From the NCBI RefSeq assembly GCF_000426445.1, contig NZ_KE384526.1, positions 186,001-250,000 on the forward strand: a stretch of 64,000 nt of DNA, in the 5' to 3' direction. The notes below the pieces were generated by a model. It was not told the origin of the DNA, did not search any database, and was given only the letters and a program-made list of their open reading frames with translations. Made by a program: the position numbers and the translations under genes. Position 1 is the stretch's first letter, and each line of letters begins with the position of its first letter. Origin of the DNA: Brevibacterium album DSM 18261 (GTDB taxonomy: Bacteria > Actinomycetota > Actinomycetes > Actinomycetales > Brevibacteriaceae). Shown in pieces: positions 1-64,000 of this stretch.

Positions 1-915
1 GGAGTCATTGCCCTTGTGATCCCGGCCGTGGCGATGGTGCGCGGCGGCATGCGGACCAAGCTGCTCGCCGGCAGCGGCATCACGGCGGCGTGCGCGGGCA
101 TCGGGCTGCTCACGCTCACCACGCAGTCTCATCTGGCCGGACTCTTCATCATCTTCGGACTGTGGCTCCCGGCGTTCTGGGCGCTGGTCTTCTGGAGCTC
201 CCGCGCCTCCTGGAACCTCCTCCTCGAACTCGATTCCGCCCACCAGGCACAGACGGACCTCGCCGTCCTGCGGGAGCGGTTCAGGATCGCCGCGGACCTC
301 CACGACATCCAGGGCCACACCCTCCACGTGGTCAAGCTCAAGACCGCGCTGGCCCAGCGGCTCGTCCGGGCCGATCCCACCGCCGCCGAGGCGGAGATCG
401 CCCAGGTGCAGGAGCTCATCGCGGAGACCATCGGCCAGTCGAGGGCGCTCGCCCACGGCGAGCGCCCCCTCACGCTGGCAGGTGAGCTGGAGAACGCCCG
501 GCGCCTCTTCGAGGCCGATGACGTCGAGGTCCGCATCCGCCTGGCAGGGAGGCCCGCGGGAACCGCGGAAGCACTGTGCAGCCTCGTGCTGAGGGAGGCC
601 ACCACCAATGTCCTCCGGCATTCGCAGGCGACACGCGTCCACATCGTCCTCAGCGATACGGGTCTCCTCATCGTCAATGACGGCGCCGAGGTCCGCGCCA
701 CCCCGGAACTCAGCGGACTGGCCGGCCTGCGCAGACGCGTCGAGGAGGCCGGCGGCCGCCTGCATGTGAGGGTGGAGGAGGGCGACTTCCTCACGGAGGC
801 GGCGTTCCCCGGCACAGAGCTGCCCGGCACGGAGACCCCCGAGACGGAGACTCGCACCGATAAGCAAGCAGAGAAAGGAGCCGCAGATGGCGATCTCAGT
901 CGTCCTCGCCGATGA
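1..915 (+). CDS. DesK-type sensor histidine kinase, 5' end cut by window edge
   Basis: Only the C-terminal 304 residues are visible. The frame is open back to base 1 with no stop, so the GTG at 16 is probably not the true start. Two hydrophobic segments (about residues 20-65 of the fragment) are the last membrane spans. They are followed by a HisKA_3 dimerisation domain with the phospho-acceptor His in AADLHDIQGHTLH (about residue 100) and a HATPase_c domain with the N-box REATTNVLRHS and a GLAGLRRRVEEAGG motif. This is the family layout of DesK/LiaS kinases, which autophosphorylate and pass phosphate to NarL-type regulators. The 3' end overlaps the regulator gene by 29 nt, so the two are co-translated. 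The signal sensed cannot be told from the sequence. Confidence 0.9.
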   Translation, partial: GVIALVIPAVAMVRGGMRTKLLAGSGITAACAGIGLLTLTTQSHLAGLFIIFGLWLPAFWALVFWSSRASWNLLLELDSAHQAQTDLAVLRERFRIAADLHDIQGHTLHVVKLKTALAQRLVRADPTAAEAEIAQVQELIAETIGQSRALAHGERPLTLAGELENARRLFEADDVEVRIRLAGRPAGTAEALCSLVLREATTNVLRHSQATRVHIVLSDTGLLIVNDGAEVRATPELSGLAGLRRRVEEAGGRLHVRVEEGDFLTEAAFPGTELPGTETPETETRTDKQAEKGAADGDLSRPRR

Positions 916-1492
916 CGAGGCGCTGCTGCGCAAGGCCCTCGCAGCCCTACTCCCCCTGGAGGGTGACATCACCGTGACGGCCGAGGCCTCCGACGGAGCC
1001 GAGGCCGTCGCGGCCGTTCTCGCCCACTCCCCCGATGTCCTCGTCATCGACCTCGAGTTGCCGGGCACCGACGGACTCGATGCGGTGGGGACCCTGCGGC
1101 GGGACCGCCCCGAGCAGCCGGTGCTCATGCTCACCCGCCATGCCCGGCCCGGCGTCCTGCGCAAGGCGCTCTCCCTGGGCATCCGCGGTTTCGTGAGCAA
1201 GTCTGCCGAACCGGGGCACATCGCCGAGGTGATCGCAACGGTCCACGCGGGCCGCCGCTGGATCGACCCGGACGTCTCCGCGGCTGCCGTCATGGACGAC
1301 TGCCCGCTCACGGACCGGGAGATCGACGTGCTGCGGGTGACCGGTGACGGCTACTCCGTCGCGGACATCGCGCGGCAGCTGCACCTCGCACAGGGAACGG
1401 TGCGGAACTACCTCTCGAGCGCGATCAGCAAGACGAACACACGCACCCGGCACGATGCCGCACGCTACGCCCGCGAGCACGACTGGCTGTGA
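887..1492 (+). CDS. NarL/LuxR-family response regulator
   Basis: This 201-residue protein has a receiver domain (acidic pair D9-D10, phospho-acceptor D55 in VLVIDLELPG) and a C-terminal LuxR-type helix-turn-helix (LTDREIDVLRV...VADIARQLHLAQGTVRNYL). The ATG at 887 is preceded by a strong Shine-Dalgarno (GAAAGGAG at 873-880) and lies inside the end of the kinase gene, which marks them as a cognate pair. DesR-like regulators of this size control a few target genes, often an adjacent transporter. The drug exporter that starts at 1747 on the same strand is a candidate target, but this is inference. Confidence 0.93.
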   Translation: MAISVVLADDEALLRKALAALLPLEGDITVTAEASDGAEAVAAVLAHSPDVLVIDLELPGTDGLDAVGTLRRDRPEQPVLMLTRHARPGVLRKALSLGIRGFVSKSAEPGHIAEVIATVHAGRRWIDPDVSAAAVMDDCPLTDREIDVLRVTGDGYSVADIARQLHLAQGTVRNYLSSAISKTNTRTRHDAARYAREHDWL

Positions 1493-1746
1493 GCACCCGC
1501 GAACCCGAAAGTTCGCCCGGAGTGACGAAGCGCACCCTGGCAATCCTCCCCGCCGTCCCTTAGGCTCTTCTGCGTGAAGTAAGCAGCTCGCAGCATCCGC
1601 AGACCCCAGCGCCCCCGGAGGATTCGCCCCGGGCGTCCCGGCGCTCCGCTTTCTCTGCCATGCCCCGCGAAGCCTGCTTCTGCCCGTCCAGGGATCAGTG
1701 TGCGTCGCGGTCGCGGCAGTCCGCATCGAAGCATTTAGGACCACAT

Positions 1747-3225
1747 ATGCCCTCTGACACCGACCGCATCCCCGCAGACACCGCACAGCCCCCTCCCTCC
1801 AGCACCGGCATCGACCCCGCGGGCATGCGGGTCATCTGGCTCCTGCTGGTCGCGGCTTTCGTCGCGATCCTCAACGAGACCACGATGGCGATCGCGATCC
1901 CGGAGCTCAACCGCACCCTCGGCATCCCGCCCGAGCTGGGCCAGTGGCTCACGAGCGCCTTCATGCTCACGATGGCCGTCGTCATCCCCACGACGGGCTT
2001 CCTCATCCAGCGGCTGACCACCCGGCAGGTGTTCCTCACCGCGATGATCGCGTTCTCGCTCGGCACCGCGCTCTGCCTGGTCTCGCAGGGCTTCGGCCTC
2101 CTGCTCGTGGGCCGCATCGTGCAGGCCGCCGGCACCGGCATCATGATGCCCCTGCTCATGACCACCATGATGAACGTGGTGCCGCCGCACTCCCGCGGCC
2201 GCATGATGGGCCGGGTTGGCCTCGTCATGTCGCTCGCCCCGGCCATCGGACCCACGATGTCCGGCATCGTCCTCGACAGCCTCGGCTGGCGCTGGCTGTT
2301 CGGCATCGTGCTGCCCATCGCCGTCATCGCCCTGTCCCTGGGCGCGAAGTGGATGACGAACCTGGGCGAGACCGCGCACGTGCCGCTGGACGTGCTGTCC
2401 GTGATCCTCTCGGCCTTCGCCTTCGGCGGGATCGTCTACGGCCTCAGCCAGCTCGGCGGGGGCCACGGCGGCCAGGCCGGCGAGAACTCCTCGCAGGCCC
2501 TCATCTGGGCCGCCATCACCGGCGGCGCGGTCTTCCTCGCGCTCTTCGTCTGGCGCCAGCTCGCACTGCAGAAGGCGGACAGGGCACTGCTCGACCTCAG
2601 GGTCTTCAGCTCCCGGAACTACGTCATCGCGGTCATCATCATGGCCGTCGTGGCGCTGTCCATGTTCGGCACCTTCGGCCTGCTGCCCCTGTACCTGCAG
2701 AACGTCGCCGGCCTCGCCCCCACGCAGGCGGGACTGGTCCTGCTGCCGGGCTCCATCCTCATGGGCCTGCTGGGACCGGTGATGGGCCGGATCTACGACT
2801 CGCGCGGGCCCCGGACCCTGCTGGTGCCAGGCACCGTCATGATCGCGGCGGCGCTGTTCTTCTACTCGACCGTGAGCGTCCACACCCCGGTGCCGCTGCT
2901 CGTCCTCGCGCAGACGGTGATGTCGCTGGGCCTGGCCGCGTCGTTCACCCCGCTGTTCTCGGCCTCGCTGGGCTCGCTGGATCGGAGCCTGTACTCGCAC
3001 GGTTCCGCGGCGCTCAACACCCTCCAGCAGGTGGCAGGCGCGGCGGGCACGGCTCTGCTCATCGCGATCTACTCGTCCTTCCTGCACACGGGCGAGGCCG
3101 CCGGACTCGACACGGCGGCGGCCGGGGCCCCGGGTGCGCGCGCGGCGTTCTTCGTCGCCGCCTGCATCGCGATCGCACCCATGGTCCTGGCGTTCTTCAT
3201 CCGCAAGCCCGCCGACCAGGAGTGA
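1747..3225 (+). CDS. MFS drug exporter, DHA2 (EmrB/QacA/LmrB) type, 14 TM
   Basis: This 492-residue polytopic membrane protein probably exports drugs or toxic metabolites by proton antiport. It carries the DHA2 signatures: a first helix with LNETTMAIAIPELNRTLG, motif A region LIQRLTTRQVF, the helix-4 segment GRIVQAAGTGIMMPLL and the antiporter motif C region SLAPAIGPTMSGIVL. Fourteen hydrophobic segments are expected for this length. The ATG at 1747 is chosen because AGGA (1738-1741) sits just upstream and homology begins soon after. An in-frame ATG at 1660 would add a low-complexity extension without support. A strong hairpin follows the stop. Confidence 0.9.
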   Translation: MPSDTDRIPADTAQPPPSSTGIDPAGMRVIWLLLVAAFVAILNETTMAIAIPELNRTLGIPPELGQWLTSAFMLTMAVVIPTTGFLIQRLTTRQVFLTAMIAFSLGTALCLVSQGFGLLLVGRIVQAAGTGIMMPLLMTTMMNVVPPHSRGRMMGRVGLVMSLAPAIGPTMSGIVLDSLGWRWLFGIVLPIAVIALSLGAKWMTNLGETAHVPLDVLSVILSAFAFGGIVYGLSQLGGGHGGQAGENSSQALIWAAITGGAVFLALFVWRQLALQKADRALLDLRVFSSRNYVIAVIIMAVVALSMFGTFGLLPLYLQNVAGLAPTQAGLVLLPGSILMGLLGPVMGRIYDSRGPRTLLVPGTVMIAAALFFYSTVSVHTPVPLLVLAQTVMSLGLAASFTPLFSASLGSLDRSLYSHGSAALNTLQQVAGAAGTALLIAIYSSFLHTGEAAGLDTAAAGAPGARAAFFVAACIAIAPMVLAFFIRKPADQE

Positions 3226-3271
3226 TCCTCCGCCAAGGAGAGCCGGACCCTCACGGTCCGCAATCCGCCGG

Positions 3272-3311
3272 GGCCCGGCGCCGCACCCTCCACAGGGCGC
3301 GGCGCCGGGCC
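3272..3311 (+). terminator. GC-rich hairpin after the MFS exporter gene
   Basis: Two perfect 13-nt arms (3272-3284 and 3299-3311, GGCCCGGCGCCGC and its complement) flank a 14-nt loop about 46 nt after the stop of the exporter gene. There is no long T-tract, as is common for terminators in high-GC actinobacteria. Confidence 0.65.
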
Positions 3312-3416
3312 TCTTCGCAGACATCGGCCGCGGGACACACCGAGGTCAGGATCGTCTGCGACCAGCTCCTGCATGGACGTCTCGCCGAGCCGCGTGCGAT
3401 CTGAGAGACTGGTTGC

Positions 3417-3722
3417 ATGGAAGCCACTGCGCTCCTCGACATCGAGGCGATTCGCAGCGCCTGCGAACAGTACGGCGTGAAGCGGCTCCGCGTCTTCGGC
3501 TCGGTGCTCACCGACAAGTTCGATTCGGCGACAAGCGATATGGACTTCCTCGTCGACTTCCAGGCTGAACGAGAGAATCTGTTCCACGACTACTTCGATC
3601 TGAAGTTCGAACTGGAGCGGATCGTCGGTCGAGAAGTCGACCTCGTCATGGAGCGCTCGGTGAAGAACCCCTTCTTCAAGGCATCAGCCTTCGGGAATGC
3701 ACAGGACATCTATGCGATCTGA
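3417..3722 (+). CDS. mntA: MntA-like antitoxin, minimal nucleotidyltransferase
   Basis: This 101-residue protein has the minimal nucleotidyltransferase fold. The diagnostic glycine-serine and metal-binding aspartates are seen in FGSVLTDKF followed by SDMDFLVDF, with a further acidic residue in REVDLVME. Members paired with HEPN proteins transfer AMP to the toxin and silence it. The stop overlaps the start of the HEPN gene, so both are made from one message. A weak -10-like GAGACT (3405-3410) lies six bases before the ATG, which suggests a leaderless transcript. GC content is visibly lower than in the flanking genes, in line with a mobile toxin-antitoxin cassette. Confidence 0.88.
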   Translation: MEATALLDIEAIRSACEQYGVKRLRVFGSVLTDKFDSATSDMDFLVDFQAERENLFHDYFDLKFELERIVGREVDLVMERSVKNPFFKASAFGNAQDIYAI

Positions 3723-4071
3723 GGCTGGCGCGCATCTCTGGGACGCGGCCGAGGCAGCCAAACTCGTCGATGAATTCGTCCGCGGCAGAACTGAGTCCGA
3801 GTTCAGCTCCAACCTCCTCATCCGCTCTGCGACCGAGCGTCAGATGGAGATTCTCGGCGAGGCATTGAACCGACTCCGCAGAGACGACGCGGAAACAGCC
3901 GCTCGTGTGCCGGACCTCGAGAAGATTATCGGGATGCGGAACATCATCACTCACCAGTACGGCGAGATCGACTACGAGATCGTGTGGCGCGCTGCGACGA
4001 CAGGAATACCCGCCCTGATCCCGATTCTCAACAACCTCGTCGATGAGGCACGGGGCACCTTGGGGCTGTAG
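3712..4071 (+). CDS. hepT: HepT-like HEPN-domain toxin
   Basis: This 119-residue all-helical HEPN protein carries the motif RNIITHQY (R76, H81, Y83), which matches the RX4HXY consensus of HepT ribonucleases exactly. In characterised pairs the Arg and His form the RNase site at the dimer interface, and the neighbouring Tyr is the residue AMPylated by MntA. I chose the ATG at 3712 because AGGA (3703-3706) stands five bases ahead. An in-frame ATG at 3697 without a ribosome binding site would add five residues. The gene overlaps mntA by 11 nt. RNA cleavage is inferred from the family. Confidence 0.88.
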   Translation: MRSEAGAHLWDAAEAAKLVDEFVRGRTESEFSSNLLIRSATERQMEILGEALNRLRRDDAETAARVPDLEKIIGMRNIITHQYGEIDYEIVWRAATTGIPALIPILNNLVDEARGTLGL

Positions 4072-4128
4072 CGCGGCCTTACCCGGATCCGACAGACAGG
4101 CCCGGTCCATCTCGAACCCCATCTGCCC

Positions 4129-4164
4129 TTGACTGTGACGCAGCGTCACATGAGTGGATAGGGT
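4129..4164 (+). promoter_or_regulatory. MerR-type operator/promoter upstream of the MerR gene
   Basis: TTGACT (4129-4134) is followed directly by a perfect palindrome with 8-nt arms and a single central base, TGTGACGCAGCGTCACA (4134-4150). GTGGAT (4154-4159) and TAGGGT (4159-4164) are possible -10 elements; neither has normal spacing from TTGACT. A dyad between -35 and -10 with an over-long spacer is the hallmark of promoters twisted open by MerR regulators, so autoregulation is likely. Confidence 0.65.
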
Positions 4165-5050
4165 CCTGCGGATCTCAGACTGCGCGAAGCTGACGGGCAC
4201 CACCGTCCGCACCATTCGCCACTACCATCACGTCGGCCTGCTGCCGGTGCCCGGCCGCACCGGCGGCCGCCGCGAGTACGAACTCACGCATGTGGCCCGG
4301 GTCCTGCGGATCAGATGGCTCGCGGATGCGGGCCTGTCGCTGGATTCGATCGGCGTCCTGCTCGCCGAGGAACAGCGCACGCCGGGCCCGCTGAGACCCG
4401 ATGCCGAGAGCCTGCACGACCTGCGGGCCACGGCCCGGAGCATCGAGGAGCGCATCTCCGAGCTCCGCGCCCAGCACGATCGCATCAGCGCCCTCATCGG
4501 CATGGCCGAGTCCGGACGCGGCCTGCGCGCGCTGCCGGCGGGGATCGAGCTGTTCTACGACCGGCTGGTCCGCGCCGTGAGCGATCCCGAGGCGCTCGAG
4601 GTGCTCCGCAGGGAGCAGCGGCTCGCCGAGCTCTTCGCCCAGCGCGGCCTCGTGCCGCCCCGCCTCGGCACGCTGGTGGAGCAGCTCACGGACGAGGACG
4701 TAGCCCTCATCGTCGAGTTCTACACGCGCTTCGCACACATCGCCGAACTCGACGAGTCCGCCATCGAGCAGGAGTACGAGGAGCTGACGGCCCTCATGCT
4801 CGACTGGACGCGGCAGCACTGCGAACTCGCGGAGGAGCTGGTGCGCGCCCTGCCTGCCTGGACCCGCCGCCGGGCCGCGCTGAAGCCGCTCATGGCCTTC
4901 ACCGTGCTCCTCACGTCCGACGCCCGGCAGCGGGAGGCCCTGCACCGGCTCTCCCCCATCGTCATGGAGCTCATCGAGGCCGCAGCAGACTCACCCGCAG
5001 CCGCAGACGCCTCACAAGCCGCAGAATTCCCGGACGAGGAGCCGATATGA
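4154..5050 (+). CDS. MerR-family transcriptional regulator
   Basis: This 298-residue protein has an N-terminal MerR winged helix (RISDCAKLTGTTVRTIRHYHHVGLL) followed by a coiled-coil segment and about 200 residues of helical effector region without a recognised domain. The apparent start is GTG at 4154. It lies unusually close to the promoter dyad, so the start is uncertain by a few codons. The stop overlaps the ATG of the ABC ATPase gene (ATGA), which places the regulator and the exporter in one operon. The family is usually activated by the compound that the exporter removes. The ligand is unknown. Confidence 0.85.
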   Translation: MDRVLRISDCAKLTGTTVRTIRHYHHVGLLPVPGRTGGRREYELTHVARVLRIRWLADAGLSLDSIGVLLAEEQRTPGPLRPDAESLHDLRATARSIEERISELRAQHDRISALIGMAESGRGLRALPAGIELFYDRLVRAVSDPEALEVLRREQRLAELFAQRGLVPPRLGTLVEQLTDEDVALIVEFYTRFAHIAELDESAIEQEYEELTALMLDWTRQHCELAEELVRALPAWTRRRAALKPLMAFTVLLTSDARQREALHRLSPIVMELIEAAADSPAAADASQAAEFPDEEPI

Positions 5051-6093
5051 CCCGCTCACCGCACTCCCAGCCAGAGCAATCCCACAGAGCACAATCTCAC
5101 CCAGCGCAATCTCAGCCACCGCATCCTCACCCAGCGGACTCCCACCCCGCCTCCTCCCGCCCCGCTCACCGCGCTTCGCCCGCGCAGCACGGGCACCCGA
5201 TCCGCGTGAGCGGGCTGACCAAGAGGTTCGGCTCCTTCACCGCCCTCGACGGCGTCGATCTCACGGGCGAGGGGGGCACCGTCCACGGCTTCCTGGGACC
5301 CAACGGCGCGGGCAAGTCCACGACCATCAGGGTGCTGCTCGGAATCTGCCGCACCACCGCGGGCGAGGTCCGGGTCCTGGGCCTGGACCCCGCGCGGGAA
5401 CCGGCACGGGTGGCACGGCAGGTGAGCTATGTGCCCGGCGATGTCGACCTCTGGCCCAACCTCACCGGCCAGGAGGTGCTCGACCTGCTGGGCCGGCTGC
5501 GCGGCGGACGCGATGGGGCCCGCGAGCGCGCGCTGATCGAGCGCTTCGCCCTCGATCCGTCCAAGAAGGTCCGCTCCTATTCCACCGGCAACCGGCAGAA
5601 GGTCATGCTCGTCGCCGCCTTCGCCGCGCCCACTCCCCTGCTCGTCCTCGACGAGCCGACCTCCGGGCTCGATCCGCTCATGGAGCAGGTGTTCGGTCAG
5701 TGCGTGCGCGAGGCCGCCGAGGCCGGCCGCACGATCCTCCTCTCCAGCCACCTGCTGGCCGAGGTGGACCGGCTGTGCACCGCCGTCACCATCGTCGCCG
5801 ACGGCGCCGTGGTGGAATCCGGGCAGCTCGCCCGGCTCCGCCATCTCGCGGCTCTCGAGGTCACGGTGGAGGCGCCCGAGGCGGTCCTCGCACAGCTGGA
5901 ACGGACGCTGCGCTCGCAGCGGGCGGACACCCGCCGGGAGGACGAGGGTGCGAAGCTGATCGCCGAGGTGTCCCGCGACCGGCTGCCGGACGCCCTCTCT
6001 GCACTCGCTGCGACCGGGGCCACCGAGGTCGCCGTGGCCCCCGCGAGCCTGGAGAGCCTGTTCCTGAGGCACTACGACGTCGAGGCGCGGTGA
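5047..6093 (+). CDS. ABC exporter ATP-binding protein (antibiotic/daunorubicin-resistance type)
   Basis: This 348-residue ATPase shows Walker A GPNGAGKST (84-92), the signature-like YSTGNRQKV and Walker B LLVLDEPTSGLDP, followed by a C-terminal domain typical of DrrA/TnrB2-like exporters. The first 50 residues are a Ser/Gln/His/Pro-rich low-complexity stretch encoded by imperfect tandem repeats (about 5060-5160). This may be a real tail, or the true start may lie further in. The ATG at 5047 overlaps the MerR stop, which favours it. The stop overlaps the GTG of the permease gene. It powers export by the downstream permease. Confidence 0.9.
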   Translation: MTRSPHSQPEQSHRAQSHPAQSQPPHPHPADSHPASSRPAHRASPAQHGHPIRVSGLTKRFGSFTALDGVDLTGEGGTVHGFLGPNGAGKSTTIRVLLGICRTTAGEVRVLGLDPAREPARVARQVSYVPGDVDLWPNLTGQEVLDLLGRLRGGRDGARERALIERFALDPSKKVRSYSTGNRQKVMLVAAFAAPTPLLVLDEPTSGLDPLMEQVFGQCVREAAEAGRTILLSSHLLAEVDRLCTAVTIVADGAVVESGQLARLRHLAALEVTVEAPEAVLAQLERTLRSQRADTRREDEGAKLIAEVSRDRLPDALSALAATGATEVAVAPASLESLFLRHYDVEAR

Positions 6094-7700
6094 GGGCCGT
6101 GCTGCGTCTCCTGCTCCGCCGCCACCGCCTCTTCCTGTCCGCCTGGCTCGCGGGGATCCTCGCACTCGTCGCCGTCACCCTCCCCTCCTACCGCGAGACC
6201 TATGGAGCGGACATCGCGGGCAGCGGCGTCCCCGACATGCTGCGGGCCACCCCCGGTCTCACGCTCCTCTACGGCCGGCTGCCCTCACCCGGCACGCTGG
6301 GCCAGCTCTTCGTGTGGGAGAGCGGCACGTATGCCCTCGTGCTCGCCGGCGTCATGGCCGTCCTGCTCGCCGTCGCGATCACACGGGCGGAGGAGGACGC
6401 CGGCACCACCGAGCTCGTCCGCGCCGCCGGTGTGCATCCGCGCACTCCCCTGCTCGCCGCGGCCGCGGTCCTCGGCCTCGCCTGCGGGTTGCTGGGCGCG
6501 GGCTCGGCCGCGGTGCTGGCGCTGACCGCCCTCGCCTATGAGGAGCTCACGGGCACGGGCGCCGCCGCCTTCGGCCTCGTGGCGTTCCTCGTCCCCCTCG
6601 CGCTCGGCATGCTCACCATGATCGGCGCGCAGCTCCGGGACAGCGCACGCGCAGCCCGGGGCATGGCCTTCGCGCTGCTCGCAGGCGCGTTCGCACTGCG
6701 GGTCCTCGCGGACGACCGCGAATGGCGGTGGCTGCACTGGCTGACCCCGCTGGGCTGGCGCGAGGTCATCGCGCCGTATTCCGACGACCGCATGTGGGCG
6801 GCGGTCCCCCTCGCCCTCGTCTGCGGTGCGCTGCTCGCCGTCTGCGTGCTGCTGGACCGCGGGCGGGAGCCCGGTGCCGCGCGCTGGGTCCGCACGCGCA
6901 CCCGTCAGCGGCGGCTGCGGATCAGCGGTCCCCTGGGCTGGGCCCTCCGCGATGCGCACGGAGCGGTCATCGGCTGGACAGCGGCCGTGTGGGGCTCGGC
7001 CGTCCTGTTCGGTTCGATGGCCGACGGCCTCATCACGACCATCCGTGAGGATCCGACGACCGCCGCCCTGCTCGCGCAGATGGGTGCCGGAGGCCTCGAT
7101 CCCGGCGCCATGTTCTTCGACTTCCTGGGCGGCCTGCTCGCGCTGCTCGTGCTCATCGCGGCGACCGCCCTGACGCTGCGCTGGCACGGGGAGGAGCGCG
7201 CCGGACGGCTGGTGAACGAGCTCGCGACCGGGGTCCCCCGGTGGCGTTCGCTCCTGGCGCGGTCGCTCGTGGCCGGTGCCTTCGCCGCGGTCGTCAGCAC
7301 GGGCGCCGGTCTCGCCATGGGTGCTGTGGGCGCGTGGCAGCTCGACGATCCCGCCGCGCTGGGGCAGGGTGTGGGCGCCGTGGCGGGTCACCTTCCGGGC
7401 ATCCTCGCGGGCGTGGGGATCGCGACCCTCGTCATGGCGCTCGCACCGCGCCTCACGGGTGCGGTCTGGGCGGTGCCGAGCGCCTCCGGGCTGCTGTTCT
7501 TCTTCGGCGAGCTGCTGAGCGTGCCCGAGGCGGTCATCGACGCAGGCCTGCTCGCTCACACCCCGGTGCCCCGGGCTGACGGCTGGCCGGACTGGGGCGA
7601 GTGGGCTTCCGGAGCACCTGCACTGCTCATGACGGCAGCCCTGCTCGGCACGGCCACGGGAGCCGCCCTCGTGGGCCGCCGCGATCTGCAGCCGGGGTGA
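6090..7700 (+). CDS. ABC exporter permease, TnrB3-like (about 530 aa)
   Basis: This 536-residue integral membrane protein has about twelve hydrophobic helices in two similar halves, the layout of the actinobacterial 'exporter of polyketide antibiotics' group (COG3559, tetronasin-type). The GTG start at 6090 overlaps the stop of the ATPase gene (GTGA). A start at the next in-frame GTG would be almost as good. Together with the ATPase it forms an exporter for a hydrophobic antibiotic or cell-envelope compound, under control of the MerR protein encoded first in the operon. The substrate is unknown. Confidence 0.87.
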   Translation: MRAVLRLLLRRHRLFLSAWLAGILALVAVTLPSYRETYGADIAGSGVPDMLRATPGLTLLYGRLPSPGTLGQLFVWESGTYALVLAGVMAVLLAVAITRAEEDAGTTELVRAAGVHPRTPLLAAAAVLGLACGLLGAGSAAVLALTALAYEELTGTGAAAFGLVAFLVPLALGMLTMIGAQLRDSARAARGMAFALLAGAFALRVLADDREWRWLHWLTPLGWREVIAPYSDDRMWAAVPLALVCGALLAVCVLLDRGREPGAARWVRTRTRQRRLRISGPLGWALRDAHGAVIGWTAAVWGSAVLFGSMADGLITTIREDPTTAALLAQMGAGGLDPGAMFFDFLGGLLALLVLIAATALTLRWHGEERAGRLVNELATGVPRWRSLLARSLVAGAFAAVVSTGAGLAMGAVGAWQLDDPAALGQGVGAVAGHLPGILAGVGIATLVMALAPRLTGAVWAVPSASGLLFFFGELLSVPEAVIDAGLLAHTPVPRADGWPDWGEWASGAPALLMTAALLGTATGAALVGRRDLQPG

Positions 7701-7779
7701 GGACTCGCATCGGACTCCTGCGACCAGACGGATGTCCGCACCCGTTGGCATCCCCGCTCCCGTGTGGAAGCATGTTCGC

Positions 7780-8007
7780 ATGGGCAGGCCCGCGGGGTTC
7801 GAGTACGAGGAGGAGGGCGGATCGGCCGTGCTGATCCGCCATCACGGCCGGGTGGTCACCACCCTGCGCGGTGTGCGAGCGCAGAAGTTCCTCGCCGAGG
7901 CCGCCGCAGGCGATCCCCAGCTCGTCATGGCCCGCTGGACCGGGAACTACAAGCACGGCAATGAGCGCATGTCCCGTCAGCACCCGCGCAACCGCGGGCG
8001 GCGCTGA
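7780..8007 (+). CDS. Small conserved actinobacterial protein of unknown function (75 aa)
   Basis: The product starts MGRPAGFEYEEEGGSAVLIRHHGR and ends with RMSRQHPRNRGRR. I recognise the pattern GFEYEE...VxIRHHGR...LRGxxAxxFL...VMARxTGNYKxGNER from actinobacterial genomes, where it carries no function name. It is basic, soluble and has no membrane segment. The ATG at 7780 is used because homology starts there; an upstream ATG at 7732 would add 16 unsupported residues. It lies 79 nt after the exporter permease on the same strand and may be cotranscribed with it. Confidence 0.7.
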   Translation: MGRPAGFEYEEEGGSAVLIRHHGRVVTTLRGVRAQKFLAEAAAGDPQLVMARWTGNYKHGNERMSRQHPRNRGRR

Positions 8008-8079
8008 ACCGGGCGACCACGAGCCGGGCGGAGCGGCCCGCACCACCACACGCAGCTCGTCACCGCGCAGAGCACCGGA

Positions 8080-8110
8080 CACCACGGGACGGACACTGCA
8101 GTCCGTGGTG
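8080..8110. terminator. Possible bidirectional terminator between convergent genes
   Basis: CACCACGG (8080-8087) plus GGAC (8091-8094) can pair with GTCCGTGGTG (8101-8110), leaving a three-base bulge and a six-base loop. It sits between the small plus-strand gene and the 3' end of pabC. There is no T-tract. Confidence 0.4.
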
Positions 8111-8130
8111 GGACGAGCCGCAGACGGTGT

Positions 8131-9195
8131 TCAGCGAATCGCCTCCAGCCACGCACTCCACTGTGCGAATCGCAGCCGCCTCGCCCGTTCCAGTTCGGCG
8201 GAGACGAAGTCCGCGTGCCGTGCGAGCACACCGTCCTCGGTCCCGGGTCCCCTCCACGCGCGCACCCTTCGCAGTCCGTGCAGCGCATTCGTCAGCCACA
8301 CATCGCGGCTGAGCAGATCCGTCAGAAGCGCTCGCCGCCTACGCACTTGGATCCCCCGCCGCTCCGCCTCCTCCAGCACGAGACCCACCGTCACGCCGGA
8401 GAACACGCCGAGCTCCGGGTCGGGCACACAGAGGAGGTCGTCCTCCCACCACAGCAGGTTCGCGTGCGCGGCCTCGACCACCGTCCCGTCCGCCGCGCAC
8501 AGCAGCGCATCCTGCGCATGCCATTCGACGCCCTGAGCCCGCAGCGCCCCCAGCCTCGCGATATCGGGGCCCTTGATCAGGGGACGCTCACGCGGATCGG
8601 GGGTCTCGGGCACCCACACGGAGACGCCATCGGCGCGCGCCGGTGCCGGCCGGAGGCGGAAGCGGAGGACAGGCTTTCCCTCGATGCCGTGAGACGCCGC
8701 GTCAATGCCGGGGGACGCCGAGGAGGAAGCGGCACCGGGAGCAGAAGCCGCCTGGGACTCGGGCCGCGAGGCCGGAATCGCCGAGGCCGGTGCTGCGAGC
8801 TCGATCCGCGGGAACCATTCACCGCTCACCGGGATGCCCGAACGTAGGCGCTGCCAGAACTCCTCCTGCTCCGCGAGCGCCGCCAGCAGCGCGTACGCGG
8901 CACCGACGCTCTCCGGCACAGCGGCAGGCCCTCCCTCGGCCTCGGCCCTGGCCGCCGCCTCCTCCGCGGCTGCCCGGCAGGCACGGGCGAAGCGCTCCGC
9001 GTGCCGGTCGAACGCGCGGATGCGCCCCTCGCGCACCAGCCACGAGTCCGCGACGAGCAGCGGACCAGACGCGGCCTCGGCGGCCGGCTCCTCGGCGATG
9101 AACGCACCGGTGCGCGGGTCCCAGACCCAGACGCCCGGCGCCTCGAACGCGATCTCACCCGGGGCCCGCCCGTCGAACGCAGCCCTCTCAGACAT
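8131..9195 (-). CDS. pabC: Aminodeoxychorismate lyase-like protein (aminotransferase class IV)
   Basis: This 354-residue fold-type IV PLP enzyme would release pyruvate from 4-amino-4-deoxychorismate to give p-aminobenzoate for folate. Motifs seen are the candidate PLP lysine in LIKGPDIARLG, the phosphate-cup region VVEAAHANLLWW and GVFSGVTVGLVLEEA. The first 8 nt overlap the end of pabAB, so the two are translationally coupled and supply consecutive steps. The N-terminal region (about residues 1-150) is long and Ala-rich for the family, with a low-complexity insert around residues 130-165. Class IV enzymes also include branched-chain and D-amino acid aminotransferases; the partner gene decides the call. 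Confidence 0.85.
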   Translation of the reverse strand: MSERAAFDGRAPGEIAFEAPGVWVWDPRTGAFIAEEPAAEAASGPLLVADSWLVREGRIRAFDRHAERFARACRAAAEEAAARAEAEGGPAAVPESVGAAYALLAALAEQEEFWQRLRSGIPVSGEWFPRIELAAPASAIPASRPESQAASAPGAASSSASPGIDAASHGIEGKPVLRFRLRPAPARADGVSVWVPETPDPRERPLIKGPDIARLGALRAQGVEWHAQDALLCAADGTVVEAAHANLLWWEDDLLCVPDPELGVFSGVTVGLVLEEAERRGIQVRRRRALLTDLLSRDVWLTNALHGLRRVRAWRGPGTEDGVLARHADFVSAELERARRLRFAQWSAWLEAIR

Positions 9196-11662
9196 GTCCG
9201 TCCTCCTCCAGCAGCCGCAGCAGCGGCGCGGACTTCACCATCGTCTCCGCATGCTCCTCCTCCGGGTCCGACAGCGCGACGATCGCACCGCCCACGCCGT
9301 AGCTGAGCCGATCCCCGGTCGTCCCGCCCGCGGACTGCACGAGGGTGCGGATGACCACGCTGAGCTCGACGGCCCCGCTCAGCGAGAACCAGCCGATCGC
9401 ACCGCTGTACACCCCGCGGGGCCCGCCCTCCAGCTCGTCGAGGAGCTCCATCGTCCGCACCTTCGGCGCTCCCGTCATCGACCCGGGAGGGAAGGCCGCC
9501 CGCACGCACTCGACCGGGGAGTGCTCCGGTGCCAGCTGCGCCGACACCGTGCTCACGAGCTGGTGCACCGTCGCATAGCTCTCGACCGCGAAGAGCCGCT
9601 CCACCCGCACCGAGCCGGTCACCGCCGTCCGCCCCAGGTCGTTGCGCACGAGGTCGACGATCATGAGGTTCTCGGAGCGGTCCTTCTCCGCATCCGCGAG
9701 GCCGTCCCGCAGCGCGGCGTCCTCGGCCCCGGTCCGTCCGCGCGGGCGCGTGCCCTTGATGGGCGAGGACTCCGCCCGGCCCCCTGCGTCGATGCGGAGG
9801 AAGCGCTCAGGCGAGGTGCTCAGCACCGCGAAGGCCGCGCGGTCGCCGAGGCCGGGGAAGCGCAGGTACGCGCCGAAGGGCGCGGGGTTCTGCGCCCGCA
9901 GCCGCAGATAGGCTGCCCAGGGGTCCTGGTCGGTCTCCGTCTCCAGCCGGTTCGTGAGGCAGGCCTCGTAGGTCTCGCCGGCGGCGATGAGCTCTTGGAC
10001 CTCCCGGATCCGGGAGAGGTATTCGGCGCGGGGGTGCCGAGGGCACACAGCGCGTCCAGGGGCAGGACGGCCGGGCGTCGCCGCCGGCCTTCCTCCGTCC
10101 GGCTCACCACCTGCGTCCAGCTCCGCGATCAGCGCCGCCGTCTCCGCAAGCCACCGCTCCGCGGCCTCATCGCCTCTCGCCTCGTCGCCGCTGTGCGCAC
10201 CTCTCCCCGGTCCCTCGTCTCCGTGCTCTGCGCCACCGTGCTCTTCGCCTCCCGGCTCCTCGGCCGCGAGTGCGAGCAGGTGCACGGTCTGCGTCTGCGC
10301 ATCGAGCACGAGTGCCCGGTCGAGGAATGCGAACGCGGCATCGGGAGTGTCCGCACGGTGCACCGCCCGCCCTCCGCATTCGGCCTTGAGCTCATAGCCG
10401 AGGAACCCCGCCCAGCCGAGGGCGAAGGAGCAGCCGGGCACCGCCTCGGCGACAGGGGTCTGCCCGCGCATCTCCGCGTCCAGCCAGTCGAAGAACCCCG
10501 TGCGGCGCTCTGCCTGCCCGTCAGCACTCCGCACCGTCACGGTGCCCGTTGCGACATCGGCCCAGGCCAGAGCCGCGCGCGGGCCCGTGGGCGCGCCCAT
10601 GACGGAGAAGCGGCCGCGCGGGTCGCCCGGCAGGTTCCCGTCCAGCCAGACCGCGCACTCCTGTCCCCCGTACAGCGCGTCGAAGAGCACCTCGGCAGAG
10701 GCTTCCGAGACCAGCTCCCGCGTCCGCAGGCAGCGGCGCCGAGGCCTCTCCTCCTCGGCGGAGAGCCGGGATCGGTCTGCCTCCTGGGTGAGCCTGGTGG
10801 GTTCCCCTTCCGAAATCGGGTGGGACCGCTCCCGACCCGAGGCCGGCCCGGCCTGTGCGCTCTCCGCAACAGTCCGGGGCAGTGGTGCGCAGCCGTCCTC
10901 CGCCGTCGTACCCGCGGGCGCCTGCGACTGTGCCCGCCCCCGGTTCTCCCGCCCGTGCGCACGGACGAGGCCGATGAAGTTCTCCAGCAGCCTGTCGCCC
11001 CAGGCGGTCAGGACGGACTCGGGGTGGAACTGCACGCCCCACAGCGGCAGCCGCGCATGGGCCAGACCCATGATGAGTCCGTCCTCGGTCCGGGCGGTCA
11101 CCCGCAGATCGTCCGGCAGCTCCGTCTCATCGGCGACCGTGAGGGAGTGGTAGCGCACGGCCGTGAAGGGGTTCGGCACGCCCGCGAAGACGCCCTCTCC
11201 CCCGTGGTGCACCGACGAGGTCCGGCCGTGCCGGGGCTCGGGCGCCCGGACGACCGCGGCGCCGAGCGCGTGGGCGAGAGTCTGATGGCCCAGGCACACG
11301 CCCAGCACGGGCAGATCGCCGCGGGCGAGCGCCGCTGCGAGCACCTCGGGCCCGATCCCGGTGTCCTCCGGCCGGGCGGGCGTGCCCGGGCCCGGTGAGA
11401 GGACGACGCCGTCGACGCCGTCGAGCGCCTCGGGCGTCCAGCCCGCCCAGTCATGGGCGACCACCTGGGGCCGGACGCCGGACGCCCGGGCGATCTGGTG
11501 CACGAGGTTGTATGTGAAGGAGTCATAGCTGTCGATCACGAGGATGCGCGGGGCCGCCCCCGCACGCCCCGCCTGCGGGTCCTCCGCCTGCGCCGCTGCG
11601 GTCCGCGCGTCTTCCGCCTGCGCACCCGAGGTCCGCGCCCCTGCCATCTGCACCCGTGCCAT
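9188..11662 (-). CDS. pabAB: Aminodeoxychorismate synthase, PabA-PabB fusion
   Basis: This 824-residue protein has a class I glutamine amidotransferase domain at the N-terminus (ILVIDSYDSFTYNLVHQI, nucleophile in GVCLGHQ, GVQFHPES) and a chorismate-binding domain at the C-terminus. PIKGTRPRG in the second domain, with Lys where anthranilate synthase has Ala, marks it as PabB and not TrpE. FPPGSMTGAPK and GVYSGAIGWF complete the active site. The two domains are joined by about 100 residues of low complexity. It makes aminodeoxychorismate from chorismate and glutamine for folate. The start is ATG at 11662; an ATG at 11647 is also possible. Confidence 0.93.
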   Translation of the reverse strand: MARVQMAGARTSGAQAEDARTAAAQAEDPQAGRAGAAPRILVIDSYDSFTYNLVHQIARASGVRPQVVAHDWAGWTPEALDGVDGVVLSPGPGTPARPEDTGIGPEVLAAALARGDLPVLGVCLGHQTLAHALGAAVVRAPEPRHGRTSSVHHGGEGVFAGVPNPFTAVRYHSLTVADETELPDDLRVTARTEDGLIMGLAHARLPLWGVQFHPESVLTAWGDRLLENFIGLVRAHGRENRGRAQSQAPAGTTAEDGCAPLPRTVAESAQAGPASGRERSHPISEGEPTRLTQEADRSRLSAEEERPRRRCLRTRELVSEASAEVLFDALYGGQECAVWLDGNLPGDPRGRFSVMGAPTGPRAALAWADVATGTVTVRSADGQAERRTGFFDWLDAEMRGQTPVAEAVPGCSFALGWAGFLGYELKAECGGRAVHRADTPDAAFAFLDRALVLDAQTQTVHLLALAAEEPGGEEHGGAEHGDEGPGRGAHSGDEARGDEAAERWLAETAALIAELDAGGEPDGGRPAATPGRPAPGRAVCPRHPRAEYLSRIREVQELIAAGETYEACLTNRLETETDQDPWAAYLRLRAQNPAPFGAYLRFPGLGDRAAFAVLSTSPERFLRIDAGGRAESSPIKGTRPRGRTGAEDAALRDGLADAEKDRSENLMIVDLVRNDLGRTAVTGSVRVERLFAVESYATVHQLVSTVSAQLAPEHSPVECVRAAFPPGSMTGAPKVRTMELLDELEGGPRGVYSGAIGWFSLSGAVELSVVIRTLVQSAGGTTGDRLSYGVGGAIVALSDPEEEHAETMVKSAPLLRLLEEDGHV

Positions 11663-11812
11663 GGGCTGATTCTGCCCCGCCCGGCACGGGCGGCGCCAAC
11701 ACGGCGCGAGGGCGAATGCAGTGGCACGGCATGTTCCGCGGATCTGCGTGCCGCTCGGCCCTTGCCGGCTCGGCCCAACCGGCCCAGCCGGGCCGGTCCC
11801 CGCCTCCTGCGC

Positions 11813-13414
11813 CTAGCTCCCGAAAGCCTCGCGCAGGCGGTGCTTCTGCAGCTTGCCCGAGGCGTTGCGGGGGAGCTCGGAGACGACCTCGAGCCTCGTC
11901 GGCTTCTTGAAGGAGGCGATCCGTGCGCCGACGAACTCCCGGATCTCCTCGAGTGTGGGCGGGGCCGCGGGATCGGCAGGGACGATGATCGCGAGCGGCG
12001 TCTCGACCCACGTGGGATCGGGGACGCCGATGACGCTCGCATCCGCGACCCCGGGGTGCGCGGCCACAGCCTGCTCGACCTCGACGGAGGAGATGTTCTC
12101 GCCCCCGGAGATGATGATGTCCTTCGCGCGGTCGACGACGTAGTGGAAGCCCTCCTCGTCGACGCGCACGAGGTCCCCGGAGTGGAACCAGCCTCCGGCG
12201 GCGGCCTCGGCGGTCTGCTTCGGCTTGTTCCAGTAGCCCTGCATGTAGCCGGGGCCGCGGTAGACGATCTCGCCCGTCTCCCCGGGTGCCACGTCCCGGC
12301 CCTCGGCGTCGATCACCCGGGCCGCGACCATCCCGATGGGCTTGCCGACCGAGCCCATCTTCCGGAACGAGTCCTCGCCCGTGAGCGCACAGGTCGTGGG
12401 CGACATCTCGGTCTGGCCGAACGCGGCGGAGATGACGGCATCGGGGAACGTGTCGGCCATGAGCTGGAGCGTCTCGCGGCTCGCGGGCGAGGCGCCCCAC
12501 GAGATCCCCGTGAGCGGCAGGCCGCGCTCGCGGATGCCCGGCAGGGAGCACAGCGCCTGCCACAGGGTCGGCACGAGGAAGAGCTTCGTCACCCGCTCCT
12601 CCTCGATGAGGTCCGCGAGCCGCTCGATCCGCATGAGCGCCTGCGGCGGCGCGATGACGGTCCGCGTCCCGTTGAAGAACGCAGGGTAGAGGAAGCCGAG
12701 GCCGGCGATGTGGAAGAGCGGGACCACGATCATGGCGGCCTCGTCGTCCGTCCCCGCCGGTCCCAGCCGATTCGTGTTGATCGCCTGCGCAGCGAAGTTG
12801 AGGTGGGTGAGCATCACGCCCTTGGGCGCCGAGGTCGTGCCCGAGGTGTAGACGATGAGCGCGGTCTCGGACTCGGGGACGTCGACGAAGGCGTGGGTCC
12901 TCTCCGAGGCCGCGATGGCATCGAACTGCTCGCCGAACACGATGTGCGGAACCTTCGAGGCCTCGGGGGCGTCGGCGAGGATCCCGGCGCCCATCGCGTC
13001 CGCGAAGCCCATCACCGCGCCGCTGTCGGCGACGAGGTACTCGACCTCCGCGGCGGTCGAGCGGATGTTCAGCGGGACGGCGATCCCACCGACGGAGTTG
13101 ATCGCGAGCAGCGCGGTCGCATGGGCGACGCTGTTGAGGCCGAGGACGAACACGCGGTCGCCCGCGCCCACCCCGCGCTCCTGGAGGTCCGCGGCGACGG
13201 CGCTCACCCGGGCTGCGAGCTCGCCCCAGGTGAGTACGGCGTCGGGGCCGGTGAGGGCGATGTCCTCGGCCCGGCTGTGCGCGTGCAGGCTCAGCATGTT
13301 CATCCAGTGGAGCCGGCGGCTCAGGGCGAGCTGCTCCTCGGGGGTGGGGGCGGTGAGGGTCTGAGCCGCCGCTGCCGGGCCCGGGCGTGCATCGGTCTGC
13401 GGATTCGAGGTCAT
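11813..13414 (-). CDS. AMP-forming fatty acyl-CoA ligase
   Basis: This 533-residue enzyme activates a carboxylic acid, probably a fatty acid, to its CoA ester through an acyl-AMP. The superfamily motifs are clear: the P-loop IVYTSGTTSAPKGV, YRGPGYMQGYWNKP, the GWFHSGDL motif with DRAKDIIISGGENI, and the catalytic Lys in ASGKLQKHRLRE near the C-terminus. The ATG at 13414 has AAAGGAGAG just upstream. A TetR-type palindrome lies at 13430-13443, so expression is probably relieved by an acyl-CoA or similar ligand. No regulator gene is adjacent. The chain length of the substrate cannot be read from sequence. Confidence 0.92.
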   Translation of the reverse strand: MTSNPQTDARPGPAAAAQTLTAPTPEEQLALSRRLHWMNMLSLHAHSRAEDIALTGPDAVLTWGELAARVSAVAADLQERGVGAGDRVFVLGLNSVAHATALLAINSVGGIAVPLNIRSTAAEVEYLVADSGAVMGFADAMGAGILADAPEASKVPHIVFGEQFDAIAASERTHAFVDVPESETALIVYTSGTTSAPKGVMLTHLNFAAQAINTNRLGPAGTDDEAAMIVVPLFHIAGLGFLYPAFFNGTRTVIAPPQALMRIERLADLIEEERVTKLFLVPTLWQALCSLPGIRERGLPLTGISWGASPASRETLQLMADTFPDAVISAAFGQTEMSPTTCALTGEDSFRKMGSVGKPIGMVAARVIDAEGRDVAPGETGEIVYRGPGYMQGYWNKPKQTAEAAAGGWFHSGDLVRVDEEGFHYVVDRAKDIIISGGENISSVEVEQAVAAHPGVADASVIGVPDPTWVETPLAIIVPADPAAPPTLEEIREFVGARIASFKKPTRLEVVSELPRNASGKLQKHRLREAFGS

Positions 13415-13429
13415 GTGGCCGCTCTCCTT

Positions 13430-13443
13430 TGAACGATCGTTCA
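13430..13443. promoter_or_regulatory. TetR-type operator, perfect 14-bp palindrome
   Basis: TGAACGATCGTTCA is a perfect palindrome located 16 nt before the start codon of the acyl-CoA ligase, just 5' of its ribosome binding site. The AACG-NN-CGTT core is characteristic of TetR-family operators of fatty-acid and aromatic-acid catabolic genes. No TetR gene is present nearby, so the regulator must act from elsewhere. Confidence 0.65.
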
Positions 13444-13553
13444 GCACCTGCTGTGACTCATACAGTAGAGGCTGGACGCATGCCGGACAACGCCTCCTTC
13501 GGCACGGTGCGGCCGAGCTCACTCCGGCAGCCTCACCCCGGCGCCCGACGGCC

Positions 13554-13559
13554 TAGACT
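13554..13559 (+). promoter_or_regulatory. -10 element TAGACT, leaderless start
   Basis: TAGACT ends 7 nt before the ATG at 13567 and no Shine-Dalgarno is present, so transcription should begin at or next to the start codon. This decides the start of the downstream gene over an in-frame ATG 180 nt further up. Confidence 0.6.
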
Positions 13560-13566
13560 TGTCCCG

Positions 13567-14583
13567 ATGTCCACCGCCGCCCACTCCCCCGCCGATTCCG
13601 GTCTCGCTGAGTCCGGCCTTCGTCCGCTCACGGTGCTCACCGCCGCCGAGGCGGCCTCCCGCGCCGCCGCGCATGCCGCAGCAGTCCGGGAGCGCACCGC
13701 CGCGCATCTCGAGCGCCGTGCGCGCGGGGAGAAGCACCCCGTCGAGGACTTCCTCTTCACCTACTACCCGTTCACCCCGGGGCAGATGGCCGCCTGGCAT
13801 CCCGGGGCGGGCACGGCCGTCGAAGCCCCGGGTGCCGCCGAAGGAGCGACGAGTGGTGCTGACGGAGCCGCCTTCGTCGCGGAGCTCGCCGCCCGCAAGT
13901 GGTACGCGCGGTACACGGAGAGCGGACTGCCGCTGATCGCGATGGACCGCGAGACCTGGTGCGCCGCCCGCGGCTCCGGCGCACTCTTCATCCGCGATCT
14001 GCTCGCCCGCACCCTGGGCCGCGAAGGGACGTTCGGCTGCTTCGGGCTGCACGAATGGGCGATGGTCTACCGGCAGACGGACGAGGAGCACCGGCATGCC
14101 CAGGTGCCCTTCCGGCTCAGCCGCGAGGAGACCGACGCAGTCGTCGAAGGTCACCGCATCCGCTGTTCGCACTTCGACGCCTTCCGCTTCTTCACCCCCG
14201 AGGCGAAGCCGCGCAACGAACTCTCGCCCGCGCGCGAGACGATGCGGGAGATGGAGCAGCCCGGCTGCCTGCACGGGGGCATGGACCTCTACAAATGGGC
14301 GATGAAGCTGGGCCCGGCCGTGCCGAGCGCGGTGACGCTGGCCGCATTCGACCTCGCCCGCGACATCCGCACCCTCGACATGGAGGCGAGCCCCTACGAC
14401 GTGCGCGGCTGGGGGTACGGTGCCGTCGCGATCGAGACGCCCGAGGGCAAGGCCGAGTACGTACGCCGCCAGCGCGCATTCGCCGCACGGGGCAACGACA
14501 TCCGCCGCGACCTGCTCGCGGCGCTGGAACCGGCGCTGGGGTCAGCTCTGGAACCGGCGCCGGACGGGCTGCCTGCCCGCTGA
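13567..14583 (+). CDS. Conserved actinobacterial protein, often named '3-methyladenine DNA glycosylase'
   Basis: This 338-residue soluble protein has well-conserved blocks: KHPVEDFLFTYYPFTPGQM, the aromatic and Cys-rich FGCFGLHEWAMVYR, IRCSHFDAFRFFTPEA, and an EMEQPGCLHGGMDLYKWAMKLGP block that reads like an active site. I recognise it as a family of high-GC actinobacteria that databases often label a DNA glycosylase. I see no helix-hairpin-helix or other glycosylase motif that would support this, so the function is best left open. It starts at a leaderless-type promoter and is flanked by the acyl-CoA ligase (divergent) and a lipoprotein gene. Confidence 0.75.
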   Translation: MSTAAHSPADSGLAESGLRPLTVLTAAEAASRAAAHAAAVRERTAAHLERRARGEKHPVEDFLFTYYPFTPGQMAAWHPGAGTAVEAPGAAEGATSGADGAAFVAELAARKWYARYTESGLPLIAMDRETWCAARGSGALFIRDLLARTLGREGTFGCFGLHEWAMVYRQTDEEHRHAQVPFRLSREETDAVVEGHRIRCSHFDAFRFFTPEAKPRNELSPARETMREMEQPGCLHGGMDLYKWAMKLGPAVPSAVTLAAFDLARDIRTLDMEASPYDVRGWGYGAVAIETPEGKAEYVRRQRAFAARGNDIRRDLLAALEPALGSALEPAPDGLPAR

Positions 14584-14762
14584 CTCCGACCACGGCCGGC
14601 TGAGGCACGGCTCGCTGACCCGCCTCCGGCAGACGCACCGGCAGATCGCCGAGACACGGCTGGTCGCCTCACCTCCGGCGGTGCCTGTCAGCTTCCGGCA
14701 TGTGTGCGCCGTTCAGGCCGAACGTGTAGCCTCTGGGCCCCCTAGCATTCAGGAGTCCATAT

Positions 14763-15551
14763 ATGCGGACCGCACCCGCCCTCATCGCCCTCTCAGCAGC
14801 CTGCGCCCTCGCGCTCGCCGGCTGCGGCTCAGGAGGCGGAGACAGCTCGGGGCAGGACCCCGAGGCCCAGGCGGAGCAGAGCGCGCCGGCAGGTCAGGGC
14901 GGCCAGGAGGGCGCTCCCGCCGCGCCCGAGGCCGATGTCGCAGATGTGCCCGAGGTCGTCGCTGTCGTCAACGGCGAGGAGATCTCCCGGGACGAGTTCG
15001 TCTCGAACTACGAAGGTCAGCTCCAGCAGTCGGCGATGCAGAGCCAGCAGACGGGCGAGGAGGTCGACCAGACGGCCCTCAAACAGCAGGTGGCGCAGAT
15101 GCTCGTCGACAACCGCCTGCTCACGCAGGCCGCGGACGACGCCGGGATCGAGGCGAGCGAGGAGGACATCGACGCCACGCTCTCCGACATCGCCGCGCAG
15201 AACGGCATGGGCTCCGCCGAGGAGGTCGTCACCGCGCTCGGCGAACAGGGCCTCAGCGAGGAGCAGATCCGCGAGGACGCCGCCTCCCAGTACCGGGTGA
15301 ACACCTTCATCAGCGAGGAGGCCGATATCGAGGCGCCCTCCGAGGAGGAGCTGCGCGAGCAGTACGACGGCTATGCGGCGCAGATGGAGCAGGCAGGCGG
15401 TCAGGGCGGCCAGCAGCCGGCGGAGGTCCCGCCCTTCGAGGAGATCCGCGATCAGCTCGCCGAGCAGATGGTCAGCCAGCAGCAGAATGCCGCCGCCCAG
15501 GAGATCGTCGCCGGCCTCGGCGAGGACGCGGACGTCACGATCAACCTCTGA
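14763..15551 (+). CDS. SurA-N-like lipoprotein, candidate extracytoplasmic chaperone
   Basis: This 262-residue protein has a lipoprotein signal peptide ending in the lipobox LALAGC (Cys about residue 21), an acidic Gln/Glu/Ala-rich linker and a SurA N-terminal-type helical domain starting at VVAVVNGEEISRDEF. No parvulin prolyl-isomerase domain follows; the protein ends after a further helical segment. It is likely anchored on the outside of the membrane and acts as a holdase-type chaperone. The ATG at 14763 has AGGAG at 14751-14755, and TAGCCT (14727-14732) is a possible -10. Its 3' end overlaps the convergent flavoprotein gene by 11 nt. Confidence 0.85.
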   Translation: MRTAPALIALSAACALALAGCGSGGGDSSGQDPEAQAEQSAPAGQGGQEGAPAAPEADVADVPEVVAVVNGEEISRDEFVSNYEGQLQQSAMQSQQTGEEVDQTALKQQVAQMLVDNRLLTQAADDAGIEASEEDIDATLSDIAAQNGMGSAEEVVTALGEQGLSEEQIREDAASQYRVNTFISEEADIEAPSEEELREQYDGYAAQMEQAGGQGGQQPAEVPPFEEIRDQLAEQMVSQQQNAAAQEIVAGLGEDADVTINL

Positions 15552-17496
15552 GGCGGCAGGCCTTCGCTCGCACCTCGCTCAGCGCCGTGCGCAGGGTGCC
15601 CACCAGTTTCGCGTTGTCCCGGAACACGCGGGCGCCGATGCCGGGACGGGAGAAGGCCTCGGCGGTCGAGCCGGCCACGGACGGCCCCACGAGCAGGAGC
15701 GCATCGTGCACGCTCCCGTCCGGCCGCACGGCCCGGCCCGCCTCGTCCGCGACGAGCTTGGCGGCACCTCCGCCGCCTTCCTCGAGCAGCAGATGGCCGG
15801 AGCGCAGCAGGCCGCGCAGCAGTGCGTCCTCGGCCCGCGCGGCAGCCACGGGCGCGAGGCGCGCGTCCATCAGCCACCGCGCCCGCACCTCGTCGGGATG
15901 GGCCCGGCTGGTCGCCGCGAAGGCCGCAGACCCTTTGCCTCCCCCGTCCACCCGCACGCGCGCATCGGCGCCGAGGAAGCGCACGATGCCCGCCCGGTGC
16001 AGTGCGAGCAGGTTCTCCAGGCGCTCCGGCGGCGGGCCGGAGGCGATGTAGGAGAAGAGCCCGTGGAACCGCCCGTCGACATTGCGGATCCGGTCCTCGG
16101 GCGCGAACACGCCGGCGCTCACGAGCTCGCGCGTCACGTAGTACGCGGAGACGAGCGCGAAGAACACCGCCGAGTCCTGGGAGTACCGCGCATCCGCGGC
16201 CCGGTCGATCTCCCCGCGGACGTGTCCGGCGGCCTCGGCCTCGAACTCCTCCTGCGAGGCGAACTCCCGGCCGGCGAAGGGCCGGTCCAGCCATGTGAGG
16301 TCGAAGCGGTCGACGGGATCCGGCACGGTGCGCTCCGCGAAGCGGATCCACTCACCGTGCAGGCGGCGGGCCTCCTCGGTCCTGCCTGCGATGAAGGCCC
16401 GGTGCCAGGCGGCGAACCGCTGCTCGAAGTCCGCGGCCGAGGCGGTGGTCCTGCCCTCGTACCGCGTCGCGAGCTCCGCGTAGTGGGCGTGCGCGAGCTC
16501 GGCCTCCAGCAGCGGGAACAGCGTCCTCTCGCAGTCGACGAAGCCCTCCGGTCCGCGCAGCGCCCGCAGCGTCTCCGCCGTCAGCCAGCGGGTGGGACCG
16601 ATGCGCAGGCCCTCGGGCCGGTGACCCAGCTTGGACTTGTACGGCACACCGCGCCGCGAGCCCGCCCACAGCAGCGGCTCGCGTCCGGAGGGGCGATACA
16701 CGACGGTCCCCGGGCCCTCGCCGTCCGGGGCGGGCACCCGCTCGAACCTCCCGCCGCGGTCGGCCGTCACCATCATCATGGCGTCGATGAAGGCCAGGCC
16801 CATCCCCCGCACCAGCACATCCTCGCCGGCGGGCAGCACCGAGAGGTCCACATCGGCGGTGTAGCCGGGTGCGACGTAGCCGAGCCCGTGCGCCGCCGCC
16901 TGCTCCCGCAGAGTCGCGGTCTCGGCGTCATCGGCGACCTCGAGGAAGCCCTGCGCGAGGACGAGCCCGTCCGCGAGGACGCTGTGGTAGACGGGCTCGC
17001 CTGCAGGCCCGCGCTCCTCGTAGGACACGATGTGCTGGTCGCCGAAGGGCTCGGCGGCGAGCGCGCGCCCGCGCACCGTCTCCAGCGCGAAGCCGGCCGG
17101 CAGCGCCTCGGTCGCCCGCGCGTACGCCCAGGCCAGGTACTCCGCCTGCACACGCCGAGGCGCGAAATCGCTCCCGCGCAGCCCTCCCGCAGGCACCCCC
17201 AGGTGGGAGAGGTCCCGCTCCGCCGCCCAGTCCGCGAGGCTGGGTCCGGTGAGCGCGGGGAACGGCGCGTCCGCATCCGGGAAGATCGTCACGTCCTCGG
17301 CCAGCGAGTTCATCCAGAGGGTCGGCGACTGGGCGTGCCGCCAGATCCTCCCGCCGCCGGGAGGGAAGGGATCGACGACGATGATCTCGACGTGCGCAGG
17401 GAAGGCGGCCCTGTCCTCCCGGGCCGCCGCGGCGAGCGCGAGGAGCAGACCCGTCGTCTTGGGTCCGCCGCCCACGAACACGAGGCGGGACGTCAC
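15541..17496 (-). CDS. FAD/NAD(P)-binding protein (NAD_binding_9 type), last gene of the importer-monooxygenase operon
   Basis: This 651-residue flavoprotein begins MTSRLVFVGGGPKTTGLLLA, a Rossmann dinucleotide-binding loop, followed by PPGGGRIWRHAQSPTLWMN and a DLSVLPAGEDVLVRGMGLAF block. This is the pattern of the large FAD-NAD(P)-binding proteins of COG4529. The GTG start at 17496 overlaps the preceding stop (GTGA). Members of this family have few assigned functions; some are predicted to hydroxylate or reduce. Coupled to two flavin-dependent monooxygenase genes, it may supply reduced flavin or perform a further oxidation of the imported compound. This role is inferred from the operon alone. 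Confidence 0.85.
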   Translation of the reverse strand: MTSRLVFVGGGPKTTGLLLALAAAAREDRAAFPAHVEIIVVDPFPPGGGRIWRHAQSPTLWMNSLAEDVTIFPDADAPFPALTGPSLADWAAERDLSHLGVPAGGLRGSDFAPRRVQAEYLAWAYARATEALPAGFALETVRGRALAAEPFGDQHIVSYEERGPAGEPVYHSVLADGLVLAQGFLEVADDAETATLREQAAAHGLGYVAPGYTADVDLSVLPAGEDVLVRGMGLAFIDAMMMVTADRGGRFERVPAPDGEGPGTVVYRPSGREPLLWAGSRRGVPYKSKLGHRPEGLRIGPTRWLTAETLRALRGPEGFVDCERTLFPLLEAELAHAHYAELATRYEGRTTASAADFEQRFAAWHRAFIAGRTEEARRLHGEWIRFAERTVPDPVDRFDLTWLDRPFAGREFASQEEFEAEAAGHVRGEIDRAADARYSQDSAVFFALVSAYYVTRELVSAGVFAPEDRIRNVDGRFHGLFSYIASGPPPERLENLLALHRAGIVRFLGADARVRVDGGGKGSAAFAATSRAHPDEVRARWLMDARLAPVAAARAEDALLRGLLRSGHLLLEEGGGGAAKLVADEAGRAVRPDGSVHDALLLVGPSVAGSTAEAFSRPGIGARVFRDNAKLVGTLRTALSEVRAKACRLRG

Positions 17497-18332
17497 GACG
17501 CTCCCGCCGCAGGCGCCCCCACGGCGAGGGCGGGTGAGCCCGCCAGGTCCAGGGCCGCGTCCACGGTGAGCGTCCCGCCGTCCTCGGGTCCGCCGGCCTC
17601 GACGATGTGCGGGCTGCGGCCGCGCGCGGCGGCGCGTTCGCCGAGCTCCGCCGCGGAGATCCCCGCATCCGGCAGCAGGAGCACGAGGTCGGCGAAGGCG
17701 AGCGCGGCCTCGGCGGCCTCGGGGGAATCCGCCGTCACGAGCGCGGGCAGCTCGCCCTGCGGCGGGCGGGGCACGATCGAGGGCCCCTTGACCGTGAACT
17801 CCTCCCCCACCGAGTCCGTGCCCGCGAAGTCCACGTAGTGCACCTTCTCCCGGTCGAGGAAGCGGGCTGTGGCCACGTCGCGGATCTCCGCATCGGGCTC
17901 CCACGAGGTCCACAGGCGGGTGACGACCTCGTCGATCTCCGCGGCCTCGCGCCAGGCCTCGACGAGCGGGGCGACCGGACGACGGCCCGTCAGTCGGGCG
18001 GCGGCCTCGGTCGTCTGGACCACCGGCGACCAGCCCCCGCGACCGCGGGAGACGTGGTCAAGGGTGGCGGTGGCGGTCGCGACGTGGAAGGGCTCCGTGT
18101 GGGTGACCGGCACCTCCGGCACCAGCACCGCCTGCGTGGTGGCCGGTCCCAGCCAGGCCGCGGCGGTGAGTGCGTCCGCGCCCGAGGCGCCGTCGTCGCC
18201 CAGCACGATCCACCGCACGCCGGCCGCGTCGAGGGCGCGGACCGCCTCCCGGAGCGCGGGCGGGTCCGCGAGCGCGCCCGGTTCGAGGCGCACAGCGGTG
18301 GGTGCGGTGGCGGATGCGGGTGCGTCAGACAT
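17493..18332 (-). CDS. Short luciferase-like (LLM) flavin-dependent oxidoreductase
   Basis: This 279-residue protein has the luciferase-like monooxygenase pattern: an early strand VRWIVLGDDG, PEVPVTHTEPFHVA, TLDHVSRGRGGWSPV and, later, an HYVDFAGTDSVGEEFTVKGPS segment that resembles the substrate-site region of NtaA-type enzymes. It is clearly shorter than the usual 330-480 residues and lacks the C-terminal part of the barrel. It may therefore work only as a partner of the full-length enzyme encoded immediately upstream, in the manner of heterodimeric luciferases. It overlaps that gene by 8 nt and the FAD-protein gene by 4 nt. Confidence 0.8.
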   Translation of the reverse strand: MSDAPASATAPTAVRLEPGALADPPALREAVRALDAAGVRWIVLGDDGASGADALTAAAWLGPATTQAVLVPEVPVTHTEPFHVATATATLDHVSRGRGGWSPVVQTTEAAARLTGRRPVAPLVEAWREAAEIDEVVTRLWTSWEPDAEIRDVATARFLDREKVHYVDFAGTDSVGEEFTVKGPSIVPRPPQGELPALVTADSPEAAEAALAFADLVLLLPDAGISAAELGERAAARGRSPHIVEAGGPEDGGTLTVDAALDLAGSPALAVGAPAAGAS

Positions 18333-19815
18333 GTGCGGTCTCCTTCTCCGCAGCCTGTGACTGCGTGCTGTGCTCTGTGCTGTGCTCGTCCGCGGCACTG
18401 CGCTCTCCGATGCTGTGCTCCGCGGCGCGGGCGGCGGCGCGCGCTGCCGCCCACTGCGCCTCCGGGCGGTACCCGGCCAGGCCCAGGTTGTCCCGCAGCA
18501 TCCCGCCCTCCGGGTACTCCGTGCGGTAGACGCCGCGCTCCTGCAGCTCGGGGACCACACGCGCCACGAACTCGTCGAGGCCGCCGGGAGTGAGGTGCGG
18601 GATGAGGATGAAGCCGTCGGCTGCGCGCTGCTGGACGTACTCGTTCATCTGCTCGGCCACCCGGCCCGGGGTGCCCACGAACGAGTGGCGCGCGGACACC
18701 TCGATGACGAGCTCGCGGATCGAGAGTCCCTCCGCCTCCGCCCTCTCGCGCCAGGCGCGGGCCACCGGGCGCGGGTCCTTCACGTGCCGGACCCGGCCGC
18801 GGGTGATGTCCGCATTGTCGAAGTCCGGGTCGATCTCCGGCAGCGGGCCGTCCGGATCGCAGGCGGTGAGATCGCGGCCCCACAGCTGCTCGAGGAAGGC
18901 GATCGCCCCGGGACCGGACACCTGCTGGCGGCGGACATGGGCGGCACGCTCGTGCGCCTCGGCCTCGGTGTCGCCCAGCACGAAGGTGACGCCGGGATAG
19001 ATCTTGAGCTCGTCCTCTCCGCGGCCGAAGCGGGCGAGCCTGCGGGAGATGTCCGCGTAGAAGGCCCGACCCTCCTCCAGCTCCGAGTGGCGCGTGAAGA
19101 TCACGTCCGCGCTGCCCGCCGCGAAGTCCCTCCCGTCCGGGGAGTCCCCTGCCTGGAAGATCACGGGGTGCACCTGCCGGCTGCGCGGCAGCGGATACCT
19201 CCCCTCGATGTCGAAGAAGCGCGAGGAGTGCGCGAACCGGCCGCCGGGCTGCGCGGGACCGGCATCGCCTCCGGCCCCGGCCGCCTCGTCCCCGCCGGAT
19301 TCCCATATCGTCCGCGCCGCGGAGATGAAGTCCTCGGCCCGCGCATAGCGGTCGGCGTGATCGAGATAGCCGCCGCGGCGGAAGTTCGCGCCGGTGAAGG
19401 CGTTGTTCGTCGTGACGACGTTCCAAGCCGCACGACCTGCGGAGAGGTGGTCGAGTGTGCCCAGCTTCCGTGCGAGGTCGAAGGGCTCGTTGAACGTCGC
19501 GGAGAAGGTGCCGGCGAGCCCCAGGCGCTCCGTGACCTGGGCGACAGCGGCGAGCACCGTCGCCGTCTCCGGGCGGCCCACGACGTCGAGGTCGAAGATC
19601 TCCCCCTTGTGCTCACGGAGGCGCAGCCCCTCCGCGAGGAACAGGAAGTCGAACAGTCCCGCCTCCGCGGTCCGCGCGAAACGCTCGAAGCTGTCGAAGT
19701 CGATGTGCGAGCCCCCGGCCGGATCCGTCCAGACGGTCGTGTTGTTCACGCCCGGGAAGTGGGCGGCGAGGTGGACCTCGCGTGCGGGTGCGCTGTGGGC
19801 GGGATGCGTGGTCAT
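18325..19815 (-). CDS. NtaA/DmoA-family FMN-dependent monooxygenase
   Basis: This 496-residue enzyme is of the nitrilotriacetate/dimethyl-sulfide/dibenzothiophene-sulfone monooxygenase group. Typical blocks are AAHFPGVNNTTVW, FARTAEAGLFDFLFLAEGL, the LDHLSAGRAAWNVVTTNN flavin/substrate site, FRRGGYLDHADRYARAEDF and PVIFQAGDSPDGRDFAA. Such enzymes use reduced FMN and oxygen to cleave C-N or C-S bonds. The ATG at 19815 overlaps the stop of the double-ATPase gene, so the enzyme is made with the importer, which suggests that the imported solute is its substrate. A C-S or S-alkyl compound is the leading guess given the cysteine-rich leader upstream. Confidence 0.9.
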   Translation of the reverse strand: MTTHPAHSAPAREVHLAAHFPGVNNTTVWTDPAGGSHIDFDSFERFARTAEAGLFDFLFLAEGLRLREHKGEIFDLDVVGRPETATVLAAVAQVTERLGLAGTFSATFNEPFDLARKLGTLDHLSAGRAAWNVVTTNNAFTGANFRRGGYLDHADRYARAEDFISAARTIWESGGDEAAGAGGDAGPAQPGGRFAHSSRFFDIEGRYPLPRSRQVHPVIFQAGDSPDGRDFAAGSADVIFTRHSELEEGRAFYADISRRLARFGRGEDELKIYPGVTFVLGDTEAEAHERAAHVRRQQVSGPGAIAFLEQLWGRDLTACDPDGPLPEIDPDFDNADITRGRVRHVKDPRPVARAWRERAEAEGLSIRELVIEVSARHSFVGTPGRVAEQMNEYVQQRAADGFILIPHLTPGGLDEFVARVVPELQERGVYRTEYPEGGMLRDNLGLAGYRPEAQWAAARAAARAAEHSIGERSAADEHSTEHSTQSQAAEKETAHV

Positions 19816-21809
19816 CGTGCTCCGATCGGGACGGGACGGACAGGGGTGCTGGACGCTGCTGTGCGGGGCTCGGCTGTGCGGGGCACGGCTGCGCCGGACG
19901 CTGCACGGCGGTGCGCGGTCCCGGGGACCGCGGCGACGAGGGCACGGGTGAGCCCGGTGCGCGGACGGTCGAAGACCTCGGCGGCGGGTCCGGATTCGAC
20001 CACGCGGCCGCCGGCCATGATCAGCACGTCGTCCGCGATGTGCCGCACGACGGCGAGGTCGTGGCTGATGAAGACGTAGGCGAGCCCCAGGCGCTCCTGC
20101 AGGTCGAGGAGCAGTTCGAGGATCTGCTGCTGCACCGAGACGTCGAGTGCGGACACGGGCTCGTCGAGGACGAGGATCTCCGGGGTGCTCGCGAGCGCGC
20201 GGGCGAGCGTGACCCGCTGACGCTGGCCGCCGGAGAGCTCGCGGGGCCGCCGCTCGGCGAACTCCGGGGGCAGCGCCACGAGGTCGAGCAGCTCCGCGAC
20301 CCGTGCCCGGCGCTCCGCCCGGCCGCCGAGCCGGAAGCCCCGCAGCGGCTCCGCGATCGACTGTCCCACCGTGAACGAGGGATCGAGCGCGGCCGTCGCG
20401 TCCTGGTGCACGAACCGCGCCCGCCGGGACAGTGACCGCACCTTCCGCGGCAGCGTCGCAAGGTCCTCGCCCAGCACGGTGCCGGTGCCGGCATCCGCGG
20501 ATTCGAGGCCCACGAGGATGCGGGCGGTCGTCGATTTGCCCGATCCCGATTCGCCGACGATGCCCAGCGTCCGCCCCGCACGCAGTGTGACGTCCGCGCC
20601 GTCGACGGCAGGGCGAGCGGCACCGCCCCGATGCCCGGTGTAGGTCTTGACCACGCCGGTGACGCGGATGAGGGGCTCGCCCGCCCCGCCCTCAGGGGCG
20701 GAGTTCTGCTCCTGCCCGCCCTGCGCCCGATGGCTCTGCAGCAGCGGCACGCCGGTGAGGCCCGGTGCCGCCGCGATGAGCCGCTTCGTGTACTCCTGCC
20801 GCGGGCGGTCGAGGATCCGCGCGGCCGGACCGGATTCGACCAGCCGGCCGCCCGACATGACGAGGACCCGGTCGGCCCGGTCCCGGGCGATGCCGAGATC
20901 GTGGGTGATGAGGATGAGGGCCGTGCCCCGTTCGGCGACGAGGCCGGCGAGCAGGTCGAGCACCTGCTTCTGCACCGTCACGTCGAGGGCCGAGGTGGGC
21001 TCGTCCGCGATTATGAGCCCCGGATCGCCGGCCAGGGCGAGGGCGATGAGGACCCGTTGCCGCTGTCCGCCGGAGAACTCGTGCGGGAAGCGGCCCGGGT
21101 GCGCCTCGGGGTCCAGGCCCACCTGAGCGAGCACGGTGCGGAGACGCTCCTCCGCCTCGGCACGCGTACGGCCGTGGAGGGCCAGGACCTCCTTCAGCTG
21201 CGAGCCGATGGTGCGCACCGGGTTGAGCCCGGCCCCCGTGTCCTGCGGGACATAGCCGATCCGGGTGCCCCGCACGCCGTGCCAGGCCCGCTCCCCCGCG
21301 CCGCGCATGTCCGTGCCGAACACGCTGTGCTCCGCGGCCTCGATGCGCGCCCCGCCCGTGAGCAGACCCGCGGCGACGGCCGCCGTCGTCGTCTTGCCCG
21401 AGCCCGATTCGCCCACGATCGCGACCGTCTCCCCCGCGCGCACCTCCAGGTCGACCCCGGCGACGGCGGTCACCTCGCCGTCGCGTCCGGGATAGCCGAC
21501 CGTGAGATCGCGCAGGCGGAGCACGGGAGTCGGGTCCGCCTCGGCCGCGGGCACGGTGGACGCGGCAGCGGCCGGTGCGGTCGTGGGTGCCGGCGCGGTC
21601 GCGGGGGCGGCTGCACTCGCGAGTGCTGATGCGGATCCAGCCCCCGCAGGCGCCTCGGACAGCGCCGGCACCGAGGACAGGGTGGTGCCCGTGAGCTCCT
21701 GCTCGGCGTGCCGGGCCAGGCCGAGGAAGACGGAGAGGGGGCTGGGCACCGCAGACTGCACGGGTGCGGGCTGGGACAGAGCGGCCTGGGCCAGGGCTGC
21801 GGGGTTCAT
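19812..21809 (-). CDS. Double ABC ATPase of peptide/nickel-type importer (DppD-DppF fusion)
   Basis: This 665-residue protein has two complete nucleotide-binding domains. Domain 1 has GESGSGKTT, FSGGQRQRVLIALALA and LIIADEPTSALD; domain 2 has [25 protein letters not shown] and ILVLDEPVSALD. Each is followed by the peptide-transporter C-terminal tail. An Ala/Pro/Thr-rich region of about 110 residues precedes domain 1. The ATG at 21809 is chosen because it overlaps the DppC-type permease stop; an upstream frame extension is a shadow of that gene. The fusion powers uptake through the two permeases encoded upstream. Confidence 0.93.
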   Translation of the reverse strand: MNPAALAQAALSQPAPVQSAVPSPLSVFLGLARHAEQELTGTTLSSVPALSEAPAGAGSASALASAAAPATAPAPTTAPAAAASTVPAAEADPTPVLRLRDLTVGYPGRDGEVTAVAGVDLEVRAGETVAIVGESGSGKTTTAAVAAGLLTGGARIEAAEHSVFGTDMRGAGERAWHGVRGTRIGYVPQDTGAGLNPVRTIGSQLKEVLALHGRTRAEAEERLRTVLAQVGLDPEAHPGRFPHEFSGGQRQRVLIALALAGDPGLIIADEPTSALDVTVQKQVLDLLAGLVAERGTALILITHDLGIARDRADRVLVMSGGRLVESGPAARILDRPRQEYTKRLIAAAPGLTGVPLLQSHRAQGGQEQNSAPEGGAGEPLIRVTGVVKTYTGHRGGAARPAVDGADVTLRAGRTLGIVGESGSGKSTTARILVGLESADAGTGTVLGEDLATLPRKVRSLSRRARFVHQDATAALDPSFTVGQSIAEPLRGFRLGGRAERRARVAELLDLVALPPEFAERRPRELSGGQRQRVTLARALASTPEILVLDEPVSALDVSVQQQILELLLDLQERLGLAYVFISHDLAVVRHIADDVLIMAGGRVVESGPAAEVFDRPRTGLTRALVAAVPGTAHRRAASGAAVPRTAEPRTAASSTPVRPVPIGAR

Positions 21810-22768
21810 GAGCGGCTCCTTCCGGATCCGAGGGCGAGGGCGATGCGGTTGACGGAGAGGACGACCGCGGCGATGAGGAGACCGGGCATCGTGGTGAGCC
21901 ACCATGCGCTCGCGATGAAATCGCGGCCCTCGGAGACGAGGAGGCCCCATTCCGGCTGCGGCGGCGGTGCGCCGTAGCCCAGGAAGCTCAGCGCCGAGAC
22001 CGCGAGGATCGCGGAGCCGAACTCGAGCGCCGCGAGTGCGAACACGGGGCCCACGGCGTGCGGGAGCACATGGCGGACCACGATCTCCGGGGTGCGGATG
22101 CCGTTCAGGCGGGCGGCCTCGACGAACAGCGTCGAGCGCCAGCGCAGCACCTCGCCGCGCGCCACCCGGGCGAAGGCCGGGATCGAGGCCAGGGCGACCG
22201 CGAGCGCGATGTTCACCGCGCCGAAGCCCAGGGCCACGACGACGGACATCGACAGCAGCAGTCCGGGGATGGACTGGAGGACGTCGATGACGCGCATGAG
22301 GACCGCATCGACGCCGCAGCCGAGGAAGCCCGCGACCACGCCGATCGCCGTGCCCGCACCGAAGGCGATGAGCACCGCGATAGCCGTGGTGCCCAGCGAG
22401 GAACCGGCGCCGTGGATGATCCGGGAGAGCACGTCGCGGCCCAGCTGGTCCGTGCCGAGCAGCGCACCGGTGCCCGGTGCCTGGAGCCGCTGGAGCGGGT
22501 CTCCGGAGAGCGGGTCGCGGTCCGTGAACAGGTCAGGGGCGAGCGCCCAGGCCGTCACGAGCGCGAGGAGGACCGCGGCGAGGATCAGCCCCGGCCGGAT
22601 GCGGCCCAGCGGGGCAGTACCCCGGAGGCTCGGTCTCCCGCCGGGGGTCCGGGACGGCTCTGCGGACTGCGTGTGCTGTGCGCCTGCGTGCGAGGCTCCA
22701 GTGCGCTGCGCCTCCGCTTCCTGCACGTGCGGGGCGGTGGGCTGTGATGAGCTCAGTCCGGCGCTCAT
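21806..22768 (-). CDS. ABC importer permease, DppC type
   Basis: This 320-residue membrane protein has a long Pro/Ala-rich cytoplasmic N-terminus, one helix (PGLILAAVLLALVTAWALA), the periplasmic-type DPLSGDPLQRLQAPGTGALLGTDQLGRDVLSRI segment and the EAA loop EAARLNGIRTPEIVVRHVLPHA of the peptide/opine/nickel family. Five or six membrane spans are expected. It overlaps both neighbours by 4 nt and pairs with the DppB-type permease. Confidence 0.93.
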   Translation of the reverse strand: MSAGLSSSQPTAPHVQEAEAQRTGASHAGAQHTQSAEPSRTPGGRPSLRGTAPLGRIRPGLILAAVLLALVTAWALAPDLFTDRDPLSGDPLQRLQAPGTGALLGTDQLGRDVLSRIIHGAGSSLGTTAIAVLIAFGAGTAIGVVAGFLGCGVDAVLMRVIDVLQSIPGLLLSMSVVVALGFGAVNIALAVALASIPAFARVARGEVLRWRSTLFVEAARLNGIRTPEIVVRHVLPHAVGPVFALAALEFGSAILAVSALSFLGYGAPPPQPEWGLLVSEGRDFIASAWWLTTMPGLLIAAVVLSVNRIALALGSGRSRS

Positions 22769-23829
22769 GCGCGCACCTCCTCGGTCGGACGGGTGGGGGT
22801 GGGGCTGTGGGTCTGGTTCGCCTCGGCACCGGCCGCAGGCAATGCCTCAGCCGAGGCCTCCGCCGCTCTCCGCACTGCCGCCCGCACTGCCGGGCGTGTG
22901 CGCGGGTCCGCGAGCGGGTACAGCAGATCCGTCGCGAGGTTGACGAGCACGAACACGACGGCCGAGAAGACCACGATGCCGAGCACCAGCGGGATGTCCT
23001 GTGAGGAGACCGCGGACTCCGCGAGCCGGCCCAGGCCGCTGCGGGTGAAGACCGTCTCGACGATGACCGTCCCGCCCAGGAGGTTGCCGGTGATGACGCC
23101 GGCGACGGAGAGCAGGGAGAGGCTCGCCACCCGCAGCGCGTGCGAGAGCAGGAGGCGGGGCCGGCCCATCCCGGCGGCCCGGAAGGTCGTGACGTACTGC
23201 TCGCGCCAGGCGCGGTCGAGCGCGCGCAGCAGGACCTGCGCGACCATCGCACCGAGCGGCAGCGCGAGCGTCGCGGCGGGCAGGACGAGGCCGAGGAGGC
23301 CCTCGGCGCCCAGGGCAGGCACCCAGCCGAGCCGGAACGAGAAGACCTGCAGCAGCATGAGGCCCACCCAGAACGTCGGCAGCGCCACACCCAGGCCGGG
23401 AAGTCCGGACAGGAGGGCGCGCAGCGCCGGTCGCCGGGCATTCACGGCGAGGACCGCGAGCGCGGTGCCGCCCACGACTGCGGGCACGAGGGCGGCGACG
23501 GCGAGCGCGACGGTGGAGGGCAGCGCGGCTCCGATCGCCTCGACCACGGGCTGGCCGGTGGCGAAGGAGCTGCCCAGATCGAACCGGAGTGCCGCGGTCA
23601 GCGCCAGGAGGTACTGGACGAGCAGCGGCCGGTCGAGGTTGTACTCGGCGCGGACGGCGGCGATCTCCTCCGGCGCGGCCGTGGACTGGTCCCCGCCCAG
23701 CAGGATCGCCACGGGGTCGCCGGGCAGCACGTAGAGCACGAGGAAGGCCAGCGTGAAGGCCGCCCACAAGACCACGGCGCCGTGCCCCAGGCGCCGCAGC
23801 ACGAGGGCCGCGGTGGGAGTGAGTCGCAT
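22765..23829 (-). CDS. ABC importer permease, DppB type
   Basis: This 354-residue membrane protein begins with a span containing LGHGAVVLWAAFTLAFLVLYVLPGDP, the diagnostic start of DppB/OppB permeases. It continues with IAAVRAEYNLDRPLLVQYL and the EAA-type loop REQYVTTFRAAGMGRPRLLLSHALR. About six spans are visible. The ATG overlaps the stop of the lipoprotein gene by one base (TGATG), so translation is coupled. Confidence 0.93.
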   Translation of the reverse strand: MRLTPTAALVLRRLGHGAVVLWAAFTLAFLVLYVLPGDPVAILLGGDQSTAAPEEIAAVRAEYNLDRPLLVQYLLALTAALRFDLGSSFATGQPVVEAIGAALPSTVALAVAALVPAVVGGTALAVLAVNARRPALRALLSGLPGLGVALPTFWVGLMLLQVFSFRLGWVPALGAEGLLGLVLPAATLALPLGAMVAQVLLRALDRAWREQYVTTFRAAGMGRPRLLLSHALRVASLSLLSVAGVITGNLLGGTVIVETVFTRSGLGRLAESAVSSQDIPLVLGIVVFSAVVFVLVNLATDLLYPLADPRTRPAVRAAVRRAAEASAEALPAAGAEANQTHSPTPTRPTEEVRA

Positions 23830-25427
23830 CAGCGCTCACCCGCCAGCCAGGTGTCGTAGAGCTGGACGCGCGAGGACGCCTCGAAGTGGAGGCCCTGCAC
23901 CTCGGGCGACGTCGCCCAGACGCCGGAGAGCTCGACGAGCGGGATCGCGTGCCCCTCCTCGATGAGCTTCACCGCGGCCTGCTCGAACAGCGCGGTGCGT
24001 GCGGCCGGGTCCGTGGTCACGGTCGTCTCCGTGAGGATGTCCTCGATCTCCGAGGGTTCGCGCTCGTTGACGTTGCGGGCTCGCGCGTCGAAGACCGTCC
24101 TGATGATGTCCGCGTCCGAACGGGTGAGGTTGTAGAAGTCGAAGGTGAGGTCGCCGGACTCCTGCGCCGCCGTGTGCTCGGCGAGCGTGGCCCTGTCCAG
24201 CTGGAGGTCGATGCCTGCGGCCCGCAGCTGCTGCTGCACGAGCTCGAGGAACGGCACCGTCTGCCAGTAGCTGAGCTCGATGCTCAGCGGCTCGCCGTCG
24301 CGCTCGCGGATCCCGGTCTCCGCGTTGAGCTCCCAGCCGGCCTCGTCCAGCAGCGCCGCGGCGCCCTCCGGATCGAAGGCGAGGTGCGCGGAGAGGTCGG
24401 TGTACTGGGGCGTGGACTGCGACAGGACCGAGGTCGCCGGCGACTGGTGCGAGGAGATGACGGCGGCGAGCTCCTCCCGGTTGATCGCCTTGCTGATCGC
24501 CCGGCGCACCTCCGGCTCCTCCGCGATGGGCTTCGACTCCTTGGGCAGGAGGTTGTAGGTCATGCCCGGATTGGGCCGCGAGAGCACGGGGAAGCCCGAG
24601 GCCTCCAGCGTCTCCTCGTCCTGCGGCAGCACCGCGGTGTCGACGTCGATCTGTCCGGAACTGAGGCTGCCGTTGCGCACCGTGGCCTCCGGCACCACCG
24701 TGATCTCGATGCCATCGAGATGGGCGGGGCCCTCGTGCCGGGCGAGCGAGGACGGCCAGGCGTAGTCGTCGTAGCGGACCAGCGAGGCCGATTCCGCCGG
24801 GGTGAAGCTCTCGAGGGTGAAGGGACCCGTGCCGACGATCTCGCCGCCGCAGCGCTCCTCGGGAGTCTTCTCCAGCGTCTGAGAGGAGTAGAAGCCGAGG
24901 ATCATGGTCGAGGTCGCCTGCAGGAACTGGGCATTCGGCTCCTCGAAGGCGACGACGGCGGTGTGCTCGTCCGGCGTCTCGACGGAGCGCAGGCCTGCGA
25001 GGTAGGAGGAGCCCTGCGTGGCCCTGGCCCCGAGGTCCTGGATCGCCGCGAAGTTCTCCGCCACGGAGGCCGAGGTGAAGGGCGTCCCGTCCTGGAAGGT
25101 CACCCCCTCGCGCAGATGGAAGGTGAACTCGCGCGAGTCCTCACTGACCTCCCAGCTCTCCGCGAGCCAGGGCACGATCTCCCCGGTCTCCGGGTCCTGG
25201 TCGGTGAGCGAATCCGTCACCTGGCGCGTGACATTGAGTGCGGTGTTCTGGCCCACCTGCTGGCCGTCGACGCACTGCGGGTCCGTGTCGTAGGCGATGC
25301 GCAGGGTGCCGCCGCTCACGGGCTCGCCCGCGGCGGCGGTGGGATCGGGCTGACTCCCGCAGGCGCTCAGCAGCAGGACGGCGGACAGTGCCGCTGCGGT
25401 CAGCGAGAGGGCGGAACGTGTGTGCAT
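23829..25427 (-). CDS. Solute-binding lipoprotein of peptide/nickel-type ABC importer
   Basis: This 532-residue SBP_bac_5 protein starts with a lipoprotein signal whose lipobox is LLLSAC (Cys about residue 22). Mature-part motifs include GGTLRIAYDTDP, TFHLREGVTFQDGTPFTSASV and AISKAINREELAAV. It captures the solute outside the membrane. The family binds peptides, opines, nickel complexes and small organosulfur or glutathione-like ligands, so specificity is open. AGGAGA lies a few bases before the ATG. It is the first gene of a seven-gene operon and is preceded by a long leader with a cysteine-rich small reading frame. Confidence 0.92.
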   Translation of the reverse strand: MHTRSALSLTAAALSAVLLLSACGSQPDPTAAAGEPVSGGTLRIAYDTDPQCVDGQQVGQNTALNVTRQVTDSLTDQDPETGEIVPWLAESWEVSEDSREFTFHLREGVTFQDGTPFTSASVAENFAAIQDLGARATQGSSYLAGLRSVETPDEHTAVVAFEEPNAQFLQATSTMILGFYSSQTLEKTPEERCGGEIVGTGPFTLESFTPAESASLVRYDDYAWPSSLARHEGPAHLDGIEITVVPEATVRNGSLSSGQIDVDTAVLPQDEETLEASGFPVLSRPNPGMTYNLLPKESKPIAEEPEVRRAISKAINREELAAVISSHQSPATSVLSQSTPQYTDLSAHLAFDPEGAAALLDEAGWELNAETGIRERDGEPLSIELSYWQTVPFLELVQQQLRAAGIDLQLDRATLAEHTAAQESGDLTFDFYNLTRSDADIIRTVFDARARNVNEREPSEIEDILTETTVTTDPAARTALFEQAAVKLIEEGHAIPLVELSGVWATSPEVQGLHFEASSRVQLYDTWLAGER

Positions 25428-25954
25428 GGAAGAGGTCTCCTGGATGTGCAGACTCGATGTGCGGAGATGGAGGTGCGGAGCGTTCGCTGTGCACTCGCTT
25501 CACCCAGCCGAATGCGGCGAAACGGCTGGGAGAAATGATCAGTTGAGAATGGAACAGCACGCAGAAACGGCAGGGTGGAATGGCGGAGCGCCGGAAATGC
25601 GGCACACCGGCGAAACCGACGAGTCAGGTGACTCTGCGCGTCAGCGGAAAGGGAGTGGAGAATGCATGTGCAGCGATGCTGCGAGCGGTGATTCTGCGAG
25701 CGATGGGGTCATGCTCAGCAGCCCGGATGAGGCAGAGCCGTGCCTGCGAAGCCACGCGACACCTGCAGGGCAGGGACGCCGGGTGAGGAACGCCGCGGAG
25801 CAGCAGCTCGCACAGGGCCGTACCGGTCATGCAGAGCAGTGCTGTTCACACGATCACACGGAGCAGGATCGTTCACACGGAACGGATCGCAGAGGCACCG
25901 CACACCTACACGAGTGCTGGTGCCTGCACGGGCGCTGTGGTCACATGGAGATGC
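25428..25954 (-). other. Long untranslated leader of the importer-monooxygenase operon, no gene seen
   Basis: This 527-nt stretch separates the small cysteine-rich frame from the binding-protein gene. Reading frames on both strands lack ribosome binding sites, homology and normal codon bias. It contains short repeats (CGTGTGA units around 25848-25882 on the minus strand) and a perfect hairpin near the gene start. I take it as mRNA leader. Confidence 0.5.
25503..25530 (-). promoter_or_regulatory. Hairpin in the operon leader, possible attenuator element
   Basis: CCCAGCCG and CGGCTGGG (25523-25530 and 25503-25510 on the message strand) form a perfect 8-bp stem with a 12-nt loop, 76 nt before the start codon of the binding-protein gene. 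No T-run follows, so Rho-dependent or structural control is more likely than intrinsic termination. Confidence 0.4.
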
Positions 25955-26050
25955 TCACATGCAGATGCGCGCACACATGGAGCGACGACAATCGAGGGCC
26001 TCGAAGCGGGCGGCCAGTGCCCAGACCTGCGAGTTCCTGAATGCGATCAT
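25955..26050 (-). CDS. Cysteine-rich leader peptide (31 aa), candidate cysteine attenuator
   Basis: The frame starts at ATG 26050 with GAGGAAG (26058-26064) at ideal distance and encodes 31 residues. The peptide begins MIAFRNSQVWALAARFEAL and ends DCRRSMCARICM, so three Cys codons fall within the last eleven sense codons before the stop. A promoter-like pair lies about 110 nt upstream. Actinobacteria are known to use short cysteine-rich reading frames to couple cysteine supply to expression of downstream sulfur genes. I infer the same role here for the operon starting at 25427. The peptide itself probably has no function of its own. Too short for homology-based proof. Confidence 0.55.
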   Translation of the reverse strand: MIAFRNSQVWALAARFEALDCRRSMCARICM

Positions 26051-26092
26051 CGTGAGTCTTCCTCTGTGTCGGTCTTCTGTACCGGCAGACGG

Positions 26093-26110
26093 GCGGAAGC
26101 AGTCTTCCGC
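26093..26110 (-). promoter_or_regulatory. Perfect hairpin in the 5' region ahead of the cysteine-rich leader peptide
   Basis: GCGGAAG and CTTCCGC form a 7-bp stem with a 4-nt loop, about 40 nt before the leader-peptide ATG. A second possible stem, CGGTTC with GAACCG, lies just upstream on the message. The 5' region is therefore structured; it does not match any riboswitch consensus I know. Confidence 0.45.
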
Positions 26111-26164
26111 ACAGCGGTTCGGGGAAAACCCTCCCGTGGAGGCGAAATCTCTGAACCGAGAACA

Positions 26165-26194
26165 ACAATAGCGTCCCCGGAGACAGGTCACCAA
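26165..26194 (-). promoter_or_regulatory. Predicted promoter for the leader peptide and importer-monooxygenase operon
   Basis: On the minus strand TTGGTG (26189-26194) and TATTGT (26165-26170) are separated by 18 nt, a good sigma-70-type pair. Transcription would start near 26158. The flanking 26195-26358 holds only the upstream region of the divergent alcohol dehydrogenase gene. Confidence 0.5.
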
Positions 26195-26345
26195 TCCATG
26201 AAAGCCCGTGACGCCTCATGACGATCAGCGGCGCATTCACACCCGCCGCGCTGCGCTGGTCCGCGACTCCGCCGCGCCGGTCCGGTCCGCTCCCCCAGCG
26301 TGCCCGACTGCCGGGACCGGCCTCGGCGACGGCTCTCCTCCGTCC

Positions 26346-26351
26346 TACACT
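26346..26351 (+). promoter_or_regulatory. -10 element TACACT, leaderless start
   Basis: TACACT ends 7 nt before the ATG at 26359 and no ribosome binding site is present, which indicates a leaderless message for the alcohol dehydrogenase. Confidence 0.55.
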
Positions 26352-26358
26352 CCTGTCC

Positions 26359-27408
26359 ATGCGCGCAGTCCACTTCGACACCTTCGCCCAGACCCCCGCC
26401 GTCACCCGGGTGGAGGCCCCGGAACCCCCGCCGCACGGCGCGGTCATCGCCGTCGAGGCTACCGGCCTGTGCCGCTCGGACTGGCATGCCTGGACCGGCC
26501 ACGACGACACCGTGTCCCTCCCGCACGTACCCGGGCACGAGTTCGTGGGCACGGTGGCCCGCGTGGGCGCGGACGTCACGGCGGTCGCGGTCGGCGACCG
26601 CGTCACGGCTCCCTTCGTCTCCGGCTGCGGCACCTGCGAGTTCTGCGTCTCCGGCAGTGCCCAGGTGTGCCCGGACCAGACCCAGCCCGGCTTCACCCAC
26701 TGGGGCTCCTGGGCGGAGGAGGTGGTCATCCATCATGCGGATGTGAACCTGGTGCCGGTGCCCGCAGACCTTCCCGCCGAGGCCGTCGTCTCCCTGGGCT
26801 GCCGCTTCGCCACCGCCTTCCGCGGCCTGCACGCGCGCGCGGAGCTGCGCGAGGGCGAGGTCGTCGCTGTGTTCGGGTGCGGCGGAGTGGGGCTGTCCGC
26901 GGTCATGATCGCGGCAGCGATGGGAGCGCGCGTCATCGCGGTCGACATCACGCAGGGAGCCCTCGATCTCGCACTGCGGATGGGAGCCGTGGCAGCCGTG
27001 AACACCACGGGGCTGAGCGAGGACGAGGCCGCGGCGGCGGTCCGCGCGGCAGCGGCAGCGCAGGGGACGGAGCACGGCCCGCACGTGACGGTCGAGGCCC
27101 TCGGCCTGCCGGTCACCATGAACACCGCGCTCGCCGCGCTGCGGCCTTTGGGCAGGCATGTGCAGATCGGGCTGTTCGCCGAGGCCCCGGTCACCGCGGT
27201 GCCCGCCGTCATCGGCCGCGAGATCGCGTTCCTGGGCAGCCACGGGATGTCCGCAGCCGACTACCCGCCGCTCCTCGATCTGGTGACGTCCGGACGGCTC
27301 CGGCCGCAGGACCTCGTCACCCGCACCCTCACCCTCGAGGAGACGCCGGAGGCCCTCGTCGCGATGAGCGAGGGGACGACGCCCGGCCTCACCGTCATCC
27401 GCCCCTGA
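26359..27408 (+). CDS. Zinc-dependent alcohol dehydrogenase (MDR family)
   Basis: This 349-residue enzyme has a GroES-like catalytic domain with zinc ligands in GLCRSDWHAW and PHVPGHEFVG, a structural-zinc cysteine set in GCGTCEFC...C, and a Rossmann domain with VFGCGGVGLSAVMIA. The acidic residue in IAVDITQG, at the end of the second strand, predicts NAD over NADP. It oxidises an alcohol or reduces an aldehyde; the substrate is unknown. It is transcribed divergently from the importer-monooxygenase operon and could act on a product of it, but there is no direct evidence. A long inverted repeat follows its stop. Confidence 0.9.
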   Translation: MRAVHFDTFAQTPAVTRVEAPEPPPHGAVIAVEATGLCRSDWHAWTGHDDTVSLPHVPGHEFVGTVARVGADVTAVAVGDRVTAPFVSGCGTCEFCVSGSAQVCPDQTQPGFTHWGSWAEEVVIHHADVNLVPVPADLPAEAVVSLGCRFATAFRGLHARAELREGEVVAVFGCGGVGLSAVMIAAAMGARVIAVDITQGALDLALRMGAVAAVNTTGLSEDEAAAAVRAAAAAQGTEHGPHVTVEALGLPVTMNTALAALRPLGRHVQIGLFAEAPVTAVPAVIGREIAFLGSHGMSAADYPPLLDLVTSGRLRPQDLVTRTLTLEETPEALVAMSEGTTPGLTVIRP

Positions 27409-27430
27409 GCCCCGAACCCCCGGGCTCCAT

Positions 27431-27495
27431 TCGCCGAGTGAGCGCTTTCTGTCGACCTGAGCGCCGAAAACCGACAGAAAGCGCTCACTCGGCGA
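27431..27495. terminator. Long perfect inverted repeat between convergent genes
   Basis: Two perfect 24-nt arms (27431-27454 and 27472-27495, containing GAGTGAGCGCTTTCTGTCG and its complement) flank a 17-nt loop. It lies between adh and thyX, whose stops face each other, so it can terminate both. Arm length and the lack of T-runs are more like a dispersed genomic repeat than a simple terminator. Confidence 0.75.
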
Positions 27496-27509
27496 TGTGA
27501 TGCGGAGCG

Positions 27510-28295
27510 TCAGGCCTTCCTGGTCCCGGGCCTCCACTCGCCGTCCTCGACGGAGTAGTCGGCGAAGATCGCGGGAGCCTCCTCCTTCATGATCTCGGCG
27601 ACCTTGCCGAAGACCAGGCGGATCTCCTCCTCCGCACCGGCGGCGGTGCGCATCTCGACGACGTGGCGCAGCGAGCGGAGATTGGCGGTGTAGACGATGC
27701 CGGTGCCCAGCCCCTCGGGGGCGAAGCGGCGCATGAACGAGGTCATGTGCTTCTTGTGGGCGAACTTGGTGTCCTCGCGGTCCAGCTCGAAGTGCTCGGC
27801 CATCCACCTCTGGTGCTCCTCGAGGGTGTCGAGGACCTTGAGGCTGCGCTCCATGAGCTCGGCGTCCTCCCGCGCCCACTCCGGGAACCAGAAGGGGATC
27901 TCGTCCAGGCGGACATAGCGCAGGGACTCCTGCGAGTACGCGCACCCTGCGCGGTGGCGGATGAGCTCGTGCGTGAGCACACGCGAGACGTTGTGGAGCA
28001 CGAAGGTGAAGTTCGCATGCTCGAGGACCGAACCGTGCTGCGAGCCGATGACATTGCCCAGGTACTGCGCGGAGTCCGTGCGCACCCGCGAGACATTGGG
28101 GTTGAGCCCCGGCTCCCACGAGCGATAGCACATGCGGCCGGCGAACTCGAGGAGGTCCTCGCCGTCAGGGGAGTCCGCCTCGCGCACACGGTCGGCCCAC
28201 GCCGTGCCGCCCACTTCTCCCAGGTAGGCCTCGACGGCGTCCCAGTCGATCTGGGGGCGGGCGATGAGGGAGACGGTGGGTTCGACGTGGCGCAC
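27510..28295 (-). CDS. thyX: Flavin-dependent thymidylate synthase ThyX
   Basis: This 261-residue enzyme methylates dUMP to dTMP with methylene-tetrahydrofolate and FAD. The ThyX motif appears as RHRAGCAYSQESLRY. The classical RHRxxSxNxxSxR pattern is thus changed, with Cys-Ala in the first half, as in a divergent ThyX branch. HGSVLEHANFTFVL upstream and SLRHVVEMRTAAGAEEEIR downstream are the other conserved blocks. It works in the same folate cycle that pabAB and pabC feed. The start is ATG at 28295. Confidence 0.93.
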   Translation of the reverse strand: MRHVEPTVSLIARPQIDWDAVEAYLGEVGGTAWADRVREADSPDGEDLLEFAGRMCYRSWEPGLNPNVSRVRTDSAQYLGNVIGSQHGSVLEHANFTFVLHNVSRVLTHELIRHRAGCAYSQESLRYVRLDEIPFWFPEWAREDAELMERSLKVLDTLEEHQRWMAEHFELDREDTKFAHKKHMTSFMRRFAPEGLGTGIVYTANLRSLRHVVEMRTAAGAEEEIRLVFGKVAEIMKEEAPAIFADYSVEDGEWRPGTRKA

Positions 28296-28459
28296 GGATG
28301 ACCTCCGGATCGGCTGGGATGGTTCGTCCCGGCACCGCAGACCTCCCGGCGCCGCACCGGGTACAGGCGCTCAGTCTTTCACAGACGCATCGCTGCCCCC
28401 GCACCCGCCGCGCCGCCGGGAGCTGACGCCCAGGTCCCGATCAGCGGCAGGGGCGCCGG

Positions 28460-28705
28460 TCACCGCCGGTCCGGGTTCCACGGGTCGATGAGTTCGATGC
28501 CCAGCCCCTCGAAGTCCTGGACGTTCCGGGTCGCCAATGGCAGGCCGCGGGTGAGGCAGATGGAGGCGATCATCGCATCCGGCAGGCTCATCCCCCGCCC
28601 GGACCGTCGCCGCACCCCCGCGATCACGGCGCATGTCTCCGCCGCGTCCCCATCGAAGGGAAGACAGCCGATCCGGTCGAAGAACCAGCGCATCCCCGAG
28701 CCGAG
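28460..28705 (-). pseudogene. Remnant of a PIN-domain toxin (VapC/FitB type), N-terminal half lost
   Basis: The end of this frame reads LPFDGDAAETCAVIAGVRRR, then SLPDAMIASICLTRGLPLATRNVQDFEG and IELIDPWNP. This matches the C-terminal half of FitB/VapC toxins, including the acidic residue of the DAMIA block and the TRN segment. The N-terminal half with the first metal-binding Asp (usually LDTNVxSE) is missing. The preceding bases instead read on from the antitoxin gene in a different frame. An internal deletion that fused antitoxin and toxin remnants explains this best. Confidence 0.75.
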
Positions 28706-29064
28706 CGCAGTGCGGCGGCGCCCGGGTGGACCTCGGTGATGTCGCCCACCCTCGGCGGAATGTCCAGCTCCACGCGGCCGTACTCCAGGGCAAGCTCCCG
28801 CAGCTGGAGCAGCCACGGCTTCTCCTGGGGCGGCTCCCCGGAGGCACCCGCCGCTCCCGGTGCCTCGGCGGCATTCACTGTGACCGGCACCCCAGCGGGA
28901 TGCAGGTCGCTGCGGGCGCCCCCGACCTCAGCCGCGCGCTCGCGGACCTCACGCTCCATGAGCCTGCGCAACTCCGCCTCCATCGAGCTGCCGCGCGCGG
29001 CCGCGAGCTGCCGGAACGCCTGCTTCACCTCATCGTCGATCCCCCGCACCACGATGCTCGCCAT
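28624..29064 (-). CDS. FitA/Phd-like antitoxin with a frameshifted toxin-derived tail
   Basis: The N-terminus, MASIVVRGIDDEVKQAFRQL followed by SMEAELRRLMEREV, is a ribbon-helix-helix DNA-binding domain typical of FitA-type antitoxins. The middle part is Ala/Pro-rich. A toxin-binding-like segment (WLLQLRELALEYGRVELDIPPRV) ends near residue 115. The last 35 residues read through toxin DNA in the wrong frame and are probably not native. The domain may still bind its own promoter. The ATG at 29064 is followed directly by homology; an upstream ATG adds five residues. Confidence 0.75.
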   Translation of the reverse strand: MASIVVRGIDDEVKQAFRQLAAARGSSMEAELRRLMEREVRERAAEVGGARSDLHPAGVPVTVNAAEAPGAAGASGEPPQEKPWLLQLRELALEYGRVELDIPPRVGDITEVHPGAAALRSARGCAGSSTGSAVFPSMGTRRRHAP

Positions 29065-29224
29065 GACAGCCCCCTCCATCGACGGTCGCCGGACCGGCTC
29101 GCCCGATCGATATCAATGCTGTCGCGCGCCACTCGTCCATGACCGCCCCTCGGGACTCGGTCCGCCGGCCCACTGACGAATCAACCGACCGGACTCGCGA
29201 TGGTACTGCCGACCGGACCGGACC

Positions 29225-30376
29225 TCAGGGCACCCGATGGGTCCACTCCGGGGTGCCGAACTTGGATTCGACGAGGGCCTCGGCCGCGGCGATCTCCTCC
29301 GGGGCCAGATCCGCACGCACCGCCCCGTAGCGCGAGACGAAGGTCTCGATCATCGTCTCGATGATCTCCTCCCGCGGCGCCCCGGTCTGACTCCGCACCG
29401 GGTCCACGCGCTTCTTCGCGCTCGCGATGCCCTTGTCCGAGAGCTTGGCCTTGCCGATCCGCAGCACCTCCGTCATCCTGTCCGCATCGATGTCGTAGCT
29501 CATCGTCACGTGGTGGAGCACGGCCCCGCGCCGCCGCTTCTGCGCCGCACCCCCGATCTTGCCCTTGGCGGAGGTGATGTCGTTGATGGGCACATACCAG
29601 GCGTCCACGCCGTGCCTGGCCAGCGCCTCGATCACCCAGCGGTCCAGATAGGCGTAGGACTCCGCGTAGTCGAGGCCCGCCACGAGGTCGATGGGGGCGT
29701 AGAGCGAGTACGTGATGCAGTTGCCGCCCTCCATGAACATCGCCCCGCCGCCGGAGATGCGCCGGACGACCTCGACCCCGTACTGCTCGACACCTGCAGG
29801 GTGGAGCTCATTCACGTACGACTGGAACGAGCCGATCACCACCGCCCTGTCGTCCCACTCCCAGAAGCGCACCGTGGGACCGCGCCGTCCCGCCGCGACC
29901 TCGTCGAGGAGGTGCTGGTCGAGCGCCACGTTCACGCGCGTGGGCAGCACGGGGGTGTGGACGACCTCCCAGCTGAGGTCGGTGAAGTCGCGGGCACGGG
30001 TGAGCGCCCGCCGGACCACCGTGGCGATGTCCGCGAGTGAGAAGCCCTGGAGGTCGAGCTCCGGGCGGAACTCCGCAAGAGCGGTCTCCAGCCTCGCGAC
30101 CAGCGCGGCCCCGTCGTCCGCGACCGAGGCTCCCACGAGGGCCGGGGCGAGCGCGGCGAAGGCCTCCTCGGGCTCCAGGAAGAAGTCCCCCGAGATCTTC
30201 GCGCCCGTGATGCGCCGCCCGTCGGTCGTCACATCCGCGACCACCAGCTTGCCGCCGGGCACCTTGTGCTCACCGTGGAAGGACTCCTCCCCCGCTCCGG
30301 ATTCCTGCCCGGAGGCGTCGCCGGCCGCCTCCGCCGTCTCTGCACCCTGCGCCGCCCCGCTCATCTGCTCAGTCAT
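29225..30376 (-). CDS. Lipoate-protein ligase-like protein with N-terminal accessory domain
   Basis: This 383-residue protein has an acidic low-complexity tail (1-35), then a lipoate-ligase accessory domain (HKVPGGKLVVADVTTDG...ISGDFFLEPEEA, about 36-110), then the LplA/LipB catalytic domain (FWEWDDRAVVIGSFQSY, VRRISGGGAMF, catalytic Lys region SAKGKIGGAAQKRR). In E. coli LplA the accessory domain is at the C-terminus, so the order here is reversed. It should attach lipoate or octanoate to 2-oxoacid dehydrogenases or GcvH. The ATG at 30376 was preferred to one 42 nt upstream because the longer N-terminus is not conserved. Confidence 0.85.
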   Translation of the reverse strand: MTEQMSGAAQGAETAEAAGDASGQESGAGEESFHGEHKVPGGKLVVADVTTDGRRITGAKISGDFFLEPEEAFAALAPALVGASVADDGAALVARLETALAEFRPELDLQGFSLADIATVVRRALTRARDFTDLSWEVVHTPVLPTRVNVALDQHLLDEVAAGRRGPTVRFWEWDDRAVVIGSFQSYVNELHPAGVEQYGVEVVRRISGGGAMFMEGGNCITYSLYAPIDLVAGLDYAESYAYLDRWVIEALARHGVDAWYVPINDITSAKGKIGGAAQKRRRGAVLHHVTMSYDIDADRMTEVLRIGKAKLSDKGIASAKKRVDPVRSQTGAPREEIIETMIETFVSRYGAVRADLAPEEIAAAEALVESKFGTPEWTHRVP

Positions 30377-30420
30377 AGCCCTACCGTAATCCCCCTCCGC
30401 GGCCGCCCGCGCCCGCACTC

Positions 30421-30466
30421 TTGACAGCCCCTTCGGTTGAATGGTTAGTTAGTCGAGTAAGTAACC
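30421..30466 (+). promoter_or_regulatory. Promoter and YtrA-type operator of the GntR-ABC operon
   Basis: TTGACA (30421-30426) and TTAGTT (30445-30450) are spaced by 18 nt. An imperfect palindrome, GGTTAGTTA (30443-30451) and TAAGTAACC (30458-30466), covers the -10 region with one mismatch. This fits autorepression by the YtrA-type regulator encoded at 30492. Confidence 0.65.
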
Positions 30467-30491
30467 CAGCAACCAGTGATCGGGAGCGCGG

Positions 30492-30902
30492 ATGTTCGAC
30501 TCGGGGCGGCCCCTCTTCCAGCAGATCGCCGAGGCCATCGAGGACTCGATCGTCGACGGCAGCCTCGGCGAGGAGGAGAAGGCCCCGTCCACCAACGAGC
30601 TCGCGGCCTTCCACCGCATCAATCCGGCCACGGCGGCGAAGGGAGTCGCCTCACTCACGGACCGGGGAATCCTCTACAAGAGAAGGGGCATCGGCATGTT
30701 CGTCGCCGCCGGCGCCAGGGAGAGGCTCCTGGCCGAGCGCAGGGAGAGCTTTGCGCAGGCCTATATCGCACCCATGCTCGCCGAGGCGCGCCGCCTGCGC
30801 CTCGGTCCCGCGGACGTGGCCCGCCTCGTGCGCGACTTCGAGACCACCGGCACCGGACGGGACTCCGGCGCCGCCACTCACCAGCAGGAGGACGCATCAT
30901 GA
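30492..30902 (+). CDS. GntR-family regulator, YtrA subfamily
   Basis: This 136-residue protein has a GntR winged helix (PLFQQIAEAIEDSIVDGSL, then APSTNELAAFHRINPATAAKGVASL) and a short C-terminal helical tail instead of a ligand domain. This is the YtrA layout, whose genes are nearly always coupled to ABC exporters induced by cell-wall antibiotics. The TGA overlaps the ATG of the ATPase gene. It probably represses its own operon through the palindrome at 30443-30466. Confidence 0.92.
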   Translation: MFDSGRPLFQQIAEAIEDSIVDGSLGEEEKAPSTNELAAFHRINPATAAKGVASLTDRGILYKRRGIGMFVAAGARERLLAERRESFAQAYIAPMLAEARRLRLGPADVARLVRDFETTGTGRDSGAATHQQEDAS

Positions 30903-31849
30903 CCGCAGTGATCGAGGTCGAGCACCTCACCAAGCAGTACAAGGGCACCCTGGCTGTGGATGACATCAGCTTCCGCATCGAGGAGAACACCATCTACGGC
31001 TTCCTCGGCCGCAACGGCGCCGGCAAGACCACGACGATGTCCATCCTCACCGCCCAGAACTTCGCCACCGCGGGCAGCGTCCGCGTGTTCGGCGAGGCGC
31101 CCTACGAGAACAGGCGCGTGCTCTCGCGCATGTGCTTCGTCCGCGAAGGTCAGAAGTATCCGGACGACTTCACCCCGGCCCACGCCCTCAAGGCCGCTTC
31201 CCTGTTCTTCCCGCACTGGGACGAGGAGTACGCCGCCGCGCTCATCGAGGACTTCCGGCTGCCGCTGAAGACCCGCATCTCCAAGCTCTCGCGAGGCCAG
31301 CTCTCGGCCGTGGGCGTGATCATCGGCCTCGCCTCACGCGCAGAGGTGACCTTCTTCGACGAGCCCTATCTGGGCCTCGACGCCGTGGCTCGCTCGCTCT
31401 TCTACGAGCGGCTCATGGAGGACTACGCGGAGCACCCCCGCACTATCCTCCTCTCCTCGCACCTCATCGACGAGATAGCGGACCTCATCGAACGGGTCAT
31501 CGTCATCGACGAGGGGAAGCTGCTCGTGGACCGCACGGCGGACGAGCTCCGCGGCGAGGCCGTCACCCTCACGGGCGACGCGGACCAGGTCGAGCGCTTC
31601 ATCGGCGACCGCGAGGTGCTCCATCGCGAGCGCCTGGGCAATGTCGCCGCCGTCACCCTGCTCGGCAGCCTGGGCCAGGCCGAGGCCGCCGAGGCCGCGG
31701 CCGCAGGGCTGGAGCGCTCGCCGGTCCCCCTGCAGCAGCTCGTGGTCCGCCTCAGCAGGCAGAACGAGAGCCGGCGCAGCGGCGCCGGGCAGAACGGAAC
31801 GCCGCGGTCCCGAGCACCGCGGACAGCAGGAGCAGGAGAGAGCTCATGA
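30899..31849 (+). CDS. ABC transporter ATP-binding protein of the YtrA-type operon
   Basis: This 316-residue ATPase has Walker A GRNGAGKTT and a degenerate signature (LSRGQLSAVGV). Walker B is VTFFDEPYLGLD, with Tyr-Leu in place of the usual Thr-Ser. About 80 C-terminal residues follow, ending in a Ser/Arg/Gly-rich tail. Such variants are common in GntR-linked ABC systems of actinobacteria. The ATG overlaps the GntR stop and its own stop overlaps the permease ATG. It probably drives export or antibiotic sensing at the membrane. Confidence 0.9.
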   Translation: MTAVIEVEHLTKQYKGTLAVDDISFRIEENTIYGFLGRNGAGKTTTMSILTAQNFATAGSVRVFGEAPYENRRVLSRMCFVREGQKYPDDFTPAHALKAASLFFPHWDEEYAAALIEDFRLPLKTRISKLSRGQLSAVGVIIGLASRAEVTFFDEPYLGLDAVARSLFYERLMEDYAEHPRTILLSSHLIDEIADLIERVIVIDEGKLLVDRTADELRGEAVTLTGDADQVERFIGDREVLHRERLGNVAAVTLLGSLGQAEAAEAAAAGLERSPVPLQQLVVRLSRQNESRRSGAGQNGTPRSRAPRTAGAGESS

Positions 31850-32667
31850 GCACGACAGGCACACTCACCTCGGCCGATTTCACGACGCCCGGCAGGCGGG
31901 CGCACACCCCGAACCCGTCAAGGACTCACATGGACAGCACCCCCGGGCGCAGCGCCCCCGCAGCACAGCCTCCGAGCACGCTCTCGCGCGTGCTGAACGT
32001 CGTCCGCGTCCAGTACGTCAACACGTACATCTTCGTCTGGGTTCCCCTGATGGTGCTCGGCGGTTCGCTCGTCATCTCGCTGGCGATCTACGCGATGATC
32101 GGCGCGGACGAACCCATGTACGGCGGGGGCGGCCAGGCGCCCCTCTGGTACTTCCTCGTGGCGGGCATCCAGGCGATGACCCTCACCTTCCCGTTCTCGC
32201 AGGCGCTCAGCCTCACCCGCCGGGAGTTCTTCCTCGGGACCATGCTGGCCGCCGCGCTCTCCGCCGCCGGCATGGCGCTCGTGTACGTGCTGCTCGGCCT
32301 GCTCGAGCAGGCGACGGACGGCTACGGCATCCACGGCTACGTCACCTACCTCCCCTGGGTGTGGGAGAGCGGCTGGGCGAGCGCCGCCGTGCTGGTCTTC
32401 GCCCTGGTCATGTTCTTCTTCGTGATCGGCTTCTGGTTCGCCACCCTGTACCGCCAGTTCGGCACGGTGGTGCTCACGACCCTGCTCATCGGACTCGCTG
32501 TCCTCCTCGTCGCCGCCGCCTTCGTCATCACGCGGATGGAGGCCTGGGGCGATGTCGTGAGCTGGGTGGCACAGCTGGGGCCGTTCGGCGCCGCCGGGGT
32601 CATCGGGGCCACGACCGTGGTGCTCGGGATCGGCTCGCTGCTGTCCCTCCGCCGAGCGACGCCCTGA
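31846..32667 (+). CDS. ABC transporter permease of the YtrA-type operon
   Basis: This 273-residue membrane protein has a Pro/Ser/Thr-rich cytoplasmic N-terminus of about 45 residues, then six hydrophobic spans starting at TYIFVWVPLMVLGGSLVISL. No ABC-2 signature is obvious, but position, size and the ATGA coupling to the ATPase gene make it the membrane partner. The family function (lantibiotic or bacitracin defence) is inferred from YtrA operons in other bacteria. Confidence 0.85.
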   Translation: MSTTGTLTSADFTTPGRRAHTPNPSRTHMDSTPGRSAPAAQPPSTLSRVLNVVRVQYVNTYIFVWVPLMVLGGSLVISLAIYAMIGADEPMYGGGGQAPLWYFLVAGIQAMTLTFPFSQALSLTRREFFLGTMLAAALSAAGMALVYVLLGLLEQATDGYGIHGYVTYLPWVWESGWASAAVLVFALVMFFFVIGFWFATLYRQFGTVVLTTLLIGLAVLLVAAAFVITRMEAWGDVVSWVAQLGPFGAAGVIGATTVVLGIGSLLSLRRATP

Positions 32668-32728
32668 GATGAGTCCGGGCGGGCGGTGCGCACTGCGCTC
32701 TCGCCCGCCCGGACGGAAGGAGATCGAG

Positions 32729-34030
32729 ATGCCGCACCCCGCCGCCCACACGACCGCCCCGGCTCAGCCCACCGCACCTCGGCGCTCGCTCGCGCCCGAC
32801 ATCGCGCGCGGGATGATGCTGCTGTTCATCGCCCTGGCCAATGTCTCCTTCTTCCTGTGGGACCGGTCGAGCGGGCTCACCAATGCCCACCCCACGGAGG
32901 GCACGATCCTCGACCGGGTGCTGCAGGCGCTCATGATGATCATGATCGACCACCGGTCCGTCCCGATGTTCGCCTTCCTCTTCGGCTACGGCATCGTCCA
33001 GTTCGCGAACAGCCGCCTCGCCCGCGGCATCCCGGAGACCGCGGTCCGGCGGATGCTGCGTCGCCGGCACTGGTGGATGCTCGCCTTCGGCCTCATCCAT
33101 GCGGGCCTGCTGTTCTACGGTGACGTGCTCGGCACCTATGCGCTCACGGCCCTCGTGCTGATGGGGATCCTCTTCCGGCGCAGCGACAGGGTCCTGCTGG
33201 TCTGCTCGAGCATCGGCCTGTGCCTGATCGGGCTCGTCGCGGCACTCGGCGTCGTCGGCGGCGCTCTCGCCGCCGAGCAGCCCGGATCCGCGGCGGCAGC
33301 GGGCGGAGGCCTCGGTGTCGCGGACGGCCGTGAGGCGGCGGTGGGTGAGAGCAGCTACCCGGTCTCCGTCCTCGCGCGGCTGGGGATCTGGGCCGTGCTC
33401 ACACCGGCGCAGATCATCGGACTCGCCATCCCGGTCTGCGTGCTGCTGGGCTGGCTGGCGGCGCGCCACCGGCTGCTCGACGAACCTGCTCGGCACCGGC
33501 GGACCCTCATCCGCATCGCAGCGTTCGGCATCCCCATCGGGTGGCTCGGCGGCCTGCCGGGAGCGCTCGCCCACACCGGCCTCGTCGATCCCGCCAGCAT
33601 CGGCCTGCCCGCAGAGCCCGGATTCATGTTCTTCGGTCTCGCGGTGTTCACCGGGATCTTCACCGGCATCGGCTACGCGGCCCTGTTCGGGCTCATCGCC
33701 CTGCGCTGGCAGGGTGCCGCGCGCACACCGGCCCCGCTGCGGGCACTGAGCGCAACGGGGCAGCGGTCTCTGACCTTCTACCTGTGGCAGTCCCTCGTCT
33801 TCGCGCCGCTCATGGCAGCCTGGGGGCTGGGCCTCGGTGCCCATATGGGCACCGCCGCCGCTCTGGGCCTCGCGCTGCTGGTGTGGCTGGCCGGGATCGG
33901 CCTCGCGGTGCGGCTGGACCGTCGCGGCCGGCGCGGCCCCGCTGAGCTGCTGCTCCGCAGGCTCACGTACGGCAGCGACGATCCGGTTCAGCCGGCGGCC
34001 TCGTTCAGCGGGCGGTCAGCTGCTCCATGA
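32729..34030 (+). CDS. DUF418-family polytopic membrane protein
   Basis: This 433-residue protein has about ten membrane spans. The N-terminal block (SLAPDIARGMMLLFIALANV), the MFAFLFGYGI segment and the C-terminal SLTFYLWQSLVFAPLM block are characteristic of the DUF418 (YeiB-like) family, whose function is not known. GAAGGAGA (32714-32721) precedes the ATG at 32729, 61 nt after the permease gene, so it probably belongs to the YtrA-type operon. The last 26 nt overlap the convergent peptidase gene. Confidence 0.87.
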   Translation: MPHPAAHTTAPAQPTAPRRSLAPDIARGMMLLFIALANVSFFLWDRSSGLTNAHPTEGTILDRVLQALMMIMIDHRSVPMFAFLFGYGIVQFANSRLARGIPETAVRRMLRRRHWWMLAFGLIHAGLLFYGDVLGTYALTALVLMGILFRRSDRVLLVCSSIGLCLIGLVAALGVVGGALAAEQPGSAAAAGGGLGVADGREAAVGESSYPVSVLARLGIWAVLTPAQIIGLAIPVCVLLGWLAARHRLLDEPARHRRTLIRIAAFGIPIGWLGGLPGALAHTGLVDPASIGLPAEPGFMFFGLAVFTGIFTGIGYAALFGLIALRWQGAARTPAPLRALSATGQRSLTFYLWQSLVFAPLMAAWGLGLGAHMGTAAALGLALLVWLAGIGLAVRLDRRGRRGPAELLLRRLTYGSDDPVQPAASFSGRSAAP

Positions 34031-36290
34031 GGAAACGGTAGGACAGGGCACGGGTGCGGGCGGCCTGCTCGTTGTCCGAGGCCGCCGAGTGCCCGCCGTC
34101 CCGGTCCTCGTAGAACCACACGTCCTCGATCCCGGCCTCCTGCATCCGCGCGGCCATCTTCCTCGCCTGCACCGGACCCACGCGGTCGTCCGAGGTGGCC
34201 GTCCAGAACAGCACCGGCGGATGGTCGGCCGCGGGGTCGATGAGGTGGTACGGCGAGAAGGTGCGGATGAACTCCCACTGCTCCGGATCCTCGGGATCAC
34301 CGTACTCCGCGGCCCAGGAGGCCCCGGCGGAGAGCCGCGTGTACCGGCGCATGTCCAGCAGCGGGACGCCGCAGGAGACCGCGCCGAAGTCCTCGGGGAA
34401 CTGCGTGAGCATATTGCCCACGAGCAGGCCGCCGTTGGACCCGCCGGAGCAGGCGAGCCGCTCGGGGACCGTGACCCCGCGGGCCACGAGATCGCGGGCG
34501 ACTGCGACGAAGTCCTCATAAGCCCGGTGCCGGTTCTCACGGAGTGCGGCGGCATGCCAGCCGGGGCCGTACTCACCGCCGCCGCGGATGTTCGCGAGCA
34601 CATAGGTCCCGCCCCGCTCCAGCCAGCCCAGCCCGATCGTGGGGGCATAGCCGGGAAGGCGGGACAGCTCGAAGCCGCCGTAGCCGTCGAGCATGACGGG
34701 GGCCGGCTCTGCCGCCGAGGCCGGATCCTGTGCGGAGGCCGGCCCCACCTGGAAGTACGGCACCCGAGTGCCGTCCGCGCTCACTGCGAAGTGCTGGGTG
34801 ACCGTGAGGCCGCTCGCGTCGAAGAGCTGCGGGGCCGTCTTGACCACCGCAGGCGGTTCCCCGCCCGAGGCCGTCGTTCCCAGTGTTCCGCGCAGCAGCG
34901 TGGTGGGCGTGAGGAACCCGCTCACGGTCATCCAGACGTCGTCGCCGCACTCCTCGTCGTCCGGGTCCACCGCGCCCATGCCGACGGAGAGCATGGGATC
35001 GACGCCGGGCACGGGGACGCCGGGCAGCTCTCCCGGCGCGGGCTCGCCGGCCTCGGCGGCAGCGGAGTGCGCCTCGGGCACCTGCCGCAGCGCGGAGCGG
35101 CCGATGACCCGCAGCTCGGACCGGACGTCCCGGAGGAAGGCGAGGACGAGGTGATTGCGGGTGAAGGACCACCCCTGGAGTGAAGCCGCGGGCTGGGCGA
35201 CGGCCTCGGGCGCGAAGACGATGCGGGGGCGGGCACCGGAACGGCCCTCCGCCGCACCGTGGACGAACTCCTCATAGGGCGCGACGGCGAGCGCTCCCGC
35301 GGGCACCGTGAACTCCTCGCCGTCCGGGTCCGTGCCGGTCCAGTCGGTGCGCGGGCGGAACAGGAGGAGGTCGCGGTCCACATCGACGGACACGTCCGTG
35401 GGCACATCGATGAGGGTCCAGCCGGCGGCCGGATCGCCCTCGAGCGGCAGGGCGCGGATCCAGGTCCGCGAATTGTAGAAGTCGAGGGCCTCCGTGACGA
35501 CGGCGCGCTCGTACCCGGGCGTGCGGTCGGTCCCTGCGAACACCGCGAGGGAGGCCGCCGGGACGGTCCTGATCTCCGCCGCCTCGTGGAGCCCCTGCCC
35601 GCGGCGCAGCAGGCGGGCACTGGCGGGGTAGGTCGAATCGGTGAGGGTGCCCGGACCCCAGTCGGTCGCGACGAGGAGGGTGTCGTCGTCGACCCAGCTG
35701 GCCTGGGCCTTGGCCGTGGGGAGGACGAAGGGGGCATCGCTCGCCCCAGCCTCGTCCCCGCCGGTATCCGGCATGTCCGCGACGAAGGCCTTCGCCTCCA
35801 GGTCGAATTCGCGCACCATGTGCGCATCGCCGCCGTCCGGGGAGAGGAAGACGAGTGCGCGGCGGCTGTCGGAGCGGCGGACGCGGGCGCCCTGGAAGAC
35901 CCACTCGGTCTCCTCGGCGGCCGCGAGGGCGTCCACATCGAGCAGGATCTCCCAGTCCGGGGACTCCGTGACATAGGACTCCCAGGAGGTGCGGCGCCAC
36001 AGTCCCTTGGGGTGCGCGCGATCGCGCCAGAAGTTGTAGTAGTGCTCGCCGAGCTTGCTCACGCCGGGGATGCGGTCCTCGGAGTCGAGGGCATCGCGGA
36101 TCGAGGTCACCAGACCTTCGTAGGCGGTGTCCGCGAAGCGCGCCAGGGTGCGTGCGTTCTGCTCGTCCACCCAGGCCAGGGCCGCCTCGCCCTCGACCTC
36201 CTCGAGCCAGAGGTGGGGGTCGTGGAGCAGGGTCTCCTCCTGCTCGGCGGACTGCGTGGTCTTCGTCGTCTGGGAGGATCCGCTCGTCAT
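34005..36290 (-). CDS. Prolyl oligopeptidase family serine peptidase (S9)
   Basis: This 761-residue soluble enzyme has an N-terminal beta-propeller region starting with DPHLWLEEVEGEAALAWVD and a C-terminal alpha/beta hydrolase domain. The catalytic triad is visible: Ser618 in GGSNGG, Asp at 701/702 in TSDDRVG, and His734 in DGGHS. It cleaves peptides after proline or, in relatives, other residues. There is no signal peptide, so it is cytoplasmic. It stands alone between the DUF418 gene (convergent) and a divergent small membrane protein gene. Confidence 0.93.
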   Translation of the reverse strand: MTSGSSQTTKTTQSAEQEETLLHDPHLWLEEVEGEAALAWVDEQNARTLARFADTAYEGLVTSIRDALDSEDRIPGVSKLGEHYYNFWRDRAHPKGLWRRTSWESYVTESPDWEILLDVDALAAAEETEWVFQGARVRRSDSRRALVFLSPDGGDAHMVREFDLEAKAFVADMPDTGGDEAGASDAPFVLPTAKAQASWVDDDTLLVATDWGPGTLTDSTYPASARLLRRGQGLHEAAEIRTVPAASLAVFAGTDRTPGYERAVVTEALDFYNSRTWIRALPLEGDPAAGWTLIDVPTDVSVDVDRDLLLFRPRTDWTGTDPDGEEFTVPAGALAVAPYEEFVHGAAEGRSGARPRIVFAPEAVAQPAASLQGWSFTRNHLVLAFLRDVRSELRVIGRSALRQVPEAHSAAAEAGEPAPGELPGVPVPGVDPMLSVGMGAVDPDDEECGDDVWMTVSGFLTPTTLLRGTLGTTASGGEPPAVVKTAPQLFDASGLTVTQHFAVSADGTRVPYFQVGPASAQDPASAAEPAPVMLDGYGGFELSRLPGYAPTIGLGWLERGGTYVLANIRGGGEYGPGWHAAALRENRHRAYEDFVAVARDLVARGVTVPERLACSGGSNGGLLVGNMLTQFPEDFGAVSCGVPLLDMRRYTRLSAGASWAAEYGDPEDPEQWEFIRTFSPYHLIDPAADHPPVLFWTATSDDRVGPVQARKMAARMQEAGIEDVWFYEDRDGGHSAASDNEQAARTRALSYRFLMEQLTAR

Positions 36291-36351
36291 ACGGCCACCC
36301 TAGCGACTGCCGCCGCTCAGCGTGGAGACGCCCTGAGTGCGGAAGCGCCGG

Positions 36352-36357
36352 TAGCGT
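36352..36357 (+). promoter_or_regulatory. -10 element TAGCGT, leaderless start
   Basis: TAGCGT ends 6 nt before the ATG at 36364 with no ribosome binding site, so the message is probably leaderless. Confidence 0.5.
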
Positions 36358-36363
36358 GAGGGC

Positions 36364-37005
36364 ATGACACCGACGATCGAAGAGGCGTTGCACGCACTGC
36401 AGACGCACGGCAGGATCGAGCTGCGCGGCGCTGCCTCCGGCTGGGCGCAGCTGACGCTGGGCCTGACCGCTGTGCTCCTCGGCCTCGTGGCGCTCCTCAT
36501 CGTCGCCCCGCCGCTTGTTCTGCTGATCGTCTTCCTCACGGGCACACCGCTGCCCGTGCCGGCGGTCATCGGCGGGTTCGGTGTGATGGTGCTGGGTGCA
36601 TTCATGTTCGCTCTGGTGCGTTCCATGCGGAAGCGACACCGGCAGTACCGGGACACGGAGCGCAGCCCCGTCGTCATCGACGGGCGGGGGCTCACTCTCC
36701 GCGGCGTGGGCCCGCTGCCGTGGCAGGACCTGGGCCCGGCGGAGAATCGGCTGGTCATGCTTCCCAGCAGCGGCAGTCATACGCTCCGGGCCGTCATGAT
36801 GCTCACGCCCTCGGGTCTGCACAACGTCAACACGAGGATGCCGCTGCACCTGCGCCCGCTGCTCTCTCCCGCTGTGCGCAGGTTCGGCAGGGGCCAGCAG
36901 CATTCCTGGGTCTTCGTGCCCGGAGTCCGGAACATGAGCACACGGGAGGTCATCGAACTCCTCAACCGCGCCCGGGCCCTCATGGGCGCGTGGCCGCAGC
37001 GCTGA
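36364..37005 (+). CDS. Small membrane protein of unknown function
   Basis: This 213-residue protein has two close hydrophobic spans (about residues 30-60 and 65-85), a basic turn (RSMRKRHRQYRD) and a soluble C-terminal domain of about 120 residues. The domain contains VVIDGRGLTLRGVGPLPWQDLGP, which looks like a bacterial PH-like domain entry strand. No catalytic motif is seen and I do not recognise a named family. It is divergent from the S9 peptidase gene and starts at a leaderless-type promoter. Confidence 0.7.
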   Translation: MTPTIEEALHALQTHGRIELRGAASGWAQLTLGLTAVLLGLVALLIVAPPLVLLIVFLTGTPLPVPAVIGGFGVMVLGAFMFALVRSMRKRHRQYRDTERSPVVIDGRGLTLRGVGPLPWQDLGPAENRLVMLPSSGSHTLRAVMMLTPSGLHNVNTRMPLHLRPLLSPAVRRFGRGQQHSWVFVPGVRNMSTREVIELLNRARALMGAWPQR

Positions 37006-37103
37006 GAACCCCTCGGCCGTGTCCTCAGAACGGCGCGGATTCGCTCCCGATGCCTTCCATCGCATCGTGCAAAACCATATGAAGAGTATAAAAGAGAACC
37101 CCA

Positions 37104-37123
37104 CTTTATAAAGGAATATAAAG
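37104..37123. repeat. AT-rich palindrome in a short AT-rich island
   Basis: CTTTATA and TATAAAG form 7-nt arms around a 6-nt loop. The surrounding 37066-37126 is strikingly AT-rich for this genome. It lies between two convergent genes (stops at 37005 and 37141), so a terminator or a foreign remnant are both possible. Confidence 0.45.
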
Positions 37124-37140
37124 ATCCACTCGGCCGGCTC

Positions 37141-38571
37141 TCAGACAAGCTCCCGCCGCGTCGTATCATGGGCCAGCGCCGCCATCACGATCATCGCGAC
37201 CGCCACGAGCGCGCCCGTGCACACGAAGGTCCAGGTCAGCCCCAGCACCGGCCACATGAAGGAGCCGAACACGAGCGGTGCGATCCCCGTCGCCACGCGC
37301 GAGGCGCTCGAGGCCCAGCCGAAGCCCGAGGCACGCAGCCGGGTGGGATACAGCTCGGAGATGTAGGTGTAGAGGGTGGGCACGGCGATCTGGATGAGGA
37401 AGCCGAAGGCGAGGATGAGCCCCTGTGCCGCCCCCGTGAGCTCCGCACCCGAAGCCCCGAGCACCCAGGCGAAGCCCACGAGCGCCACCGCGGCCGCGAG
37501 CGCCGAGGCCCCCAGCAGCCACCGCCGGCCCAGCACCTCCACCAGCAGCGCCGAGGCGATCACGCCCAGGATGCCGATGGCCGTCATCTGTCCCGTCACG
37601 AGGAACGCGGCCTGGTCCCCCAGCCCCTGGGCGCGCAGGATCCCCGGCAGCCAGGTGAGCGCCGCGTAGTAGAGGAGGAGCACGGAGACGAAGAGCAGCC
37701 ACGAGGTCAGCGTGATCCGCCAGGACCAGCGCCACAGCTCCGCGATCTGGCCCGAGGCCGCAGCGAGCTGATTCCGCCAGCCCGGCCCCGGACGGCTCGG
37801 CCCGGCACCCGGGGAGGAGGTCTGCGCCTCGGCGCGGCGCCATTCCGTCACCTCGGCGCCGGTCGCCCGCACGAGGCGCGCGACGATCGCATCCGCCTCC
37901 TCGTGCCGGCCCGCGCTCGCGAGGTACATGGGCGATTCCGGCACGAACAGGCGGATCGCGAAGACGAGGAGCGCGGGCACGATCATCACGAGCATGAGCG
38001 CCCGCCAGTCGAAGACGCCGATGAGCCAGGCGGAGGTGAGCGCACAGCCGGTCGCGCCCACGGGCCACCAGCCGTCGAGGGCCGTGAGCACCCGGCCGCG
38101 GTGCTTCGCCGGGGAGAACTCGCCCACCAGCGCATAGTCGACGGGGATGCAGCCGCCCAGACCGAAGCCGGCGAGGAACCTGAACGCGCAGAACACCACG
38201 ATGTCCGGACTGAACGCGCCCGCCGCCGTGAAGACCGTGAAGGTGAGCAGCGTGAGCGTGAAGGCCTTCTTGCGGCCGATGCGGTCCGCGATGCCGCCCC
38301 ACACGAAGGCTCCCACCGCCATGCCGATGAGATTCACCGTCGCGATCCACGCCGCCTGGCCTACGGTGAGATCCCAGTGGTCGCTCAGCAGGGGGATGAG
38401 GAAGCCGTTGAGCGCCACGTCCCAGGCGTCGAACATGAAGCCCAGACCGCCCACGAGGAAAATCGCCCCCTGCACCCGCCACCTCCACGGCAGGTGCGCG
38501 ATGACATCGGAGGTGGTGGGCAGCGGCGCGGCGGACGCCGAGGCTCCCACAGGCGGAACGGACTGTGACAT
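37141..38571 (-). CDS. MFS transporter, sugar/aromatic-acid symporter type, 12 TM
   Basis: This 476-residue protein has twelve predicted spans. The motif A loop is GGIADRIGRKKAFTLTLL, and an FDAWDVALNGFLIPLL first helix and a PVDYALVGEFSPAKHRGR segment (helix 4-5) are typical of the SP/AAHS-like group. It probably imports a sugar or organic acid with protons. The ATG at 38571 starts 23 codons inside a longer frame; the upstream part is basic and not conserved. It is a single gene with no enzyme partner to suggest the substrate. Confidence 0.87.
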   Translation of the reverse strand: MSQSVPPVGASASAAPLPTTSDVIAHLPWRWRVQGAIFLVGGLGFMFDAWDVALNGFLIPLLSDHWDLTVGQAAWIATVNLIGMAVGAFVWGGIADRIGRKKAFTLTLLTFTVFTAAGAFSPDIVVFCAFRFLAGFGLGGCIPVDYALVGEFSPAKHRGRVLTALDGWWPVGATGCALTSAWLIGVFDWRALMLVMIVPALLVFAIRLFVPESPMYLASAGRHEEADAIVARLVRATGAEVTEWRRAEAQTSSPGAGPSRPGPGWRNQLAAASGQIAELWRWSWRITLTSWLLFVSVLLLYYAALTWLPGILRAQGLGDQAAFLVTGQMTAIGILGVIASALLVEVLGRRWLLGASALAAAVALVGFAWVLGASGAELTGAAQGLILAFGFLIQIAVPTLYTYISELYPTRLRASGFGWASSASRVATGIAPLVFGSFMWPVLGLTWTFVCTGALVAVAMIVMAALAHDTTRRELV

Positions 38572-38672
38572 GAGCAGTAGAGTACCGCGCGCGTCGGACA
38601 CGGGCGTGTGAGAGCCGTCACGTCCGCGGTGCATGGGCACCTGGCCGAGGTCCGACCGGCGTGAAGGGTGCT

Positions 38673-38757
38673 CTCCCGGAACCGGGCGCTGTGTCCCCTA
38701 GAACCGAGTGCGCCGCTCCCGGAACCGGGTGTGCTGTCACTGGGACCGAGCGCGCCG
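38673..38757. repeat. Two imperfect 43-bp tandem repeats
   Basis: Units begin CTCCCGGAACCGGG at 38673 and 38716 and each contains a second degenerate (A/G)GGAACCGAG-like core. The second copy overlaps the last codons of the alpha/beta hydrolase gene. It may be a slippage product. Confidence 0.5.
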
Positions 38758-40245
38758 CCGCGGCAGCACACGGTCGAGTGCGAGGGTGAGCGTGAGGATC
38801 GGCCCCAGCGCCGCAGAGGGCCCGCCCCCTCCGCCTGCTCCCTCCCACCGCCGGTGCCGGTGAGATCCTGCGGGGACGCCGAGGCTACCCGCCTTCCCGT
38901 CCGCGGCGGCCTCGAGCGCGGCGAGGAGCACTGCGTGATGGGTGTCGAGGGCGCTGTGCCCGTGCGCTGGCACCTCCAGCAGCACGCCGTGCGGTGCCGC
39001 CTCGGCGATCTGCCGGGCCACGGGCCGGGGCGTGCGGAGATCGCGGTCGCCGGAGAGCGCGAGCAGCGGCACGCCGAGGTCCGGCAGCGCTGCCACGAGG
39101 TCATAGGGCTCGCCCGCGAACGGGGAGAAGCCGCGTGCGACCTCGGCGAAATCCGCGACGCGCGAGAAGAGGTCGCGCGGGGAGGCCGGAGCCGCCTCGG
39201 CAGCGGTGGGCCTCCCGTCCTGTTCGGCCCCGCCTGCTTCTCCGGCCGCCCCGGCCTCTCCGGCCGCCCCGGCCTCGCCGGCACCCGCATAGTCGAGCTC
39301 GCGGAAGGCGATCTCGCCCACCCGGTCGAACTCCATCCAGTACGGCAGCGGTGCGCTGGTGTCACCCTCTCCTACCTTCCTGAGCAGGGCGCTCACCAGT
39401 CGGTCCGCGCCCAGCCGCGACTGGTTGAGGAAGGCGTCCAGCAGCTCCGGCCCGCCGAACTCGTAGACGATCCGCACCGCCCGGCCCAGCCGCAGGAGCG
39501 CACCCGGAGCCTGCGGACGGCCGCTGAGGGAATCTGCGCTGCGGGAATCAGCCCTGTGCAGATCAGCACTGTGCGCCTCGGCGGCCAGCTCCCTGATCTT
39601 GTGCGCGAGACGCCGGTGCGCGGCGTCCCCGGCCGTGCCGTCGTAGAGCAGCGCGGTCGCCCAGCTCACGCCCGCGAGGTTCCCCGCGCCCGCCATCGCC
39701 GAGTCGAGCACGAGGCCGGCCGTGCGCTCCGGATGCACGTGTGCGAAGGCCTGCGCCACATAGGTGCCGTACGAGGAGCCCGCGATGACCGCCTTCTCGA
39801 TCCCCTCGGCGTCCAGCACCGCCCGGAGGTCGTCCACCACGGCCGCGATCCGCATCGCCGTGAGCGGCAGACCCTCTCCCGGCTCGCCCTCGCGCCCGGA
39901 GGCGAGGCGCCGCGAGAGCCCCACTCCGCGGTGCTCGACCATGACGATGTCCAGCCCACGCCCCTTCGTCTTCTCACGCAGCGCCGCATAGGGGTACACC
40001 GAGGCCAGCCCCGGGCCGCCCGGCACGATGACCACCGGCGCCCGGCCGGGGACAGCGGCATCCGGGCGGGTGCGCACATAGGCGAGGGGGAAGCGCTCGT
40101 CCGCGTATCCATCCACGGAGCCCTCCCCTTCGCCCGCGGCACCGGGATGCACGGGCCGGTCGATGCGCGCGAGACCGGGGGCGGCCTCGGCGGCTCTGCG
40201 CATCCGCCCGGCGCTGCGGGAGGAGAAGGGATCTGCTGCTGCCAT
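38737..40245 (-). CDS. Alpha/beta hydrolase, proline iminopeptidase-like
   Basis: This 502-residue protein has the hydrolase core: oxyanion segment VVIVPGGPGLAS, DIVMVEHRGVGLS and nucleophile Ser158 in AGSSYGTY. The AHGHSALDTHH segment supplies the likely catalytic His. This pattern is shared by proline iminopeptidases and TAP-like exopeptidases. There is no signal peptide. It follows the MBL-fold gene after only 10 nt. The C-terminal 35 residues are Gly/Arg-rich and run into a tandem repeat, so the original end may have been altered. Confidence 0.87.
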   Translation of the reverse strand: MAAADPFSSRSAGRMRRAAEAAPGLARIDRPVHPGAAGEGEGSVDGYADERFPLAYVRTRPDAAVPGRAPVVIVPGGPGLASVYPYAALREKTKGRGLDIVMVEHRGVGLSRRLASGREGEPGEGLPLTAMRIAAVVDDLRAVLDAEGIEKAVIAGSSYGTYVAQAFAHVHPERTAGLVLDSAMAGAGNLAGVSWATALLYDGTAGDAAHRRLAHKIRELAAEAHSADLHRADSRSADSLSGRPQAPGALLRLGRAVRIVYEFGGPELLDAFLNQSRLGADRLVSALLRKVGEGDTSAPLPYWMEFDRVGEIAFRELDYAGAGEAGAAGEAGAAGEAGGAEQDGRPTAAEAAPASPRDLFSRVADFAEVARGFSPFAGEPYDLVAALPDLGVPLLALSGDRDLRTPRPVARQIAEAAPHGVLLEVPAHGHSALDTHHAVLLAALEAAADGKAGSLGVPAGSHRHRRWEGAGGGGGPSAALGPILTLTLALDRVLPRRRARSQ

Positions 40246-40255
40246 GCGGCTCCGT

Positions 40256-41146
40256 TCAGGTCAGGTGGTCGTAGGCCCCGGAGACCCAGGCGGCATAGCG
40301 CTCCGCGGACTCCGCGATCGCCCGGCTGCCCCCGCTCAGGAGCCGCTGGCCGAAGTTGCCGTAGATCCGCTCGACGTCCAGGTCCGCGACCGCCGCGGCG
40401 ATGCGGCGCACCACGGCGGCCGACAGCGGCAGGTAGTTGGGGAACGACCGCATGAAGGTCACCCAGCCGCGCCGTGCGACCGGCGAGATCGTGTCCCCGC
40501 CCAGCATGACGAGCGCACCGTCCTCGGGAGAGCGCCACAGAGCCACCGAGCTGCCGGGGAAGTGCCCGCCCACCTCGCGGACGCGCACACCGGGGAGGGG
40601 CTCGATCTCCCCGTCGAAGAGCTCGATGGCCGGTCCCGTGCGCTGCAGCCACTCCGCGTCCCGGCGGGAGACGAACACGGGGACGCCGTCGAAGGCCGCA
40701 CTCCATTCGAGCTGCATGCCGTACATGTGCGGGTGGCTCGCGACGATGGCCCCGATGCCCCCGAGGGCGGCGACGGCCTCGACCGCGGCATCGTCGATGT
40801 ACGGCGGGACGTCGAAGAGGAACCCGCCGGTTCCCGCGCGCCCCGCCCGACCGTCACGCCCCTCCTGACCGTCCCGCTCCGGCCGCTGCGCGAGGTAGCA
40901 GGTCTGCCCGATCCCCGTCTTCGGGGAGGTGCGCAGGGAGAGGAGACCCGCCTCGGCCTCGGCGATCCCGATCCGCCGGCCCGAGGCCTCCAGCTCCGAG
41001 CGGCTCACCCACCGCTGCCCGTCCGCCGGCACGTACTGCCGCTCATCGGCGCAGATGGGGCACACGCCCGCACCGCCCGCGGACTCCACTCCGCAGGCGG
41101 TGCAGACGACGACGTCGCTCAGGGGAGGTCGTGGCATCGGCGGCAT
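40256..41146 (-). CDS. MBL-fold hydrolase with N-terminal zinc ribbon
   Basis: This 296-residue protein starts with a small zinc-ribbon-like pair (CTACGVES then CPICAD) followed by a metallo-beta-lactamase-like domain. IVASHPHMYGMQLEW occupies the place of the HxHxDH motif but keeps only part of it, VGGHFPGSSVALW holds the next metal His, and GGDTISP the Asp. The altered first motif makes hydrolase activity uncertain. It lies in a probable operon with ilvE (28 nt upstream) and the alpha/beta hydrolase (10 nt downstream). The function is unknown. Confidence 0.82.
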   Translation of the reverse strand: MPPMPRPPLSDVVVCTACGVESAGGAGVCPICADERQYVPADGQRWVSRSELEASGRRIGIAEAEAGLLSLRTSPKTGIGQTCYLAQRPERDGQEGRDGRAGRAGTGGFLFDVPPYIDDAAVEAVAALGGIGAIVASHPHMYGMQLEWSAAFDGVPVFVSRRDAEWLQRTGPAIELFDGEIEPLPGVRVREVGGHFPGSSVALWRSPEDGALVMLGGDTISPVARRGWVTFMRSFPNYLPLSAAVVRRIAAAVADLDVERIYGNFGQRLLSGGSRAIAESAERYAAWVSGAYDHLT

Positions 41147-41174
41147 CCGCTCCGGACCGGTTCGGGAGACCGGC

Positions 41175-42266
41175 TCAGGCCAGGCGGACCATCCAGCCCT
41201 CGGGGCCCTCGGCGCGGCCGTACTGGATGTCGAGCAGCGCCTTGCGCAGCCGCATCGTCACCTCGCCGGGCTCCTCGCCGTGATCCACCTCGAAGTCCTC
41301 GGAGACGAGTTTCCCGATGGGTGTGATGACAGCCGCGGTGCCGCAGGCGAAGGCCTCGACGATGGTGCCGTCCGCCGCGCCCGCGCGCCACTCCTCCACC
41401 GTCACGGGGCGCTCCTCCGGGGTGAGACCCAGGGTCGGCGCGAGGTCGAGGAGGGAGCGGCGGGTGACCCCGTCGAGGATCGTCTCCGAGACCTCGGGAG
41501 TGATGAGGCGGCCGTCGGAGGTGACGAGCATGAGGTTCATGCCGCCGAGCTCCTCGAGGTGGGTGCCGTCGACGGCGTCGGTGAACATCACCTGCTGGCA
41601 GCCCTTGGCGTTCGCCTCGATCATGGCCTCGGTCGAGGCCGCATAGTTGCCGCCGCACTTCGCGAACCCGGTGCCTCCGCGGCCGGCGCGCTTGAGGTTC
41701 TGCGAGAGCCAGATGCTCACGGGCTTGACACCGCCGGTGAAGTAGGCGCCGGCGGGTGAGGCGATGACGTAGAAGTCCGCCTGCTGCGTGGGCCGCAGAC
41801 CCAGGAAGCGCTCGGCGGAGATCGTGAACGGGCGGAGGTACAGGCTCACCTCGTCCGCTTCGTCCGCCGGGGTCGGCACCCAGTCACGGTCCGCCTGCAC
41901 GAGGACGCTGAGGGACTCGAGGAAGTCCTCCTCGCTCATCGCGGGCAGCGCGAGGCGCTCGGCCGACCGGTTCATGCGAGCGGCATTGCGCTCGGGGCGG
42001 AACGTCCAGACGGAGCCGTCGGCATGGCGGTACGCCTTCATGCCCTCGAAGATCTCCTGCGCGTAGTGCAGGACGGCCGCAGCCGGGTCCAGCGTGAGGG
42101 GCCCGTAGGGCTTCAGCTCGTGCCCGTGCCAGCCCTGCTCCTGCGTGAAGCGGATGTGGGCCATGTGGTCGGTGAACTGGGTCCCGAAGGCGGGTGCGGC
42201 AAGAATCGCCTCGCGCACAGCATCGGACTGCGGCTGGGGGTTCTTCTTGACGGCGAATTCCGGCAT
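41175..42266 (-). CDS. ilvE: Branched-chain amino acid aminotransferase
   Basis: This 363-residue fold-type IV PLP enzyme interconverts 2-keto acids and leucine, isoleucine or valine. Signatures are HYAQEIFEGMKAYR, the Lys region GGTGFAKCGGNYAAS, and TPEVSETILDGVTRRSLLDLA with FACGTAAVITPIG. The ATG at 42266 is chosen because the conserved N-terminus begins there; the frame extends 15 codons further up without conservation. It lies 160 nt after leuB on the same strand. Confidence 0.95.
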   Translation of the reverse strand: MPEFAVKKNPQPQSDAVREAILAAPAFGTQFTDHMAHIRFTQEQGWHGHELKPYGPLTLDPAAAVLHYAQEIFEGMKAYRHADGSVWTFRPERNAARMNRSAERLALPAMSEEDFLESLSVLVQADRDWVPTPADEADEVSLYLRPFTISAERFLGLRPTQQADFYVIASPAGAYFTGGVKPVSIWLSQNLKRAGRGGTGFAKCGGNYAASTEAMIEANAKGCQQVMFTDAVDGTHLEELGGMNLMLVTSDGRLITPEVSETILDGVTRRSLLDLAPTLGLTPEERPVTVEEWRAGAADGTIVEAFACGTAAVITPIGKLVSEDFEVDHGEEPGEVTMRLRKALLDIQYGRAEGPEGWMVRLA

Positions 42267-42376
42267 GTGGATTCTTCTCTCTGCTGTGAGCGAAAATGTG
42301 CTAAGGCACACACTAGCGCAGTGCTGCGGGTCTCAGCGCCGCCGGGGCGTCCTGGGGCAGGCCAGTCCCGCCCCGG

Positions 42377-42448
42377 GTTCAGCCCCGGCGGGCTCGGCCC
42401 GTTCAGCCCAGGCGGGCTCGGCTGGTTCAGCCCAGGCGGGCCGCGATC
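42377..42448. repeat. Three 24-bp tandem copies at the 3' end of leuB
   Basis: Units beginning GTTCAGCC(C/A)GGCGGGC start at 42377, 42401 and 42425. The third copy includes the stop and last codons of leuB, so the 3' end of the gene appears duplicated twice into the spacer. Confidence 0.8.
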
Positions 42449-43467
42449 GCATCGCCGACCTCGGCGGTGGTCCGGGGAGCGCTGCCGCGCTCTGCGAGGT
42501 CGGCCTCGACCGCGGTCTGGATCGCAGCGGCGACCTCGGTGAGCCCGAGGTGCTCGGCCATGAGGACGCCGGAGAGGATGGAGGCCGTGGGATCGGCGAT
42601 CTGCCGGCCGGCGATGTCCGGGGCCGAACCGTGGATGGGCTCGAAGAGGCTGGGAGCCGTGCCCTCGACGTTGATGTTGCCGCTGGCAGCCAGCCCGATG
42701 CCGCCCGTGACCGCGGCGGCGAGGTCGGTGACGATGTCGCCGAACAGGTTGTCCGTGACGATGACGTCGTACTGGCCCGGGTCCTGGACGAGGTAGATCA
42801 TGGCCGCGTCCGTGTGCTGGTAGTTCACGGAGACCTCGGGGTACTCGGCCGCGACGGCCTCGACGGTGCGCCGCCACAGGTGGCCGGCATGGACCATGAC
42901 GTTGTGCTTGTGCAGGTAGGTGAGCTTCTTCCTCCGCGCCTGCGCCTTCTCGAACGCGTAGCGGACGGTGCGCTCGACGCCGTAGCGGGTGTTGAGCGAG
43001 ACCTCGGTGGCGACCTCGGCGGGGGTGTCCTGCCGGAGGACCCCGCCCTGGCCGGTGTAGGAGCCCTCGGTGCCCTCGCGGACGACGACGAAGTCGATCT
43101 CGCCGGGCTCGGCCAGCGGCGAGGTCACGCCGGGGAACAGCTTGGACGGGCGCAGGTTGACGGCGTGCTCGAGGCCGAAGCGCATCTTGAGGATGATGCC
43201 GCGCTCGAGGACGCCCGAGGGGGTGGACGGGTCGCCGCACGCGCCGAAGAAGATCGCGTCGAAGGAGCGGAGGCGCTCGAGCTCTGCGTCCGTGAGCGTC
43301 TCGCCGGTCTCGTGCCAGCGGCGGGCGCTGGCATCGAAGTGCTCGGTCTCGAGGACGGCATCGGTCCCGGTCGTCTCGATGGCGCGCCGGAGGACCTTGA
43401 GCCCCTCGGGAACCACCTCCGTGCCGATTCCGTCACCGGGCATCACTGCGATCTTGTACGTCGTCAT
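42427..43467 (-). CDS. leuB: 3-isopropylmalate dehydrogenase
   Basis: This 346-residue enzyme oxidatively decarboxylates 3-isopropylmalate in leucine synthesis, using NAD. It shows [18 protein letters not shown] at the N-terminus, [12 protein letters not shown], the [13 protein letters not shown] block and the metal/substrate site [21 protein letters not shown], followed by [12 protein letters not shown]. The 3' end overlaps a 24-bp tandem duplication. It is followed by ilvE on the same strand. Confidence 0.95.
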
Positions 43468-43651
43468 AGGGGCGATGCTAGCTCCGCAGTCTCACCATGC
43501 GTGCGTGCCGTCCGCTGGTTGGGACGCCTCGCGGTTCTGTCCGCTTCCGGCCGCTCCGGTCCGTGCGAGCGAACGCGCACAGGGCGTGTGAGCTGCGTTC
43601 CACCCCCGCGGGAGGCGGGCTGAACGCTCGGCCAGGACGGCTCCGGGTCCA

Positions 43652-43657
43652 TAGACT
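43652..43657 (+). promoter_or_regulatory. -10 element TAGACT, leaderless start
   Basis: TAGACT ends 7 nt before the ATG at 43665 and no Shine-Dalgarno is seen. This settles the start against an in-frame ATG 168 nt upstream. Confidence 0.6.
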
Positions 43658-43664
43658 GGGACGC

Positions 43665-44522
43665 ATGTCGACGACCCTGATCCGCAATGCCCGCGCCGCC
43701 GCCCTCCCTGCGAAGCTGTCCCGCTCCTGGCTCCTTGCCAATGCCGTCAGGCCCGAGCTGTTCGAGGAGGCCCAGCGCTCCGAGGCGGACTCCGTCATCT
43801 TCGACATGGAGGCCGCGGTCCCCGATGACCGCAAGGAGGAGGCCAGGGCGAACGTGGTCGCAGCGCTCGAGGGCTCCTCGGGGATGTCCGCCTGGGTGCG
43901 CGTCAACGGCACGGAGACCGCGGAGTGGGAGGCGGACCTCGCTGCGCTCAACGGCCTGCCCGGGCTGCGCGGCATCATGCTGCCCAACACGGAGCGGCCG
44001 GATCAGGTGACCTGGACCGCGATGAAGGCCGGTGCCGGCGTGCCGGTGCTCGCGCTCATCGAGACGGCCGTCGGCATGGAGAACGCCACCCGCATCGCCG
44101 AGGCGCCCGGCACCTTCCGCCTCGCGCTCGGCACGAACGACTTCCGCAAGGACACGGGCGTGGCCGATGACCCGATCGCCCTGGCGTATGCGCGCTCGCG
44201 CCTCGTCATCGCCTCGCGCGTGGGCGGCCTCCCCGGTGCGATCGACGGCCCCTCACCGGCCGGCGCCGACCGTGCGCGCGTCCTCGAGGACTGCGCGTGG
44301 ACGATGAAGATGGGCATGGCCGGCAAGCTCACGCTGCGGGTGGACATGGCCCCCACGGTCAACGAGGCGCTCGCTCCCTCCGAGGACGACAGGAAGTGGG
44401 CGCGCGAACTGCTCAAGGACGCGGAGACCGGAGAGATCACGGACGGCTCGTACCTGCCCCGCCTGGCGCGCGCGAAGAAGATCGCCGCGCTCTCCTCCTC
44501 CTACGGCCTCTGGAACGCGTGA
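43665..44522 (+). CDS. CitE-like HpcH/HpaI aldolase/citrate lyase family protein
   Basis: This 285-residue TIM-barrel enzyme has the CitE pattern: RSWLLANAVRPELFEEA, SVIFDMEAAVPDDRKEEAR (metal-binding acidic residues), IMLPNTE and ALIETAVGMENATRIA, with LALGTNDFRKDTG near the end. Relatives cleave malyl-, citramalyl- or 3-hydroxy-acyl-CoA. The specific substrate cannot be told and no citF/citD partner is present, so it is not citrate lyase proper. It starts at a leaderless promoter and ends at the border of a low-GC island. Confidence 0.85.
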   Translation: MSTTLIRNARAAALPAKLSRSWLLANAVRPELFEEAQRSEADSVIFDMEAAVPDDRKEEARANVVAALEGSSGMSAWVRVNGTETAEWEADLAALNGLPGLRGIMLPNTERPDQVTWTAMKAGAGVPVLALIETAVGMENATRIAEAPGTFRLALGTNDFRKDTGVADDPIALAYARSRLVIASRVGGLPGAIDGPSPAGADRARVLEDCAWTMKMGMAGKLTLRVDMAPTVNEALAPSEDDRKWARELLKDAETGEITDGSYLPRLARAKKIAALSSSYGLWNA

Positions 44523-44534
44523 GCCGACTGGCTC
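44521..44534 (+). terminator. Short hairpin at the stop of the CitE-like gene
   Basis: GAGCC-GACT-GGCTC starts inside the stop codon and is followed by an AT-rich segment (AATTAGTTAATTT). The stem is only 5 bp, so it is a weak candidate. Confidence 0.35.
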
Positions 44535-44596
44535 AATTAGTTAATTTGGGCATAAAGCTAACCCCAACATCGAAGACCAACAAAGAACGCTGAACG

Positions 44597-45856
44597 TCAC
44601 GGCTTCGTGATATCTCGATAAAGTGAGCGGAGGCACATTATAAGCCCCAGAACCACCAACCCCACAGTTATCACCAACCAGTCAACTATATAATCACCAC
44701 TCCCACAGTTCTGAATTAAATCCATCGCTTGCCCGTCCGACATGCTTGCAAGATCATCCTCAATGCGCCCGGAGCATTCCGCAATCCCGGGCTCGACATC
44801 ATCCCCACCCACGATTCGAGTAGATACCTGAGAAGCAGAAAGACCCATAAACGGCAGGAGAGAAACAGTAATTATGAACAATGTGGGGGCAACGAGGCGC
44901 CTATAGACTACGTTACTGGCATTTTCCAGAAAATTCCTCGACAAAGCCAAAAGCCCTACAGCATACCCAAGAACCGCGCCCACGGCGGGAAGTTCAATGA
45001 GCATTGATGGAGTTAGTGCCGACATCCCTTCATCAACATCCGTGGCACCGACGCCAAAAATTGGCAGTGACGAGAGCACGGGGGCGATCGCAGCCGCGAA
45101 CAGCCCGAAAGCTGTCCCATATCCCACATACGAGGCAAGCGTCCTAAAGGAATCCCCATACTTTAGCGGGAAACGAATAATTTCGAGATACCGCAGTACT
45201 GCAGCCGCGATCACCACAAAAGCCGCGGCCACAGTCAATGAAGACAGAACTAGAAACGAATTGTACCCAACCACCAGCGAAAAAACTCGCCGTCCCCCAT
45301 CGGGCATCCCATAATATATCTGCATGAAAGAAAAGCTCATGATAACCGGAATGCCGACAGCCATAAATATCACGTAGACTTTAAAGAAGAGGCTGGGGCC
45401 AAAATCAAATTTCGCCAAGTTTGGCATTAGCGTGAAGTCTTTTAACCACCCATTCGGAGCCAACCGACGGTGCAATGAAGATAGCGCCTTTCCGGCACTA
45501 GCGACCTTTTCGGAGATCCAGCATCCAGTGACCTCCAAAACATTTGATGTCTTGGGGTAACGATCGAACAGCCGCCTTAAATTGTGGCACGCAAAAGATG
45601 ATGTCACCGCGAGAAGAGTGCCAACCATGAGCGCCATCGCCAACCAAGGAACGTTAAGCTCAAGCCCTGCGATGATAAATATTGCGCCAACAAAAAACGC
45701 TACCGCCGATTTAGATATACGATCGGCTATCTGCACGCGGGAAAGTGCGTCCTTCTTCGAACCCTTCTCAGTATTAAGTAGGGGCATCAACAGAAAGCAA
45801 GCCAACACAACTCCGCCTAAACCAAGAATCACAGAGCCTGCAGACTCGGTCATCAT
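44597..45856 (-). CDS. Orphan polytopic membrane protein in a low-GC island
   Basis: This 419-residue protein has about eight hydrophobic spans, with segments such as SVILGLGGVVLACFLLMPLL near the N-terminus and DWLVITVGLVVLGLIMCL near the C-terminus. A periplasmic loop before the last span contains three Cys-bearing acidic stretches (ECSGRIEDD, QNCGSGDY). I recognise no family. The ATG at 45856 is preferred because GGAGG (45862-45866) lies 5 nt ahead; the frame is open to a GTG at 45886. Codon use and GC content (about half A+T) differ sharply from all neighbours, which points to recent transfer. Confidence 0.75.
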   Translation of the reverse strand: MMTESAGSVILGLGGVVLACFLLMPLLNTEKGSKKDALSRVQIADRISKSAVAFFVGAIFIIAGLELNVPWLAMALMVGTLLAVTSSFACHNLRRLFDRYPKTSNVLEVTGCWISEKVASAGKALSSLHRRLAPNGWLKDFTLMPNLAKFDFGPSLFFKVYVIFMAVGIPVIMSFSFMQIYYGMPDGGRRVFSLVVGYNSFLVLSSLTVAAAFVVIAAAVLRYLEIIRFPLKYGDSFRTLASYVGYGTAFGLFAAAIAPVLSSLPIFGVGATDVDEGMSALTPSMLIELPAVGAVLGYAVGLLALSRNFLENASNVVYRRLVAPTLFIITVSLLPFMGLSASQVSTRIVGGDDVEPGIAECSGRIEDDLASMSDGQAMDLIQNCGSGDYIVDWLVITVGLVVLGLIMCLRSLYRDITKP

Positions 45857-46048
45857 CCCCGCCTCCAGCATTGACATCACCGCCACCCAAGCAGGGAAGA
45901 ATCACATGTAATGCCGCTGTATGCATCCTCACATCCAGCCTTCTCTACATGTGCCACTGCACTTTCAAGAAAGAAGCATTCCATACTGCACAAGGGTTAA
46001 CGCCGGAAATCTGTAATATTCTGACTTGTTCCGTCAGCAAGTGGGACC

Positions 46049-47461
46049 TCAGCCCAGCAGCCCGCTCACCGTCTCCACCACCTGCACGCCCGCGAGGAAC
46101 GTGAACAGCGCGAGGCACAGCACGAGCATCGTGTTCGACAGCGGCCCGCTGCGCAGCTGCGCGTCCACGCTCTTCCGGTTGAGCAGGATGAGCAGCAGGA
46201 TCGCGAGCACCGGCAGGATGAGCGAGCTGATCGATGCATAGATCAGCACGAGGCTCACGGGCCGCTCCGTGCCCATGAACAGCAGCGTGCCGAAGGTGAG
46301 CCAGGCCAGCGCGATCCGGAACTCCGGCCCGTTCGCCCGCATGCCCGCACCCGGCGCGTCCTGACGAGGATAGGTGCGGATGACGCGGAGGCAGTCGCCC
46401 GTGACGTAGGCGATGCCCTGGAAACCGCCCAGCAGGCTCGAGTAGGTGACGGCGAAGAACGACAGCAGGAACAGCACGTGCACGAACCCGCCCAGCTGCT
46501 CGCCCAGCAGGCTGCCGATGTCGAACACGGCCTCATTGCTCTCGATCGTGTGCCCCCGGCCGAACAGCCAGAAGGCGCCCACCGCCGTCATGGCGACCGC
46601 GAAGATCCCCACGAGCGAATAGCTGAACCCGAGGTCGGTGCGGATGACGCTCTTCCACTCCGGGCCGCGCCACCGCTTCTCCCGCACGAAGTACGTGTAG
46701 GCCATGATCCCGGTCGCTCCGCCCACCCCGCCGATGAGCGAGAGCACGGTGATGAGGGAGCCCTGCGGGAAGATCGGGACGAAGGTCTCTACCGCCGTCT
46801 GCTGCGCATCGGGGTCGACGGCGGAGCCCACCGCCATGAAGACGATCCCGAAGAACATGAGGACGGCGAAGCCCATCATCGCCTTCTCCACGATGCCGTA
46901 CCTGCCCACGAGCAGCAGCACGACGGCCGAGCCCAGCACCACGACAAAGGTGGGCCAGAACGGCAGCCCGGGGAAGATCGCCTGGACGATGCGGGTCGTG
47001 ATCGAGGCGACGCCGGCACCGAAGAACAGGCCCACCATGAGCTCTGCGATGAGGAGCACGATGGGGAAGAACCGGCCGCCCACATCCGTCGCGTGCGAGA
47101 GGAACGAACGGTCTGCGCTCAGCTGCAGCCGGGCGATCGCCTCGGAGAGCGCGTATTTGAGCAGCAGCCCCACGACGAAGACCCAGATGAGCGCGAGACC
47201 GTATTCGGCCCCGGAGTTGAGCGTCGTGACCATGTCCGAGGCGCCCACGCTGGCCAGGGCCAGCACGATCCCCGGACCCAGCATCCGCAGGTGGCCGCGC
47301 CTGCTGGTGGGCGGCTGCGGCGCTTCCCCCGAGGCCGCAGCAGCCCCCGCCGCGCCCGAGGCCGTCCCCGCCCCGCTCGGATCAGGCGCGCCCGAGGCCG
47401 CAGCAGCTCCCGCGCCGCCTGCTCCCGCGTGCGCGCCGGCCCCGCTGTTCTCCCCCTGCAC
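46049..47461 (-). CDS. NRAMP-family metal transporter with altered metal-site motifs
   Basis: This 470-residue protein has about eleven membrane spans after a 55-residue Gly/Ala-rich tail. The NRAMP fold is evident from LGPGIVLALASVG at the first helix and GGVGGATGIMAYTYFVREK at helix 6. The canonical first-helix DPGN is replaced by GASD, and the helix-6 MPH by MAY, so the classical Mn/Fe ligand set is incomplete. It starts 3 nt after the serA stop and is likely cotranscribed with it. Transport of a divalent metal or magnesium is possible; specificity is open. Confidence 0.85.
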   Translation of the reverse strand: MQGENSGAGAHAGAGGAGAAAASGAPDPSGAGTASGAAGAAAASGEAPQPPTSRRGHLRMLGPGIVLALASVGASDMVTTLNSGAEYGLALIWVFVVGLLLKYALSEAIARLQLSADRSFLSHATDVGGRFFPIVLLIAELMVGLFFGAGVASITTRIVQAIFPGLPFWPTFVVVLGSAVVLLLVGRYGIVEKAMMGFAVLMFFGIVFMAVGSAVDPDAQQTAVETFVPIFPQGSLITVLSLIGGVGGATGIMAYTYFVREKRWRGPEWKSVIRTDLGFSYSLVGIFAVAMTAVGAFWLFGRGHTIESNEAVFDIGSLLGEQLGGFVHVLFLLSFFAVTYSSLLGGFQGIAYVTGDCLRVIRTYPRQDAPGAGMRANGPEFRIALAWLTFGTLLFMGTERPVSLVLIYASISSLILPVLAILLLILLNRKSVDAQLRSGPLSNTMLVLCLALFTFLAGVQVVETVSGLLG

Positions 47462-47464
47462 GGC

Positions 47465-49054
47465 TCAGTCCTCCGTGAGGTTGACGGCGGCGACCTGCGA
47501 GGCATCGGCGGCGGCCGCGACCGTCTGCACGACCTCGGCGGTCACCGGCGAGTCGACTGCGAGCACCGAGAGCGCCTCCCCGCCTTCACCTGCGCGTGAG
47601 ACCTGCATGCCCGCGATGTTGATCTGGTTGCGGCCGAGCGCCTGGCCGAACACGCCGATCACGCCGGGCCGGTCCACGTACTGGAAGATCAGCAGGTTGT
47701 CCGTGAGCGGGATCTCGAGCTCGAAGCCGTTGACCTCGATGAGCTTCTGGATCTGCTTGGGTCCCGTGAGCGTGCCGGAGACGGAGACGCGGGCACCGGT
47801 CGGCGTGGAGGCCGTCAGCGTGATGACGTTGCGGAAGCCGTCGGCCTGCTCCGAGGTGACGAGCTCCGAGGACACGCCGCGCTCCTCGGCGAGCACGGGG
47901 GCGTTGACATAGGAGACGGGCACGGAGACGTGATCCCGGAACAGGCCCTTGAGCGCGGAGAGCTTGAGCGCGGCGACGTCCTTCGAGGCGATCTCGCCCT
48001 TGACCGCCACCTCGAGGTGCGTGACGGTGTCCGCGAGCGCCCCGGCGATCCGGCCCAGGCGCTCCACGAGCGGGATGCCCGGGCGCACGTCCTCGTCGAT
48101 GCGGCCGCCGGCCACATTCACCGCGTCCGGCACGAGCTCGCCTGCGAGCGCCAGGCGGACGGACTTCGCGACCGCGATGCCGGCCTTCTCCTGGGCCTCG
48201 TCCGTGGAGGCGCCCAGGTGCGGGGTGACGTTGACGGCGTCGAGTTCCATGAGCGGGCCGTGCTCCGGCGGCTCCTGGCTCCACACGTCGATGCCCGCGC
48301 CTCCCACGCGTCCGCTCGCCACGGCCTCGGCCAGAGCCTCCTCGTCGATGATCCCGCCGCGGGCCACGTTCACCACGCGGACGCCGGGCTTCATCCGCGC
48401 GAACTGCTCCGCGCCGATCATGCCCACCGTCTCCGGGGTCTTGGGCATGTGGACGGTGAGGAAGTCCGCGGTCTCCACGAGCTCGTCGAGGTCGACGACC
48501 GTGACGCCCATCTGTGCCGCGCGGGCGGCGGAGATGTAGGGGTCGTAGCCCACGACTCGCATGCCGAACGCCCGCGCCCGCTCCGCCACGAGCCCGCCGA
48601 TCCGCCCGAGGCCGATGATCCCGAGCGTCTTCTCGTACAGCTCGACGCCCGTGAGCCGCTTGCGCTCCCAGCGCCCCTCCTTGAGCGAGGAGTTCCCCGT
48701 TCCCAGGAAGCGGGCCGATGCCAGCAGGTGGGCCATCGTGAGCTCCGCGGCGGAGACGATGTTGGAAGTGGGGGCGTTCACCACCATGACGCCGGCCTTC
48801 GTGGCCGCGGAGACGTCGACGTTGTCCAGGCCCACACCCGCGCGCGCCACGATCTTGAGGTTCGGCGCCGCGGAGACGGCCTCGGCGTCGATCTGGGTGG
48901 CCGAGCGCACGAGGACGGCATCGGCGTCCGCGAGGGCCGCGATGAGCGCGGGGCGATCGGTGCCGTCGACCTGGCGCACCTCGAAGTCCGGGCCCAGCGC
49001 CTCGACGGTGGCGGGCGAGAGGTTCTCGGCGAGTATCACGACGGGCTTGGACAC
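47465..49054 (-). CDS. serA: D-3-phosphoglycerate dehydrogenase
   Basis: This 529-residue enzyme catalyses the first step of serine synthesis. It has a substrate domain, a NAD-binding domain (GLGRIGGLVAERARAFGM), catalytic residues in NVARGGIIDEEAL and the His in TPHLGAST, then the extra ASB domain and a C-terminal ACT domain (DRPGVIGVFGQAL) for serine feedback, as in mycobacterial type I enzymes. The start is GTG at 49054 with AGGAGGAG a few bases upstream. A -10-like TAGGCT lies at 49092-49097 on the minus strand. Confidence 0.96.
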   Translation of the reverse strand: MSKPVVILAENLSPATVEALGPDFEVRQVDGTDRPALIAALADADAVLVRSATQIDAEAVSAAPNLKIVARAGVGLDNVDVSAATKAGVMVVNAPTSNIVSAAELTMAHLLASARFLGTGNSSLKEGRWERKRLTGVELYEKTLGIIGLGRIGGLVAERARAFGMRVVGYDPYISAARAAQMGVTVVDLDELVETADFLTVHMPKTPETVGMIGAEQFARMKPGVRVVNVARGGIIDEEALAEAVASGRVGGAGIDVWSQEPPEHGPLMELDAVNVTPHLGASTDEAQEKAGIAVAKSVRLALAGELVPDAVNVAGGRIDEDVRPGIPLVERLGRIAGALADTVTHLEVAVKGEIASKDVAALKLSALKGLFRDHVSVPVSYVNAPVLAEERGVSSELVTSEQADGFRNVITLTASTPTGARVSVSGTLTGPKQIQKLIEVNGFELEIPLTDNLLIFQYVDRPGVIGVFGQALGRNQINIAGMQVSRAGEGGEALSVLAVDSPVTAEVVQTVAAAADASQVAAVNLTED

Positions 49055-49167
49055 AGTTCTCCTCCTGAGGGCGGCTTCGCGGGATCATCCCAGCCTATGC
49101 GCAGACTGGGGCCGGCCGGGCGCGGGGATCACATCGTGAGCAGAGACACAGGCGGACCACGCGGGAA

Positions 49168-49189
49168 ACATCGTCCCTGAGGATGATGT
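49168..49189. promoter_or_regulatory. Imperfect palindrome between serA and the kinase gene
   Basis: ACATCGTCC-CTGA-GGATGATGT (9-nt arms, one mismatch) sits about 20 nt before the -10 element of the kinase gene, roughly at its -35. It is a candidate site for the NarL-type regulator encoded downstream, or for a serA regulator. Confidence 0.35.
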
Positions 49190-49209
49190 CCGCCCGCCGC
49201 ACTCCGCAC

Positions 49210-49215
49210 TACCGT
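49210..49215 (+). promoter_or_regulatory. -10 element TACCGT, leaderless start
   Basis: TACCGT ends 7 nt before the ATG at 49223. No ribosome binding site is present, so ATG 49223 is preferred to the GTG at 49214, which lies within the promoter. Confidence 0.5.
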
Positions 49216-49222
49216 GGTCCGT

Positions 49223-50767
49223 ATGCCCACGAGCGCCGCCCAGTCCGCAGGCACCATCGGATCCACGGGCCCCGCGCCGTCAGCGGGTCCGGCCCCCGCA
49301 CCGAGCACACACGCGCAGGCGACCTCCGCCTGGTCCCGTGTGCACGCCTTCTTCGTCCGCCGCCCCTGGATCTCGGACGGGTTGTTCTGGGCGCTGCCGC
49401 TCATGGTCCTCACCCTGATGTCGACGAGCGGCCAGGTGTTCGTCAACCTCGAGGCACAGGTGCCGATATGGGTGACGGCGGTGATCGGCCTGCTCATGTC
49501 CGCTCCGCTGGCACTGCGCCGGTCCGCTCCCCTGCTGAGCTCCTCGATCATCGCCGCCGGCTGCCTGCTCTCCGTCGTCACGACCGTCGGTCCGACCTTC
49601 GCCGTCGTCTCCGTGCCGCTGACGATCTTCTCCACGACCAAATGGGGCACGCGCACGCACGGGCGCATCGTGCTCGCGATGGGCATGGCCGGCTCGCTCA
49701 TCATCGGCCTGTGGCTCTACCTCGTGGTCCTCTCCGCGACGGTGGGTCCCGATGCGACCCCGCTCGACCCCCTCGACTACGTCTTCGTGGCCGTCTACGC
49801 GGGCTTCTGCGCCGCGATCGTGCTCTCGGCATGGCTGCTGGGCGGGGTCGCCCACAGGCGCAGGCGCGAGATCGAGGGCATCCGCGAGCGCAATCGCCTC
49901 CTGGAGCAGGAACGGGCCGCCGAGGCCCGGCTGGCCGCCGACGCCGAACGCATGCGCATCGCGCGCGAGATGCACGACGTCATCGCGCACTCCCTCTCCG
50001 CCGTCATCGTGCAGGCCGACGGCGGGCGCTACGCCGCACGGACGGACCCCGCCGCGGCCGCCGAGGTGCTGGCCACCATCGCGGAGACCGGCCGCAGTGC
50101 CCTGGCACAGACCCGCTCGCTGCTGGGCGTGCTGCGCGGCGCCGACGGCGAGGTCCAGGACACCGCGCCCCTGCCCGGCCTCCGGGACATCCCCGGCCTC
50201 ATCGACGACCTCGGCTCCGCGGGCCTGCGGGTGCGCCTGCGCGGTGCGGAGCTGTGCGGCACGGATCGCGGCGGTCGCGCGCTCGGGCTGAGCGAGCCCG
50301 TGCAGCTCGCCGTCTACCGGATCGCGCAGGAGTCGCTCACGAACGTGCTCAAGCACGCGGGCGCCCATGCGGACGCGGAGGTCGCCCTCGCACTCGCCGA
50401 TGGAGCGCTGGTGCTGACGGTCTCGAACCGCGGGATGCAGGGGATGCCCGCGCGGACGCCTCATCCCCGCGACGAGGCTCTGGCCCAGACGGGCGGCGGC
50501 AACGGCATCATCGGGATGCGCGAACGGGCCCAGCTGCACGGCGGCGAGCTCGAGGCCGGGCCGCTGCGCGATGCCGAAGGCACCGCCACGGGCTTCCGGG
50601 TCACGGCCCGATTCCCGGTGCCGGAGGGGCACACTCCTATGGCGGCCCCCGCTGGTGCGCAGGCCCCCGCTGGCGCGCACAGCCGGCCCGCCGTGCAGAG
50701 CCCTGCAGCCCCGCAGGGGGACAATGGGCGCGGCGCACCGGACGAGGAGAGGAGAGCCCGCACATGA
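49223..50767 (+). CDS. DesK-type sensor histidine kinase
   Basis: This 514-residue membrane kinase has a Pro/Ala-rich N-terminus, four or five membrane spans (about residues 50-210), a coiled coil (RRREIEGIRERNRLLEQERA), the HisKA_3 phospho-acceptor H251 in AREMHDVIAHSLS, and an ATPase domain with RIAQESLTNVLKHA and GIIGMRERAQLHGG. The C-terminus is a low-complexity Ala/Pro/Gly tail. It overlaps the regulator gene (ATGA). With the downstream MacB-like ABC genes it probably detects a membrane-active compound or envelope stress. Confidence 0.93.
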   Translation: MPTSAAQSAGTIGSTGPAPSAGPAPAPSTHAQATSAWSRVHAFFVRRPWISDGLFWALPLMVLTLMSTSGQVFVNLEAQVPIWVTAVIGLLMSAPLALRRSAPLLSSSIIAAGCLLSVVTTVGPTFAVVSVPLTIFSTTKWGTRTHGRIVLAMGMAGSLIIGLWLYLVVLSATVGPDATPLDPLDYVFVAVYAGFCAAIVLSAWLLGGVAHRRRREIEGIRERNRLLEQERAAEARLAADAERMRIAREMHDVIAHSLSAVIVQADGGRYAARTDPAAAAEVLATIAETGRSALAQTRSLLGVLRGADGEVQDTAPLPGLRDIPGLIDDLGSAGLRVRLRGAELCGTDRGGRALGLSEPVQLAVYRIAQESLTNVLKHAGAHADAEVALALADGALVLTVSNRGMQGMPARTPHPRDEALAQTGGGNGIIGMRERAQLHGGELEAGPLRDAEGTATGFRVTARFPVPEGHTPMAAPAGAQAPAGAHSRPAVQSPAAPQGDNGRGAPDEERRART

Positions 50768-51501
50768 GCGAGGCACACGTGCAGGTCATGCTCGTCGACG
50801 ATCAGGTGCTCGTGCGCGCCGGGTTCGCGATGGTCATCGACTCGCAGCCGGACATGACCGTCGTGGGCCAGGCCGGCGACGGGGAGGAGGCGCTGGCGGC
50901 CGCGCACGAGCTGCAGCCGGACGTGGTGCTCATGGACGTGCGCATGCCCCGGCTCGACGGCATCCAGACGACCCGGCGCCTCCTCGAACTCGCGGACAGC
51001 GGCGTCGTGCCCGCCCCGCGGATCATCGTCCTCACGACCTTCGACACGGATGAGTATGCGCTCGCCGCCCTGCGGGCCGGGGCCTCGGGCTTCCTGCTCA
51101 AGGACGCACAGCCGGAGGTCCTGCTCGACTCGATCCGGACGGTCGTGGACGGGGGCGCGGTGATCGCGCCGACCACGACACGGCGGCTGCTCTCTGCGGT
51201 GTTCGCCGACGGCCCCGCGCCCGCTCCCGCCGAGGTTCCGACCTCGACGGCGCCCGCTCCCTCACGCGTTCCCTCACCGGAGCAGACCGCCCTGCTGGAA
51301 TCCCTCACCCCGCGCGAGCGCGAGGTCCTCGAGCTCGTGGCCCGCGGCATGAGCAATGCGGAGATCGTCGAGGAGCTGTTCCTCGCCGCGCCGACCGTGA
51401 AGACGCACGTGAGCCGCATCCTCATGAAGCTCGGCGCCCGCGACCGGGTGCAGGCGGTCGTCTTCGCCTACGAGGCCGGGCTCGTGAGGCCGAGCGGCTG
51501 A
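50764..51501 (+). CDS. NarL/LuxR-family response regulator
   Basis: This 245-residue protein has a receiver domain (DD at 12-13, phospho-acceptor D58 in VVLMDVRMPRLDG, conserved Lys in GFLLKDAQPE), an Ala/Pro/Thr linker longer than usual (about 150-180), and a LuxR helix-turn-helix (LTPREREVLELVARGMSNAEI, VKTHVSRILMKL). It overlaps the kinase gene by 4 nt. It probably controls the ABC genes 210 nt downstream; this is inferred from gene order. Confidence 0.94.
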   Translation: MSEAHVQVMLVDDQVLVRAGFAMVIDSQPDMTVVGQAGDGEEALAAAHELQPDVVLMDVRMPRLDGIQTTRRLLELADSGVVPAPRIIVLTTFDTDEYALAALRAGASGFLLKDAQPEVLLDSIRTVVDGGAVIAPTTTRRLLSAVFADGPAPAPAEVPTSTAPAPSRVPSPEQTALLESLTPREREVLELVARGMSNAEIVEELFLAAPTVKTHVSRILMKLGARDRVQAVVFAYEAGLVRPSG

Positions 51502-51711
51502 GCGCCTTCCCGCACGCCCGTCGGCCGCCCTCCCACGCGGGCGGCACCCGGCTTCCGTGCGGACAGTGCCTGCGCCCGCACGCGTAGTACCGCGGTATGA
51601 CTTCCCTGCTCAGCGGCCCGTGCCCGGTGCGTGCCACGTGCCCGTCCTCACATCGAAGACCATCCTCGCGGCCGATCCGCTCCCGCCCCGGCCTGCGGTT
51701 TGCTGGGAGAC

Positions 51712-52554
51712 ATGAACGGCAGACACTCCGCACACGCATCGTCCCAGACCGCAGCAGCCGCAGGGCCCGCCGCGCCTGCACGAAACGCTGAGACCGCGGA
51801 GGCCCCTCCGGCGATCCGCGCCATCCGCCTCGTGAAGACCTACGGCAGCGGTGATGCGCAGGTGCGGCCGCTCGACGGCCTCACCCTCGACATCGCAGCC
51901 GGCCGCTTCACCGCGATCATGGGCCCCTCGGGCTCGGGCAAGTCCACCCTGCTGAACATGCTCGCGGGCCTCGACACACCGGACTCCGGGGACGTCGTCC
52001 TGGGCGGCACCCCGATCACGGGCCTGGGCGATCGGGAGCTCACACGCCTGCGTCGCGACCGCATCGGCTTCGTCTTCCAGGCGTTCAACCTCGTCCCGGC
52101 CATGACCGCGGAGGAGAACATCCTCCTCCCCTCGCAGCTCGCCGGCCGCCGCACGGACCGGGCCCTCTTCCACCGCATCATCTCCCTCCTGGGCCTGAGC
52201 GACCGCCTCCGCCACCGCCCGCACGAGCTCTCCGGCGGACAGCAGCAGCGCGTGGCCGTGGCCCGCGCGCTCGTGACCCGTCCCGATTTCATCGTCGCCG
52301 ATGAGCCCACCGGCAACCTCGACTCCGCGAGCGGCGAGGAGGTGCTGGGGCTCCTGCGCGCCTCGGTCGACGAGTTCGGTCAGACCGTCGTCATGGTCAC
52401 CCACGATCCCCAGGCCGCCGCGCGCGCCGACCGCGTCATCCTCCTCGCCGACGGGCGCCTGGCAGGCGAGCTCTCCCGGCCCGCGCCCGAGGCCGTGGCA
52501 CATGCCCTCATGCAGGTCACCGCGGGTGCGCGCCCGGCAGGGGGCGCCCGATGA
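51712..52554 (+). CDS. MacB/LolD-type ABC ATP-binding protein
   Basis: This 280-residue ATPase has Walker [11 protein letters not shown], the LolD-type [24 protein letters not shown]-loop region, [15 protein letters not shown] and [12 protein letters not shown], followed by the H-loop VMVTHD. These mark the MacB/FtsE-like family that couples to FtsX-type permeases and does not move solutes through the membrane. The start is ATG 51712 with GGGAGA upstream. It overlaps the permease gene by 4 nt (ATGA). Confidence 0.94.
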
Positions 52555-55142
52555 TCCGCATCGCACTCACGAATCTGCGCGCGGCCTCGGGCAGGCTCGT
52601 GGCCGCGGGCATCGCCGTGACCGTCTCCGTGGCCTTCATCGTGTCCGCGTTCCTCTTCTCGACGGCCTTCGGCGACACCCTGGGCAACCAGATCCGCCAG
52701 CAGTGGGCCGGCGCGGACGTCGCGGTGCTCGAGGCGGACCGGGAGGCCGCCGCGATGCCGGCGACGGAGGAGGCCGCTCCCCTCACCGAGGAGGTCGCGG
52801 GGACGGCGGCCGCCGTCCCCGGCGCGGAGGAGGCCGTCCTCGAGCGCTCCGGATACCTCCGCGTCACGGGCAGCGGCAGCGAGGTCTCCGGGATCGTGAC
52901 GAACCTGCCCACGGGACTGGAGGAGCGCCTGACCGCCGGTCACTTGCCCGAGGCCGCGGACGAGCTCACGCTTCCGGCCGGCGATGCCGAGGTCCTCGGC
53001 GTGGGGGTGGGCGACACACTCGACCTCGCCGATCCGGCCGCAGGCCCCGCCGCCGGTCCCGACCGCACCGACGGGCAGGGCTCCGAGTACACCGTCACGG
53101 GCCTCCTCGAGGGCAGCTCGCCGTTCTCCTCGACCCTCTACCTCACCGAGGAGGGACTCGATGCCGCGCCCGCGGAGGTGTACGCCACCGCGGTCCGCAT
53201 CGCCGCCGCCGAGGGCACGGATCCGGCGGCGCTCGCCGCCGATGTGCAGGCCGCGCTCGAGGCCGCGGGTACGGGCGAGGGCCTCACGACCCTCACCGTC
53301 GAACAGCACGTCGAGGCGCAGATCGACGAGATGTCCGGGCAGACGGGCATGCTCGCGACCATCGGGCTGGGCTTCGGCCTGCTCTCCGCCGGAGTCGCCG
53401 CCCTCGTCATCTCGAACACCTTCCAGGTGCTCGTCGCCTCCCGGGCGCGCGTGCTCGCCCTCTACCGGGCCGTGGGCGCCTCGCGCGCCCAGCTCCGCGG
53501 CGCCACCCTCCTCGAGGGCGCCGCCCTGGGACTCGCCGGTTCGGCCGCCGGTGTGGGCGTGGGCCTGCTCATCGGCTGGGGGCTCACCTCGCTCGCCCGC
53601 GCGCTGTGGATGCCCGAGTTCGCCGGCATCGCCCCCGGCCCCGCCGCCCTCCTCGTGGGACCGGCGGTGGGTGTGCTGGTGACGACGGCCGCCGCGCTCG
53701 CACCGGCGCGCAGGGCCACCCGCGTCTCCCCCGTCGAGGCCCTGCGCCCGGCGGACGTGCGTCCCGCGCAGAGCCGCTTCCCGTGGGCGCGGGCGGTGCT
53801 CGGGGCCGTGCTCGGGGCCGGCGGCGTCGCGCTGTGCCTCGTCGGCGCGCTCGGCCACAGCGTGCCCGTGGGCATCATCGGCTGCTTCGTCCTCTTCCTC
53901 GCCCTCCTCATCGCCGCCCGCGCAGTCGTCCCGCCCCTCATCGGCGTGCTGGCCCGCGGCCTCGGAGTGCTCACCGGGAGCTCGAAGGCGGTGCTGCTGG
54001 CCGGACGCTCGGCGCGCGAGGCCGGCGGCCGGACCTCCTCGACGACCGCCGCCCTGCTCATCGGCGTGACCCTCGTGAGCGCCGTCGTGGTGGGCTCGGC
54101 CTCCGTGCAGCGCTCCGTGGAGCTCGAGACCTCTGCCGAGTCCCCCGTCGATCTCGTCATCGACGGCGCGGGCCCGGAGGTCGAGGCCCTCCTCGGCGAA
54201 TCGCCCGTCGTCGAGGCCGCGGAGACCGTCCCCGCCGCGCGTGCGGACATCAGCCTCGACTCCTCCGTCGAGGGCGATCCGGACGGCCTCCTCACGGGCG
54301 AGGTCTCCGTGCTCACCGCCGCCGAGGCGACTGCCCCGGGAACGGCCGGCTCGCCGCTGCGCAGCGAGGGCTACGAGGTGGAGCCCGGCACCCTGCTGCT
54401 CAGTCAGCAGGAGGTCGGCGGCGAGGGCCCGACGGCGGACTACGAGGGTGCGCCGGTGACGGTGACAGTCGGTGACGCGAGCGTGGAGCTGCGCCTCGAC
54501 GCCTCGCTCGCCGCGCCCGCCGGCACCGCGCTGCTCTCCGCCGAGGATGCCCGGGCCCTGGGCATCGGCGAGGCCGGCAGCGGCAGGACGCCCGCCGGCG
54601 GCGGGCAGACCTGGGTGCGGACGGCCGATGACGCGACGATGCCGCAGATCGAGATGCTCGCCACGCAGCTCTCCACGGCGGGCTTCACGGTGGACCCCTA
54701 TGCGGCCGCCGATCGCGCGCAGTATGCGCAGGCCTTCCAGGTCGCGCTCGCGGTGGTGCTCGGGCTGCTCGCCGCGGCCGTCGTCATCGCGGTGATCGGC
54801 GTGAGCAACACGCTCACCCTCGCCGTCATCGACCGCCGGAGGGAGGGGGCGCTGCTGCGGGCACTGGGCTTCAGCCGCGGTTCGCTCGCGCGCATGATCA
54901 CCGTGGAGTCGCTGCTCATGGCCGTCGTGGCCCTCGTCGTGGGGCTGTCGCTGGGGGTCTTCTACGGCTGGGTCGGCAATGCCGCCCTCCTCGGGGATGC
55001 GGCCTCCCCGGTCCTCGCGGTCGCACCCGGTCAGCTCGCGCTCATCGCCGGTGCCACGGTGCTCGCAGCGGTGCTGGCCTCGGCGGTGCCGGCCCGGGCG
55101 ATGTCGCGCATCGCCCCCGCCGAGGGCCTGAGCGAGGAATGA
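52551..55142 (+). CDS. FtsX/MacB-like ABC permease, two FtsX domains
   Basis: This 863-residue protein has an N-terminal span (VAAGIAVTVSVAFIVSAFLF), a large extracytoplasmic acidic domain, three spans of a first FtsX domain (LGFGLLSAGVAALVISNTFQ and the RAVGASRAQLRGATLLEGAALG coupling region), two further spans, a second extracytoplasmic domain, and a C-terminal FtsX domain (VVIAVIGVSNTLTLAVIDRR, then LLRALGFSRGSLARMITVESLL). It fits actinobacterial mechanotransducing ABC systems for antimicrobial-peptide or lipid extrusion. It is last in the kinase-regulator-ABC cluster. Confidence 0.93.
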   Translation: MIRIALTNLRAASGRLVAAGIAVTVSVAFIVSAFLFSTAFGDTLGNQIRQQWAGADVAVLEADREAAAMPATEEAAPLTEEVAGTAAAVPGAEEAVLERSGYLRVTGSGSEVSGIVTNLPTGLEERLTAGHLPEAADELTLPAGDAEVLGVGVGDTLDLADPAAGPAAGPDRTDGQGSEYTVTGLLEGSSPFSSTLYLTEEGLDAAPAEVYATAVRIAAAEGTDPAALAADVQAALEAAGTGEGLTTLTVEQHVEAQIDEMSGQTGMLATIGLGFGLLSAGVAALVISNTFQVLVASRARVLALYRAVGASRAQLRGATLLEGAALGLAGSAAGVGVGLLIGWGLTSLARALWMPEFAGIAPGPAALLVGPAVGVLVTTAAALAPARRATRVSPVEALRPADVRPAQSRFPWARAVLGAVLGAGGVALCLVGALGHSVPVGIIGCFVLFLALLIAARAVVPPLIGVLARGLGVLTGSSKAVLLAGRSAREAGGRTSSTTAALLIGVTLVSAVVVGSASVQRSVELETSAESPVDLVIDGAGPEVEALLGESPVVEAAETVPAARADISLDSSVEGDPDGLLTGEVSVLTAAEATAPGTAGSPLRSEGYEVEPGTLLLSQQEVGGEGPTADYEGAPVTVTVGDASVELRLDASLAAPAGTALLSAEDARALGIGEAGSGRTPAGGGQTWVRTADDATMPQIEMLATQLSTAGFTVDPYAAADRAQYAQAFQVALAVVLGLLAAAVVIAVIGVSNTLTLAVIDRRREGALLRALGFSRGSLARMITVESLLMAVVALVVGLSLGVFYGWVGNAALLGDAASPVLAVAPGQLALIAGATVLAAVLASAVPARAMSRIAPAEGLSEE

Positions 55143-55144
55143 GA

Positions 55145-55182
55145 CCGCGCGGGGCCGGAGGTGCGATTCCGGTCCCGCGCGG
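55145..55182. terminator. Bidirectional terminator between convergent genes
   Basis: Nested arms CCGCGCGGG (55145-55153) with CCCGCGCGG (55174-55182), and CCGGA (55155-55159) with TCCGG (55168-55172), form a 14-bp stem with paired single-base bulges. It follows the permease stop by 2 nt and faces the end of the beta-oxidation gene. Confidence 0.7.
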
Positions 55183-55194
55183 CTGTCAGCGCAG

Positions 55195-57306
55195 TCAGGC
55201 GCCGGCTCCCGCCGCCTGCTCCAGCAGCCACGGCGCCGGGGCCCAGTAGGCGCCGATGGTGCGCTCGAACGCGCGCAGCCGCTCGACGACCTCGGGCCAG
55301 CCCCGCTGCTCGGCCCAGTGCATGGGCCCGCCGCGGAAGGCCGGGAAGCCGTAGCCGTGCACCCAGACGACGTCGAGATCGCCGGGGCGCTGGGCGATGC
55401 CCTCGCCGAGCACCTTGGCGCCCTCGTTCACGAGAGCCAGCAGGCAGCGCTCCACGATCTCCTCGTCCGGCACCTCGCGGCGCACGGCACCTGATTCGGC
55501 GGCGCACTGCGCGATGATCTCGGCGACGGCGGGATCCTCGTGCCGCGTGCGGTCGCCGGGCACGTAGCGGTAGTACCCGGCACCGGTCTTCTGGCCGTAG
55601 CGGCCGGCCTCGAAGAGCCGGGTGGGGATCTCGGAGAAGGACTCCATCTGCTCCGGCGTCGCACTCGCGCGGAAGGTCCTCCGGCCGGCCTCGCCCACGT
55701 CGAGGCCCGCGAGGTCGCCCACCGCGAACGGCCCCATCGCGAAGCCGAAGGCCTCCATCGCGGCGTCCACCTGCGCGGGCGTCGCCCCCTGCTCGAGCAG
55801 CTGCTCGGCCTCGCGCTTGTAGGGCGAGAGCATCCGGTTGCCGATGAAGCCCTCCCCCACCTGGGAGAGCACCGGCTGCTTGCCGATCCTCGCGGCGAGC
55901 GCCATCGCGGTGGCGAGCACGTCCTCGGCTGTCCGCGCACCCTGCACCACCTCGAGCAGGCGCATGACGTCGGCCGGGCTGAAGAAGTGCAGGCCGATCA
56001 CGTCCTGCGGGCGCGCGGTGGCCTCGGCGATCCTGTCGACGTCGAGCCGCGAGGTGTTGGTCGCGAGCACCGCGCCCTCCTGCGCGATGCCGTCGAGCTG
56101 TGCGAACACCCCGCGCTTGACGTCCATGTCCTCGAACACCGCCTCGATGACGATGTCTGCCGCGGCGACCTCGCCCATGTCCGTCGTGAGCGCGATGCGG
56201 GCGGTCCGAGCCGCGGCCTCGGGGACCTCGATCCGGCCCTTGGCCGCCTGCGCGCGGTACGTGTCCTCGACGCGCTTCCGGGCCCGGCCGAGGGCCTCGT
56301 CCGTCGTGTCCACGACGGTGACGGGCAGGCCCGCGCTCGCCAGCGCCATCGCGATGCCGCAGCCCATCGTGCCCGAGCCGATGACGGCGGCGGTGCGGAG
56401 GTCCCGGGCAGCCGCCTCCGCAGCCGGACCGGCGAGGCGGGCGGCGGTGCGCTCGGCGAAGAAGAGGTGCCTCAGCGCCGTCGACTCCGGACCGTCCTTG
56501 AGTTCGAGCGACAGCGCGCGCTCCCGGTCGAGCCCCTTCTCGAACGGCAGGGTGAGGGAGGCCTCGACCGCGTCGATCGCGGCGAGCTGGGCCCGGGAAT
56601 TGCGTCTGCTGCGCGCGGCACGGCTGCGAGCGGCCTCGAGATCCAGACCCGCGGCATCCGGCGCGGGTGCGGTGTCGAGGCAGGGATGAGCAGGGCTCTC
56701 CCCCGTCCGTGCGCGGTCGAGCACCCCGAGCAGGAACGCGAGGCCGGCGGTCGCCGGCTCATCGGTGAATACCTCGTCGAGGATGCCCCGCGCGCAGGCC
56801 TCCTCCGCGCTCAGCCGGGACCCGGCGAGGATGAGCTCGAGTGCGGGCGCGGCTCCGATGAGCCGCGGCAGGCGCTGTGTGCCCCCGCCCGCGGGGATGA
56901 GCCCGAGCGTCGTCTCGGACAGCCCGATCGAGGAGCCGATCGCTGCGATCCGGTAGTTCGCGGCCAGGGCGAGTTCGAGGCCGCCGCCGAGCGCGAAGCC
57001 GTGGATCGCCGCGACGGTGGGAATCTCCAGCGCGGCGAGCCGGCCGAACACGGCGCGCAGATCCGGCTGCGCCGCGGCCGCCGGGGTGCCGAACCGGCGC
57101 ACATCGGCACCGCCGCAGAACCCGCGCCCCGTGCCGATGAGCACGAGGCCCGCGACGCCTCCGTCCGCGGCAATGGCGTCGAACGCCGCGTGCAGTCCGG
57201 CGCGGACCGTGTCCCCCAGCGCGTTGACGGGCGGGCTCGCGATCTCGACGACCGCCGCCTCGCCCTCCCTGCGCCAGGTCACGGTCTCCGAGGTGGGAAT
57301 GCGCAT
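55195..57306 (-). CDS. Bifunctional enoyl-CoA hydratase / 3-hydroxyacyl-CoA dehydrogenase
   Basis: This 703-residue enzyme of fatty-acid beta-oxidation has an N-terminal crotonase domain (oxyanion region GFCGGADVRRF and ALGGGLELALAANYRIA, catalytic Glu in SETTLGLIPAGGGTQRLP) and a 3-hydroxyacyl-CoA dehydrogenase domain (AVIGSGTMGCGIAMALASAG for NAD, HFFSPADVMRLLEVV with the catalytic His, GEGFIGNRML). The layout is that of peroxisomal-type/FadJ-like enzymes. GGAAGGA lies ahead of the ATG at 57306. The acyl-CoA ligase at 11813 could feed it. No thiolase gene is adjacent. The ATG falls 20 nt downstream of the eis stop end (57326). Confidence 0.92.
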   Translation of the reverse strand: MRIPTSETVTWRREGEAAVVEIASPPVNALGDTVRAGLHAAFDAIAADGGVAGLVLIGTGRGFCGGADVRRFGTPAAAAQPDLRAVFGRLAALEIPTVAAIHGFALGGGLELALAANYRIAAIGSSIGLSETTLGLIPAGGGTQRLPRLIGAAPALELILAGSRLSAEEACARGILDEVFTDEPATAGLAFLLGVLDRARTGESPAHPCLDTAPAPDAAGLDLEAARSRAARSRRNSRAQLAAIDAVEASLTLPFEKGLDRERALSLELKDGPESTALRHLFFAERTAARLAGPAAEAAARDLRTAAVIGSGTMGCGIAMALASAGLPVTVVDTTDEALGRARKRVEDTYRAQAAKGRIEVPEAAARTARIALTTDMGEVAAADIVIEAVFEDMDVKRGVFAQLDGIAQEGAVLATNTSRLDVDRIAEATARPQDVIGLHFFSPADVMRLLEVVQGARTAEDVLATAMALAARIGKQPVLSQVGEGFIGNRMLSPYKREAEQLLEQGATPAQVDAAMEAFGFAMGPFAVGDLAGLDVGEAGRRTFRASATPEQMESFSEIPTRLFEAGRYGQKTGAGYYRYVPGDRTRHEDPAVAEIIAQCAAESGAVRREVPDEEIVERCLLALVNEGAKVLGEGIAQRPGDLDVVWVHGYGFPAFRGGPMHWAEQRGWPEVVERLRAFERTIGAYWAPAPWLLEQAAGAGA

Positions 57307-57325
57307 TGCGGGAGCGTCCTTCCGG

Positions 57326-58654
57326 TCAGAAGTCATTGGGTGCATAGGGGGCGCGCTCGAGGCCGAACAGCGCCCGCGCCCGCACGGCCGCGCCCGGGGT
57401 CAGCTGCGTGATGCGCCCGGCCCGGGCGAGCACGACGGGGTCGGCCCCGCCGAGGTAGAGCGAGCCCAGCTCCGAGACGTCGAGGGCGAGGTCCGCAGCC
57501 GCCGCGTCCGCACCGCGGGTGTCGTCCGTGAGCTTCTCGACGCGGCCGTCGCCGCTGCCCGAGCCGTCTGCGCCGACGCCTGCGGACACGAGCCGGAAGA
57601 CGCCCGAGGCGAAGCCCATGTCGTCCGTCACCGCGAGGGTGAGCGAGCCCGGCACCGTGTAGGGCCGGGCCTCGAGCGCGCTCACCGGATCGAGGATCCG
57701 CAGCCACATGCCGTCGTTCTGCGCCGTCGTCCTCGCCCTGCGCGGGTCCGCGAGCAGCCAGGGCAGCGGCGACTCCTGCGCGGCGTAGTCGAAGCGCACG
57801 CGCTCCACGAGGTCCACGGCCCCCAGGAACGCCCACAGCGAGGAGTAGGCCGCGTCCGAGACCGCGACGAAGTCCATGACGTCGATGGTCGTGGGCTTCA
57901 CGTCCCAGCCGGCGAAGCGGTAGGAGACGTAGCCGTCGGGCACGCCGTCCTCGTCGTAGTGCACGGCCGCGCGGGTGCCGCGGTCACGGTCGCCGGTGTC
58001 CCGGTCGAGGTCCCCCGCGGCGACGTCCACATAGGTCCGCTGGCGGCCGGTCGCCCCGGGCGAGAGCATCTGGAAGCGGTCGTAGAGGGCGGGGCCGAGC
58101 TCGCGGAGCACATGGGGATCGACCATCTCGAGCCGGCGGTCCGGTTCGACGGCGAGCTGGAAGCCGGGGCTGGTGTCGAGCTCGATCTCGTTGTACCAGG
58201 TGGCGGGGCCGAACCCGAAGCGACGGTAGATCGAGCCCTCGGTCGCGGTGAGCGCGGCGAAGGGATACCCGGCCTCGTGCGCGCCCACGAGATTGGCCGT
58301 CATGAGAGACCGGAGGAGGCCGCGGCGGCGGTGGGTGGGCCGCACCGTCACCCAGGTGATGAGGTGGGCGGGCACGAGTCTGCCGCCGCCCACGTTCACC
58401 GTCTTCTCGAAATGGGCGAAGGTCGCGACCGGAATGGAGGGATCGAGCGCCAGGTGCGGGGCATTGTCCGCATACGCGGCAGTGAAGATCCGCCCGTCCG
58501 CGATCGCGCGCTCGGCGCGGCGCCGCAGCTTCTCCCCCTCGTCGCGCTTGCCGTGGAAGCCCGCGCTCACGGCCTGCAGGTAGGCGGACGTGCGCGCATC
58601 GGGGGCCTCGGCCTCGACGGAGGGCTCGAATGTCTCAAAGCGGTATTCAGTCAC
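57326..58654 (-). CDS. eis: Eis-like GNAT N-acetyltransferase
   Basis: This 442-residue protein has the Eis layout: two GNAT regions and an SCP2-like C-terminal domain ending in a free aromatic carboxylate (APNDF). The acetyl-CoA loop is VTVRPTHRRRGLLRSLM, and LTATEGSIYRRFGFGPATWY is the strongly conserved Eis block. Family members acetylate amino groups of aminoglycosides and other amines at several positions. Whether this one gives resistance is unknown. It lies downstream of ilvC after a strong hairpin and is followed directly by the beta-oxidation gene. Confidence 0.9.
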   Translation of the reverse strand: MTEYRFETFEPSVEAEAPDARTSAYLQAVSAGFHGKRDEGEKLRRRAERAIADGRIFTAAYADNAPHLALDPSIPVATFAHFEKTVNVGGGRLVPAHLITWVTVRPTHRRRGLLRSLMTANLVGAHEAGYPFAALTATEGSIYRRFGFGPATWYNEIELDTSPGFQLAVEPDRRLEMVDPHVLRELGPALYDRFQMLSPGATGRQRTYVDVAAGDLDRDTGDRDRGTRAAVHYDEDGVPDGYVSYRFAGWDVKPTTIDVMDFVAVSDAAYSSLWAFLGAVDLVERVRFDYAAQESPLPWLLADPRRARTTAQNDGMWLRILDPVSALEARPYTVPGSLTLAVTDDMGFASGVFRLVSAGVGADGSGSGDGRVEKLTDDTRGADAAAADLALDVSELGSLYLGGADPVVLARAGRITQLTPGAAVRARALFGLERAPYAPNDF

Positions 58655-58776
58655 CGTCCGAGCCTATAGCAGGATGTGTCCCGCGTCTCGCCGCGCAGGC
58701 ACCGGCAGGCACCCCTCGCGCCCAGTTCTCCCGCCCGTCCGCGCAGGCATCCTCCGCTCTTCCCCTCACAGCAAGC

Positions 58777-58821
58777 GACGTCTGCGCTCCGGCCGTGATG
58801 CACGGCCGGAGCGCAGACGTC
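58777..58821. terminator. Strong hairpin after ilvC
   Basis: Perfect 21-nt arms (58777-58797 and 58801-58821, containing GACGTCTGCGCTCCGG and its complement) with a 3-nt loop lie 73 nt beyond the ilvC stop. There is no T-run on either side. It probably ends the ilvBNC transcript and separates it from eis. Confidence 0.75.
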
Positions 58822-58893
58822 ATTCGGGGGTGCCGGGCCGGGAGGGGCCCGGGCCCGGGGTCAGTGAGGCCCCGGAGAGGGGTCGAGGGAGCC

Positions 58894-59925
58894 TCAGCGG
58901 GCTGCGGTGCCCTCGACGTAGTCGTCCTCGGTGTCCTTGAGCCATGCGAACATCTTGCGCAGCTCGCGGCCGGTGGCCTCGATGGAGTGCGTCTCCTCCT
59001 TGGCGCGGAGCTCCTTGAACTCCGGGGCGCCGGCGGCCTGGTCGTCCATGAAGCGCTTGGCGAAGGCGCCGTTCTGGATGTCGGCGAGCACAGCCTGCAT
59101 GTTCGCCTTGACCTCCGGGGTGATGACCCGGGGGCCGGAGACGTAGTCGCCGTACTCGGCGGTGTCGGAGCAGGACCAGCGCTGCTTGGCGATGCCGCCC
59201 TCGACCATGAGGTCGACGATGAGCTTGAGCTCGTGCAGCACCTCGAAGTACGCGATCTCCGGCTGGTAGCCGGCCTCGGTCAGGGTCTCGAAGCCGTACT
59301 GCACGAGGTGCGAGACGCCGCCGCAGAGCACGGCCTGCTCGCCGAACAGATCGGTCTCGGTCTCCTCGGTGAAGGTGGTCTTGATGCCGCCGGCGCGCAG
59401 GCCGCCGATCGCCTTGGCGTAGGAGAGCGCGGTCTGCCAGGCCGAGCCGGAGGCGTCGACCTCGACGGCGACGAGGACGGGCACGCCGCGGCCGTCCACG
59501 TACTCGCGGCGCACCACGTGGCCGGGGCCCTTGGGCGCGACCATGAACACGTCGACGCCCTCAGGAGCCGTGATGTAGCCGTAGCGGATGTTGAAGCCGT
59601 GGATGAAGACGAGGGACTTGCCCTCCGTGAGCTGGTCCTTCACCTCGTTGTTGAAGATCTCGGCCTGCACCTGGTCGGGCGCGGCGATCGTGATGACATC
59701 GGCCCACTCCGCGACCTCGGCGGGGGTGCCCACCTCGAGGCCCTCGGCAGCGGCCTTGTCACGGCTCTTGGAGTCCGCCTTGAGGCCGATGCGGACCTCG
59801 ACGCCGGAATCGCGGAGGCTCAGCGAGTGGGCCAGGCCCTGCGAGCCGTAGCCGATCACGGCGACCTTCTTGCCCTGGATGACGGACAGGTCTGCGTCGT
59901 CGTCGTAGAAGCGCTCTGCTGCCAT
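58894..59925 (-). CDS. ilvC: Ketol-acid reductoisomerase (class I)
   Basis: This 343-residue enzyme converts acetolactate or acetohydroxybutyrate to the dihydroxy acid with NADPH and magnesium. The NADPH loop is [43 protein letters not shown], and the metal-site acids in [13 protein letters not shown] and [19 protein letters not shown] are all present. The length fits class I. The start is ATG 59925 with GGAGTAA upstream. It follows ilvN after 117 nt and is the last gene of ilvBNC. Confidence 0.97.
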
Positions 59926-60042
59926 GGGGTTACTCCTTCTCACGTGGTGGGATGCGTGGATCCGCATCTCAGGATAGTACGGGTGTGTGCGAGCCCGGAA
60001 CGGGTCTCGCTGTGCGGACACGGATGTCCGGCCGCCGGGCCC

Positions 60043-60549
60043 TCAGCGGCCGGCGCGGTCCGTCATCGACTTGGAGCCGCGGCCGATCGCGAGGGTGCCG
60101 GACTGCACGATCTCCTTGATGCCGAAAGGCTCGAGGACGCGGTGGAGGGCGTCCACCTTGTCCTGCTCGCCCGTGGCCTCGACGCTCACAGCGTCGACGG
60201 CGACGTCGATGATCCGGGCGCCGAACATCTCCACGACGGTCGCCACCTGCACCCGGGCGGCGGCGTCCGCGCGGACCTTGAAGATCATATGGGCCCTGCG
60301 GACCGAGCTCTCGGGTTCGAGCTCGACGATCTTGATGACGTTGATGAGCTTGTTGAGCTGCTTCGTCACCTGCTCCAGCGGCGTGTCCTCGACATCGACC
60401 ACGACGGTGATGCGGGAGAGCCCCTCCAGCTCCGTGGTTCCCACGGCGAGGGAGTGGATGTTGAAGCCCCTGCGGGCGATGAGGCCGGTGAACCGGGTGA
60501 GCACGCCCGGCTTGTCCTCGACCAGGACCGAGAGTGTGTGTCGGCTCAT
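60043..60549 (-). CDS. ilvN: Acetolactate synthase regulatory (small) subunit
   Basis: This 168-residue protein has an N-terminal ACT domain ([34 protein letters not shown]), which binds valine for feedback control, and the conserved C-terminal domain. The length matches the single-ACT bacterial form. It overlaps the ilvB stop by 4 nt (ATGA), giving stoichiometric synthesis with the catalytic subunit. Confidence 0.97.
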
Positions 60550-62417
60550 CGGATCTCACCTTCCTCGGCCGCCTCGGAGGAGAAGTCCGGGCGGATGTCG
60601 CGCGCGTACTGGATGCTGTCGTTGCTCACGCCGGCCGGGACCATCGGCCAGACCATGGCATCGGCGGGCACCGTGAAGTCGAGGACGACCGGGCGGTCGT
60701 TCACCGCGAGCGCCTGCTCGATCGCCCGGTCCACGTCCTCGTTCCGGTCCACGCGCAGCCCGAGGCAGCCATAGGCCTCGGCGAGCTTGACGAAGTCCGG
60801 CACGCGCACCGTCTCATGGCCGGTGTTGAGGTCCGAGTGCGAGTAGCGGCCGTCGTAGAACAGCGTCTGCCACTGGCGGACCATGCCGAGGGAGGAGTTG
60901 TTGATGATGGCGACCTTGATCGGGATGCCGCTGATGACGCACGTCGCCAGCTCCTGATTGGTCATCTGGAAGCAGCCGTCGCCGTCGATCGCCCACACCA
61001 CGCGGTCGGGCTCGCCCTTCTTCGCCCCCATCGCGGCGGGCACGGCGTAGCCCATCGTGCCGAGGCCGCCGGAGTTGAGCCAGGAGTTGGGGCGCTCGTA
61101 CTCCACGAACTGCGCCGCCCACATCTGGTGCTGACCCACGCCTGCGGTGTAGATCCCCTCCGGGCCGGTGAGCGTGGAGATCCGCTCGATGACGTACTGC
61201 GGATCGCACAGCCCAGTGTCGCCGGGCTCGTAGCCCAGGGGGTAGCTCTCCTTCCAGCCGTTGAGCAGGGTCCACCAGGACTCCCGGGCGTCCTCGAGCG
61301 AGGCGGAGAACGAGCCCCTGAGCTCCTCCAGCAGCGCCGAGAGCACCTCGCGCGCATCTCCGACGATCGGCACCTCGGCGACGCGGTTCTTGCCGATCTC
61401 CGCGGGATCGATGTCGGCGTGGATGACCTTGGCGTACGGGGCGAAGGTCTCGAGCTCGCCCGTGACCCGGTCGTCGAACCGCGAGCCGATCGCGATGAGC
61501 AGATCGGCCTTCTGGATCGCCGCGACGGCCGGCACGGTGCCGTGCATCCCGGGCATGCCCAGGTGCTGGGGGTGGGAGTCGGGGAAGGCGCCGCGCGCCA
61601 TGAGGGTGGTGGTCACGGGGATGCCCGTCGCCTCGGCCAGCGCCCTGAGCTCCGCATGCGCGCCCGAGCGGATGATGCCGCCGCCGGCGTAGATGACGGG
61701 CCGGCGCGACTCCGCGATGAGGGCCGCGGCCTCGCGGATCTGCTTGGCGTGCGGCCGGTTCACGGGCCGGTAGCCGGGCAGCTCGACGTCGTCGTCCCAC
61801 ACGAACTCGAGCGTCGCGACCTGCGCGTCCTTCGTGATGTCCACGAGGACGGGGCCCGGGCGGCCGGTGCGCGCGATGTGGAAGGCCGCGCGGATGGCGC
61901 CCGGGATGTCCTCGGGACGGGTGACGAGGAACGAGTGCTTCGTGATGGGCATCGTCATGCCGACGATGTCCGCCTCCTGGAACGCATCGGTGCCCAGCAG
62001 CTTCGAGGACTGCTGGCCTGTGATCGCGAGCACCGGGACGGAGTCCATGTGGGCGTCCGCGAGCGGGGTCACGAGGTTCGTCGCGCCGGGACCGGAGGTC
62101 GCCATGCAGACGCCCACCCGGCCCGTCGCCGCGGCATAGCCGGTCGCCGCGTGCCCGGCGCCCTGCTCGTGGCGGACGAGCACGTGGTCGATCTGCTCGG
62201 AGTCGAGCATGGGGTCGTAGGTGGGCAGGATCGTGCCGCCGGGGAGGCCGAAGACCGTGTCGACGCCCAGCCTCTCGAGCGTGCGGATGACCGCCTGCGC
62301 CCCGGTGATGACCTCGGGCTGGGACGAGGGCGTGCGGCGGACGGTGCCGGGATGCGGCACCGAGGCGGGCGTGGGTGTGTCGGTGCGCTGCGTGCGCGCC
62401 GGTGCTGGACCTGCCAC
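60546..62417 (-). CDS. ilvB: Acetolactate synthase catalytic (large) subunit
   Basis: This 623-residue ThDP- and FAD-dependent enzyme makes acetolactate from pyruvate in valine/leucine/isoleucine synthesis. Seen are [18 protein letters not shown], the catalytic Glu in [16 protein letters not shown], the FAD segment and the ThDP motif from [12 protein letters not shown] to [12 protein letters not shown]. The first 35 residues are a Pro/Thr-rich extension. The operon has an attenuator in the 208 nt before this gene. Confidence 0.97.
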
Positions 62418-62524
62418 GGGTGGCTCCTTCTTGCTGGTCTCGAAGATCTCCTGCTCCCCGCGGACGGCGCCTGGATGGGCGCGTCCGCCGGAGCCTGCCC
62501 GCTCCTCGCGCGATCTCCTCGCAC

Positions 62525-62556
62525 AAAAAAACGCCCCTTCTGGTGGAAAGGGCGCG
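62525..62556 (-). terminator. Intrinsic terminator of the ilvBNC attenuator
   Basis: On the minus strand GCGCCCTT pairs with AAGGGGCG (one bulged G) across a short loop and is followed by seven T (62525-62531). It lies between the leader-peptide stop (62575) and ilvB, where an attenuator is expected. Confidence 0.85.
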
Positions 62557-62574
62557 CGGGACGTCGTCAGTGCG

Positions 62575-62625
62575 TCAGCTGCGGGTCTCCGCGCGCTGTG
62601 TAATGACGACGAGAAGGACGTTCAT
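62575..62625 (-). CDS. ilvBNC leader peptide [16 protein letters not shown]
   Basis: This 16-codon frame has Val-Leu-Leu-Val-Val-Ile at codons 3-8, all substrates of the pathway below it. It is followed by an intrinsic terminator and by ilvB. This is the arrangement shown for ilvBNC attenuation in Corynebacterium glutamicum. When charged branched-chain tRNA is scarce, a ribosome should stall in the run of Val/Leu/Ile codons and allow read-through. The ATG at 62625 stands 7 nt after a -10 element, so the leader is probably translated from a leaderless message. Confidence 0.85.
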
Positions 62626-62632
62626 GAGAGGA

Positions 62633-62661
62633 ATGCTACATGCGTCACGCAGGACTCCCAA
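62633..62661 (-). promoter_or_regulatory. ilvBNC promoter
   Basis: TTGGGA (62656-62661) and TAGCAT (62633-62638) are 17 nt apart on the minus strand. Transcription would begin at or next to the leader-peptide ATG at 62625. Confidence 0.7.
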
Positions 62662-62751
62662 CTCGCGACCCCTGTCGTCCCGCATCGTGGGACGGGCTGG
62701 TCTCATGGGTGCTGCCGAGAAGCGCGCTGCCCCGGCACCCGCGGCCTCCCG

Positions 62752-62757
62752 TACCCT
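62752..62757 (+). promoter_or_regulatory. -10 element TACCCT, leaderless start
   Basis: TACCCT ends 7 nt before the ATG at 62765 and no Shine-Dalgarno is seen, so rlmC is probably leaderless. Confidence 0.5.
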
Positions 62758-62764
62758 TGCAGGG

Positions 62765-64000
62765 ATGACCGCGTCCCCCGCCCCCGCCCCGCAGCGCGCG
62801 CTCCTCGCATGCGCGCACTACGCCGCCGGCGAATGCCGCTCCTGCACGCTGCTGCCGGTGCCGACCGAGGACCGCCTCGTGCGCGCGCAGGAGGAGCTCG
62901 CGCAGCTGCTGGACCCGTTCGCCGAAGGCCCCTCCTCCCCCTGGCTCCCGCCCGTCCGCAGTCCGCTGGCCGGCTTCCGGAACAAGGCGAAGATGGTGGT
63001 GAGCGGCACCGTCGAGGCCCCCGTGCTGGGGATCCTCGACGGGGACGGCGCTGGCGTGGACCTGTCCGACTGCCCGCTCTACCCCGCGCCCGTCCATGCC
63101 GTCCTCACGGCGCTGCCGGCACTCATCCGGCGCGCGCAGGTGCCCCCGTACTCGGTGGCGAGGCGGCGGGGCGAGCTCAAGCACGTGCTGGTGACGGCCT
63201 CGGAGGCCGGCGAGCTCATGGTGCGCTTCGTGCTGCGCAGCGCCGCACCCGTGGAGCGGCTGCGCGAGCACATCGGGCTGCTCACGGAGGCGGTGGCAGG
63301 GGTGCGGGTGGTGACGGCGAACCTCCAGCCCGAGCCCGCCGCACTGCTGGAGGGGCCCGAGGAGATCCCCGTGTGGGGCGAGGAGGCGCTCACGGTGCGG
63401 CAGGGCCGGGTGCCGCTGCGCGTGCGGCCCCAGTCGTTCCTCCAGACGAACACAGCCGTGGCCTCGCAGCTGTACGAGCAGGTGGCACAGTGGGCAGACG
63501 CCGCCGAGGCCGGGTTCCGGGAGCAGGGGCATGAGGCTGCCCTCCGCGAGGAGCGGACCGGGACTGCCGACCCCGCCGACGGTCGCGGGCGCCCCTATGT
63601 CGTCTGGGACCTGTTCTGCGGCGTAGGCGGCTTCGCACTGCACTGTGCACTGCCCTCTGCGCGTCCCCCGGCAGACGGCGAGCACGGCGGCGCGGGGCAG
63701 CGCGGCCGTCGTCGCGTCATCGGGGTCGAGGTCTCGGAGCAGGCCATCGGGTCCGCGCGTGCGACGGCGGCCGAGCTCGGCCTCGACGCCGAGTTCCACG
63801 CCGCCGATGCCGGGCTGTTCGCCGCGGACGGCGAATCCACTCTCCCCCGGCCGGACCTCCTCATCGTGAATCCGCCTCGGCGGGGGCTGGGTCGCGACCT
63901 CGCCGCGTGGGTGGAGAGCTCCGGCATTCCCGATGTCGTCTACTCCAGCTGCAATCCGCGCACCCTCGCCCGCGATCTCGCGGACATGCCCTCCTACCGG
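62765..64000 (+). CDS. rlmC: 23S rRNA (uracil-C5)-methyltransferase RlmC-like, 3' end cut by window edge
   Basis: The visible 412 residues lack only the last 20-30. The four Fe-S cysteines (C16, C24, C27 and C103 in DCPLYP) have the spacing of E. coli RlmC (RumB). Further matches are GFRNKAKMVVSG, RPQSFLQTNTAVASQLY, the SAM motif WDLFCGVGGFALHCA, VNPPRRG, and the catalytic Cys in YSSCNPRTLARDL. Family members methylate U747 of 23S rRNA. Two Gly/Ala/Arg-rich inserts (about residues 245-275 and 300-315) are absent from the E. coli protein. No stop occurs before base 64000. Confidence 0.92.
   Translation, partial: MTASPAPAPQRALLACAHYAAGECRSCTLLPVPTEDRLVRAQEELAQLLDPFAEGPSSPWLPPVRSPLAGFRNKAKMVVSGTVEAPVLGILDGDGAGVDLSDCPLYPAPVHAVLTALPALIRRAQVPPYSVARRRGELKHVLVTASEAGELMVRFVLRSAAPVERLREHIGLLTEAVAGVRVVTANLQPEPAALLEGPEEIPVWGEEALTVRQGRVPLRVRPQSFLQTNTAVASQLYEQVAQWADAAEAGFREQGHEAALREERTGTADPADGRGRPYVVWDLFCGVGGFALHCALPSARPPADGEHGGAGQRGRRRVIGVEVSEQAIGSARATAAELGLDAEFHAADAGLFAADGESTLPRPDLLIVNPPRRGLGRDLAAWVESSGIPDVVYSSCNPRTLARDLADMPSYR

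What the first reader, a model, noticed from the sequence alone, without database searches (positions are those of the whole stretch)
25955..26050. Cysteine-rich leader peptide upstream of the importer-monooxygenase operon
Seen: a 31-codon frame with ideal ribosome binding site and promoter ends in DCRRSMCARICM, with Cys at three of the last eleven positions, followed by a long structured leader and then the operon. Known: short cysteine-rich frames act as cysteine-responsive attenuators in mycobacteria and related actinobacteria. Inferred: ribosome stalling at the Cys codons when cysteine is short turns on the operon. This also gives the main reason for calling the operon a sulfur system.
Basis: partly seen in the sequence, partly recalled or inferred. 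Interest (0 to 1): 0.75.

Follow-up and report, generated by a model that had tools for sequence, protein, structure and literature searches.

The report
Conserved single-cysteine leader peptide, Brevibacterium
A short, conserved peptide gene sits in front of a nutrient-import operon in Brevibacterium and a few Rothia-group genomes; its sequence and setting suggest that it tunes the operon to the cell's cysteine supply, and what is conserved is one cysteine at the end of a fixed 21-residue stretch, not the cysteine-rich tail first noticed.

Summary
The 31-codon frame is real, on the minus strand (ATG 26050, stop ending 25955), but the interpretation needs correcting. All 20 genomes found to carry the importer, of 95 searched in two groups, have a homologous frame directly before it; one further genome has the frame before other, sulfur-linked genes. 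Conserved are the first 21 codons, roughly M-I-A-F-[KR]-N-S-Q-x-W-A-L-x-x-R-F-E-A-L-D-C. The tail with two of the three Cys is nearly neutral and can be three residues long. The core is under peptide-level selection (pN/pS 0.14, tail 0.81), and its only invariant Cys is the rare codon TGT in 19 of 20 sequences. Tails are still Met/Cys-rich. Homologous importers in two other groups have different Cys leaders, and 12 of 17 Brevibacterium loci have an operator of an apparent sulfur regulon on both sides of the leader. I judge it a cis-acting, sulfur-responsive leader whose conserved chain may help to stall the ribosome at Cys21. No terminator, unusual RNA structure or start-site switch was found; the output step is unknown and Rho is a guess. 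New family of a known kind. Stalling and cysteine response are untested.

The parts
25955..26050 (-). leader peptide gene, 31 codons plus stop
   Evidence: strong homologues in 18 of 60 family genomes, own included (two further hits at E 0.035 and 0.042 taken as chance)
25988..26050 (-). conserved core, codons 1-21 (MIAFRNSQVWALAARFEALDC)
   Evidence: pN/pS 0.14 against 0.43 for the SBP gene in the same 15 loci; N6 Q8 W10 A11 L12 R15 F16 E17 D20 C21 invariant in 20 of 20 rows
25988..25990 (-). invariant Cys21 codon TGT, proposed stall site
   Evidence: Cys in 20 of 20 rows, TGT in 19 of 20; TGT is 4 of 90 Cys codons in 31 window genes
25958..25987 (-). variable Met/Cys-rich tail RRSMCARICM
   Evidence: tails of 19 sequences: 18 Cys and 37 Met in 210 residues; tail pN/pS 0.81
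26060..26064 (-). GAGGA, Shine-Dalgarno of the leader frame
   Evidence: read from the sequence
26165..26194 (-). weak candidate promoter TTGGTG-18-TATTGT
   Evidence: by eye; below the threshold of the scan
25428..25954 (-). 527-nt stretch between leader stop and SBP start; no terminator found; C 0.37, G 0.26
23829..25427 (-). substrate-binding protein, SBP_bac_5; best NCBIfam match TIGR04028, below its cut-off
22765..23829 (-). ABC permease (Opp/Nik type)
   Evidence: below equivalog cut-offs
21806..22768 (-). ABC permease (Opp/Nik type)
   Evidence: below equivalog cut-offs
19812..21950 (-). double ABC ATPase (Opp/Dpp type); frame start uncertain, overlaps the permease
18325..19815 (-). NtaA/DmoA family FMN monooxygenase (TIGR03860, 374.6 bits, cut-off 279.7)
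15541..17913 (-). FAD-NAD(P)-binding protein (PF13454), possibly same operon; relative downstream in 14 of 16 fetched loci

Best explanation
The frame is a cis-acting regulatory leader peptide of a probably sulfur-scavenging importer/monooxygenase operon. Shown by sequence: it is conserved as a peptide and found directly before this importer, or in one genome before other sulfur-linked genes. Inferred: the conserved 20-residue nascent chain slows the ribosome as the codon for Cys21 (a rare TGT) enters the decoding or peptidyl site, so that low cysteine (scarce Cys-tRNA), and in many strains low Met/Cys at the tail codons, leaves a ribosome paused there.
For: Co-occurrence: of 95 genomes (60 family, 35 of the Rothia-containing genus), 20 have the SBP at E<=1e-120 and all 20 have the leader next to it; 1 has the leader only (G011); 74 have neither (Fisher p 1.2e-19, not corrected for relatedness). 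Core pN 0.072 against 0.194 for the SBP in 15 loci, 1 of 541 SBP windows of 19 codons being as conserved; core pS 0.530 against 0.448, so the constraint is on the peptide rather than the RNA. Cys21 is TGT in 19 of 20 against 10 of 116 Cys codons in genes of 14 Brevibacterium loci. Tail Met+Cys 55 of 210 residues against about 2.3% in window genes; ATG in frame 37 times, 0 and 1 in the other frames (rows are related). G011's leader precedes an NtaA-like gene and a cystathionine gamma-synthase-like gene, both below NCBIfam cut-offs (Pfam Cys_Met_Meta_PP above). Other Cys leaders precede homologous importers in 6 of 6 g17 and 5 of 6 g43 genomes examined, with TGT at one fixed Cys (6 of 6, 5 of 5). 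Operators of an apparent sulfur regulon lie on both sides of the leader in 12 of 17 Brevibacterium loci. No terminator-like site. The leader-SBP stretch holds more C than G in 16 of 16 family loci modelled (no control run).
Against: No expression, ribosome-profiling or reporter data. One Cys codon is a weak starvation sensor. The leader-SBP stretch is poorly conserved apart from the operator and the start region, and a modelled stalled ribosome changes access to the SBP start in no consistent way in 18 loci. In the Rothia group the gap is 85-91 nt with about as much C as G, so no Rho site is evident there. The second operator copy could mark a promoter that bypasses the leader. 8 of 20 homologous loci outside the family had no Cys leader that I accept.
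Confidence: 0.6

Rival explanations
1. Plain cysteine-starvation attenuator, as first proposed: only the Cys codons matter and the rest of the peptide is filler.
For: Cys-rich end in the window; Cys leaders before homologous operons; mycobacterial precedent, known here from a passage of a review (PMC9031893).
Against: Tail Cys are not conserved, while nine non-Cys core positions are invariant in members of two families although synonymous sites vary freely.
Confidence: 0.2
2. Ligand-sensing arrest peptide: the nascent core binds cysteine or a sulfur metabolite in the exit tunnel and stalls at Cys21, as TnaC does with tryptophan.
For: Invariant W10 lies 11 residues before C21; SecM has W155-P166 (11) and TnaC W12-P24 (12) (passages). 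Peptide-level conservation stops after C21.
Against: The spacing of one Trp is a loose resemblance; no Pro at the site; arrest untested.
Confidence: 0.3
3. A functional microprotein or signalling peptide acting in trans, possibly taken up by the neighbouring peptide-type importer.
For: Strong amino-acid conservation; peptide-type importer next door.
Against: No hydrophobic secretion signal by eye (no predictor run); one strong match per genome, next to the operon or, in G011, other genes; C-terminus free to vary.
Confidence: 0.08
4. RiPP-like precursor: conserved leader and variable core peptide.
For: Conserved N-terminal part followed by a variable Cys/Met-rich end.
Against: The variable end is only 3 residues in the Rothia group; the operon proteins scanned match no family that I know as RiPP-modifying.
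Confidence: 0.03

Closest known systems
Cys-rich leader peptides of mycobacteria (NCBIfam NF042936 Ms4527A, NF042933 Ms5788A, NF042934 'putative leader peptide'; Canestrari et al. 2020, not held, known here only through citing papers)
   Same: Short frame upstream of other genes, Cys near the end, presumed cysteine-responsive attenuation.
   Different: No match of the Brevibacterium-type peptides to any of these models; one conserved Cys and not a run; has a Shine-Dalgarno, whereas the mycobacterial ones are described as leaderless; a conserved 20-residue chain precedes the Cys.
Candidate leader peptides before cys operons of Mycobacterium and P. acnes and cbs of B. longum (PMC1262725, passages seen)
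   Same: Cys near the stop, no conserved terminator; the authors suggest Rho.
   Different: Runs of Cys codons there; a single fixed Cys and a free tail here.
S. lividans metL before metNIQ, MSTTSDRTPATEATTTPGARCMCRRMCAF (PMC8079986, passages seen)
   Same: Met/Cys-rich end like the tails here; importer of a sulfur amino acid downstream; no clear terminator.
   Different: No visible similarity to the conserved core; leaderless.
TnaC and SecM arrest peptides (PMC10941005, PMC10951299, passages seen)
   Same: Fixed residues spread over the positions before a stall site, Trp 11-12 residues before it; TnaC works through Rho.
   Different: No sequence homology, no Pro; arrest untested here.

Membership tests
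Mycobacterial-type Cys-responsive leader peptides | match to NCBIfam leader models | tested here: not met
   no hit for the window peptide or for two other core-type members; Pfam none
Mycobacterial-type Cys-responsive leader peptides | run or cluster of Cys codons near the stop | tested here: not met
   one invariant Cys; tail Cys vary from 0 to 3 over 19 sequences. The window's own tail does have two more
Mycobacterial-type Cys-responsive leader peptides | conserved position directly upstream of sulfur-acquisition genes | tested here: met
   20 of 20 operon-bearing genomes; the sulfur role of the operon is itself inferred
Mycobacterial-type Cys-responsive leader peptides | leaderless start | tested here: inconclusive
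   GAGGA 9 nt before the ATG argues against; the transcription start is unknown
Mycobacterial-type Cys-responsive leader peptides | expression responds to cysteine through the Cys codons | not testable with these tools
   needs reporters
Classical attenuator (trp type) | terminator hairpin with U-run and antiterminator | tested here: not met
   no terminator-like site in 25300-26350; fold z -0.85; window only
Ribosome arrest peptide | peptide-level conservation ending at one site | tested here: met
   core pN/pS 0.14, tail 0.81
Ribosome arrest peptide | ribosome stalls on the sequence | not testable with these tools
   needs toeprinting or profiling
SD-sequestering translational attenuator | stalled ribosome frees the downstream start site | tested here: not met
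   18 loci modelled: most changes with the P site at codon 20 or 21 are 0.06 or less, the extremes +0.19 (L037) and -0.15 (L035). L042's start was picked inside the gene and is unreliable

The most novel reading that the evidence does not exclude
A cysteine-gated arrest peptide: a sequence-specific nascent chain (N-S-Q-x-W-A-L-x-x-R-F-E-A-L-D) that by itself poises the ribosome to stall at a single rare-codon cysteine, so that one Cys codon gives a sharp sulfur sensor; the tunnel may even read free cysteine or a metabolite. Different actinobacterial families would have evolved separate chains around the same fixed TGT Cys codon before the same importer.
Probability: 0.3. Interest if true: 0.8.

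Novelty: new variant of a known kind. Interest (0 to 1): 0.55.

Why it matters
Cysteine leaders are usually explained by runs of Cys codons. This family keeps one Cys and a fixed chain before it, which separates two ideas that are usually confounded, codon starvation and nascent-chain arrest, and makes them testable with a 21-codon element. It also gives a sequence tag for an organosulfur-type import operon in Brevibacterium and links it to a candidate sulfur regulon.

Tried and rejected
Three Cys codons of the end as the conserved element: rejected. Structured or terminator-type leader: not found (Rfam at gathering scores 0 hits). SD sequestration relieved by a stalled ribosome: no consistent effect in 18 modelled loci. 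RNA-level constraint on the core: not supported, since synonymous sites vary as much as in the SBP gene. Paralogous copies in the own genome: none at E<=0.05. Taken as chance: the weak matches (E 0.052 and worse), (G029, G059) and six (G174 at 2.5e-4, which reads out as a frame with a stop where D20 would be; G113, G146, G188, G211, G369 at 0.008-0.01; of these only G188's locus was looked at). Seven loci without an accepted leader were read further upstream and gave no convincing one. Frames that I did not accept: in L116 a 48-codon frame with the end SCCCRP, 401 nt before the SBP match, which also falls outside the length limits; in L123 and L124 Cys-containing frames without a Shine-Dalgarno or far upstream. 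In print: search 68 (Brevibacterium + leader peptide, 15 of 21 listed; the only Brevibacterium-titled one speaks of lanthipeptide leaders, passages), 69 (leader names, 3 papers, none on this) and 70 (core letters, 0 papers) found no description; searches listed none in their titles and abstracts; most subscription journals are not held.

Full report
What is there. The frame lies on the minus strand: ATG 26050-26048, 31 codons, stop ending at 25955, with GAGGA 9 nt before the ATG. 527 nt after its stop begins the operon: substrate-binding protein (SBP), two permeases, a double ATPase and an NtaA/DmoA-family FMN monooxygenase. The genus is Brevibacterium, from the record titles of its closest relatives.

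Conservation of the frame. The window peptide found strong matches (E<1e-5) in 17 of 57 Brevibacterium genomes, its own included; the rest were at E>=0.05. A profile added one member in another genus of the family, G057. A scan of the collection of 84,980 species by two exact peptide patterns returned 14 loci, 13 Brevibacterium and one Rothia koreensis; it reaches close relatives only, and missed G057. Of 16 fetched Brevibacterium loci, 15 have the SBP, permeases and ATPase downstream and 14 the monooxygenase (one contig, L031, ends inside the ATPase); the exception is G011. G011's leader (L080) precedes a gene with a TIGR03860 match below cut-off (60.9 bits against 279.7) and a Cys/Met-metabolism PLP enzyme closest to cystathionine gamma-synthase (499 bits against a cut-off of 513).

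Co-occurrence. The SBP at E<=1e-120 is in 17 of 60 family genomes, exactly the leader carriers other than G011. In the genus taken to hold Rothia koreensis (G429, inferred from identical leader DNA and contig position), 3 of 35 genomes have the leader and the same 3 the SBP. Together 20 of 20 operon genomes have the leader beside it, 1 genome has the leader alone and 74 have neither. Relatedness makes the p value optimistic.

What is conserved. In 20 rows (two of them, the window and L031, have the same peptide) N6, Q8, W10, A11, L12, R15, F16, E17, D20 and C21 are invariant (alignments). After C21 nothing is fixed, and in the three Rothia-group genomes the peptide ends in PIR or RIC. Over 15 loci, core codons 3-21 have pN 0.072 and pS 0.530, the SBP gene pN 0.194 and pS 0.448, the tail pN/pS 0.81; 1 of 541 SBP windows of 19 codons is as conserved in protein (a simple uncorrected count, near saturation). 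With 19 sequences the core ratio is 0.16. Selection acts on the amino acids, and it stops at the cysteine.

Sulfur signature. C21 is TGT in 19 of 20, while TGT is 4 of 90 Cys codons in 31 window genes and 10 of 116 in genes of 14 other Brevibacterium loci. Tails of 19 sequences hold 18 Cys and 37 Met in 210 residues; ATG is in frame 37 times and 0 and 1 times in the other frames. Several rows are close relatives sharing one MPMPM block, so these are not independent counts; 18 of the 19 tails hold at least one Met or Cys, R. koreensis none.

Homologous operons elsewhere. One search found the SBP (E<=1e-110) in 26 genomes outside the family; the best locus of 20 of these 26 was examined. One (G400) has the core-type leader. 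6 of 6 of genus g17 have a peptide of the form SH[VT][AP][IV][LW]RRVVD[LF]C...CR, two of the six identical; 5 of 6 of g43 have SRRRH[IV]DLLRVC[AT][DS]LC, two of the five identical. 8 loci had none that I accept: one lies at a contig end, in three the SBP follows another gene closely, and one (L116) has a Cys-rich frame that I did not accept. Of these other types, 3 of 3 g43 peptides and 1 of 2 g17 peptides tested match NCBIfam Cys-leader models, all below the cut-offs. In each type one Cys is always TGT, the last in g17 (6 of 6) and the second in g43 (5 of 5); in nearby genes TGT is 4 of 79 and 16 of 80 Cys codons. A close monooxygenase relative (58-61%) is in 6 of 6 g43 loci, while 5 of 6 g17 loci and both Rothia-group loci showed none in the stretches fetched, so the leader goes with the importer more than with the monooxygenase.

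A second layer. In 12 of 17 Brevibacterium loci ATTGTTGAGCAA lies 75-77 nt before the leader ATG and GTTGAGC[AG]AT recurs 91-142 nt after its stop; the window and L031, L033, L035 and L045 have neither, nor do G057 and the two Rothia-group loci checked. The exact 13-mer ATTGTTGAGCAAT has 34 sites in 24 of 57 genomes; the reversed control has none. 13 sites are at leaders, 21 elsewhere. Of the 18 of these 21 that came as loci, 10 lie at a TauE-type permease (9 with a visible Rrf2 gene), 2 at a TsuA-like gene, 1 at a cystine-type ABC permease, 2 at Nramp genes and 3 at other genes. One representative of each was checked by profile: Rrf2 (TIGR00738 above cut-off; the CymR model 83 bits against 195), TauE (Pfam), TsuA (NF041049, 398 against 645; Pfam Sulf_transp above), Nramp (NF037982 above), cystine-type permease (best match, below cut-off). 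The variant TGTGTTGAGCAATC has 12 sites in 10 of 57 genomes, 6 at leaders; of the other six, three lie by TIGR04028-type SBP genes (one profiled) and one just before a gene of the nitrite/sulfite reductase family (best 311 bits against 594). This points to a sulfur regulon and supports 'sulfur system' by a separate route, although Nramp and other targets show that it is not pure. The window's own genome has no exact site, so there the leader may carry the regulation alone.

Mechanism. No terminator-like site, no Rfam hit, no unusual fold, no consistent start-site switch in 18 modelled loci. The leader RNA holds more C than G in the family, compatible with Rho, but I ran no control and the Rothia group does not show it. 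The chain before C21 resembles arrest peptides in spacing only: W10 to C21 is 11 residues, W155 to P166 in SecM 11, W12 to P24 in TnaC 12. I therefore hold a cis-regulatory leader as likely (about 0.85), cysteine as its signal as probable (about 0.65) and a contribution of the nascent chain as about even; the output step is open.

Against it. Everything here is sequence. The second operator could belong to a promoter that bypasses the leader. One Cys codon is a poor sensor unless the chain helps, which is the reason for the arrest hypothesis and also its weak point, since no arrest has been shown.

Noticed in passing
L145, L155, L152, L161 and others: Palindrome ATTGTTGAGCAAT marks an apparent sulfur regulon in Brevibacterium: Rrf2 regulator with TauE permease, TsuA-like transporter, cystine-type permease, Nramp transporter. 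Which regulator binds it is not known.
   Followed up: partly
L032, L034, L036-L044, L046: The two operator copies around the leader are about 311-316 bp apart in ten loci, about 269 in L043 and about 290 in L046 (hand arithmetic), lengths that differ by near-whole numbers of DNA turns; a looping repressor is possible but untested.
   Followed up: no
L132, L133, L140: The variant TGTGTTGAGCAATC lies by SBP genes (L140: TIGR04028 above cut-off) with a divergent glyoxalase-like gene beside it.
   Followed up: partly
L138 1500-3012: The same variant lies just before a nitrite/sulfite reductase family gene, itself after a gene that looks like a sirohydrochlorin chelatase (recalled, not profiled).
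   Followed up: partly
L080 6502-8922: In Candidatus Brevibacterium intestinavium the leader precedes an NtaA-like gene and a cystathionine gamma-synthase-like gene; the importer SBP was not found in that genome (G011) at E<=1e-120.
   Followed up: partly
window 15541-17913 (-): 790-aa protein with an FAD-NAD(P)-binding domain (PF13454) and no NCBIfam match; a relative lies downstream of the operon in 14 of 16 fetched loci.
   Followed up: no
L172-L182 upstream of SBP: Two other Cys leader types; the five peptides tested match NCBIfam leader models below cut-off or not at all; each type has one Cys that is always TGT.
   Followed up: partly
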